A DNA stretch of 36,955 nucleotides from a virus, in IMG/VR virus record IMGVR_UViG_3300032213_000917, positions 1-36,955 of that record; one strand, given 5' to 3'. This document shows, in pieces, positions 1 to 36,955 of this stretch. Each line of letters opens with the position of its first letter. The first letter of the stretch is position 1. The notes below the pieces were generated by a model. The model made no database searches, was not told the DNA's origin, and saw only the letters and a list, made by a program, of their open reading frames with translations. The translations under genes were made by a program, and so were the position numbers.

Positions 1-10
1 ATTAAAAAAG

Positions 11-35
11 AAAGGCCCACTAATTAGGGCCTTTT
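11..35 (+). terminator. Rho-independent terminator 1
   Basis: Perfect 8-bp stem AAAGGCCC (11-18) / GGGCCTTT (27-34) with an 8-nt loop and a short T tract. On the circular map it lies directly after the last small gene (stop at 36837), so it ends that operon. Confidence 0.8.
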
Positions 36-63
36 GCTATTTAAATAGGGATAGTACAAATTT

Positions 64-85
64 AAGGCTCTTTGGCCTTATTTTT
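64..85 (+). terminator. Rho-independent terminator 2
   Basis: Stem AAGGC (64-68) / GCCTT (75-79) with a 6-nt loop, followed by ATTTTTG. It is the second of three tandem hairpins in a row. Confidence 0.65.
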
Positions 86-124
86 GTTTATAACCAATAA
101 GAATATAAAAAACAAAAAATATAG

Positions 125-143
125 CCCCATTTAGGGGTTTTTT
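125..143 (+). terminator. Rho-independent terminator 3
   Basis: Stem CCCC (125-128) / GGGG (134-137), loop ATTTA, then six T residues. It sits just outside the terminal repeat and is the third hairpin between the right-end operon and the early genes. Confidence 0.65.
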
Positions 144-187
144 GCATTTATACCCACTATAAAAAAAATAATTACACTAGTTACCTT

Positions 188-262
188 AATACTTTGAATT
201 TAAGACCTTAAAATTACTTAAGTAAGGGAAACATATTACCTTACCTACAAAAGTCTCTTAAA
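188..262. repeat. ~75-bp direct repeat, copy A
   Basis: Begins with a 17-base block (aatactttgaatttaag) and ends with aaagtctcttaaa. The same two blocks occur at 34632-34648 and 34694-34706 with exactly the same 62-base offset, and the 45 bases between them match at a little over half of positions. Copy A also contains the inverted pair GTAAGG (222-227) / CCTTAC (239-244). Confidence 0.8.
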
Positions 263-304
263 ATCAAAATATAGTACCTAAAAAACAATTTAAATACAAA
301 AGTT

Positions 305-574
305 ATGCAAGTAAAAAACGAAAAACCAAAAAAGTACCTTTATTCATTACCTATTGACTCAAGTACCTATTTTGGTAGTTCAAAAAGTGATTTCCCTCAA
401 CTTTCTCCTCAGGGGCATATTCCACGGAAAAAGCTGATAGTCCCCCAAAATTTTTGGAACAATAGTCCTGGGGAATTTTTGGTTAAATTTTTTATTCTTG
501 TCCTGAGTTTATTTTTTGGCTTGGTGATTATGGCAATTTTTCTTGGAGAAATTTTAGGTGAAATTTTTAAATAA
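305..574 (+). CDS. Small membrane-anchored protein of unknown function
   Basis: 89 aa. I do not recognise the family. The first ~55 residues are polar and proline/serine-rich. Residues ~58-82 form one strongly hydrophobic helix (FLVKFFILVLSLFFGLVIMA), so a single-span protein with the N-terminal part on one side of the inner membrane is expected. It is the first gene after the triple terminator. No consensus promoter was found directly upstream, although repeat copy A at 188-262 lies there and could regulate it. Early-region phage membrane proteins often act in host takeover or exclusion, but nothing here shows such a role. Confidence 0.6.
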   Translation: MQVKNEKPKKYLYSLPIDSSTYFGSSKSDFPQLSPQGHIPRKKLIVPQNFWNNSPGEFLVKFFILVLSLFFGLVIMAIFLGEILGEIFK

Positions 575-601
575 ATTTTTAAAAAATATTTTTAATAAAT
601 G

Positions 602-634
602 TTTGCAATTAATTAAAATAAATGTTTACATTTG
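602..634 (+). promoter_or_regulatory. Bacteroidota-type promoter
   Basis: TTTG (602-605), a 21-nt spacer, then TACATTTG (627-634), which fits the Bacteroidota -7 consensus TAnnTTTG. It lies 24 bases before the ATG at 659. The 15-mer aatgtttacatttgt around the -7 box recurs exactly at 4248-4262. Confidence 0.75.
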
Positions 635-658
635 TGAAGTAATAAAAAACAAAACAAA

Positions 659-838
659 ATGGCTAACGAAAAGACAATAACAAATCCGAAAAAAGCTGGT
701 AGACCAAGGCTTGAGCCAACGGTAACCGTTTCGGTAAGAATACCCAAGAAAATGAAGGAAGAAATATCAGCAAGATTTGGTAGCAAATGGATGATACTTT
801 TTAAAGAATTTGTTCGGGTTTATATGGACACAAAATAG
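659..838 (+). CDS. Ribbon-helix-helix / AT-hook-like small DNA-binding protein
   Basis: 59 aa, starting MANEKTITNPKKAGRPRLEP. Residues 14-20 (AGRPRLE) resemble an AT-hook or basic N-terminal arm. They are followed by TVTVSVRIPKKMKEEI, a beta-strand plus helix pattern typical of ribbon-helix-helix (Arc/CopG-like) proteins. The start follows the leader aaaacaaaATG 25 bases behind a strong promoter, so this gene probably heads an early transcript. Likely role by family: a dimeric DNA-binding regulator, possibly of phage early promoters; the target is unknown. An alternative is a small nucleoid-binding protein. Confidence 0.65.
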   Translation: MANEKTITNPKKAGRPRLEPTVTVSVRIPKKMKEEISARFGSKWMILFKEFVRVYMDTK

Positions 839-940
839 TTTTTCATAGTGAATAATAGGTTAAAATGAGTGGTAGAAAGGGGTGAAATTATTTTTTGCCT
901 CTTTTTTTTCAACCTTAAATTCCTAAAATTTAAAATTGGC

Positions 941-1045
941 ATGAACGAATTGAAAGATAAAATAAACCAAACTTGCGTAGCTATTACCTATTGGATAATT
1001 GCTATCGGTGCTATTGTTATACTCCTTAAATGCTCAGACTTATGA
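941..1045 (+). CDS. Tiny single-span membrane protein
   Basis: 34 aa: a short polar N-terminus (MNELKDKINQ) and one hydrophobic segment (CVAITYWIIAIGAIVILL, residues ~12-29). The stop overlaps the next ATG in ATGA, a sign of translational coupling. The leader before it (aaccttaaattcctaaaattt) resembles the leaders of the right-end small genes. Function unknown. Confidence 0.5.
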   Translation: MNELKDKINQTCVAITYWIIAIGAIVILLKCSDL

Positions 1046-1179
1046 AAGTTGAATTTTTTAAACTTGATTATACATTTGAGGTTATACCTTGTATAACAAT
1101 CTACAAAAGAAATAAAGTCGCAAGATTGTATTTATCTTGGTTAATTTTTGCTTTAACAATAGAAATCAAATGGAAGTAA
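1042..1179 (+). CDS. Tiny hypothetical protein
   Basis: 45 aa, MKVEFFKLDYTFEVIPCITI and onward, with a second hydrophobic stretch at residues ~29-41 (LYLSWLIFALTI). Its start overlaps the stop of the preceding 34-aa gene and its stop is 3 bases before the endonuclease gene. This suggests a coupled mini-operon. Not recognised. Confidence 0.45.
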   Translation: MKVEFFKLDYTFEVIPCITIYKRNKVARLYLSWLIFALTIEIKWK

Positions 1180-1182
1180 TCT

Positions 1183-2166
1183 ATGGCTAATTCGTCTACG
1201 CATTATATTTATAGGGGTCAAGAAATTTGTACGATTGAGTATTTATTAGAATTGTATAAAGAACATCAAAGCGTATGGAAAGTTTCTAATATAATTGGTG
1301 GAAGCGGTCAAACTATTTATACAATTTTAAAGCTTAATAATTTAAATAATGTTAAGAAAAAAGAAAATCAAGAGTTGATAGATTTTATTTTAGAGAATTA
1401 TGAAGATTATAGAAGAAATCAAAAAGTAAAACTTATTAGTAAAATTTTTAATGTTTCCCATATTTTAGTTTCAAGGATTGCTAAAAAATATAATTTAACT
1501 TCAAGAAGCAAAAATGATTTATCAATTGAAATAAAAGAATCTATTGCTAAAAATACATCTCAATCTAGAAAGGAGTATTTTAAAATAAATGAGCATCCAA
1601 AAGGTATGTTGAATAAAAAACATTCTATTGAAACTAAAGCAGAATTATCAAAAATTGTTATTAATAGATGGAAAGACCCCAATTCTGTTTTTAATACTAA
1701 AGAGTATAGACAAAAAAAATCTGATTATATGTCAAAATTTCAAAGTAATCGAGCAGATGTTCAAAATAATTTTACCAAAGGTAAAAAGGGTTATTATCCA
1801 AGCAAATGTGGTAAAAGTATATTTATGAGGTCTTCTTGGGAATTAAATTACGCTTGTTATTTAGATTTATTAATTGATAAAGGTCTTATACATAAATGGG
1901 AATATGAAGTTGATACATTTTGGTTTGAAAAAATTAAAAGAGGTACAAGAAGTTATAAGCCTGATTTTAAAGTATTTACATCAGAAAATGAATTTGAATA
2001 TCATGAAGTTAAAGGTTGGATGGATGATAAAAGCAAAACTAAATTAAATAGGATGAGGATTTATTACCCAAAAATAAATATCATTTTAATAGGTCAAAAA
2101 GAATACAATAGAATAAAGAAAGAATATTCAGATTTTTTAGTGAATTGGGATAAATTTATCAATTAA
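1183..2166 (+). CDS. Homing-type endonuclease (HTH + NUMOD3 + PD-(D/E)XK)
   Basis: 327 aa. Residues ~29-54 and ~80-104 look like two helix-turn-helix segments (VWKVSNIIGGSGQTIYTIL; VKLISKIFNVSHILVSRIA). Residues ~138-160 (HPKGMLNKKHSIETKAELSK) match NUMOD3, a DNA-binding repeat common in phage homing nucleases. The C-terminal part has SSWE (E220), YKPDF (D261) and HEVKG (E275, K277), the acidic-acidic-lysine core of a PD-(D/E)XK nuclease. Such proteins cut a specific DNA site to spread their own gene. The gene is more AT-rich than its neighbours and ends 20 bases before an abnormal tRNA-like RNA, in line with a mobile insertion. The cleavage site is unknown; a non-mobile repair nuclease is the alternative. 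Confidence 0.75.
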   Translation: MANSSTHYIYRGQEICTIEYLLELYKEHQSVWKVSNIIGGSGQTIYTILKLNNLNNVKKKENQELIDFILENYEDYRRNQKVKLISKIFNVSHILVSRIAKKYNLTSRSKNDLSIEIKESIAKNTSQSRKEYFKINEHPKGMLNKKHSIETKAELSKIVINRWKDPNSVFNTKEYRQKKSDYMSKFQSNRADVQNNFTKGKKGYYPSKCGKSIFMRSSWELNYACYLDLLIDKGLIHKWEYEVDTFWFEKIKRGTRSYKPDFKVFTSENEFEYHEVKGWMDDKSKTKLNRMRIYYPKINIILIGQKEYNRIKKEYSDFLVNWDKFIN

Positions 2167-2186
2167 ACAAGTAGGTTATATTATTT

Positions 2187-2297
2187 AGTGCAATAGTGTA
2201 AGGGTTGTATTAGGGGTTTCCAGCCGATGGTAACACAATTAAATGTAATAAGTCTATAAAGCATTTAATGATATGGGTTCGAGTCCCATTTGCACTA
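2187..2297 (+). tRNA. Atypical tRNA-like RNA with expanded D-loop
   Basis: The ends are convincing. The acceptor stem AGTGCAA (2187-2193) pairs perfectly with TTGCACT (2290-2296), discriminator A2297. The T-arm is ATGGG-TTCGAGT-CCCAT (2273-2289). TA then GTGT (2196-2199) can pair with ACAC (2233-2236) as a D-stem containing GATGGTA, but the D-loop is then 33 nt and carries its own hairpin GGTTG (2203-2207) / CAGCC (2221-2225). An 8-bp stem ATTAAATG (2238-2245) / CATTTAAT (2262-2269) closes a 16-nt loop where a normal 7-nt anticodon loop belongs. An alternative fold with D-arm 2196-2210 gives loop TTTCCAG (anticodon TCC, Gly) but a poor anticodon stem and a 44-nt variable region. CCA is not encoded. 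It may be a true tRNA with insertions, a decayed tRNA, or a tRNA mimic; no amino acid is assigned. Confidence 0.5.
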
Positions 2298-2339
2298 CTA
2301 AACATTTAACACGGGAACAGGTATCTGAACAAAACGATT

Positions 2340-2537
2340 ATGTCACAATTTGTAAAAATTACATTAAGAACTGAAGGTGGAAATCATACTTGCCAATGGG
2401 TAGATATTGATTCAATTCAGCAATTGTCTCAAGACTCACAAGTTCAATGGCCAAATAACGAAGGAACTATCTTATTCGCAGATGGTACTTTAGTTGATGT
2501 TATTGGATTTAACGAGACTATTGAGTCACTTAAGTAA
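2340..2537 (+). CDS. Small hypothetical protein
   Basis: 65 aa, soluble, mainly beta-like: MSQFVKITLRTEGGNHTCQW and so on, ending ETIESLK. Not recognised. The start follows the A-rich leader ctgaacaaaacgattATG. It is 42 bases downstream of the tRNA-like RNA and may be read from the same transcript. No membrane segment, signal peptide or metal motif is seen. Confidence 0.55.
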   Translation: MSQFVKITLRTEGGNHTCQWVDIDSIQQLSQDSQVQWPNNEGTILFADGTLVDVIGFNETIESLK

Positions 2538-2560
2538 CAATAAAACCTAACGCAAAACAA

Positions 2561-2689
2561 ATGAACGCAAACGAAAACCAACAAGTACCACAATGGAGGG
2601 TGCTTCTATCCATTATCATAGCAATTATATTTCTGACAATTGCTCTCCCATTCTATTTAGTCAACGAGTTATTTAAGAAATTGTCATGA
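2561..2689 (+). CDS. Tiny single-span membrane protein
   Basis: 42 aa (MNANENQQVPQWRVLLSIII to ELFKKLS). A polar N-terminus is followed by a hydrophobic helix at residues ~14-34 and a basic tail, so an N-out/C-in single span is likely. The leader is cctaacgcaaaacaaATG, the leader type used across this early region. The stop overlaps the next gene's ATG (ATGA at 2686-2689), which supports the call. Function unknown. Confidence 0.6.
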   Translation: MNANENQQVPQWRVLLSIIIAIIFLTIALPFYLVNELFKKLS

Positions 2690-3057
2690 CACAAAAGCAA
2701 TCACACGACTATTTAACATATTATAGTCTATGTAACTTTATGGCTGATTTTATTGATGATAGATGGGCAAGAAACTCCAATAATGTCCGTAAGGTTAAGT
2801 TATTAAGCAATCAACTTAAAGGAGAGTTAGAGAAGTCTATTGACCATGTATTTGAGTCCAAGAACTCCGAAGGTATAGACATGGGTAATGTATTAGACCA
2901 ATTTGTTAATGCTTCATTCATTATGGGACACTTTTTTAAAATTGGCTTACAAATGGATGAGATGGAAGAAGAACAAAAGATGAAGCTGAACAAGGAAATG
3001 AACGAGTTATTATTAACTTATAATATTGACCTAAATATTTACGATAATGAAAGATAG
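2686..3057 (+). CDS. Helical hypothetical protein
   Basis: 123 aa, predicted mostly alpha-helical, acidic and lysine/glutamate-rich in its C-terminal half (QMDEMEEEQKMKLNKEMNEL, residues ~89-108). No catalytic motif is recognised. It overlaps the preceding 42-aa membrane protein by 4 bases and the next gene by 11 bases, so the three genes are tightly coupled. Confidence 0.6.
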   Translation: MTQKQSHDYLTYYSLCNFMADFIDDRWARNSNNVRKVKLLSNQLKGELEKSIDHVFESKNSEGIDMGNVLDQFVNASFIMGHFFKIGLQMDEMEEEQKMKLNKEMNELLLTYNIDLNIYDNER

Positions 3058-3343
3058 TATTGTAGAATCTATAATTAACCAATACCTAACAAGGGCAGAA
3101 TTTGGTCATAAGAAGTATGGAGTGACTATGGATAGGAATGATTTATCTATCCAAGATTGGATTTTACACGCAAAACAGGAGGCAATGGACTTCACCTTGT
3201 ACCTAGAAAAGCTATCCAAGGAGATAGAATTAAAAGAAAGAGTTATTGAGAATCTTTTAAAAGTAATTAATTCCCAGGAAGAAGAAATAGCAGAATTAAA
3301 AAAAGAAGAATATTTAACTAAAAAACGTGCTTGGCACTATTAA
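3047..3343 (+). CDS. Helical protein with weak MazG/NTP-pyrophosphohydrolase resemblance
   Basis: 98 aa. The first ~60 residues (RAEFGHKKYG near 17-26, then HAKQEAMDFTLYLEKL near 41-56) resemble the pattern R-x-G-x-K-Y-G ... E-x-x-D-x-x-x-Y-L. That pattern is seen in all-alpha phage nucleotide pyrophosphohydrolase-like proteins, where E and D bind metal. The first EExxE half of a true MazG motif is not evident. The C-terminus (IELKERVIENLLKVINSQEE and on) is a coiled coil. A role in nucleotide pool control would fit the neighbouring methyltransferase, but this is only a suggestion. It overlaps the previous gene by 11 bases. Confidence 0.55.
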   Translation: MKDSIVESIINQYLTRAEFGHKKYGVTMDRNDLSIQDWILHAKQEAMDFTLYLEKLSKEIELKERVIENLLKVINSQEEEIAELKKEEYLTKKRAWHY

Positions 3344-3344
3344 G

Positions 3345-4193
3345 ATGAACGTATTAAGCCTATTTGATGGAATGTCTTGCGGTCAGCAAGCATTGGAAAG
3401 AGCTGGAATAAAAGTGGATAATTATTTTGCTTCAGAAATTAAACCTCATGCAATAAAGTTAACTCAACATAATTATCCTAAAACTATTCAGCTTGGCGAT
3501 ATTAGAAATATTAAAGCTAAAGATTTGCCTAAGATTGATTTGCTAATTGGTGGCTCTCCTTGTCAGGATTTTTCACAAGCTAATAAAGAAAGAAAAGGAT
3601 TAGAAGGACAAAAATCAAGTTTATTTTATGAGTATTTAAGATTACTTGATGAGTGCAAGCCAACTTATTTTTTACTTGAAAATGTAAGAATGGATGATTT
3701 TTCATATAATACAATTAGCCATTTATTAGGAACTTTTCCTGTTGATATTAATTCAAGTTTAGTTTCAGCACAAATGAGACAAAGAAGTTATTGGACAAAT
3801 ATTGGACCAGCACAATTTGATTTATTTGGAATGAGATATTGTTCAATACCTCAACCAATTGATAAAAAAATTCAATTTCAATCTATTTTAGATAATGGAT
3901 TTACTGATAGAAATAAAGCATTATGTTTACTAGAATCAGAAAGTAGACCATTGGTAAGTAAAGATAAATTATATCGGAGAGCAAATAAATTTGGTTTTAT
4001 TAATATTGTTTATGATAATCCACAATTTAAATTTTCTGAGAATTTAAGAATTTTAAATCAAAATGAATTAGAAAAATTACAAACCGTTAAATTAGGTTAT
4101 ACATCAATTTTAAAAAGAAATGATGCTGCCTGTCTTCTTGGAGATGGCTGGACAGTTGATGTTATAGTTCACATTCTATCATACCTAAAATAA
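3345..4193 (+). CDS. C5-cytosine DNA methyltransferase
   Basis: 282 aa from the ATG at 3345. Motif I for SAM binding is LSLFDGMSCGQQALERAG (residues 4-21). Motif IV, SPCQDFSQA, holds the catalytic Cys73. Motif VI is ENV (112-114), motif VIII is QMRQRSYW (143-150), and the C-terminus has a motif X-like DGWTVDVIVHIL. The enzyme transfers methyl groups to cytosine C5 in a specific duplex sequence. No restriction endonuclease is adjacent, so it is an orphan enzyme, usually used to protect phage DNA from host restriction. The target-recognition region between motifs VIII and IX is short, and the specificity cannot be read from sequence. A GTG start 18 bases upstream is possible but lies inside the previous gene. 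Confidence 0.92.
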   Translation: MNVLSLFDGMSCGQQALERAGIKVDNYFASEIKPHAIKLTQHNYPKTIQLGDIRNIKAKDLPKIDLLIGGSPCQDFSQANKERKGLEGQKSSLFYEYLRLLDECKPTYFLLENVRMDDFSYNTISHLLGTFPVDINSSLVSAQMRQRSYWTNIGPAQFDLFGMRYCSIPQPIDKKIQFQSILDNGFTDRNKALCLLESESRPLVSKDKLYRRANKFGFINIVYDNPQFKFSENLRILNQNELEKLQTVKLGYTSILKRNDAACLLGDGWTVDVIVHILSYLK

Positions 4194-4231
4194 TTTTTTT
4201 TAATAATTATTGAAATTTTTTTAATTTATTA

Positions 4232-4261
4232 TTGTTTTGTAATAATTAATGTTTACATTTG
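4232..4261 (+). promoter_or_regulatory. Bacteroidota-type promoter
   Basis: TTG (4232-4234), a 19-nt spacer and TACATTTG (4254-4261). The 15-mer aatgtttacatttgt at 4248-4262 is identical to that of the promoter at 602-634, so both are probably read by the same polymerase form at the same stage. It drives the replication gene run starting at 4291. Confidence 0.8.
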
Positions 4262-4290
4262 TTCAACGCAAAACAAAAACAAAAAATCAA

Positions 4291-4524
4291 ATGGAAGAAC
4301 AAATCGCAAATTTTACCCAAAATTTAAAGTATATCGGGGCATCACCTGATGACTTTTACACAATTAGTTTTTGGAATATGTCTGAAACACCTACTAATTG
4401 TATGTGTCGTAAGACAGACTTTGATATAAACAAAATTGTTTATCCCTATCAATTTTCTAAAAGTATGACAGGTTTCCACGAATTATATTTTGAACATTTT
4501 GACATCTTAATCGTACTAACCTAA
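4291..4524 (+). CDS. Small hypothetical protein
   Basis: 77 aa from the ATG at 4291 (MEEQIANFTQNLKYIGASPD). An upstream in-frame ATG at 4249 lies inside the promoter -7 box and upstream of the expected transcript start, so it is rejected. The chosen start follows the characteristic leader aaaacaaaaacaaaaaatcaa. It overlaps the next gene by one base (TAATG). Not recognised. Confidence 0.65.
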   Translation: MEEQIANFTQNLKYIGASPDDFYTISFWNMSETPTNCMCRKTDFDINKIVYPYQFSKSMTGFHELYFEHFDILIVLT

Positions 4525-4754
4525 TGGCAAAGAAAATCAAATTTTTCTACTACAAGCAACAAGACAATCTTTTTGCAGTTAAGATAGACTACAACAACCT
4601 TTATTATGAGGTGTACTCCTTAAATCACATTGAAAAACGATTATTAGGAGGTGAAAATGATAGAATTGAGGCATACTTTATTAAGAAAAAGTACCTAAAG
4701 ATTACCGAAAAAGAATTTAAACAATTACTCACACAATACAATTTAAACAATTAG
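4524..4754 (+). CDS. Small basic hypothetical protein
   Basis: 76 aa, rich in Lys and Tyr (MAKKIKFFYYKQQDNLFAVK ... LKITEKEFKQLLTQYNLNN). It is predicted to be a small alpha/beta fold and has no recognisable motif. It starts on the last base of the preceding stop codon and ends 4 bases before the ssDNA-binding candidate, so it is part of the same early transcript. Confidence 0.6.
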   Translation: MAKKIKFFYYKQQDNLFAVKIDYNNLYYEVYSLNHIEKRLLGGENDRIEAYFIKKKYLKITEKEFKQLLTQYNLNN

Positions 4755-4758
4755 AATT

Positions 4759-5394
4759 ATGTTTATTATCCCAAAATCAAGTGGGTCAAGTGCCCCAAAA
4801 CAAGTTACTCCTGCTGGCTCACACGTTGCACGTTGTTACGGAATGATTGAAGTAGGAACAGTTGAACAAGTCTACCAAGGTGAGACTAAGAAAGCACACA
4901 AAGTTATCATTGACTTTGAACTTCCATTAGAGACCTCAGTATTCCGTGAAGGAGAGCCTGAGAAACCATTTGTTATTTCTAAGGAATATACTTTGTCATT
5001 CCACGAGAAATCTACGCTTAGAGCCCATTTGTCATCATGGAGAGGTAAGCCTTTTTCAGATGCAGAAGCAGCAAACTTTGACATTACTAAATTAGTAGGT
5101 GTTCCTGCAATGGTAAATGTAATCCATAAAGCCTCCGCAGATGGTACTAAGACTTATGCTAACATCGCATCTATTTCACCAATGCCTAAAGGTCTTGTAT
5201 GCCCTGAGCAAGTTAATCAATCAAGAATTTTAGCTTATTCAGCTTGGAATCAAGAAGTGTTTATGGGTTTACCTGAGTGGTTAGCTAATAAGATTAGTGA
5301 GACTCCTGAGTACAAGGCTAAGTTTGCAATGCCTAACAACCAATCAATTGGTTTAAATATAATTGAAGAAGATAGTAATCCGTTGCCATTTTAG
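4759..5394 (+). CDS. Putative phage single-stranded-DNA-binding protein
   Basis: 211 aa. The core (HVARCYGMIEVGTVEQVYQG; FVISKEYTLSFHEKSTLRAH; WRGKPF; YANIASISPMPKG) looks like a beta-rich OB-type fold of a protein often found beside phage recombination exonucleases. The C-terminus NIIEEDSNPLPF is an acidic tail ending in P-x-P-F, similar to the C-terminal tips by which SSB proteins recruit partners. It is encoded with the exonuclease, resolvase-like nuclease and helicase, which fits a ssDNA-coating role in replication or recombination. The assignment rests on pattern and context, not on a diagnostic catalytic motif. Confidence 0.6.
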   Translation: MFIIPKSSGSSAPKQVTPAGSHVARCYGMIEVGTVEQVYQGETKKAHKVIIDFELPLETSVFREGEPEKPFVISKEYTLSFHEKSTLRAHLSSWRGKPFSDAEAANFDITKLVGVPAMVNVIHKASADGTKTYANIASISPMPKGLVCPEQVNQSRILAYSAWNQEVFMGLPEWLANKISETPEYKAKFAMPNNQSIGLNIIEEDSNPLPF

Positions 5395-5396
5395 TC

Positions 5397-5690
5397 ATGG
5401 AAAAGAATTTAAACCCGTTAGTTAAGACAATAGTCAATAGCATCGGAAAGCAAGCACGAATTATTTATAGACTTGGTTCATGGGAAGAAACTATTATTAC
5501 CGAGATATTAGATATATCTGATTCTCATTTAAGTGTAATAGTTGCACACCCTGAGCCATTCTATAACACAAGCATTAACACAATGCACTTTAAAGGAGAT
5601 GGGACTTATAGTATAGCATCTAAGTTAGTTACTACCCAAATGATTCCAATAAATAACATTTTAGCATTTAGATTACATGACAAAAGTTAA
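5397..5690 (+). CDS. Hypothetical protein
   Basis: 97 aa, probably an all-beta small domain (GKQARIIYRLGSWEETIITE ... ILAFRLHDKS). Not recognised. It starts 2 bases after the ssDNA-binding candidate and overlaps the next gene by 14 bases. No membrane segment or cysteine motif is present. Confidence 0.6.
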   Translation: MEKNLNPLVKTIVNSIGKQARIIYRLGSWEETIITEILDISDSHLSVIVAHPEPFYNTSINTMHFKGDGTYSIASKLVTTQMIPINNILAFRLHDKS

Positions 5691-5898
5691 AGAGATGTAT
5701 CCAATACCCCGAGATAGGGGTTACCTGGAACTTTATCAAGAGGTTGCTAAATCTCTTAATAAAAAAGGAAAACTACCATTTAGAGGTCGAGAATATTCAT
5801 CGGCTATCGTTCAGTCTCATGCTTATAAGAGAATTAACGACCCACAAATACAAGAAGAATTAGAACTCATCGCTAAAGAATGGTACAATGAAGGATAA
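5677..5898 (+). CDS. Small hypothetical protein
   Basis: 73 aa (MTKVKEMYPIPRDRGYLELY ... ELELIAKEWYNEG), soluble, mixed charge and helical at both ends. It overlaps its neighbours on both sides by 14 and 11 bases, typical of the compressed early operon. Not recognised. Confidence 0.6.
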   Translation: MTKVKEMYPIPRDRGYLELYQEVAKSLNKKGKLPFRGREYSSAIVQSHAYKRINDPQIQEELELIAKEWYNEG

Positions 5899-6073
5899 AG
5901 ATGTATTAGAAGAACAAATCAACATTATATCCAACTCTCATTGGGACGTAATATTTACCTTGTTGGAGTTTATGATGAATGACATCACTCCAGGAGACTT
6001 TGATGAATACTCTAAGTCAGGAAACATTAAAGAATATTTTAAGAACAAATACCAAGTCAAACTTAAACAATAA
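5888..6073 (+). CDS. Small acidic hypothetical protein
   Basis: 61 aa (MKDKDVLEEQINIISNSHWD ... YFKNKYQVKLKQ), helical and acidic apart from the basic C-terminus. Its start overlaps the previous gene by 11 bases and its stop shares one base with the exonuclease start. Not recognised. Confidence 0.55.
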   Translation: MKDKDVLEEQINIISNSHWDVIFTLLEFMMNDITPGDFDEYSKSGNIKEYFKNKYQVKLKQ

Positions 6074-6813
6074 TGGAAAACGCACAAATCCTCGAATTAC
6101 TTAAAAATGACAATGAATACTATAATGGTATTGGTCGCAATTATTTGTCAAATAGTGACATTGGTACATTACTAAACAACCCAAAGATGTTTGGTAAGAA
6201 GTCAGAACCATCATTGGCTATGCTACAAGGTTCATATTTCCATACTGCTTGTTTAGAACCATTCAAATTAAAGGACTTTATTTTAGTAGATGCCTCCACG
6301 AGAACGACTAATATCTACAAAGATGCTTGCAAAGAATACAATAGTAATTTCTTATTACTAAAGAAAGAAGCTGAAGAAGTAGATGAAATGGTAACTGCAT
6401 TAAGAGAAAATAAAGAATTATCTAAATTAGTTTGGGATAATGGTATCAAGTACGAAGTACCAATCTTAGGTGAGATACAAGGCTTAATGTGGAAAGGTAA
6501 ATGTGATATTATCAATGGTGATAAAATCTATGATTTAAAAAGTTCAAATTCACTCGATGATTTTAAGTATAGTGCCAAGAAATATAATTATGACTCACAA
6601 GTTGCAGTTTATGAGCATTTAACAGGAAAGAAAATGTCATTTATTGTCATTGAGAAAGGAACAAATCGTTTAGGATATTTCCAAGTATCAGATGAGTTTC
6701 GTGAGTCAGGATGGACTAAGATGGCTAAAGCAGTAGATAACTACAATAAGTTTTATGGCTCTAATCCTACTGAAGATGTTAATCAATATTTCTTAAACTC
6801 TTACTTATTTTAA
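6073..6813 (+). CDS. PD-(D/E)XK exonuclease, RecE / lambda-exonuclease-like
   Basis: 246 aa. The order of motifs is that of DUF3799-type, RecE/lambda-exonuclease-like phage nucleases. LQGSYFHTACLEP has conserved G53 and H57. WKGKCDIING has D145. KIYDLKSS has D154 and K156, the D-x-K metal-binding pair. YDSQVAVYEHLTGK has Q176 and Y180. Such enzymes degrade one strand of duplex DNA from the end to give 3' overhangs for annealing-type recombination. Context with a candidate ssDNA-binding protein and a resolvase-like nuclease supports a recombination and replication module. No separate annealase (Erf/RecT/Beta type) is recognised. Confidence 0.82.
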   Translation: MENAQILELLKNDNEYYNGIGRNYLSNSDIGTLLNNPKMFGKKSEPSLAMLQGSYFHTACLEPFKLKDFILVDASTRTTNIYKDACKEYNSNFLLLKKEAEEVDEMVTALRENKELSKLVWDNGIKYEVPILGEIQGLMWKGKCDIINGDKIYDLKSSNSLDDFKYSAKKYNYDSQVAVYEHLTGKKMSFIVIEKGTNRLGYFQVSDEFRESGWTKMAKAVDNYNKFYGSNPTEDVNQYFLNSYLF

Positions 6814-6814
6814 A

Positions 6815-6988
6815 ATGAAAACGCACCAATTTAAAACAAATCAATTAGGAGTAACCTACTCCGAGTTTGGACAAAACTTATTATATCAACTAAACCAAGC
6901 ATACGCAAAACTCAATGGCAAAAATACAAGTGCTTCGACTACTAAAGAGAGAGGTAAATATCGCATTAATCAAACAATTAATCGCTGA
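6815..6988 (+). CDS. Small hypothetical protein
   Basis: 57 aa (MKTHQFKTNQLGVTYSEFGQ ... YRINQTINR). It starts 1 base after the exonuclease stop and ends 2 bases before the next ATG, so the gene tiling is good. Its last 74 bases overlap, in another frame, the alternative 62-aa reading frame at 6915-7103. Not recognised. Confidence 0.5.
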   Translation: MKTHQFKTNQLGVTYSEFGQNLLYQLNQAYAKLNGKNTSASTTKERGKYRINQTINR

Positions 6989-7103
6989 TTATGAAGATTA
7001 TAAGGATATACCTAATCTTAACATTTATAATGTTCTTGATAATAAGTATCAACTGTCTTTTAAAAACGAAGAAGACGAACATTCAGACCACCTTGGTATA
7101 TGA
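6915..7103 (+). CDS. Alternative overlapping small ORF
   Basis: 62 aa (MAKIQVLRLLKREVNIALIK ... EEDEHSDHLGI). It reads like a real amphipathic protein but overlaps the 3' end of the 57-aa gene and the 5' half of the 74-aa gene in a third frame. Either it or that pair is expressed, or the overlap is genuine. Sequence alone does not settle it. Confidence 0.35.
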   Translation: MAKIQVLRLLKREVNIALIKQLIADYEDYKDIPNLNIYNVLDNKYQLSFKNEEDEHSDHLGI

Positions 7104-7215
7104 ATCTGACAAAGAATTTGGAATAGAAGTGTCATCTGACATCTACATTGACAATTTACCTGCTGGGCGGTACACTAAATCAGGCATTAGAATCTTACCT
7201 AAAAACGAACAATAA
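6991..7215 (+). CDS. Small secreted or membrane-anchored protein
   Basis: 74 aa. Residues 1-22 (MKIIRIYLILTFIMFLIISI plus NC) form a basic N-terminus and a hydrophobic segment, either a signal sequence or an N-terminal anchor; the Cys22 context is only weakly lipobox-like. The rest (ESDKEFGIEVSSDIYIDNLP and onward) is a small polar domain that would be outside the cytoplasm. It overlaps the next start by one base (TAATG). Function unknown. Confidence 0.55.
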   Translation: MKIIRIYLILTFIMFLIISINCLLKTKKTNIQTTLVYESDKEFGIEVSSDIYIDNLPAGRYTKSGIRILPKNEQ

Positions 7216-7445
7216 TGGGACTACCTTGGATACGAGAAGATAACACCCATTGTCCTTATTGCAACCATAAGCATGACTACGTTACATTGGATATTCTTTT
7301 TGAACATTGTGGAAAAGTTTATGCTTTGAATTTTGATTGCTTTGGTTGCAGTAAAAGACTAACAATTAGGTACACAAATCTTGGTTATTTAAAACTTTAT
7401 AAATATGTCTCTAAAGCAAGAAGAATACAATCAGATGGCAATTGA
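7215..7445 (+). CDS. Small zinc-ribbon-like protein
   Basis: 76 aa. Two cysteine pairs, CPYC (residues 13-16) and CFGC (42-45), with an additional Cys32, suggest a small zinc ribbon (HCPYCNHKHDYVTLDILFEH; NFDCFGCSKRLTIRY). Such domains bind nucleic acid or protein. No partner is evident; it lies among replication genes. Its last 41 bases overlap the next gene. Confidence 0.6.
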   Translation: MGLPWIREDNTHCPYCNHKHDYVTLDILFEHCGKVYALNFDCFGCSKRLTIRYTNLGYLKLYKYVSKARRIQSDGN

Positions 7446-7650
7446 GTGGGCTGAAAAGTACATTAGTGATAATGAAACCATTATAGACCTAATATCATTC
7501 GATGGTATCATTATCCACAATACTCACTATACTTTAGGTATATGGATTAACAGACTCAAAGACTCTAAGAGTCGTGAACAGGAAGCATCGTTTTTAAAGA
7601 TTAAGAAGTTTAAAGATTGGTATAATAAACAACATGGAATACAACAATGA
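7405..7650 (+). CDS. Small hypothetical protein
   Basis: 81 aa (MSLKQEEYNQMAIEWAEKYI ... FKDWYNKQHGIQQ), helical and soluble. It overlaps the zinc-ribbon gene by 41 bases and the resolvase-like gene by 17 bases. Start ATG follows aaaactttataaat. Not recognised. Confidence 0.55.
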   Translation: MSLKQEEYNQMAIEWAEKYISDNETIIDLISFDGIIIHNTHYTLGIWINRLKDSKSREQEASFLKIKKFKDWYNKQHGIQQ

Positions 7651-7996
7651 TTTTAGATTTGACTTGGAATATGGTCAAATAGAAGGTGAAACTTGGTTTC
7701 ATGAGTTAGTTACCAATAAGAAAATAGAAGTAAAAAGCGATAGAAAAGCAGAATTAACTGGGAACGTTTACATTGAGTATTCCTCAAGAGGTAAGCTGAG
7801 TGGTATAGCAACAAGTCAATCTGATTTTTATGTGTATAAAGTAGCAGAGGATGAAGCTATAATTATCTCGACAAGTAAACTAAAGAAAAAGCTAAACCAA
7901 TTAGTATTAGAGGGTAAAGCTAAAAAAGATGTTAAAGGTGGGGATAACAATACGAGTTTAGGTGTTTTATGTAAAATAAAAGATTTAATTAATTAA
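7634..7996 (+). CDS. Putative PD-(D/E)XK resolvase-like nuclease
   Basis: 120 aa. A first acidic position (D10 or the GE at 18-19), KKIEVKSDR with E32-x-K34, and GNVYIEYSSRGKLSGIATSQSDFYVYK fit small PD-(D/E)XK nucleases of the Holliday-junction resolvase type. The IEVK core, IEY with a following glycine-rich turn and T/S-x-x-D-F/Y are conserved there. It would cut branched DNA to resolve recombination intermediates before packaging. It lies between recombination and helicase genes. The exact substrate is inferred. Confidence 0.6.
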   Translation: MEYNNDFRFDLEYGQIEGETWFHELVTNKKIEVKSDRKAELTGNVYIEYSSRGKLSGIATSQSDFYVYKVAEDEAIIISTSKLKKKLNQLVLEGKAKKDVKGGDNNTSLGVLCKIKDLIN

Positions 7997-7997
7997 T

Positions 7998-8462
7998 ATG
8001 GAAAATAATAAAATTGGACTCGGTGATTTACTCAATGAGATATTAGGTAAATTGCAATTCGAAATTAAAGACCTTGCTTTAATGGAATCACTCAACGATA
8101 CAAAATTGGAACGCACCGAAGGATTAAAGTTAATTTATCCTAAGCAAGAAATAGTTTATAGTATTCCCAAAGTATCAGCACAAGAGATTCTTGAAAAGGT
8201 AAAAAAGAAAGAAGAACTTTTTACAAAGTTTTGGGATATGTACAATAAGAAGACAGGTACTAAAGATGCAAAGATTAAATTCTTAAAGTTGTCAGATAAA
8301 GACATTGACAACATCTTTAAAACTTTACCTTATTACCTAAAATCAACTCCTGATATTAAGTTTAGAAAACACCCTGTGACTTACCTTAATCAACGCACTT
8401 GGGAAGATGAGGAGTATATGCCAAGAAAGATAGAAGTTAAGGTGAATCCTTTTAGATTCTAA
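7998..8462 (+). CDS. Putative helicase loader / replisome organiser
   Basis: 154 aa. The C-terminal half (FWDMYNKKTGTKDAKIKF; LPYYLKSTPDIKFRKHPVTY; LNQRTWEDEE) matches the 'F-W-x-x-Y-x-K-K ... K-L-S ... P-x-x-Y-x-x-S-T-P-D ... R-K-x-P-x-T-Y-L-N-x-x-x-W-x-D-E' signature of the C-terminal domain of phage replisome organisers and primosomal DnaT-like proteins. These deliver DnaB to the origin. The gene lies directly upstream of the DnaB-type helicase, the usual position for a loader. The N-terminal origin-binding winged helix of larger homologues is missing or highly divergent. Confidence 0.65.
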   Translation: MENNKIGLGDLLNEILGKLQFEIKDLALMESLNDTKLERTEGLKLIYPKQEIVYSIPKVSAQEILEKVKKKEELFTKFWDMYNKKTGTKDAKIKFLKLSDKDIDNIFKTLPYYLKSTPDIKFRKHPVTYLNQRTWEDEEYMPRKIEVKVNPFRF

Positions 8463-8483
8463 TATTACAAAACGGAAAATCAA

Positions 8484-9845
8484 ATGAAAACTAATGAACG
8501 AATAGCATTCGCTGACTTGGATGCTGAAAAAGAAGTCATCGCCCTACTTTGTAACTACCCAAGTTACATTAAAGAAGTGCAGAAGATTATCACTACCGAT
8601 GTATTTAATTTTAGTGCCACAAAGAATGTTTATTTGACCTGTGTTGAATTATTTTCTGAACAAGGTACGTTTTCTTTATCCGATGTAATTCTAAGGCTTA
8701 AAACGAAGAATAATAATGATTGGGCAGTAGTAATGTCAGCTACTACATCTAGGAATCCAATTAATGCACATGAACTAATCATGTACCTTGCTGAATTAAA
8801 AGGTAAAAGAGATTTACTAAATTTATCAAGAGAAATAAATAATGATTTAGCTAATGGTGCTGACTACTTTGAATTGGTGGATAAAATAAATAAAGTAAAT
8901 AATAAAGAATTAATTAAGGAAGACTCCAATGAGATATTGGACATGAAATCTGCTTTGCTTGAAGCGGTAAATACTATTGGTGATGTAATGACTAATGGTA
9001 CTTTATCAGGTGTCCCTACGGGTTATCCTAAGTTAGATGACATTACAGGAGGTTGGTTAAAAGGTAATGTAATATTATTTGCTGCAAGACCTGGACAAGG
9101 GAAAACTATTGCATTATTAGAGCATACACGATGGGCTGCACAAATGAATAAGAAAGTATTATTTCTTTCTTTAGAGATGCCTGTGGTTTCTTTAATCTAC
9201 CGAATGATTAGTGGGAACTTGGATGAGAGTACACCTTACTCTAAAATTAAGACAGGAAGGATTAATGAAGAAGTATTTAGAAGTATTCAATCAGAAGCAG
9301 TAACTAATCTGCAAAACTTACCCATTACTTGGTATGATGGGGCTAACCGAGATGTCAATTATTTAACAAACCTTATTCAAAAGATTTGCAGAGAAAAGAA
9401 GATAGACATGGTCGTAATTGACTATTTGCAACTTTTAACCGATAGTACCATTAAATCTAATAACGAGATTGAGGTAGTAGGAAGTGTATCTAAAAAGATT
9501 CAACAATTAACAAAAAAGTTAAATATACCCTTTTTGTGTGCCGCACAATTAAATAGACAATCAGAGGGTAGAAATAGTCATAGACCTAAGCTAAGTGACC
9601 TACGTTCAAGTGGTCAGATAGAACAAGATGCTTCAGTAGTTATAGGTCTATACCGAGAAGATTATTATGCTTATGAAAGAGCAAAAGAGGATGGTAATGC
9701 TGACTTTGAATTTACCAATAAGATAGAATACATATTCATGAAGAACAGGGATGGTGACACAAGAACTGCTGAAATGTATATTGATGTTGCAACAAGTAAG
9801 ATTAGAGAACTAGACCCAATAACAAATAAGCCATCAGGCTTTTAA
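8484..9845 (+). CDS. dnaB: Replicative DNA helicase, DnaB family
   Basis: 453 aa, normal length for DnaB. The N-terminal domain spans residues ~10-110 (DAEKEVIALLCNYPSYIKEV). The RecA-like domain starts near GVPTGYPKLDDITGGW. Walker A is ARPGQGKT (201-208), followed by FLSLEM and Walker B MVVIDYLQLL. The motif AAQLNR, SDLRSSGQIEQDA and the KNRDGDT arginine-finger region follow. It is a hexameric 5'-3' helicase that unwinds the fork and recruits primase; no separate primase is seen, so host primase may be used. It is the last gene of the early plus-strand block and is followed by a terminator. Confidence 0.95.
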   Translation: MKTNERIAFADLDAEKEVIALLCNYPSYIKEVQKIITTDVFNFSATKNVYLTCVELFSEQGTFSLSDVILRLKTKNNNDWAVVMSATTSRNPINAHELIMYLAELKGKRDLLNLSREINNDLANGADYFELVDKINKVNNKELIKEDSNEILDMKSALLEAVNTIGDVMTNGTLSGVPTGYPKLDDITGGWLKGNVILFAARPGQGKTIALLEHTRWAAQMNKKVLFLSLEMPVVSLIYRMISGNLDESTPYSKIKTGRINEEVFRSIQSEAVTNLQNLPITWYDGANRDVNYLTNLIQKICREKKIDMVVIDYLQLLTDSTIKSNNEIEVVGSVSKKIQQLTKKLNIPFLCAAQLNRQSEGRNSHRPKLSDLRSSGQIEQDASVVIGLYREDYYAYERAKEDGNADFEFTNKIEYIFMKNRDGDTRTAEMYIDVATSKIRELDPITNKPSGF

Positions 9846-9873
9846 GACTTTGATTTGATTTTCCAAAAGTTGT

Positions 9874-9904
9874 AAATCCCCTTTGTTTCTGACACTGGGG
9901 ATTT
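9874..9904. terminator. Terminator between convergent early and late blocks
   Basis: Perfect 8-bp stem AAATCCCC (9874-9881) / GGGGATTT (9897-9904) with a 15-nt loop, followed by TTGTT on the plus strand; the minus strand side is also T-rich. It ends the plus-strand early transcript after dnaB and may also stop the late minus-strand transcript. Confidence 0.75.
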
Positions 9905-9984
9905 TTGTTAAAAGCAAAAGGTGACAATATTTGCCACCCTTGCCAAACCTAACCACAAAACAAATCAACGAAAAACGCAAACAA

Positions 9985-10068
9985 ATGTATCAAAAAATAT
10001 TTGTAATTCTTGCTATTTGTCCGTGTTCTTTTGAATGTAAAAATCCTTCAATAGCTTTAGGTGCATGA
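9985..10068 (+). pseudogene. Possible remnant of a plus-strand gene start
   Basis: A 27-codon frame (MYQKIFVILAICPCSF and on) follows a very typical leader of this phage (aacgaaaaacgcaaacaaATG). It then runs antisense into the 3' end of the metallophosphoesterase gene and stops. It may be the stump of a gene replaced at a recombination joint, or a real very short protein. The evidence is the leader only. Confidence 0.25.
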
Positions 10069-11129
10069 GCATATCCATTACGATGATGCCAAGAGTCTGT
10101 ACCCGAAGGAGAACGTAAAGATTCTACTGTAACTCCGATAAAATCTTTAGATGTTTTATGATGCACATGATGTGTATAAACATAACGATGTTTAGTAACC
10201 CCCCAATGTTCTTTTGCCTCCTCAGCCATTAATAATCCTAAATCAGTAATTCTTGCTCCATCACCATGGGTAGACCCAATTAGATTATTATAATACCTAA
10301 AATATTTACGATGATTAATTGAGCAATCAAAAGTAATTGACTCATCAAATCTAAACCAAGATTGGATAATGTCAGCTAAGAAGAACCCATTTGTATAATC
10401 ATGATTAGATGGGTTATAAGTAACGTGTACTTTAGCTATTAATCTTAATTTTTCAATTACCTCAACGTATAATTGTTTGGCCATTAAAAAGTTGTTATAC
10501 CACATTCCATCTGTGTCCTGGGGTGTACCACTTGTTGTTGTTCTTTTAGGAGTGTCAATGTGAAGAATATCGTTACCAATAATTAATAAGATTTGGTCAA
10601 TATTAAATCCTTTAACTTTATTAAGAATACCATCTACTCCTTCGTGAACTCTTTTTACTGCAATATTAGAGTTATAATCTTCTCCTGTTTCAAAAGCAGT
10701 AGCTAACTTACCTATGTGAACATCTGCTGGGTCTATAACAAGTAAATGACCATCAACATTTTCCTCATAAACTATTTTAGTATAGTTAGGAGAATGTTCA
10801 TTCATTGAAGAAATAATTTCTTCTCTTAAATCCTCGTAAGTTTTTTGTACCTTATCTAATTTGACTGCTACGGAATATTCTTTTGTCTTGTCCCAATAAA
10901 GAGTGACATCATTAATGTCAATACCTCTTTCTTCACAATGGTTAGCTAAACCATTATGTTGTTCTCCTAAATGTTTAGCATTATCATATCTCCCAAAACC
11001 TTTTCTTAATGTCTCAGGATTATATCCATATTTAGCACCAACTATCCTTGTAGCCTCATGCTTACTTTTGACACTTCCGCCATAGAATAATTCAATAGCT
11101 TCGATGACCATTTTCTTGTATCCTATCAT
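9990..11129 (-). CDS. Calcineurin-like metallophosphoesterase
   Basis: 379 aa. Metal-binding motifs are in the standard order: DVHIGK (D136, H138), GND (185-187, before ILHID), NHD (242-244), STHGD and THHVHHK. This is the metallophosphoesterase fold of MRE11/SbcD-like nucleases and phosphatases. Residues ~20-48 (SKHEATRIVGAKYGYNPETL) look like a helix-turn-helix, suggesting DNA binding. It is the last gene of the late operon, overlapping the spanin gene by 4 bases (ATGA), an unusual place for a DNA enzyme. The substrate may be DNA ends or a nucleotide, and this is not resolved. Confidence 0.8.
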   Translation of the reverse strand: MIGYKKMVIEAIELFYGGSVKSKHEATRIVGAKYGYNPETLRKGFGRYDNAKHLGEQHNGLANHCEERGIDINDVTLYWDKTKEYSVAVKLDKVQKTYEDLREEIISSMNEHSPNYTKIVYEENVDGHLLVIDPADVHIGKLATAFETGEDYNSNIAVKRVHEGVDGILNKVKGFNIDQILLIIGNDILHIDTPKRTTTSGTPQDTDGMWYNNFLMAKQLYVEVIEKLRLIAKVHVTYNPSNHDYTNGFFLADIIQSWFRFDESITFDCSINHRKYFRYYNNLIGSTHGDGARITDLGLLMAEEAKEHWGVTKHRYVYTHHVHHKTSKDFIGVTVESLRSPSGTDSWHHRNGYAHAPKAIEGFLHSKEHGQIARITNIF

Positions 11130-11572
11130 CTAAATGGATTTATAAATCGGAAGTATAAATATCCGATAATTATTAATGACTCAAAGAAAATAGTAACTAT
11201 TGCCCAAGTTGGTACAACATTCCTAACTACTTCTTTCTCAAATAATTTAACTTCTTGATTATACTTAGACTTATACTTTAAATCGTACACATTAGAGATT
11301 GAATCTAAATCTATTGTGGCTTTAATATTGCCCTTGTAAGACCTTATAATTACTTGGCCTTGTGGTAGCCTTACTTTAGAGTAGAAAGTGGTTAAGATAC
11401 CATTAGAATCGCATGGATTGGCTATGGTTAGAGTATCATGTACTGCTTTAAATTTCTCAACTCTTCGTATATCACGAATAGTATCAACACGAACCTTTTC
11501 GGTGATGGTTGTGATTGTTTTAGTTGGCTTACAAGAAGCTAAGATTATTAATAGAACTAAGATTTTTTTCAT
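11126..11572 (-). CDS. Putative unimolecular spanin
   Basis: 148 aa. The N-terminus MKKILVLLIILASCKP is a lipoprotein signal with lipobox LASC (lipidation at Cys14). The C-terminus (residues ~118-143, VVPTWAIVTIFFESLIIIGY) is a transmembrane helix with a short basic tail. Between them is a ~100-residue periplasmic linker, partly coiled. An outer-membrane lipid anchor plus an inner-membrane span in one chain is the architecture of u-spanins such as T1 gp11, which fuse the two membranes in the last step of lysis. Its position directly after the endolysin gene supports this. No Rz/Rz1 pair is seen. Confidence 0.75.
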   Translation of the reverse strand: MKKILVLLIILASCKPTKTITTITEKVRVDTIRDIRRVEKFKAVHDTLTIANPCDSNGILTTFYSKVRLPQGQVIIRSYKGNIKATIDLDSISNVYDLKYKSKYNQEVKLFEKEVVRNVVPTWAIVTIFFESLIIIGYLYFRFINPFR

Positions 11573-12024
11573 GAGAAGTAAAGTTGAGCCTCCTCGGTTC
11601 TTCTCCTTACTAATCCAGTTAATGTTTTGCCTCCACCTTTAGTCCATTTAAGAAATTCATCTTTAATTGTTGGGTTATTGGGATTGACATTGACTTTGCG
11701 TAATAAGGTTGAAGATTTCAAGTTTCCTACACCACAATTATAGGCAAAGGACACCAAGGAATCGAATTGATTTTGATTAATAGCATCCGTACAATAAGAA
11801 TCTACTGCACGTTCAAAAGAAACTAAAAGAGCCTCCAATAATTCGGTGGCTCTCTCTTGTGTTATCGGGGAGTCAGTTAACTTAACTTTACTCCCATCTT
11901 CGTAATATGTTGAGCCGTATCCTATTGTAATTACTTTGGATGGGCATAAATATGGCTTAGAACTAAATCCTTCGTACTTCTTGATTATCTCTAACCCTTT
12001 AGTGCTTATTTTCGTTATCTTCAT
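11569..12024 (-). CDS. Endolysin, GH24 / T4-type lysozyme
   Basis: 151 aa, cytoplasmic form without a signal peptide. The catalytic triad is in the spacing E-8aa-C-5aa-T: Glu18 (KKYEGF), Cys27 (KPYLCPS) and Thr33 (VITIGYG). The Asp of T4 lysozyme is replaced by Cys, a known variant of this family. FDSLVSFAYNCGVGNL and GLVRRRTEEAQLY are further family signatures. It cleaves the MurNAc-GlcNAc bond of peptidoglycan after release by the holin. It overlaps the upstream membrane protein gene by 26 bases and the spanin gene by 4 bases, forming a compact lysis cassette. Confidence 0.92.
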   Translation of the reverse strand: MKITKISTKGLEIIKKYEGFSSKPYLCPSKVITIGYGSTYYEDGSKVKLTDSPITQERATELLEALLVSFERAVDSYCTDAINQNQFDSLVSFAYNCGVGNLKSSTLLRKVNVNPNNPTIKDEFLKWTKGGGKTLTGLVRRRTEEAQLYFS

Positions 12025-12301
12025 TTGTTAGACCTAATTTAGTCCGTAAATCGACGTTTTCGGCACGAAGTTTATGCACCTCTGTTGTCAAGGACTCAAT
12101 CTTTTCTTTTAATTCAGCAACTTCTTCCTTCATCTCTTTAGCAGTAACTTTCCACATTTCAATAATCTCTTTGGTGTTAGCTATTTCGTTACTATCAACT
12201 TCGACATTCTCTTTTCTTTTACCTACAAGCCAACCGAATAACCCTGCTATTGCAGAAAACAAACTTGGTAAAATAAGGTCTTTATCAAACAAATCCATCA
12301 T
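11999..12301 (-). CDS. Putative holin-like membrane / coiled-coil protein
   Basis: 100 aa. One hydrophobic segment at residues ~9-27 (LILPSLFSAIAGLFGWLVG), then KRK and a long charged coiled coil (EMWKVTAKEMKEEVAELKEK ... EVHKLRAENVDLRTKL). The location immediately upstream of the endolysin gene makes it the best holin candidate. A single-span holin with a long cytoplasmic coiled coil is unusual, however, so it could instead be a regulator or partner of the holin. Start may be either of two adjacent ATGs (12301 or 12298). Confidence 0.55.
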   Translation of the reverse strand: MMDLFDKDLILPSLFSAIAGLFGWLVGKRKENVEVDSNEIANTKEIIEMWKVTAKEMKEEVAELKEKIESLTTEVHKLRAENVDLRTKLGLTNEDNENKH

Positions 12302-12303
12302 GA

Positions 12304-12639
12304 CTACTCAGCAGGGTTTACAGTCCAAGGAAGTGGAGGTGAAACAATAGGAGGGTTAATGATATTCTCTAATTGGTTGTCTAATGATGTTTGCATTGCA
12401 GGAACATCTAAAGTACCTTCTAACCAACCAATAACATCTGACTCTTGTAAGTCTTCGTAAGGGATAAAGTTTGGTTTCTCAGGGTCAACAACAAAACCAG
12501 TTGCCCCATACATATCCGTGGAAATAGTACCATTGGTTACACCGTATCTCCAATGTGCGGTTACAACGTAATCTTGAATTTCGGGAATGTGAGTAGCACA
12601 ATCTAATTGTACTATTGTCCACAAATATGTATTAGCCAT
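12304..12639 (-). CDS. DUF7936-like phage protein
   Basis: 111 aa. The pattern Y-x-W-T-I-x-Q-L-D-C near the start, FIPYEDLQESDVIGWLEG in the middle and the terminal INPPIVSPPLPW match a small family common at the end of phage tail/fibre regions and called DUF7936, as I recall it. Function is unknown. Its place between fibre and lysis genes suggests a virion-associated or fibre-related role. Confidence 0.65.
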   Translation of the reverse strand: MANTYLWTIVQLDCATHIPEIQDYVVTAHWRYGVTNGTISTDMYGATGFVVDPEKPNFIPYEDLQESDVIGWLEGTLDVPAMQTSLDNQLENIINPPIVSPPLPWTVNPAE

Positions 12640-12648
12640 GTTTGATTA

Positions 12649-13041
12649 TTATAATTCTATTTCTTCTTCTTTTTCAAATTTAACTCCATTTACCCAACCA
12701 TCCAAAAATGTGTATAATTCCATATCGTCAGGCTTACTAATTTCAATTGGTGTATAATCAAATTCTTGGTCGCTTAAATCTTTTACCTCTTGAGATAATT
12801 TCTTTAATGCTTCCTTAGAGAACTTGTATTCTCCTTTCTCGTCTAAGATTAAGTTACCCTTCTCATCAACACTTGCGTTGTTTAAACGTAACTCATCTCT
12901 TTTCTCATTGTACTCGTCTAAGTAAATTTGTAACTTCTTACGAATAATACCAAGTTTCTTTTGTCCTTTTGTTGATTCGTTCATCATATTCGCCGCAGTA
13001 TAAGCTACTACCATGTACAAATCTTTGTAAGTCTTTTTCAT
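12649..13041 (-). CDS. Hypothetical protein
   Basis: 130 aa, helical and highly charged. The N-terminus MKKTYKDLYMVVAYTAANMM is followed by coiled segments and an acidic tail (KFEKEEEIEL). Leader aaacaaaaacaaaaaaATG on the minus strand is a strong A-rich initiation context, suggesting good translation. Not recognised. Confidence 0.65.
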   Translation of the reverse strand: MKKTYKDLYMVVAYTAANMMNESTKGQKKLGIIRKKLQIYLDEYNEKRDELRLNNASVDEKGNLILDEKGEYKFSKEALKKLSQEVKDLSDQEFDYTPIEISKPDDMELYTFLDGWVNGVKFEKEEEIEL

Positions 13042-13063
13042 TTTTTTGTTTTTGTTTAAGTTA

Positions 13064-13327
13064 TTAATCTATCCATTTGCCTTGTGGGCATTTATGTTCT
13101 TTTGGTGAACTCTTTGGTGTGTAAATCTTTGTCTTTATTGGACACCCACAACCTCTACACATAAAGTAATTATCAATTAAATTACCACTTACATCACTCA
13201 AATTAATCTCGCCTAAAAACTCACAACCATTACACACTTCCATTCGTTCCTCGGCTAATTGCTTTTGTTCCTCATTGTGGAAACTTGCAATCCCCCACGC
13301 TTTCATTATTGTTATAAATTTATTCAT
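13064..13327 (-). CDS. Zinc-ribbon-like small protein
   Basis: 87 aa. Cys pairs CNGC (32-35) and CRGCGC (57-62), and a final CPQGKWID, suggest a zinc-binding fold. The family occurs in many Bacteroidota and T4-like phages near tail genes, but no function is known to me. The start is preceded by accccaaaacaaATG-type A-rich sequence. It could bind the host transcription machinery or be structural. Confidence 0.6.
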   Translation of the reverse strand: MNKFITIMKAWGIASFHNEEQKQLAEERMEVCNGCEFLGEINLSDVSGNLIDNYFMCRGCGCPIKTKIYTPKSSPKEHKCPQGKWID

Positions 13328-13382
13328 TTGTTTTGGGTTTTAATACAACAAATATAGTTTATTAAATTTTATAATTATAATA

Positions 13383-14429
13383 CTATGAGAAACAACATTG
13401 CTCATCAAATGTGTAGGGATTATCACCTTGAGTACCAACCGATGGAATTGTTCCAGGTTGAACACATCTTGATTGTGATGGTTGCCCAACACTAATTGTT
13501 ACGGTATTTGTTGAACCTCCACAATTTACATAAGTCCATGTTTCTGCGGGTTCACCTAAATCACCACTATTATTAAAGTACCATCTTGAACAATAATTTG
13601 CAACACAAGTTGGTGCAGTACCTTGCACACTAAATGCGGGATAAAAAGATTGAGGTGTTGTTGATGAAATATAATAACGAGTATATCCAAATCCAATATC
13701 TGCAATATAAAATCCATTTGCATAATAAGTATTTGAACGAACAACTACTGCTAAATCTTGTTGACAATTGCATGGATTAATATAGTACACATTATAATAA
13801 TATAATGTTTGTCCTGTACATACCGAACCTTCAACCGATGTAATTTGATTGCTATAATTTGTATGTGAACTACCCTCTAATAAATATAAAGTACCAGGGC
13901 CATTGATATAATAATACCCATTTGAATAATTATTGTATGACCACCATTGTTGTGAATTACTTAAAGCACAAGTTGATGTATTTACATTATAGGTAACATA
14001 GGTATAAATAGTAACGGGTGTACAAATAACCGAAACATAAGATGTTATTTGATTGGTAAATGTGGTATGTGTTGATGGAATAATTTGATACAAACTACCC
14101 GTTCCATTAAGGTTGTATGAACCATAAGGAATATCTAAATACGACCAAAATGGTATAGGATTACTTGTTGTACAAGCGGTTGGACTTAAATCATATCTTT
14201 GGTAGGTATAAACCTTTGCACTTAAATTATTCTTAACAACCAATTGATTAGATGCCTTAGATGCTAATGGACTTGTTTGAATATCAACATAAGCCAATGC
14301 CTCGGTTTTTGTGATTTGCTTTGTTCCACTTGGAACACTACTAATGGCAACGAATATACCATTAGCAATAGCATCTCTCAAATTATTTAAACTCACACAT
14401 TGGTTTGTCGCTAATGTTGACCAAGGCAT
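13383..14429 (-). CDS. Tyr/Cys-rich repeat protein, putative fibre component
   Basis: 348 aa. The first ~70 residues (MPWSTLATNQCVSLNNLRDA ... LVVKNNLSAK) form an N-terminal domain. Three diverged tandem units of ~65-70 residues follow, each starting with a Y-rich strand (VYTYQRY; IYTYVTY; LYYYNVY), then a Cys, a W/Y-S-Y turn, G-Y-Y/N-L and an I-T-S-V-x-V/G-S-V-C ending. Cysteine is frequent and the C-terminus is DEQCCFS. It begins 1 base after the S74 tail fibre gene ends, so it is probably a fibre tip or receptor-binding accessory. Not assigned to a named family. Confidence 0.65.
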   Translation of the reverse strand: MPWSTLATNQCVSLNNLRDAIANGIFVAISSVPSGTKQITKTEALAYVDIQTSPLASKASNQLVVKNNLSAKVYTYQRYDLSPTACTTSNPIPFWSYLDIPYGSYNLNGTGSLYQIIPSTHTTFTNQITSYVSVICTPVTIYTYVTYNVNTSTCALSNSQQWWSYNNYSNGYYYINGPGTLYLLEGSSHTNYSNQITSVEGSVCTGQTLYYYNVYYINPCNCQQDLAVVVRSNTYYANGFYIADIGFGYTRYYISSTTPQSFYPAFSVQGTAPTCVANYCSRWYFNNSGDLGEPAETWTYVNCGGSTNTVTISVGQPSQSRCVQPGTIPSVGTQGDNPYTFDEQCCFS

Positions 14430-14430
14430 A

Positions 14431-17400
14431 TTATCCTAAATTTAATTGCGTTTCTAATTCTTTAACTCTTTGTTCTAATGATTGCACCTTGGCAACTAAA
14501 ACTTCTCTATAGGACAAGTTTAATAAACCATTTGTTCCTTTTGTTACCGCACTTGGTAGGATTCCTTGAACATCTTGTGCAAAGTATCCAAGTTCCTCTT
14601 TGCCATGCTTCGTGTATAATTTGGCGGTAATTGATTCAATTCCTTTCACCAAGTAATTATCGGTGATTAAAGTTTTGATTGTTTTATCCGAACTTTCAAA
14701 GAATGATGTTGCCGTTACCGATGAACTGAATGTTGCTGCACCTGTGGAGGCTGCAATAGTTAACCTTGTTGTGGCATTTGTTCTTAAATTTAAATCATAA
14801 CTATTAACTGTACCGATAAATAATCCTCCACTATTTTGTATTCGTGAAGTTACCGTGCCGTCGCTAATATCAATATAACCATTTGTTGAACCCGTAAATG
14901 AAGCTATTGGCGCAGTTGAACTTACAAGGTTTAATTTAAATCCCGCATCCGTTGTTGTGCCTATTAGGACGTTTCCCGCATCGGTAATTCTCATTTTCTC
15001 CGAATTGGCTCTTACATAAAATCCTAAATATGGACTATTAGAATTATAACTCGCACCAATTTCTCCCCATATTGTACCTCCCGCATCAAAACCAATTTTT
15101 ACCGCAGAGGCGGCATTAGTGCTTGGATTCTTTGCAACTATTGATGTCACAAATCCTGCCGTAGATGCCCCATCTACTTGTAAACGATACCCAGGAGAAG
15201 TAGTCCCGATGCCTACGTTGCCATTAGACAAAAATCTTGCTATTTCAGTACCACCCGTTGTTCCTATACTTATTGCATCTGCATTACCAAAACGACCTAC
15301 AATTAAATCGGTTGCTATTGCACCACTAAATCTAATTAAGTTTGCATTTGCGGTTTGTGCTTTTAAATACAATGTATTACCACTAACCCCACTATTCGTA
15401 GAACCACTTGGATTGTTTATAACTAATTTACCCTCCGTTGGTGATGTTTCTCCGATGCCTACATTACCACTATTACCTTTAATAAGCATTGCGGTATAGG
15501 TAACATTGCTTGCATTTGTTAAAGAAATCCCTAAATCTGAATCATAGCCATTAGTTGGATTATAGGATTGAAAACTTGTTTTACAAAATGTGCCATCATA
15601 ATTTGCCTCTAAAAATGTTAATGGATTACCCGCAGATTGAAATCCTGTAACCATCATTGAACCATTCCAAACGTGTAATTTAGTGCTTGGGGCAGTTGTC
15701 CCTATACCTACATTACCTGTCGAAGTAATCCGTAAACGTTCTGAACCATTTGTTTCAAAATAAATATTCGGGCCATTCTTTTGTCCTATGTATGCAAAAC
15801 CACTTGGTGATTGAAATTCAATAGGATTTGTTTCTGTACTATTTGAAATTCTTAATAAGGTACCCGAACCATTAATATTTAATAATCTTGCGGGAGATGT
15901 CGTTCCGATGCCAACGTTCCCCGATGTATTAAGGTACATTCTATATGCCCCATTAACATAAACTCCTAAATCACCTGTTAGATTATCAAATCCAATTCCA
16001 TTAGCATTATTAATGTAAGAATAAAGGAATGTATATGGTGCGGTATGATTAGTTTTAATTGCTATCCCCGATGTTGCACCATTGATATGTAATTTAGAAC
16101 CCGATGTTGTAGTTCCCACCATTAAATTTCCACTCGCATCCAAAGTCATCGCTTGGGTGAAAGTAATAGCGTTTCCTGCCGTTCCACTTGGTGCGGTAAA
16201 CCATGCGTGTTCACCACTTTGTTGACGATAAATTGTTGAATAACCCGTTACTAAATATTTATCACCATTACCATCCCAATTGGTTGATAAATAGGTGTAT
16301 TGGGAATTATTAACCAAAGCGGTTTGACTTCCAATTTGTAATGCTTTTAATCCTGCACTCCACCCACTCGGTGTAACACCTAAGCCAAGGTTGCCTGCGG
16401 TGTTTAATTGTAATTGAACTGTTGAACCACCACTTGCAAATACAATACTTCCACTATCATTTCGTATTCCTAAATTATTAGAACCACCAATACTAAATGC
16501 ATTTCCATCTCCAAATATTTGATTAGTTTGAGTTCCCGCATTTACTCTATAACGTGTTGTTGCATTAATTTCACCACTCACATCCAACTTATAAGTATTA
16601 TTGGTGTTTCCGATGGATAGATTTCCTAAGGAGGTAATACGCATTCGTTCAGTAGTGCCCCCCGTAGCAAATGATAAATATTGGCTACTTGTTGGTAAAA
16701 CTCCATCGGACATATATGAACGAATATATGCACCTACCGCATTTCCTGTTCCAGAATCATCACCATTGTAAAAATCTATTGCCCCAATTAATTGACCATT
16801 TGATAAAGTATTAGCGTTGTTTGCTATCCTTAATGTTGGGCCATCTGTATTATCTGTTGTTTGAGAAATCTCTAATTTAGTTGCAGGCGATGTTGTGCCA
16901 ATGCCTACATTCGTACCATTATCATAAATCAAACTATTACCCAACGTGGAGGCACTTGTTGCCTTTGGAATATACCCACTTATCAATCCACCAATTGTTC
17001 CACTGATTGTCCATGACCTATCCGCACTTAAATCATAAGTTGTACCATTAATAGTTAATGTTCTTGCATTAGTTACGGGAGTGTAACCCAATGCGGTTGT
17101 AACCATACCACTTGTGATGCCACTAATATACCCCGCACCATTAGTTAATTGACTTGTATTTGTTGGAATTGTAATAACACCCGTTGTGCTATTGTATGCC
17201 CCACTACCCGCAACAAATGATAGAGATGCTCTTGCTAACGCATCCGTGTATTGAGTAATGGTATTTGTAATTACACCCGTAGTTGAATTGTAACTAATAC
17301 CCGTGCCTCCACTAATGGATGCTCTTGCTCTGCTATCTAAGTAATATAAATTACCACTCTCGGTAACTTGTGCGGTTGTATAATCACCACTTGTGGCAAC

Positions 17401-19917
17401 GATTGCCCCCGTTCTACCAAATACACTCGTAACCGCATCGGTGTTTATATCACTCCATGATGCGGTTAATGTTGTGCCATCTTGCTTGGTTAATGTTAAT
17501 GTTTTTGTTGTTGTTCCGCTAACACCAATTGATGTTAATGAACGATTATAGGCGGTATCCCAATTGCCTTGTGAACTAATTGTTGGTAATGAGTACCCCG
17601 CACTAAATGCTAATGCTAATGTACCACTCGTTGTAACGGGTGAACCACTAACACTAAATCCCGTTGGGGCGGATAATCCCACACTTGTAACCGTTCCCGC
17701 ATTACCACTTGACACACTACCATCGGCCATTAAAAATTGTGATGATGTGCCTCCGCTTTTAATAAACTTGTTTGCAGTTAAATCATTAACAAATGTTGCA
17801 TTCCCACTTGAATACATTACAAATTTGTTAGTGATACCACTATTTATCTCAAATCCACCACCATCGTTTTGGATATTCCAAATTGTTCCACTACTTGTGT
17901 CGCTTAATTGGATATTAGGATACGAATAAGCTAAAGCTAAATCTCCTGTTAATACACCTCCTGCAAGATTTAACTTTAAGTTAAGACCTGTATTTACTGC
18001 ATTAACACTTGGATACTTAGTAGAAGAAGCATTTAAGTTACTTTGTAAGTTAGCTAATGTCTGATAGGTAGAATTAGCAGTAGATAAAGCAACATATTCA
18101 GTTTGGTCTAATGTATAAGTATTTAAACCATTTTTACGCAATAAACCCGTAGTTAATTCTAATCCTGCAATAGAAGCTAAATCAGCATCGTAAGGTTGGT
18201 AATTTGTATTATCTACACTACCATCCGCTTTAAGAAATTGAGTAGATGTACCACCTGACTTAATTAATGCACTTGCGGTTAAGTTATTTACAAAAGTAGC
18301 GTTACCGCTTGAGAATATGTAAAAGTTATTAGTTGCACCATAATTCAATTTAAATGTTGAACCATCGTTTTGAATATTCCATGTTGTACCCGAAGACACA
18401 TCACTTAAAGCAATGTTAGGATACGAGTAGTTTAATGTTAAGCCACCTGTTAATGTACCACCTGTTAAGTTTAACTTTAATGCTAACCCAGTATTTACCG
18501 CATTAACGGAAGGATATTTAGTTGTGGAGGCAGTAAGGTTAGATGATAAATTAGCTAATGTTTGGTAAGTAGAACCTGCAATAGCAACCGATAAATATTC
18601 TGTTTGGTCTAACTCCCAAGTATTTAATCCATTCTTTCTTAAAAGACCAGTAGTTAAAGCAAGATTATCAATTGCAGTTAAGTCAGCAGATAATGGTTGA
18701 TATGCAGTTGCATCACTTGAACCATCAGCCTTTAGGAACTCCGTAGATAGCCCTCCTACCTTCTTAAATTGATTGGCTAATACGTTTCCACCAACCACTA
18801 ACTTTTCGGTCAATGTGAGGCTTCCAATGGCTACGTTATTACCATTAGTGTATAGTGGAGAGTTGTTTAATAATAATGTGTCATCGTAATATGGAAGATA
18901 CCCTTGTGTCTTAAAGATTATACGATTCTCCCATACTTTAGTATTGCTATTATAAACTAATACATCTTTATTTAATGCACCAACAATTTTAACATTATGT
19001 AACTCATCTAACTCATATCCGTTATCTACCTTAACATAAATCTTACCATTGTTTTGATGCGAATAAGCTACAAAACCAAGAATAATTGTATGAATAGGTG
19101 CTTGTGGTTTAATGTTAGTAATCTTACCAGCAGTAGTACCACTTAAGTATAAAGTATCACCATCATTCCAAGTTTCACCTTGTAAAGAACCTGTCGTGTT
19201 AATCCCATCTAATAAACCCGAAGTCATAATAAAACCTTCTTGGTTATTATTAATATTCTCAGCAACTAAACCAATAGTATCTTTTGAGTTAGCATCATTA
19301 TTAGCTAATGCTAATCCTACTTGTAATCTTTGTCCTTGAGCACCAATAATCTTTACTACTTTATAATCAGCTTTAAGCAAATTTGTAGTAGTACCATTAA
19401 CAACTCTTGCAACACTATCCTCACCTATTTGTAAATTAATATTACCTCCTTTTAAACGAAGGTTTGCAGTACCATCTGGACTATCCCAAGCAATTGTACC
19501 CTCGGTAGCAGGAATAGAAGTAGGAGAGGTATTTAATTGTAAGTAATCAGCTTTTAAACCATAAGTACCTAAATCAACATTTGTTGTTGCTCCTGTGTAA
19601 GGAACTGTTCCACTTAAATTAGCAATAATAATACCCATCACCACATTGTTAATCAATGGGCTATCAGGATAAACACGAACATTACGAGTGTACATTGGAT
19701 TCCAAGCCGTTCCGTGAGAACGAATCCAAACATAATAATCCGTAGTGGCAGTCAATGTGACATCAATATCGGGGTCATCAGTTTGGAATGTAGTTGGAGT
19801 AGTCGCAGGAAAAGTATTTGCGATAGTTACTCCATAATCAATGTTTCCTGCAACAGGCATTGGAACATAACCTGCTGAAGTAAACTCTTGAAATACTCTT
19901 ATTGTCTTTATTGCCAT
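14431..19917 (-). CDS. Giant tail fibre with S74 intramolecular chaperone
   Basis: 1828 aa, the largest gene. The N-terminal ~100 residues (MAIKTIRVFQEFTSAGYVPM ... DYYVWIRSHGTAWNP) probably attach to the tail. Residues ~380-730 hold two near-identical ~167-residue units. The long remainder has many repeats of GNVGIGTTSP-like turns typical of trimeric beta fibres. The C-terminal ~100 residues (SSDKTIKTL; LYTKHGKEELGYFAQDVQ; ILPSAV; SYREVLVAKVQSLEQRVKEL) are the peptidase S74 chaperone, which trimerises the fibre and then cuts itself off. The role is host receptor binding. The antisense frames inside it are shadows. Confidence 0.9.
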   Translation of the reverse strand: MAIKTIRVFQEFTSAGYVPMPVAGNIDYGVTIANTFPATTPTTFQTDDPDIDVTLTATTDYYVWIRSHGTAWNPMYTRNVRVYPDSPLINNVVMGIIIANLSGTVPYTGATTNVDLGTYGLKADYLQLNTSPTSIPATEGTIAWDSPDGTANLRLKGGNINLQIGEDSVARVVNGTTTNLLKADYKVVKIIGAQGQRLQVGLALANNDANSKDTIGLVAENINNNQEGFIMTSGLLDGINTTGSLQGETWNDGDTLYLSGTTAGKITNIKPQAPIHTIILGFVAYSHQNNGKIYVKVDNGYELDELHNVKIVGALNKDVLVYNSNTKVWENRIIFKTQGYLPYYDDTLLLNNSPLYTNGNNVAIGSLTLTEKLVVGGNVLANQFKKVGGLSTEFLKADGSSDATAYQPLSADLTAIDNLALTTGLLRKNGLNTWELDQTEYLSVAIAGSTYQTLANLSSNLTASTTKYPSVNAVNTGLALKLNLTGGTLTGGLTLNYSYPNIALSDVSSGTTWNIQNDGSTFKLNYGATNNFYIFSSGNATFVNNLTASALIKSGGTSTQFLKADGSVDNTNYQPYDADLASIAGLELTTGLLRKNGLNTYTLDQTEYVALSTANSTYQTLANLQSNLNASSTKYPSVNAVNTGLNLKLNLAGGVLTGDLALAYSYPNIQLSDTSSGTIWNIQNDGGGFEINSGITNKFVMYSSGNATFVNDLTANKFIKSGGTSSQFLMADGSVSSGNAGTVTSVGLSAPTGFSVSGSPVTTSGTLALAFSAGYSLPTISSQGNWDTAYNRSLTSIGVSGTTTKTLTLTKQDGTTLTASWSDINTDAVTSVFGRTGAIVATSGDYTTAQVTESGNLYYLDSRARASISGGTGISYNSTTGVITNTITQYTDALARASLSFVAGSGAYNSTTGVITIPTNTSQLTNGAGYISGITSGMVTTALGYTPVTNARTLTINGTTYDLSADRSWTISGTIGGLISGYIPKATSASTLGNSLIYDNGTNVGIGTTSPATKLEISQTTDNTDGPTLRIANNANTLSNGQLIGAIDFYNGDDSGTGNAVGAYIRSYMSDGVLPTSSQYLSFATGGTTERMRITSLGNLSIGNTNNTYKLDVSGEINATTRYRVNAGTQTNQIFGDGNAFSIGGSNNLGIRNDSGSIVFASGGSTVQLQLNTAGNLGLGVTPSGWSAGLKALQIGSQTALVNNSQYTYLSTNWDGNGDKYLVTGYSTIYRQQSGEHAWFTAPSGTAGNAITFTQAMTLDASGNLMVGTTTSGSKLHINGATSGIAIKTNHTAPYTFLYSYINNANGIGFDNLTGDLGVYVNGAYRMYLNTSGNVGIGTTSPARLLNINGSGTLLRISNSTETNPIEFQSPSGFAYIGQKNGPNIYFETNGSERLRITSTGNVGIGTTAPSTKLHVWNGSMMVTGFQSAGNPLTFLEANYDGTFCKTSFQSYNPTNGYDSDLGISLTNASNVTYTAMLIKGNSGNVGIGETSPTEGKLVINNPSGSTNSGVSGNTLYLKAQTANANLIRFSGAIATDLIVGRFGNADAISIGTTGGTEIARFLSNGNVGIGTTSPGYRLQVDGASTAGFVTSIVAKNPSTNAASAVKIGFDAGGTIWGEIGASYNSNSPYLGFYVRANSEKMRITDAGNVLIGTTTDAGFKLNLVSSTAPIASFTGSTNGYIDISDGTVTSRIQNSGGLFIGTVNSYDLNLRTNATTRLTIAASTGAATFSSSVTATSFFESSDKTIKTLITDNYLVKGIESITAKLYTKHGKEELGYFAQDVQGILPSAVTKGTNGLLNLSYREVLVAKVQSLEQRVKELETQLNLG
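17755..18760 (-). repeat. Tandem duplication inside the tail fibre gene
   Basis: Two units of about 500 bp (roughly 18256-18760 and 17755-18255). Each encodes the order FLKADGSS/V...YQP, TTGLLRKNGLNT, STYQTLANL, KYPSVNAVNTGL, YSYPNI and SSGNATFVN, with about 70-80% similar residues. A third partial start (GGTSSQFLMADGS) lies at ~17754. This is consistent with fibre lengthening by unequal recombination. Confidence 0.8.
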
Positions 19918-19922
19918 TTTAT

Positions 19923-20501
19923 CTATTCTTTTTGACCTATCGGGCTAATCCAACAGTCCTCTGTGTACACCTTTGTAAAGTAAGCCAAATTTACATTATC
20001 TGAACCACTACTACAACACAAATGCTTTTCGATTGTGCCATAAGATGCAGTATCATCTACTGAGGTGTCTAATGTAATCCATGTAATTGAAGCAGGTGCA
20101 GTTTCCTCAGGTTGTAAAGAATATTTAAAAGCTATTGTGTTGCCATTAATATACATCTCAAACCATATACCTTGAGTAACATTTACATCAGTAGGAAACG
20201 ATGTATAAACAATACCATCGGTTGTGGCTCTACGATATATCTTTATAAAGCCATCACCATCAACCATTATACCCACAAAAGGTACATTGTCTTTAGCTTG
20301 TTTTCTTAATTGTATTCCTGCTTTAGAACCTGTTGTGTCAGGCTCGAAAGTCTTTAAATAAGCTCTTAATGTAAAGGTGGTAAGGGTTTCACTCCACCCG
20401 TAGATATATCCTTCATCCTTGGTCGAATAAAAGTCTCCTGAGCCATACATCTCGATAGATGTTCTACTCTTGTAGTAAAAGTATCCTATTTCTCTTGCCA
20501 T
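19923..20501 (-). CDS. Putative lectin-like tail / fibre-associated protein
   Basis: 192 aa. The pattern of strands (TTFTLRAYLKTFEPDTTGSK; AGIQLR; VPFVGIMVDGDGFIKIYRRA; GIWFEMYINGNTIAFKYSL) resembles a concanavalin A-like jelly roll that binds sugars. It sits between the tail-tip protein and the giant fibre, so a baseplate or fibre-adaptor role is likely. The -1 frame extension of the upstream tail-tip gene ends 5 bases before this start, which explains the apparent gap in the otherwise packed operon. Confidence 0.6.
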   Translation of the reverse strand: MAREIGYFYYKSRTSIEMYGSGDFYSTKDEGYIYGWSETLTTFTLRAYLKTFEPDTTGSKAGIQLRKQAKDNVPFVGIMVDGDGFIKIYRRATTDGIVYTSFPTDVNVTQGIWFEMYINGNTIAFKYSLQPEETAPASITWITLDTSVDDTASYGTIEKHLCCSSGSDNVNLAYFTKVYTEDCWISPIGQKE

Positions 20502-20506
20502 TGTAA

Positions 20507-20613
20507 TTAAGGTATAAAGTCATCCATAAAGAAGGCAACGAATTTACTGAATAATGAACCTGCACCACCAGCTTGACCAAGGTCTGTACCTACCCCGTTA
20601 CGATTTTTTTTTT
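20507..20613 (-). other. -1 frame C-terminal extension of the tail-tip gene
   Basis: After TCT and ten A residues, the -1 frame reads N-R-N-G-V-G-T-D-L-G-Q and on to FVAFFMDDFIP, 32 residues, stopping at 20507. That frame is closed by TAA immediately 5' of the A run and has no ATG until near its end, so it is reachable only through the slip. It fills the gap up to the next start at 20501. Ribosomal or transcriptional slippage, or a homopolymer count error or mutation, would all explain it. Confidence 0.65.
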
Positions 20614-22548
20614 AGAGGAACTAAGTTCCTGATACACGATGTTGTTTTCAACATCAAATAGCGTACAATTTATGGAAGGATTAATTTCGTTGGAGGTGAG
20701 TTCCATGAACACAACCTCAGCAGTACAATCCCTTTCATTTAGCTTCATTGACAATGGGAAAAACTTCTTGTCTGCTAATGCACCTTGAACAGGAAAATTA
20801 TAAATAGCACCATACTCAAGTTGCTCCCCAATGATAGTTCCTGTAAAAATATTACGATAATCAGAATATTGATTAAGTACATTTCTTACCGCTAACTCTT
20901 GAATCTTATATCCATACTCCTCATTTCTTTCGTAATAGATTTCACTTAAAGAAAATCCATCTGCAATTATATTTGACTCATCGTTAATATAAGTTATTCC
21001 ATTTTGCTTTAAGATTGGGCTACCATTATACACAGTAATCACATTAGGATTAATAGATGTGTCTTTTGGATTTACTGCAATTGTACTTTCTAAATTATAA
21101 GGTATAATTGATTGCTCACCAATAGAAACCTCTACATTTAAATAAGTAAAAATTTGGTTGTACAATCCTGCATAACCTGGGAAGTAATAAACCTTTAAGT
21201 AAACAGTACCACTATGAGGTAAATTAATATTTGTTTCAGAAGTAAAATTGTTTCTACCCATAGATGGTTGAGTAGTTGTCCAAACACCTCCTGCAAAATA
21301 CTTTGTAGTGTATCCTACTTCCTCTAATCTAATCTCAAATCCAATATTTGATAAAACACCTAAGGTGTAAGAAAAGGATTCGTCAGAAGCCAAATAAACA
21401 CTATACTGAACGTAAGCATTTAATTGAGTTAAAGCTATGTTCCATTCAGTTGTACTATTATTTAAACAAGGGTAAGCATCACCACTAACTGTAAAACTAT
21501 TCCAAGACATTGTAGCAGGAGGAGTTCCTGAGGCATTATCTAAAATAGTTAATGTTGCATCTTGACCTGCTCCATCCGTTTGGTATTTTGCATAGGTATA
21601 ACCTAAGCCATCCTTAGAAAAGATATTAAGATTACTATTTAAGATAGAATCTCCGTTGTAATATTGGTAATCTATTTGACCTTGCTTATAAAACCTTCTA
21701 ATCTTTCTTTTAGGTTCTGCAATAATCAAGAAATCAGTTCCGTGATAAAATTGTCTGATTGTATTAGTTCCCGTGTAAGAACCTGCATTATTATATTTGT
21801 CAGTTGTGTAATTACCAAATACTAAATCTTTTAGTTTAATAATAAACCATTGACCTTTATTTTGGTAAATAACCAAATTAAAAATATTACAAATACTTTT
21901 AATGATATTATCAACTGAAATAGGTTGATTACCTTTCTCTCTAAAGACATTTATGTATGTACCAATAACATCTATAATTCTATCAAATGATTGGTAGTTC
22001 TTATTCTTTAGCTTTAGTAAAATGTTAAAATTGTAATTATATCCAATAAATCTTAAAGCACTTGCAAAGATGTCTTTAAATGAATTTATGCCATATAACT
22101 TTCTGCCATTGTTTTCTTTTAAGATAGCATTTTTAAATGCACTTAATCCATCAATAGTTTTAAACTCAATTGCAGGATAACGTAAGAATATATCTTCTTC
22201 ACATAACTCAGGAGAAACAAATCCTGTCCAAAATAAAACACCATTACGATAGTATTCTAACACATATTCTTTTTCATCCTCACTAATGATACTATCCATA
22301 TTGATAGCACCACCTAACACCTTAAAAGAAAGAACACTACCTTTTATTGGGTAGAATATATCATCGTCAGCAGTAGGATAATCAATCTCTACGGGAGTAA
22401 CTTGCCCATAAGGAATTGTTATTACTGAACCCGAATAACTCTTTTGTAGAATTAAAACCTTGCAACTAACTATTTTAAGTGCTTGGTCTTTAAATGGCTT
22501 ACAAGTACCATCAAATTCAAATTGATATTTAGTTCCGTATCCTACCAT
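20590..22548 (-). CDS. Tail-tip / baseplate hub protein
   Basis: 652 aa in the zero frame, ending ...SSSKKKIVTG. It lies directly after the tape measure gene, the place of Dit/Tal-type baseplate proteins. Visible strands such as KEYVLEYYRNGVLFWTGFV, KTIDGLSAFKNA and IYQNKGQWFIIKL are typical of Bacteroidota phage tail proteins in this position. There is no recognised enzymatic motif. A run of ten A residues (minus strand; T10 at 20604-20613 on the plus strand) interrupts the last codons. A -1 slip there gives a 680-aa product ending at 20507 (see separate entry). Start shares a base with the tape measure stop. Confidence 0.75.
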   Translation of the reverse strand: MVGYGTKYQFEFDGTCKPFKDQALKIVSCKVLILQKSYSGSVITIPYGQVTPVEIDYPTADDDIFYPIKGSVLSFKVLGGAINMDSIISEDEKEYVLEYYRNGVLFWTGFVSPELCEEDIFLRYPAIEFKTIDGLSAFKNAILKENNGRKLYGINSFKDIFASALRFIGYNYNFNILLKLKNKNYQSFDRIIDVIGTYINVFREKGNQPISVDNIIKSICNIFNLVIYQNKGQWFIIKLKDLVFGNYTTDKYNNAGSYTGTNTIRQFYHGTDFLIIAEPKRKIRRFYKQGQIDYQYYNGDSILNSNLNIFSKDGLGYTYAKYQTDGAGQDATLTILDNASGTPPATMSWNSFTVSGDAYPCLNNSTTEWNIALTQLNAYVQYSVYLASDESFSYTLGVLSNIGFEIRLEEVGYTTKYFAGGVWTTTQPSMGRNNFTSETNINLPHSGTVYLKVYYFPGYAGLYNQIFTYLNVEVSIGEQSIIPYNLESTIAVNPKDTSINPNVITVYNGSPILKQNGITYINDESNIIADGFSLSEIYYERNEEYGYKIQELAVRNVLNQYSDYRNIFTGTIIGEQLEYGAIYNFPVQGALADKKFFPLSMKLNERDCTAEVVFMELTSNEINPSINCTLFDVENNIVYQELSSSKKKIVTG

Positions 22549-24737
22549 TATCTACCTGTGACTCTTAATACTGTTTCTAATGATTTATTTATTTGGTAAC
22601 CCGTTTGTGTCGATGTAATTGAACCTGTAAGGTCAATAGATAAACGAACAGTTTGTGCCGAATAAGAAGAACCTCCATAGGCATAATTCATTCCACTTGC
22701 TTTTTGAGGAATACTTTGTGTCGGTGAAGTTGGTGCTGGAGATGTTTTTGATAATTGATTAGCAGTACCTTTCATTAATCCTCCCAAAGCCATTAAAGCT
22801 AAACCACCTGCCAAACCTGCCGCAGCCCCAAATGGAGTAAACATACCTGATATAAATGCTTGAATACCAATCATGATTTTAGATGCCATTGCAACACCCA
22901 TACCAATCTTAATAAACATATCTCCTAATGCAGAAAGTATAGAAATACCAAAACTTTTAATTGCATCTCCTGCTCCTGCACCTTCTCCTATACTAATAAA
23001 CATATTAGCAAAAGAAGATGTAGTTACTTGAGTAAATTCTTCAATGGTACTTCTTATTGAATCTCCTAAATTTATAAAAGTATTTTTAATTTTATCAGCA
23101 AAATATTGGGCATCACTTAATGCAATTTGCATACCTGAGCTAAACTTTTGAAGTTGCTCTTTTGTCAATGCTTTTCCTAACATACCTCCTTCCATTCCTG
23201 GAAGTGGCTTAATTAATCTTGCTATGGCATTAAACTTTTCAGCCTCAATTTCTCCAATAAGTTGAGCCTCTTTAACTAAGAATGTTCTTGTAATGTCAAT
23301 TGTATCAACACCATATTTATTAAACTCTGCTTTTTGCTTTTCAAATGAATCTCTTAAATCAGCTAACTTTTTTCTATTGCCATCTAATCCAATATTATTC
23401 ATTTCAGCAACTGCATCTTTACTTACTTGAATAAGTCTTTTTACATGGCTACCAAAATCTTTACTTTGAAAATCAAGTCCAGGAATAACTTCTACCTTTT
23501 CTGTCTTTTTCTTTTCTACTCCTACTTTACTTGGTGTTGTACTAAATCCTGTCGCTTTAGATTGGTCTATCTCAGGCATTTTAACCTTAGAAGCATTATC
23601 TATTTTTGTAAATTTACCTACTAACCATTCAATAGCATCACCAAGTATCTTTACATTTTTAAATGAATTTAAAACCGCAACAGACATATTATAAAAAAAG
23701 TCTCTTATAGGTTGACCAGCTTTCATAACAAAATTAAACATCGTAGCTAAGCCCTCAAAAGCATTAACTAATGCAATTATAATATTGCCTAATAAACCAA
23801 ATAATATTTTTAAATTATCAACTAAATAACTTAAAGCCTGTACTACATTTTTATTGTTTTCAAATGCTGATTTAATGTCGTTCATTGTCTTTACAACACT
23901 AACCGCTAAATCATTTAAATTAAAAGCATCTGCTAAACCATCTCCAATATCAGCTAATGCAAAAGTTACACTTTCTGACAACTTATTAAATGCACCTTGT
24001 AATGTTTGTGATTGCTTTTCAGCCATTCCAAAAAATTGACCACCTTCAGAAGTAGCTTTATTAAAAGCATCTGCAACATCTTGAACACTAATTTGTCCAT
24101 CGTGCATCTTCTTAGTCAATGTTGCCATCGACTCTCCTGTAGCATCAGAAATTGCTTTTAACGGATTAAATCCTGCGTTAATCATTTGACGAGCCTCTTG
24201 ACCCATTAAACGACCTGCCGCATTTACTTGACCAAATGCTAAAGCTAATCTTCCAAATCTATCTGCATTACCACCCGAAACATCACCTAACATTCTTGTT
24301 ATAGGTGTTACTTGTTCGGCAGTTAATCCATATTGTAATAATGTTTGAGCCCCCTTAGTAATGTCTTGAAATTGCATCGGGGATGCTAATGCTTGTGCCT
24401 TTAATGAGGCAAGCATATCTTTTGCGGTTTTAGCATTACCTGTAAATACCTCAAAAGCAACTGATATTTGTTCTAATTCCGCAGCGGTTGTTAAAGCTGC
24501 CTTACCAATTCCAAAAACTGCACTAACAATACCAGCAGTAGTCAATGCCATACCCATACTACTAAAAGCAGCAGATATAGCCTTGGAAGTATCTCCCATG
24601 CTATTGCTAATCTGTTGCCCACTTCTTTGGGTTGTATTTGCTAATGATGACAATTGCGTTGAAAGCATATTTAGCTTTTTCATCGCATCATCTACATCAG
24701 CACCAATTTTTATAAAAAACTCATTGGTTTCTGCCAT
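22548..24737 (-). CDS. Tape measure protein
   Basis: 729 aa. The N-terminal domain (residues ~85-290: ELEQISVAFEVFTGNAKTAK; LLQYGLTAEQVTPITRMLGD; MGQEARQMINAGFNPLKAIS; MHDGQISVQDVADAFNKAT) is the tape-measure domain TMP_3. Hydrophobic segments at ~300-330 and ~620-670 suit membrane insertion during DNA ejection. It sets the tail length and forms the ejection channel. It is preceded by the frameshifted chaperone pair, as in other siphoviruses. The length implies a tail of about 100 nm if ~0.15 nm per residue applies (inference). Confidence 0.92.
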   Translation of the reverse strand: MAETNEFFIKIGADVDDAMKKLNMLSTQLSSLANTTQRSGQQISNSMGDTSKAISAAFSSMGMALTTAGIVSAVFGIGKAALTTAAELEQISVAFEVFTGNAKTAKDMLASLKAQALASPMQFQDITKGAQTLLQYGLTAEQVTPITRMLGDVSGGNADRFGRLALAFGQVNAAGRLMGQEARQMINAGFNPLKAISDATGESMATLTKKMHDGQISVQDVADAFNKATSEGGQFFGMAEKQSQTLQGAFNKLSESVTFALADIGDGLADAFNLNDLAVSVVKTMNDIKSAFENNKNVVQALSYLVDNLKILFGLLGNIIIALVNAFEGLATMFNFVMKAGQPIRDFFYNMSVAVLNSFKNVKILGDAIEWLVGKFTKIDNASKVKMPEIDQSKATGFSTTPSKVGVEKKKTEKVEVIPGLDFQSKDFGSHVKRLIQVSKDAVAEMNNIGLDGNRKKLADLRDSFEKQKAEFNKYGVDTIDITRTFLVKEAQLIGEIEAEKFNAIARLIKPLPGMEGGMLGKALTKEQLQKFSSGMQIALSDAQYFADKIKNTFINLGDSIRSTIEEFTQVTTSSFANMFISIGEGAGAGDAIKSFGISILSALGDMFIKIGMGVAMASKIMIGIQAFISGMFTPFGAAAGLAGGLALMALGGLMKGTANQLSKTSPAPTSPTQSIPQKASGMNYAYGGSSYSAQTVRLSIDLTGSITSTQTGYQINKSLETVLRVTGR

Positions 24738-24979
24738 TACTCTATTGTATTAAGCCAATTTTTTACTATATCATCCGAAAGATACTCTTTTTCTTTTGTT
24801 TTCTCAAAGTCCTTATGTATGTCATCAATCCACAATGGAATTAAATCTTTTGGTTGTTTTGCCTCTTTGCCTCCCATTGCCGCTAATGAAGCCCACATAA
24901 TTCTTCTTGTGGAATCTAATAGTTCGGCTTTTCTAAACTCATAACCATATTCATAATCTACAAATTCAGAAAATGTCAT
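24737..24979 (-). CDS. Tail assembly chaperone, T part (made by -1 frameshift)
   Basis: 80 codons from its first ATG, but the open frame extends upstream through VTITWNNVLSRINRTGLKPW to the A9 run at 25052-25060. There a -1 slip joins it to the G protein as a ~227-aa GT fusion. Features: MTFSEFVDYEYGYEFRKAEL and LIPLWIDDI. By analogy with lambda gpG/gpGT, the fusion chaperones the tape measure and recruits tail tube protein. Independent initiation at its internal ATG is less likely. One-base overlap with the tape measure start. Confidence 0.8.
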   Translation of the reverse strand: MTFSEFVDYEYGYEFRKAELLDSTRRIMWASLAAMGGKEAKQPKDLIPLWIDDIHKDFEKTKEKEYLSDDIVKNWLNTIE

Positions 24980-25041
24980 TCGTTTCCATTCCCATGGTTT
25001 AAGTCCTGTTCTATTAATTCTTGAAAGGACATTATTCCAAG

Positions 25042-25419
25042 TTATTGTAACTTTTTTTTTACCTCTTTTTGCTTTGGTGCATCTAAATCGTTTGGCATTA
25101 AATCTTTAGTAAGCCATTCAACAACAGTCATTACTTGAGTTTGCATTAACCATTTAGTTGCAATCATTCTTGCTTTTTTAATCTTAATTAAAATCTCATC
25201 AGCCTCCTCATCCTTGTCATTGCAATACAACCAATACAAATGACCACTTAACATCATATCTCTTGTAACATCAATTAATTTTGATGGATTTTCACCATAT
25301 TCTTGAATGTTAACAAGGTCATTAAAATCACCACCTAATTCTTTTACATAAACATCGTTTATGCAACCAAGTGAAAAGTCAAAGTTAATTTTCTTTCCTT
25401 CAAATGTAATTGTTCTCAT
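25042..25419 (-). CDS. Tail assembly chaperone, G part
   Basis: 125 aa from the ATG at 25419 (MRTITFEGKKINFDFSLGCI). This start is chosen because it follows the A-rich leader cacaaacacaaaaaca. A longer frame up to 25473 would add a poor, leader-encoded sequence. The body is helical (VTRDMMLSGHLYWLYCNDKD; IATKWLMQTQVMTVVEWL). The end ...EVKKKLQ contains the slippery A9 followed by G. It is the normal-frame member of the pair placed between tail tube and tape measure. Confidence 0.8.
   Translation of the reverse strand: MRTITFEGKKINFDFSLGCINDVYVKELGGDFNDLVNIQEYGENPSKLIDVTRDMMLSGHLYWLYCNDKDEEADEILIKIKKARMIATKWLMQTQVMTVVEWLTKDLMPNDLDAPKQKEVKKKLQ
25052..25060 (-). promoter_or_regulatory. Slippery site for -1 frameshift
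   Basis: Minus strand GTA AAA AAA AAG in frame 0. A shift of -1 on the A9 run reads GTA AAA AAA AAA GTT ACA ATA and continues without a stop for about 30 codons to the T-part ATG and on to 24737. The heptamer A AAA AAG is the best-known bacterial -1 slippery sequence. Confidence 0.85.
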
Positions 25420-25495
25420 TGTTTTTGTGTTTGTGTTTAAAGCAAAAAGGGCAGGAATTAATTCCCACCCCAAATGTAATCAAAAATTGTGATTA

Positions 25496-25930
25496 TTAAG
25501 CACCTGGTACTACACCTTTACCTAATGGGCCTGTACCCACTAATTTGATGTCACAAGTAGCAATTGTTTGGTCTGCTGATTTAACAGGCTCAGACTCAAT
25601 GTATGCTTGACCATACAAAGTAGTGTCAGTTGCAGTAGAAGTCTTAAATGTAACGTGTAATTCAGTTTGGTCTAACCAAGCAGTCAACAACGCATCATAA
25701 GTGTAAGTTGTAGTAGGGTCAGCATAGTCTAATAATACTGTTGCTGACAATCCCCATGACTTACGACCAGGAATTTGTGTTTTCCATGCACCACTATCTT
25801 TGCTTGAAGTTTCAATCATTGCAGTTGAAAGTTCAATATCGCAAGAAGTTTCGTTTGTTAATAATTTACCGCCTGCTCCAGCAGTACCACCGATATAGAT
25901 TCTTAAATCTGTTCCTTTTACTAATGCCAT
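25496..25930 (-). CDS. Major tail (tube) protein
   Basis: 144 aa. MALVKGTDLRIYIGGTAGAG, CDIELSTAMIETSSKDSGAW, PGRKSWGLSATVLLDY and TFKTSTATDTTLYGQAYIES follow the pattern of TP901-1-like tail tube proteins: an N-terminal strand pair, the S-T-x-M-I-E-T-S-S-K-D loop and a beta sandwich. It polymerises into the tail tube around the tape measure. It is placed between the tail terminator and the chaperones, as expected. Confidence 0.85.
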   Translation of the reverse strand: MALVKGTDLRIYIGGTAGAGGKLLTNETSCDIELSTAMIETSSKDSGAWKTQIPGRKSWGLSATVLLDYADPTTTYTYDALLTAWLDQTELHVTFKTSTATDTTLYGQAYIESEPVKSADQTIATCDIKLVGTGPLGKGVVPGA

Positions 25931-25937
25931 TTTATTT

Positions 25938-26381
25938 TTAATTTAATTGATTTAATAATTGACTAAATATTATGCTTTCTTCAACTTGCCAACCTGTTGG
26001 CAATTGTAATATTAATGAATTTGTTTGATATTCACAATTGATGACTTGCCAAGTTGTAAGGTACTGAGATATACCATAAGTTGAGTTAGAAGTTATAATT
26101 CTTGCAATTGCAAGGTTAGATATATCATTAACCTCTTTCTTTCCGCCTTCTTCAGAAGTATATCTTTGAATAACGCTAACTTCAATTGTAGTATCTCTCA
26201 TAAATGTATCTTTTGAACGTTCTCCACGAGACAATTGATTACCTAAAATAATAACAGGATAAAGTGCTTCAGATGGCACTATCTCATCATAAACACCAAC
26301 TGCTTGACCATTATAAGTAATGCCACTTAATGCCTGATAATAAGCCTTCCTTAAATCATATGCACAATCTCTATTTATCAT
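25938..26381 (-). CDS. Tail terminator / tail completion protein
   Basis: 147 aa. AYDLRKAYYQALSGITYNGQ, GVYDEIVPSEALYPVIILGN, TTIEVSVIQRYTSEEGGKKE and NDISNLAIARI match the DUF3168/gpU-type tail terminator pattern: an N-terminal helix, a strand with P-Y-V-I-L, then the charged V-x-x-I-x-x-x-A segment. It caps the finished tail tube and joins it to the head. Position between the gp10-like protein and the tube protein supports this. It overlaps the preceding gene by 4 bases. Confidence 0.75.
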   Translation of the reverse strand: MINRDCAYDLRKAYYQALSGITYNGQAVGVYDEIVPSEALYPVIILGNQLSRGERSKDTFMRDTTIEVSVIQRYTSEEGGKKEVNDISNLAIARIITSNSTYGISQYLTTWQVINCEYQTNSLILQLPTGWQVEESIIFSQLLNQLN

Positions 26382-26818
26382 TTCAATATATTTTTTAACA
26401 TCGTAGTTGTTTTTCTTGCTAATCTTTTTCTTGCAATAATATAATTATGTAAGAAATATTTTTTAGGTCTATTACCACCTTTTTTTAAACCATTAGTTTT
26501 AAACTTATAAGCAAAATCTACAAACTCATTATATTCTCCGTTTAAATTAACCTTATTACCCGTTCCAAATTCTTGATAAGGGGCATATTTAGCAGTAAAT
26601 CCAATTTGCTCAGAATAGAAATTGGTAAATGTTTGTGTTTTTCTATATTGAGAACCCACTAACCATCTTGAATCTACAGGTGCATCTCTGTGTGATGTTT
26701 TTTCAATAAAGTCTGCTTCTTTAATAATATTATCCTCAAGTTCGTTCTGAAGTCTATCTTTAGCACGATTGATTCTATTTACCATTAAATTAAGGCCATC
26801 AAATTGAAATTTAATCAC
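26378..26818 (-). CDS. HK97 gp10-like neck / tail completion protein
   Basis: 146 aa. IKEADFIEKTSHRDAPVDSR, WLVGSQYRK, FTAKYAPYQEFGTG and RPKKYFLHNYIIARKRL are the usual gp10 signature: helix A-x-x-A-P-V-D-T/S-G/R-x-L, Y-A-x-Y-x-E-F-G-T-G, and a C-terminal P-x-F-x-x-P-like helix. It belongs to the head-tail joining set. It overlaps the next gene by 4 bases and the previous one by 8 bases. Confidence 0.8.
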   Translation of the reverse strand: MIKFQFDGLNLMVNRINRAKDRLQNELEDNIIKEADFIEKTSHRDAPVDSRWLVGSQYRKTQTFTNFYSEQIGFTAKYAPYQEFGTGNKVNLNGEYNEFVDFAYKFKTNGLKKGGNRPKKYFLHNYIIARKRLARKTTTMLKNILK

Positions 26819-27161
26819 GTCTTCTTGCTGCTTTAAAAGTTATGTGTTTTTTGGTAAAATCAGAATCCATGATATTGGATATTGCATACTCAATACCATT
26901 AACCTCTAAAATATCAGTTGTTCTAGGTATAAACTCAGCACGGTATCTCATCTTTCCTTCAAAGGATTGATTTGTAGCAAAGTTGCCACTCTCAATGTTT
27001 CTAATACCTCCGTAGTTACCATAGAACGAACTGGTTTCCGCAAAGTAAATACTTGTCGTATAACTTGAATACGTTAACCCACTCAAGCCACCTGCCCCAT
27101 CTGAGGTGGCAGACAACTTGCGTTTAAATGTTCCTTTAATTCTATTTAGCTTATTATACAT
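26811..27161 (-). CDS. Head closure protein (SPP1 gp16-like)
   Basis: 116 aa. KRKLSATSDGAGGLSGLTYS, FEGKMRYRAEF and DILEVNGIEYAISNIMD fit the small beta-barrel head-closure/adaptor family: an N-terminal strand with D-G-x-G-G, M-R-Y-R near the middle, and the D-x-I-x-x-x-G-x-x-Y-x-I strand. It closes the connector after packaging. It overlaps both neighbours by 8 bases. Confidence 0.75.
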   Translation of the reverse strand: MYNKLNRIKGTFKRKLSATSDGAGGLSGLTYSSYTTSIYFAETSSFYGNYGGIRNIESGNFATNQSFEGKMRYRAEFIPRTTDILEVNGIEYAISNIMDSDFTKKHITFKAARRRD

Positions 27162-27687
27162 ACATTGGGCGATAATGTCTGATTCTATCTTTTACCTCTT
27201 TTAAAGCCAATCTTTTATCTTGTACCGTGTCATCGTAATCAACTGCTACAATGTCTAAGATAGCATTCTTTAAGTCAGCAGGAAGGGAAGTATATCCAGC
27301 AGTATATGTAATAACAATACCTGATGCCGAATAAGCACTAAATTTAGTTGAATCAAAACTTTTTGTATAATCTGTTAAAACTACTAAATCAGAATCAGTC
27401 ACCGAAATAACAGATTGAACAGGGGTAAAAGCTAATTCAACTGTACCATTAATCTCAACATAAGATTGTTTAACAGTTTTAGTCTTCAAAGCCTTTTGAG
27501 TAAATAATTCTACTTCTCTAAAAGCAGATTTAAGCAACTCGGTAATCTTTGCATCATCATCACTAAAATCCACATTGATATGGGCTTTTGCCTCAGATAA
27601 TGGAATTATCGTGGTAACTGCAATACTATCCGTTACAACAGTCAAATCCATTCCTTGGGTTCTGACTGATTCTAATTCGTAAGACAT
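27154..27687 (-). CDS. Head-tail connector (gp6-like)
   Basis: 177 aa. Helical N-terminus with IPLSEAKAHINVDFSDDDAK and ITELLKSAFREVELFTQKAL, then strands and ILDIVAVDYDD: the classic pattern of the HK97 gp6-like connector (L-x-x-A-K-x-x-L-x-x-x-x-x-D-D ... I-x-x-x-x-x-x-A-x-x-x-x-E). It forms a ring under the portal. It is correctly placed between capsid and closure genes. Confidence 0.85.
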   Translation of the reverse strand: MSYELESVRTQGMDLTVVTDSIAVTTIIPLSEAKAHINVDFSDDDAKITELLKSAFREVELFTQKALKTKTVKQSYVEINGTVELAFTPVQSVISVTDSDLVVLTDYTKSFDSTKFSAYSASGIVITYTAGYTSLPADLKNAILDIVAVDYDDTVQDKRLALKEVKDRIRHYRPMYV

Positions 27688-27884
27688 TATTTCTTCTTAT
27701 AAGATGGTTTTACAACTTTGTTTTCTTCGGGTTGAATAACATCATCACTTGCAATGATTTGAACAAAATTACGAGCATTTAATAAATCTCCTCTTTCTTT
27801 GTCCACTTTCCATTCATCCCCTGGATTTCTCATAACATTTTCTACTAAGTCATGAAATAATAAAATACATTTTACCGTTACCAT
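27687..27884 (-). CDS. Small phage head-region protein
   Basis: 65 aa (MVTVKCILLFHDLVENVMRN ... VKPSYKKK). The pattern L-x-x-x-G-D-E-W-x-V-x-x-x-R-x-x-x-L resembles short proteins coded between capsid and connector in many siphoviruses. Those proteins have no proven function. Tail Lys-rich. It overlaps the connector start by one base. It is the first gene after the terminator hairpin. Confidence 0.6.
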   Translation of the reverse strand: MVTVKCILLFHDLVENVMRNPGDEWKVDKERGDLLNARNFVQIIASDDVIQPEENKVVKPSYKKK

Positions 27885-27903
27885 ATCTTTTTATGTTTAG
27901 GAT

Positions 27904-27941
27904 TTAAAAAATAAGCCTACTGTTCCAATGGGAAGTAGGCT
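27904..27941 (-). terminator. Intra-operon terminator / attenuator after major capsid gene
   Basis: On the minus strand: AGCCTACT, a 12-nt loop, AGTAGGCT, then TATTTTTT. The perfect 8-bp stem (27934-27941 with 27914-27921) plus U tract lies 26 bases after the capsid stop, in the middle of the late operon. It probably acts as a partial terminator or mRNA 3' stabiliser that raises capsid expression over downstream genes. Confidence 0.8.
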
Positions 27942-27966
27942 CATAATTCTCAAATTTAATTATTTA

Positions 27967-29148
27967 CTAAGAAGTTGCAAAAGAACCTTTTCTCATTGCG
28001 TTAGCAAAGTAGATAGGTAATGCGATAGACTCCTCAACACGAACAGTTACCAAGTTCTTAGTGAAGTTATCACCATCTTCGTAAGCAAATTCAGTCATGA
28101 TGTTATCTTCGAACAACAACTCAGCAGCCTTATTGAAATCTCCAACCATAAATGTGTTAGCAGTTACGATGTCAGTAGAGATAATTGGCACACCAGCGAT
28201 AGTCATACGTTGTCCAGTCAACAATGATGGGTGAGAATAACCTGCACCTGATTCTTTGTTGATTAACAATTCCATCTCATCAATAGGGTTAACCATGATA
28301 GCAGATGGAGCAAATTTAGCAGCTTTCAATTGAGCAATTGAGTTAGCTAATTTATCCCAACGATTAGAAGCGATAGTTACAGTTCCTGATGGAACGTAAG
28401 TAGTTGCTGACTCATAAAGACCTGCGAAAGCAGAAGTTCCTGCGTAATCATACAAGTTAGTATCTTCAACATCTAACAAATCGTTAACCATTTGAGTAGA
28501 AACAAATGATTGCAACCATACCAAACGAGATAACATTTGCTTAGAAATCTTTGCGTAAGCAGCGATAGTCTTAGGAGTTACCTCAGAGATTGTGAAATCG
28601 TAATCAACTTGAGCCTTAGAAGCACCTTCAGTTTGGATAGCAGCACCACCTTCTGAACCAGTTTTCTTAGCATACTTAAATACACCATTTTGCTCGATAG
28701 TAGAAGTACGCAAGATATCACGCAAGTGAATTTGGCGAAGTGGGTCAGTCAAGATTACATTAGATAATCCAGCAATTTTAGTAGCCCAGTCAGCACCAAT
28801 GTTAGCAGTAAGGTTCATGTCACCTACGGCTTTCAAGTTCATTCCGAAAGCAGCATCACGGCGTTGTCCCAAAGCCTTAAATTTCTCAGCATTAGCTTCA
28901 AAAGCCTTAGCCAACATATTTTCCTTCTTAGCAGGGTTGTTGTTCTTAGCATCTAAGATAAAGTCAGTCATTGACTTCTCAACAGTTCCTAATTTCTCCT
29001 CGAAAGAAGCTAAACGAGCACCTGCATTCTTAGTCTCTGAAATTAAGTCTTCAAGACCTAATCCTTCCATCTCACGACCAACACCTTTTTGAATCATTTC
29101 GTTGATGTCGGATTTTACCTCCTCAACAATTTTTTTAATATCCTCCAT
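27967..29148 (-). CDS. Major capsid protein, HK97 fold
   Basis: 393 aa. The N-terminal ~105 residues are a charged coiled-coil delta domain (KKIVEEVKSDINEMIQKGVG ... DFILDAKNNNPAKKE), normally removed by the prohead protease. The shell domain follows (GGAAIQTEGASKAQVDYDFT; VTPKTIAAYAKISKQML; DTNLYDYAG; FAPSAIMVNPIDEMELLI; AGVPIISTDIV; FMVGDF; TVRVEESIALPIYFANAM). Hundreds of copies form the icosahedral head. It is adjacent to the protease, with one-base overlap, and followed by an attenuator hairpin. Confidence 0.95.
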   Translation of the reverse strand: MEDIKKIVEEVKSDINEMIQKGVGREMEGLGLEDLISETKNAGARLASFEEKLGTVEKSMTDFILDAKNNNPAKKENMLAKAFEANAEKFKALGQRRDAAFGMNLKAVGDMNLTANIGADWATKIAGLSNVILTDPLRQIHLRDILRTSTIEQNGVFKYAKKTGSEGGAAIQTEGASKAQVDYDFTISEVTPKTIAAYAKISKQMLSRLVWLQSFVSTQMVNDLLDVEDTNLYDYAGTSAFAGLYESATTYVPSGTVTIASNRWDKLANSIAQLKAAKFAPSAIMVNPIDEMELLINKESGAGYSHPSLLTGQRMTIAGVPIISTDIVTANTFMVGDFNKAAELLFEDNIMTEFAYEDGDNFTKNLVTVRVEESIALPIYFANAMRKGSFATS

Positions 29149-29873
29149 TATTTAAACGAGTTTTTAAGTTGTAATAAAAATTCTAATTGGTTTTTGCGTT
29201 CAATCTCCGCTGGGTCAATGGGCTCAGGAGTGGGTTCATTCGACTCCCGCTTTTCATCGACTAACTTCAACATTTCCGACTTTATAAAGTTATACTCTAT
29301 TTCTAACAATTCATAAGTTTCATCCTTCAAATTTCCTTTGCGGAGATTCTTATAAAGTTTATCGTATCTATCTAATAATAAATTCTTGTCTAATGTCTTT
29401 AAACCAATAAATGGTGTATCAGGATTAGCTGCCCAAAGCACAGAACTTATTTCAAATAATTTTACCTCTTGTATTTCGTAGTAAGGAGTTTTACCTTTTT
29501 CTTCTACTTTACTTTCTTTGATTGTAGAGAAACCAATTGAGTGTTGATTGATTAAACCTTCTTCATAAAGTTTTAATGTATCCTCACCCGCTTCAGTATC
29601 TACAATCTTTGCTTCAAAGTATAAGCCATAATTATCTTCTTTAAGAAGTGTTGGCTTACCGTTAACCTTTGAAGTATCGTGGTCATGTAAGAACCAAATC
29701 TCGTTCTTTCCCTCAGGCCCACGTTCCTTAATGGTCTTAGAAAATGCCCCTGGCATAATCATATCCCCATGAAGGTCAATATTACCAAACTTAGCGGCAT
29801 AACCCATTACGATTCTGCGTTCTAAGTCTAAATCGGTAACCTCGGCAAATGATTTTATTTTATAATCTCTCAT
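29148..29873 (-). CDS. HK97-type prohead protease (S78)
   Basis: 241 aa. RRIVMGYAAKFGNIDLHGDM, IMPGAF, WFLHDHD (catalytic His), INQHSIGFS (catalytic Ser in H-S-x-G-F) and KLFEISSVLWAANPDTP (E-I-S-x-V-x-x-A-N-P) are all present in order. The protease cuts the delta domain from the capsid and itself during maturation. The C-terminal ~70 residues are helical and could act as an extra scaffold. It lies between the gpF-like gene and the major capsid gene. Confidence 0.93.
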   Translation of the reverse strand: MRDYKIKSFAEVTDLDLERRIVMGYAAKFGNIDLHGDMIMPGAFSKTIKERGPEGKNEIWFLHDHDTSKVNGKPTLLKEDNYGLYFEAKIVDTEAGEDTLKLYEEGLINQHSIGFSTIKESKVEEKGKTPYYEIQEVKLFEISSVLWAANPDTPFIGLKTLDKNLLLDRYDKLYKNLRKGNLKDETYELLEIEYNFIKSEMLKLVDEKRESNEPTPEPIDPAEIERKNQLEFLLQLKNSFK

Positions 29874-29925
29874 ATCGTATTCAATCTATGCAAATATAAT
29901 AAAAATTAATAACTACCAAATATTT

Positions 29926-30660
29926 CTAAATGTACATCAAACCACAACGACAATTAACAACCTCTTGTGCAGGAGCATTTCCATCACCAGGAGCACTCAT
30001 TAAACTACCCCCAACAAGGAATAGTTCTTTACTGCCAATAGCAGGATAATCTGCCATTGCATTATGTGATGGTCTTTCCTTGCCATCAAGAGTTACTATC
30101 CATTTCTTTTTTAATTCTCGGCCTTGAACATTAGCCCAAACACCACTTGCAAGATTCATGATTCTTGTCGTTTCAGTTCTTGCAATCGTTTGGCTTCTAA
30201 TAATGTTCTTTTGTGTCAAATAAAGACCGAGTAGAGTAATGATAGCAGCAGTTGGGATACCTTGCGAAACCTTGTCATCTACAAATCGTTTAATGTCACT
30301 TTTAATCGTGTTTATAATTCCTAAAACAATAAAAAACTCGGTAATGTTAGCAAAGAATCCTAAAAGAAACAAAAGCCATGTTTCATCAAACAAATCACCT
30401 TCCGCTTTCTTTTGGATAGAATCCATAAACTCACCTTGCTTTAACCCAAACTTTGTATAGGCATCTTTTAAAATGCCCATCATCCATCTTTCGTTAAAAT
30501 GATTTGTAATATGAAATGTTTGAGGACTTCTGCCTTCTAATGACTTAATGTATGCTTTTGTTTCTGCACCTAATTTGGTTTGGATATAAGCAAACAATCC
30601 TCTTTCGTTAATGTCGTGCTTTCTTCTCCAAGCAACACGATACATTTCTTCGTTTACCAT
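29926..30660 (-). CDS. Mu gpF-like minor head protein
   Basis: 244 aa. The C-terminal domain has IARTETTRIMNLASG, KKWIVTLDGKERPSHNAM (D-G-K-x-R-P-S-H), and NCRCGLMYI, the signature of the phage Mu gpF/SPP1 gp7 family. These are minor head proteins associated with the portal and ejected DNA. Residues ~93-150 are hydrophobic (WLLFLLGFFANITEFFIVLG; AAIITLLGLYL), which is unusual for the family and suggests membrane contact. The upstream 46-aa gene overlaps by 7 bases. Confidence 0.85.
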   Translation of the reverse strand: MVNEEMYRVAWRRKHDINERGLFAYIQTKLGAETKAYIKSLEGRSPQTFHITNHFNERWMMGILKDAYTKFGLKQGEFMDSIQKKAEGDLFDETWLLFLLGFFANITEFFIVLGIINTIKSDIKRFVDDKVSQGIPTAAIITLLGLYLTQKNIIRSQTIARTETTRIMNLASGVWANVQGRELKKKWIVTLDGKERPSHNAMADYPAIGSKELFLVGGSLMSAPGDGNAPAQEVVNCRCGLMYI

Positions 30661-30794
30661 TTCTTGTCTTTAAAGATGCGTTCAATCTTCTTTCGGTCAG
30701 AGTCCTTCTTGTAATCCATGTACGAAGAAAAGACTCCAAACCAAAAAATGCTTGTAAGTGAAATTGCAGTTACTATTGTTTCAATTAAATCCAT
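30654..30794 (-). CDS. Small single-span membrane protein in head operon
   Basis: 46 aa (MDLIETIVTAISLTSIFWFG ... KKIERIFKDKKW). One hydrophobic span at residues ~4-24 and a basic cytoplasmic tail. It starts 2 bases after the portal stop and overlaps the gpF-like gene by 7 bases, so it fills the only gap between the two. Conserved tiny membrane proteins in this place have no known function. Confidence 0.65.
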   Translation of the reverse strand: MDLIETIVTAISLTSIFWFGVFSSYMDYKKDSDRKKIERIFKDKKW

Positions 30795-30796
30795 AT

Positions 30797-32170
30797 TTAA
30801 TCATCTTCATCCATAACCATTGAGCCAATCTCAGTAGGGTCAACATTTAAGCTACCTAAAGGCACTTGATTAGAACGAATATAAACTTGTTGCATAATCG
30901 GGTCATTGGTAGGCTCAAAGTCCATAAACACACGCTTCTCGTCTTGCGTTAACACACCATCAAGTTTTTCGAGGATGGTTGCTGCATCTAAGAAGTTTTG
31001 TTTCATCTCAGGATACGCATCTACATCAAAACGTAACACATATTGTGCAGGATTGATACTCAATGGTTCTGCAAGCCAAGCCAATAACTTCTCACAAATC
31101 TTAGATTGTAATGGCACAACGCAGTTAATAATCATTCTGCGGATAAATTGAGCCAAGTTACTTTCAGTTAAGTTATCAGCATTTAAAAGAACATAAGGAT
31201 AATGCCATAAGCGACATAACTGCTCAGTAGATAACTTAGAGATTGCTCTAAGGTCTAATTCCAAGTTGTTAGTGGATAGCTTTAAATAACCCATCTTTGA
31301 GTTACTAAATGCAATACGACCTTTTTGTGATGAATCGTAAATCTTGTTATAAACCTTGTCTTGGTAATCAGATTGTTGAACTGCATCCAAATCCTCTACA
31401 TCTTTGTCATCCTTATACAAAACCCCTACTGCACCTCTTGTCTCAAAGTTTTCAATTGCTACTTCCTCACCGCTATTAGCTTTCTGCAATACTCTCGCAC
31501 CCGCAGTCAATGGACTTAATCCACGAGCAATAGTAGTTTGGTTATTGTAAGAAGGATTGAAAGTTCTGAAAGACAAAAAGAATTTAGGGTCAATCGTATC
31601 TGAACCAATAGAAATCATTTTATACCCTACAATACGCTTATAACCATCGGTAATGATTGTATAATCAAAAGGTGGCACAACGTGGAGGCGAGCAATCTTT
31701 CCAGGATTAATTGGGTCTTCCTCAGCCCAAATTCCAACATCACCAACAAGTAAATACCAAGAAAAGATAGATTCAAAAAATTCTTTAGTTGTTTGATACT
31801 TATTAGGCTCACGAAGTAACTTTAAAATTGGATGCTCCTCAAGTTCCTTAAACTCAGCTTTCTTCTTTAAGTTTTTAGCCTCCATGATACTTCTATCAGT
31901 TGGGCGGTTCATCAAAGCCTTGTAGCGATTAACAGATGAAATCTGCATCTTTTGTGCTTGATACATCTCCAAAGGTACTTCCGTAGCACGAGAAGCAATA
32001 TCACTCACAATTGCATAAACATCTACGTTCTTTTCGTAACCTTCGTTAATTGCGGTTCTAAAATCTCCATTGTACAATGAATAGGTTTGACCACCCATGA
32101 ACATCCATTGCTTTACCGATTGTATTGCAATAGCAGCCTTCTTACTGCCAAAAAAATCAAATACTCCCAT
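30797..32170 (-). CDS. Portal protein, HK97 family
   Basis: 457 aa. GYEKNVDVYAIVSDIASRAT, HPILKLLREPNKYQTTKEFF, WYLLVGDVGIWAEEDPINPG, VVPPFDYTIITDG, SPLTAGARVLQKANSGEEVA, LRAISKLSTEQLCRLWHYPY and VPLQSKICEKLL are typical of HK97-like portals. Twelve subunits form the vertex through which TerL packages DNA. It lies 2 bases after the TerL stop. The C-terminus is acidic (MVMDEDD). Confidence 0.93.
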   Translation of the reverse strand: MGVFDFFGSKKAAIAIQSVKQWMFMGGQTYSLYNGDFRTAINEGYEKNVDVYAIVSDIASRATEVPLEMYQAQKMQISSVNRYKALMNRPTDRSIMEAKNLKKKAEFKELEEHPILKLLREPNKYQTTKEFFESIFSWYLLVGDVGIWAEEDPINPGKIARLHVVPPFDYTIITDGYKRIVGYKMISIGSDTIDPKFFLSFRTFNPSYNNQTTIARGLSPLTAGARVLQKANSGEEVAIENFETRGAVGVLYKDDKDVEDLDAVQQSDYQDKVYNKIYDSSQKGRIAFSNSKMGYLKLSTNNLELDLRAISKLSTEQLCRLWHYPYVLLNADNLTESNLAQFIRRMIINCVVPLQSKICEKLLAWLAEPLSINPAQYVLRFDVDAYPEMKQNFLDAATILEKLDGVLTQDEKRVFMDFEPTNDPIMQQVYIRSNQVPLGSLNVDPTEIGSMVMDEDD

Positions 32171-32172
32171 GT

Positions 32173-33555
32173 TTAAAATATTAATAGTTTTTTCTTTGAA
32201 TACTTCGTGTAAACGGCATACCTAAAACTGTCAAGCCCGTGATTAAAGTCATCTATTGGTTTATTAATCGGTTTACCACCTACTGTCAACCATTGATAAT
32301 TGTCAATCTCTTTCTTAATGTTTTTAGACCTTCTTGTGTAATACACTTCGTACTCTCTTATTTTACTAATACCAGCATTAACGGAGTCATTACCCTTAAC
32401 CGCCTTAATGACTTTAAGACCTGCTCTCCTTAATTCCTCAATTGATTTAGGGTCAGCCGAATCGCAATAAATTTCATTTAACTTATCAGGATACGCTTGA
32501 ATCTTTTTAATCAAATCAGAATTTGTTAATCCCTTTTCGTAAATAACTTCGTCAAGATATAACTTATTTCCTAATTTAGCAATTCGCACTAATGCAGTAG
32601 GGTCATTAGAGAATCCAAAGTCAAGTCCACTAAATATCACATCGGCATCTTTTGGGAAGAACTCACAAGGTTGCCAATCATGGTAAATAAGGGATTCGTA
32701 GCTTGGTTTAGGGTTTTGCTGATAAAGTGACTCAAAAGTAAAAGGTTGGTCTTTCTTTATCTTTACAAGTTTTTCTAAGGAGTGTTTCTCAGGCCATAAG
32801 GCTTCACCAACCTTACGTTTATCGTAACTATTCTCCGCACCTTCACGAATAGCAGGAAACTCAATAATTGTCCAATCATCATCTCGTTCAAGAAGTCTTC
32901 CTGCTAAGTCATCATCATACCAACGAGTCTGAATAAGAATTTGCTTAGAATCGTTATGTAAGCGAGTTTCGAACACATCGGTGTACCAATTCCACAACTG
33001 CTCCTTGATAATGTTAGATTGAGCCTCTTGTCGGTCTTTTAAGGGGTCATCTATGATACCAATGTCAACCGCAGTTCCAGTAAGTGAACCTCCACGACCA
33101 ACTGCTTTTAAATACCCACCTTCGTTAACAGTTTGGAAAAACTCAGCAGTACGAATAGCCTCACCCTTACGTTCACTAATGCGAGAATTAGGAAAAAGGT
33201 TTTTATATTCTTCACTAAGAATCCTTCTTTGTATCTCACCACTAAATTGTTCAGCTAAGGTGGCATTGTAACTAGCTAAGGCTAACTTCAACTTAGGGTT
33301 CTTGCCTAACAAGTACGCAGGAAAACTTCTTGTTGATAACTCAGACTTCCCATGTTGCGGAGGCACAAATATCATCAACTTCTTAATCTTACCCTCATAC
33401 ACTTTATCTAAGTGGTCAGCAATAACTTTATGAAACCACTTCATCTCATAATCAGGTTTCACATACTTTACAAAGTGGCTAAACGACCTCCTCGAAAGTT
33501 CCCTCATCAATATCTCTTTCTCTAATTCTTGAAAGTCTTTGTCGTATTTCTTCAT
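32173..33555 (-). CDS. terL: Terminase large subunit
   Basis: 460 aa. Walker A is VPPQHGKSE (residues ~64-72), adenine-binding/coupling motif ASYN at ~94, Walker B IGIIDDP with acidic residues, and motif III-like ILIQTRWYDDDLAG. The nuclease domain starts at FSGLDFGFSNDPTA (first metal Asp), with IYCDSADP and DDFNHGLDSFRYAVY (last Asp). It is the ATP-driven packaging motor and headful/site-specific nuclease. The start overlaps TerS by 77 bases; an internal ATG 16 codons further in is possible. Confidence 0.95.
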   Translation of the reverse strand: MKKYDKDFQELEKEILMRELSRRSFSHFVKYVKPDYEMKWFHKVIADHLDKVYEGKIKKLMIFVPPQHGKSELSTRSFPAYLLGKNPKLKLALASYNATLAEQFSGEIQRRILSEEYKNLFPNSRISERKGEAIRTAEFFQTVNEGGYLKAVGRGGSLTGTAVDIGIIDDPLKDRQEAQSNIIKEQLWNWYTDVFETRLHNDSKQILIQTRWYDDDLAGRLLERDDDWTIIEFPAIREGAENSYDKRKVGEALWPEKHSLEKLVKIKKDQPFTFESLYQQNPKPSYESLIYHDWQPCEFFPKDADVIFSGLDFGFSNDPTALVRIAKLGNKLYLDEVIYEKGLTNSDLIKKIQAYPDKLNEIYCDSADPKSIEELRRAGLKVIKAVKGNDSVNAGISKIREYEVYYTRRSKNIKKEIDNYQWLTVGGKPINKPIDDFNHGLDSFRYAVYTKYSKKKLLIF

Positions 33556-33964
33556 CGCTTAATAATCTTGGGTCTAAGGTTTCTTCTTTAATCGTTACTT
33601 CGGTAGTTACCGCTTGATTTGCTTTTCCGTGTTGGAACTCTAATAAGAACTGCGTATTCTTCATTTCACCATTCTTTATGTCACCTAAGATACCATTGGC
33701 TATAACGGCAATGAATCCAGGTGTTTGTACATCCATGGCAATACGCTTAATCTCAGCAACACTCATTGAGTTAATCGAGGCAGCTAAGGTAACAACATCA
33801 CTTTTAGTCAACTTTACGTTTAACGCATCACCAACCTCATCAATCACCTTCTTAATCATTCCCTTTGGTCTACCATTAGGATTACCACTTTGTCCCTTAG
33901 GAAAGTGTTTAAGATTCTTTAACGTATTTGGATGCACCTTTCGTTTTTCCATAATTGTAGTCAT
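33479..33964 (-). CDS. terS: Putative terminase small subunit (DUF5681 motif)
   Basis: 161 aa. The N-terminus LKHFPKGQSGNPNGRPKGMI is the DUF5681 motif (KGQSGNPNGRPKG) found in proteins upstream of phage TerL. The rest is mostly helical (VTLAASINSMSVAEIKRIAM; PGFIAVIANGILGD; TQFLLEFQHGKANQ). It likely recognises the packaging site and activates TerL. It is the first gene of the long late operon; the adjacent 1.4-kb repeat-rich DNA may hold its binding site. The start may be the ATG at 33964 or 33952. Confidence 0.75.
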   Translation of the reverse strand: MTTIMEKRKVHPNTLKNLKHFPKGQSGNPNGRPKGMIKKVIDEVGDALNVKLTKSDVVTLAASINSMSVAEIKRIAMDVQTPGFIAVIANGILGDIKNGEMKNTQFLLEFQHGKANQAVTTEVTIKEETLDPRLLSDEEIRQRLSRIRERDIDEGTFEEVV

Positions 33965-34104
33965 TTAATGGTTTGGAAAAAATTCTAAATTTTTTTAATG
34001 TGAAATCTGAATTTGATTCGTTTTCAATTTTGGGTTCGCTTATATTATACCTAATAGTATAATTAATGTAATAATATATTCTATATATGTTTTCTTATTT
34101 ATAA

Positions 34105-34185
34105 TCAATCTAAATAACATTAACTTATTGAACCTCAACCTTTTAACTCAAGTGTTCCGCCCCGAAGTACCCTTATTTAGATTGA
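34105..34185. repeat. 13-bp perfect inverted repeat
   Basis: TCAATCTAAATAA (34105-34117) and TTATTTAGATTGA (34173-34185) are exact reverse complements separated by 55 bases. A related degenerate form (ttagattgattctaaatag) is near 34555-34573, so the element occurs more than once in the region. Confidence 0.75.
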
Positions 34186-34368
34186 GTCTTAATAAGTGTT
34201 TACTCCGCAAACTTAGTCAAACTTTGTAAATAACCATATATTTTATTGTTTTTGATTGTTGGTTTTTGGAAAGTGTACACAAGAATTAGTCAAAAAAGTT
34301 TGCGATTTTATTTATTCCTTCCCCACACCCACTTACCCCCACCCCTGTTTGCTCCACGACTTTTTGGT

Positions 34369-34447
34369 TACAAAACGTAGTTTTGAATAAAAAACGTATC
34401 CAAAATGACATATCAACGGGTGAATTTGAATACAAAACGTATTCAAA
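34369..34447. repeat. Iteron-like TACAAAACGTA repeats with palindrome
   Basis: TACAAAACGTA at 34369-34379, TAAAAAACGTA at 34388-34398 and TACAAAACGTA at 34431-34441. The third copy is centred in a perfect 9-bp inverted repeat TTTGAATAC (34425-34433) / GTATTCAAA (34439-34447). The first is centred in CAAAAC-gta-GTTTTG (34371-34385). The arrangement suggests a dimeric protein binding three sites, either an origin-binding protein or a regulator of the late promoter. Confidence 0.7.
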
Positions 34448-34631
34448 AGTGATAACATTATGTTAAGTAGGTGGTAGGCTGGGGGTACCCACTCCGTCTA
34501 TTTATCTGTTTCCTTTGTTTAATGCAGGTTTTACACCTTGATTGAATAGCTTAATTAGATTGATTCTAAATAGCTTCATTATTGATATCCAATAAGAACA
34601 AAGAAACAAAGGTATAAAGATAGACTAATGC

Positions 34632-34706
34632 AATACTTTGAATTTAAGAGACGATAATTAGGTAAAACATACAAACATACTACTTAATATACTAAAGTCT
34701 CTTAAA
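34632..34706. repeat. ~75-bp direct repeat, copy B
   Basis: Same terminal blocks and same 62-base offset as copy A at 188-262. In copy B the inner ends form a perfect 10-bp inverted repeat TTTAAGAGAC (34643-34652) / GTCTCTTAAA (34697-34706). On the circular map copies B and A bracket the five-gene cassette 35384-36837. Confidence 0.8.
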
Positions 34707-34745
34707 TAAAAGATTTGATGCCTTAAAATGAATGCAGTGTATTAA

Positions 34746-34758
34746 GCCGCAAGGCGGC
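34746..34758. other. GC-rich hairpin
   Basis: GCCGC-aag-GCGGC, followed by ggcgg and a long T tract (34785-34800 region ccctttttttctttttttt). It stands out in very AT-rich surroundings. It may act as a plus-strand terminator or a protein site. Confidence 0.5.
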
Positions 34759-35302
34759 GGCGGAACAATTACCCTTTTTTTCTTTTTTTTTAAGGGATAG
34801 TGTTACTATTTAAGTAATTGATTTTTTACCTGTCTTTATATTGGTTATTCCCTTGCATTGTCAAATAAGATTATTGACTACGTTTATTACTCAATATTGC
34901 GTGTAAAATGAATAGTTCTAATAGAAAGAAAGAAAGTAGGCAAAGAAAGAAAGATTAACTCCTAAGGATATATTTAAACTCTTATTGTATACTTAATGAA
35001 ATTAATATACTAATGTAATTAGGGTATTATAAGAGTATACTAATAGCTTCGCTTTATTCAAGAAAAAAATATGAATTGAATTTTAATAAAAAAAACATTT
35101 TCGAAATTATTTTTTAAAAAACTTATAAAACCCTATTAATCAATTATTTAAACGCTAAAAAATAATTTATTTATTAATCTAATGAAATTTAGAACAAATC
35201 TAAATAAGACCTATAAACTGCGTTTAAACGTTATTAAGCCCTATTTATGCTATGTTTTACCTTTGTTTCCTTATTTAGAATGTTTCTAAATTACGTTTAA
35301 TG

Positions 35303-35334
35303 TTTGGTAATTAATGTAAACGTTTATAAGTTTG
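35303..35334 (+). promoter_or_regulatory. Bacteroidota-type promoter for right-end cassette
   Basis: TTTG (35303-35306), 20-nt spacer, TAAGTTTG (35327-35334), fitting the TAnnTTTG consensus. The first gene starts 50 bases downstream. The -7 context (acgtttataagtttgag) differs from the two early promoters. Confidence 0.75.
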
Positions 35335-35383
35335 AGTCAACAAAGAACAAAAAAACATTTTTAACCTATAAATTTTTAATCCA

Positions 35384-35485
35384 ATGAAGAATGTTAAACT
35401 ATCCGAAATTTTACAAGCTGCATTAATTGCAGGATTTTTGTACCTACTTTTTTTTATCATAGCTCCATTTTTACAAAACTTATAA
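35384..35485 (+). CDS. Tiny single-span membrane protein
   Basis: 33 aa (MKNVKLSEILQAALIAGFLY ... APFLQNL), hydrophobic from residue ~12 to 30. It is the first gene of the cassette, preceded by the leader tttttaacctataaatttttaatcca, which is nearly repeated before the next gene. The repeated leader makes translation likely. Function unknown. Confidence 0.55.
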   Translation: MKNVKLSEILQAALIAGFLYLLFFIIAPFLQNL

Positions 35486-35522
35486 TTTTAAATAATTTTT
35501 TAACCTACAAAATTTTAATCCA

Positions 35523-35939
35523 ATGGAAACTAAATTAACCGCAACGTTTAACCCTGGGAAACAAAGTAAATTTAATCCCTTGCACCGCAAAGAATCCAAG
35601 TGTTATTTTAAAGAGTATGCAGGTATTGCTATAAATAAGACCTATAACAATTTATACCCTGCCGTAACTATTCGCACCTATCAAGTAAGTGACGCGGGCA
35701 ACGTTTACGCGTGTATATGGATAAACGGAAACGAAATTCATACCAATGGAAGCGGTAGCGCTGGGGGTTACGGATACGACAAAAAAAGTGCAGCGGTGCA
35801 AGAGGCAATAAATAATGCAGGCTTCACACTATCGGAAAACATTGCAGGACGTGGGAGTATCTTAATACGTGCCGCCGTTATTGCAATTGGTGAGGCTATT
35901 GGTTGCCCTATCGAATATATTCATAATTCACACGCTTAA
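35523..35939 (+). CDS. Hypothetical protein
   Basis: 138 aa, soluble, beta-rich with glycine-rich turns (GSGSAGGYGYDKKSAAVQEA, residues ~76-95) and C-terminal AIGEAIGCPIEYIHNSHA. GC content is visibly higher than its neighbours. Similar proteins with the G-G-Y-G-Y-D-K-x-S-x-A motif occur in Bacteroidota phages and plasmids as I recall, but without a function. Leader ttttttaacctacaaaattttaatcca precedes the ATG. Confidence 0.7.
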   Translation: METKLTATFNPGKQSKFNPLHRKESKCYFKEYAGIAINKTYNNLYPAVTIRTYQVSDAGNVYACIWINGNEIHTNGSGSAGGYGYDKKSAAVQEAINNAGFTLSENIAGRGSILIRAAVIAIGEAIGCPIEYIHNSHA

Positions 35940-35964
35940 ATTTTTAACCTTAAATTTTAATATT

Positions 35965-36369
35965 ATGAACTCAACAAAATTTGAAATTGTCAAAAGTAAA
36001 TTTGAACAATTTAAGCCTTGCAATAAATACCAAAAAAAGGCCAAAAAAGATAGGCTTGATTTTTATACAAAAAATTTAGACCGTATCAATAGCACCGATA
36101 TAGAAAGAATACAAAATTATGATTTTAGGCTTGAAGCTATTGAACTAGCCCTAAAATATGAACGCTTGGATTATTTTTATAAAAATATTTTTATTCATAT
36201 TGCAGGACTCGAAAAACATAGTTATGCACCTGAGTTAAACAAATTAGCATTTAATAACGGTAATTTTTTTCATGTACCTGGGATTTTTACAATAGTTGAG
36301 GCGGTAACCTTTGTAATTAATACCACCACTATTGAACAATTAAGAACCCTCAAAACTCAATTCAAATAA
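35965..36369 (+). CDS. Hypothetical protein
   Basis: 134 aa from ATG 35965 (MNSTKFEIVKSKFEQFKPCN), preceded by the shared leader tttttaaccttaaattttaatatt. A longer frame from 35869 would overlap the previous gene by 71 bases and skip the leader, so it is rejected. Helical, basic N-terminal half. Not recognised. Confidence 0.65.
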   Translation: MNSTKFEIVKSKFEQFKPCNKYQKKAKKDRLDFYTKNLDRINSTDIERIQNYDFRLEAIELALKYERLDYFYKNIFIHIAGLEKHSYAPELNKLAFNNGNFFHVPGIFTIVEAVTFVINTTTIEQLRTLKTQFK

Positions 36370-36370
36370 T

Positions 36371-36601
36371 ATGGAAAGGTTCAGAGTCAAAAATAGCGAC
36401 TTGGTGACAATTAACGTAACCAAGGAAAACAAATTAATTAACCCGCCATTTACTGGGCTTGGTTTTTCAAATATTGAACAAATTAAAAATTTTGTTTTAT
36501 ATCATTTAACCTGGGAGTTCAAAGGGAAAGGCAAAAGGATAGAAATAGCTATTCATAATTTAGAAACAAAGGAAAGTAAATTTATAAATACATTTAGTTA
36601 A
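36371..36601 (+). CDS. Small hypothetical protein
   Basis: 76 aa (MERFRVKNSDLVTINVTKEN ... NLETKESKFINTFS), small alpha/beta domain with a basic middle (EFKGKGKRIEIAIHNL). It starts 1 base after the previous stop, suggesting coupling. Not recognised. Confidence 0.6.
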   Translation: MERFRVKNSDLVTINVTKENKLINPPFTGLGFSNIEQIKNFVLYHLTWEFKGKGKRIEIAIHNLETKESKFINTFS

Positions 36602-36621
36602 ACTATAAAACCTAAAAAATC

Positions 36622-36837
36622 ATGCGAAACGGTATTTTTTATTTAAACAATTACGGCACCAAGTGGGTAATTTTAGAAAACGGCAAAAAACCCTTTGAAG
36701 TATTTAAAACAAAGAGCGGTAAATTAATTCAAAGAATCCCAAACTATTATTTTAGCTGGGGTAATTTTGGCGGGGTATGTATAAACTATAAAGGTAAACG
36801 GATAAACTGCCTTGCAGATACATTACTTGAAGATTAA
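36622..36837 (+). CDS. Small basic hypothetical protein
   Basis: 71 aa (MRNGIFYLNNYGTKWVILEN ... LADTLLED), beta-rich, aromatic and basic. A short form of the leader (aaaacctaaaaaatc) precedes the ATG. The stop codon lies inside the terminal repeat and is followed by two tandem terminators. Not recognised. Confidence 0.6.
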   Translation: MRNGIFYLNNYGTKWVILENGKKPFEVFKTKSGKLIQRIPNYYFSWGNFGGVCINYKGKRINCLADTLLED

Positions 36838-36842
36838 AAAAG

Positions 36843-36867
36843 AAAGGCCCACTAATTAGGGCCTTTT
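36843..36867 (+). terminator. Rho-independent terminator 1, second copy
   Basis: Right-end copy of the AAAGGCCC / GGGCCTTT hairpin, 5 bases after the stop of the last cassette gene. Confidence 0.8.
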
Positions 36868-36895
36868 GCTATTTAAATAGGGATAGTACAAATTT

Positions 36896-36917
36896 AAGGC
36901 TCTTTGGCCTTATTTTT
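36896..36917 (+). terminator. Rho-independent terminator 2, second copy
   Basis: Right-end copy of the AAGGC / GCCTT hairpin with ATTTTTG tract. Confidence 0.65.
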
Positions 36918-36955
36918 GTTTATAACCAATAAGAATATAAAAAACAAAAAATATA

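Follow-up and report, generated by a model that had tools for sequence, protein, structure and literature searches.

An A10 tract before a conserved out-of-frame extension in a phage tail-tip gene, with probable programmed recoding

The tail-tip gene of this virus stops shortly after a run of ten A residues, beyond which the −1 frame stays open, raising the question of whether one gene gives rise to two tail-tip proteins and, if so, by what means. The gene belongs to a tail-gene cluster on the minus strand of an IMG/VR virus record, the whole of which is referred to here as the window (36,955 bp, GC 33%). The cluster includes the tail-assembly chaperone genes (25473-25042 in the first frame, with a −1 frame continuation to 24737) and the tape measure protein gene (22548..24737; PF20155, phrog_9959), which is directly followed by the tail-tip (hub-type) gene (20590..22548), a gene for a 192-aa ConA-like protein (19923..20501) and a gene for an 1828-aa fibre. 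Among named phages, the closest relatives of the tail-tip protein occur in Flavobacterium phage 11b and, as structural proteins, in Cellulophaga phages (24-25% identity), suggesting a Flavobacteriia-type host.

The junction and its out-of-frame extension

The candidate slippage site, AAA AAA AAA A, lies at 20604..20613 on the minus strand. The zero frame reads TCT AAA AAA AAA ATC GTA ACG GGG TAG across the tract and yields a product of 652 aa with the C-terminus SSKKKIVTG, and its TAG stop (20590..20592) is embedded in GGGGTAGG. The −1 frame reads AAT CGT AAC GGG GTA GGT ... ATA CCT TAA (20605-20507) and encodes a 32-codon extension, NRNGVGTDLGQAGGAGSLFSKFVAFFMDDFIP, followed by TAA (20507..20605), such that the joined product would comprise 648+32 = 680 aa. 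The first-pass annotation had described this arrangement from the window alone, and its reading of an A10 run near the gene end with a 32-codon open −1 frame, of products of 652 and 680 aa, and of a next gene whose ATG (20501) lies 5 nt past the extension stop is borne out by the DNA and translations. The −1 frame also possesses, as described there, a TAA just 5' of the A run and no early ATG, the first in-frame ATG being deep inside the extension; a separate gene starting within the extension is ruled out by these two features. Openness of the −1 frame is weak evidence alone, because 1.8% of random codons in the minus-strand genes are followed by at least 32 open −1 frame codons. Coding-strand A runs of at least 8 occur only twice in the 23.6 kb of minus-strand genes, as the A10 tract and the A9 of the chaperone site, and the next longest is A7.

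Protein searches of IMG/VR returned approximately 47 contigs with the junction, of which 42 sequences were analysed, and a further IMG/VR scan found no contigs beyond these. The sequences fall into two layouts. In the shifted layout (19/42), three lysines are followed by a stop approximately five codons later and the extension is in the −1 frame; in the in-frame layout (23/42), the extension is continuous with the body of the protein, as in SKKKNRNGVGTDLGQAGESGTLFDRFVAFFMDDFKP from L013. The shifted set consists of the window, relatives at 73-76% identity, a second group at ~43% (L007, L044, L047 and L048) and a third group (L118-L122 and L127) at ~42% to the search query, in which the extension has diverged to SNGIGTDLGQAGKEGTIFDTFTVFYLDDFVP; together these 19 sequences span ~42-99% identity and derive from many metagenomes. 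The layout is not a matter of one miscounted base, because L048 possesses A11 and is nevertheless shifted, while the L018 and L026 groups possess A10 and are in frame. The most parsimonious history on the protein tree has four layout changes, at least three of them on well-supported branches. Mosaic exchange may have aided these swaps, and no direction of change is claimed. A search of named phages for the extension gave no real match, Flavobacterium phage 11b and Cellulophaga phi18:1 encode distant homologues with neither the A run nor the extension, and a scan of cellular genome contigs for a prophage source found none.

In genes where only a change of frame gives access to the extension, with its conserved peptide ...NGVGTDLGQAG...FFMDDF, selection acts on the −1 frame at the protein level. 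Over 30 codons of the shifted genes, with the third group left out, pN/pS of the extension is 0.19 in the −1 frame versus 1.17 and 3.34 in the other frames, and in the in-frame relatives it is 0.12. No other observation argues as strongly as this contrast for translation of the extension in phages that would need a frame change. A dead frame is ruled out by the conservation of the −1 frame, by pN/pS and by the layout swaps on the tree. The alignment of related phages called for in the first-pass annotation shows the A run and the extension both kept down to ~42% identity, and the annotation's central claim, that the extension is real coding sequence accessed through a change of frame on the A run, is upheld by this conservation and the low −1 frame pN/pS. 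Its own two doubts, that homologues might lack a conserved extension and that the tract might be 11 A residues misassembled as 10, are answered by the presence of the extension across the relatives and by 19 shifted sequences that include one with A11 still out of frame.

Immediately 3' of the tract (20603-20590, minus strand), one frame continues as the extension, whereas each of the others meets a stop (at CGTAA and GTAG) in no more than approximately five codons, an arrangement kept in nearly all relatives. The Gly codon that precedes GTAGG (20596-20590, minus strand) is GGG in all shifted representatives and GGA, GGT or GGG in the in-frame ones, and GGG makes up 142/1971 of the Gly codons in the analysed genes. 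The constancy of GGG in shifted genes may preserve Gly ahead of the zero-frame stop, or it may be an RNA signal.

Conservation of the A tract and a predicted hairpin beside it

The tract is 10-11 A residues long in 42/42 analysed sequences, whichever their layout. Its three lysines are encoded by AAA in every sequence and never by AAG, although elsewhere in the analysed genes, with the tract excluded, Lys codons divide into 815 AAA and 839 AAG (AAG 51%), and both codons occur in two other invariant Lys columns (12:9 and 10:11 AAA:AAG). The base that lengthens the run past the lysines persists in shifted genes even though it belongs to codons for different residues (ATC, AGC, AAC or ACT, for I, S, N or T), and where the codon after the lysines begins with T or C, the preceding serine is TCA, restoring ten A residues. 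Tract length itself thus seems to be under selection, since the bases that complete the run sit in codons of varying residues. The tract is kept beyond the need of the codons or of a ribosomal heptamer (7 A residues), although the sequences represent few independent lineages, perhaps ten by estimate, and their counts are not independent events. Retention of the tract in in-frame lineages would be expected if a short form arises there by slippage.

An inverted repeat, AGGAAC-TTA-GTTCCT (20616..20630, minus strand), is predicted to fold into an RNA hairpin, with 2 nt between its end and the A tract. The stem of L004, AAGAAC-TTA-GTTCTT, differs from that of the window by a paired, synonymous change, and other shifted sequences can form stems at a like place: CTCAC/GTGAG in L047, CTCAG/CTGAG in L048 and GCCG/CGGC in the third group. 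Relative to synonymous-codon shuffles, the upstream stem is in excess in shifted lineages (combined Fisher P = 3e-5) and to a lesser degree in in-frame ones (P = 0.04), in a test that was exploratory and in which the stems differ among lineages; in the L025 group the stem appeared only when the span considered was 2 nt longer, and two in-frame groups have no stem.

The chaperone site serves as an internal control. It contains A9 followed by G (25052..25060, minus strand) and reads GTA AAA AAA AAG TTA CAA TAA, with the heptamer A_AAA_AAG, a classic ribosomal frameshift site. No upstream stem accompanies it (P = 0.997), and structure downstream of it is weakly in excess (P = 0.028). The stem thus appears to be specific to the tail-tip site and not a feature of the genomes, because the chaperone site of the same phages lacks it, although these comparisons are no more than suggestive. 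Folding downstream of the tail-tip site in shifted lineages is slightly above the synonymous expectation (combined P = 0.019). A shared downstream pseudoknot or stem was considered as a ribosomal stimulator and rejected, given that no common fold and only this weak excess of stability was found.

Every relative in which the chaperone site could be located has A9G there, with the exception of L018: its tract is A10, and the two frames form one continuous chaperone gene approximately 2690 nt upstream of its tail-tip gene; this is either a natural variant or a homopolymer miscall. The codon preceding the chaperone lysines always ends in A (GTA, ACA, GCA, ATA or TCA), so that this tract also exceeds the need of the A_AAA_AAG heptamer. 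The only further 9-base A/T run of the window is a T9 on the plus strand (34783-34791), between listed open reading frames (33968-35523).

Proposed transcriptional slippage and the competing explanations

Most likely, one gene gives rise to a short (652 aa) and a long (680 aa) form of a part that acts at the contact between phage and host. That this is a programmed, evolutionarily kept recoding in a gpJ-type hub gene and operates through transcriptional slippage is judged probable, if by no wide measure, on the genomic evidence. RNA polymerase would slip on the A tract: most transcripts would retain ten A residues and encode the short form, whereas a minority would gain one A (or lose two) and encode the long form, and the hairpin in the nascent RNA, immediately 5' of the tract where RNA leaves the polymerase, would promote the slip. 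In-frame lineages would produce mostly the long protein and some short, a lost A leading to the conserved TAG. Two features favour transcriptional slippage: conservation extends to the length of the tract, beyond a mere heptamer, and the stem is positioned on the RNA exit side. Slippage is efficient on runs of nine A or T residues and can be stimulated by a stem-loop in the nascent RNA (PMC5009743). The IS630 element of Roseiflexus likewise has an RNA stem-loop directly 5' of its slippage tract (PMC5009743), but that tract is T5C5 and loses a base; the shifted lineages would have to gain one A (or lose two) on A10, which counts against slippage here.

A −1 programmed ribosomal frameshift, or sliding, on A_AAA_AAA would produce the same two proteins from an unchanged mRNA, and is a serious, though less likely, alternative. 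The heptamer is present in the zero frame (20611-20605), a canonical A_AAA_AAG site exists at the chaperone genes of the same phages, ribosomes of E. coli slide on AAA AAA AAA (PMC4363877), and downstream structure, weakly in excess in shifted lineages, agrees with such an event. Against this, the much shiftier A_AAA_AAG (PMC5009743) is never used at the tail-tip site even though AAG accounts for half of the Lys codons, and the run stays at 10 or more, past the seven bases of a heptamer, even in lineages that need no frameshift. The stem, moreover, abuts the site on its upstream side, and structure so placed attenuates −1 frameshifting in the eukaryotic tests outlined in PMC6321510. Two further explanations place the change in the DNA or in the data. 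Drift of the tract in a phase-variable or recently broken gene, with virion populations switching by mutation, would fit the several layout swaps on the tree and the A10 of L018 at a chaperone site where relatives have A9; it is nonetheless very improbable, given that tract length is constant within each clade across independent metagenome assemblies and that three deep groups have retained the shifted layout while purifying selection acted on the extension, which would be unlikely for a usually unread frame unless switching were frequent. Homopolymers are error-prone in sequencing, and a true A11 would make one continuous gene, but A11 has been correctly called in many in-frame relatives, L048 is shifted with A11, and L007, L048 and the L118 group share the out-of-frame layout with different flanking bases, leaving an assembly or sequencing error with hardly any likelihood.

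The closest known parallel to the slippage proposed here is tssM1 of Citrobacter rodentium, a type VI secretion gene in which an A11 tract undergoes transcriptional slippage at 20-25%, giving short and long forms at 3-4:1, both of which are required (PMC4256274). The likeness lies in an A10/A11 tract just before a stop, a C-terminal part in another frame and a tail-related injection machine, and an excess of the short form with the long form made by slippage, shown for tssM1, may hold here. The two differ in that tssM1 is a bacterial gene with a large essential domain in which slippage has been proven in vivo, whereas the present case concerns a 32-aa tail on a putative phage hub protein and includes relatives with an in-frame extension and a hairpin beside the tract. 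In lambda, the G/GT site lies before the tape measure gene and its products are not in the virion. It resembles the present site in the −1 direction and the tail gene cluster, but the counterpart of G/GT in this phage group is its own A9G chaperone site; the tail-tip site is separate and lies after the tape measure gene, not between the major tail protein and tape measure genes. A second recoding site in addition to the chaperone had been noted as non-standard in the first-pass annotation, and both sites were found in the same phages.

Several phage structural proteins are extended by frameshifting, including those of T3/T7 gene 10, phage A2 and Listeria phages PSA, A118 and A500, and for capsid and tail-shaft extensions an indifference between frameshifted and in-frame versions has been noted (PMC5009743). 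These cases share with the tail-tip gene a common N-terminus, a single virion gene and relatives that interchange layouts, with the two products probable in this instance, but there ribosomal frameshifting lengthens major capsid or tail-shaft proteins, often by an Ig-like extension, whereas here a low-copy tail-tip protein would carry a short linker-helix extension beyond an A10 tract. If both forms are made, a low-copy host-contact protein joins the short list of two-length, one-gene phage structural proteins, and, should the means be transcriptional, it would clearly exemplify phage virion parts produced by programmed polymerase slippage. Paramyxoviruses swap the default form between P and V, to which the repeated swaps of default form among the present lineages may be likened. 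Slippage in the P gene of these viruses is outlined in PMC8204654. No open-access description was found of such recoding in a tail-tip hub or in a Flavobacterium-type phage. Relative to the first-pass annotation, three elements are new here: in-frame lineages that retain A10/A11, a predicted hairpin next to the run, and a hub fold like that of gpJ. The system offers natural in-frame 'mutants' together with an internal control site within the same genomes.

The tail-tip protein and its adhesin-like neighbour

Pfam and PHROGs assigned no function to the 652-aa protein, and Pfam found no domain, Ig-like or otherwise, in the 32-residue extension. A structural model of the in-frame homologue L013 (mean pLDDT 65, pTM 0.66) shows the extension as a low-confidence linker with one helix at 676-685. 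VIA-align matched this model to the central spike of PVC at Z 10.4 (residues 123-629) and to the lambda tail-tip chains at Z 9.3 and 9.2 over 219 aligned residues, scores not far above the rows for CBM domains. The list of structure matches is dominated by a CBM-like insert at ~298-491, and a search of viral structures returned a structural protein of Cellulophaga phi12:1 and many other phage proteins. With moderate confidence, the tail-tip protein is taken to be a gpJ-type hub, resembling lambda gpJ in the fold match of the in-frame homologue and in its place soon after the tape measure gene, and differing from it in the CBM-like insert, in having no long receptor-binding C-terminus and in a putative adhesin encoded as a separate downstream gene. 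The CBM-like insert likely contacts glycans of the host surface. The domain at 298-491 is also the most variable part of the tail-tip protein among relatives.

The gene for the 192-aa protein is a neighbour conserved across all relatives examined. Its homologue follows the extension within a few bases (−17 to +6) in 12/12 representatives checked, and the contigs retrieved with it were almost all already retrieved with the extension. The model of this protein (mean pLDDT 66) is similar in fold to ConA-like domains from GH43 enzymes and CBM66, and the protein looks like an adhesin module. Judging from gene order, the extension may dock this protein or the fibre. Both forms of the tail-tip protein could mix in a hub oligomer, in which the Gly-rich linker and terminal amphipathic helix (FDRFVAFFMDDF) might anchor the downstream adhesin or fibre to a subset of subunits, the mixing and the anchoring being the weakest steps of the mechanism. 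The whole scheme, in which hairpin-stimulated slippage gives a mixed hub, the default form swaps repeatedly with both forms kept, and an adhesin-docking tail on some subunits breaks the symmetry of the tip, is put forward tentatively. Annotation pipelines that stop at the TAG would miss this probable hub-adhesin linking tail in a whole group of probable Flavobacteriia phages. Among relatives, both ends of the 192-aa protein (REIGYFYY at the N-terminus, DNVNLAYFTKVYTEDCWISPIGQKE at the C-terminus) are strongly conserved, and its middle varies.
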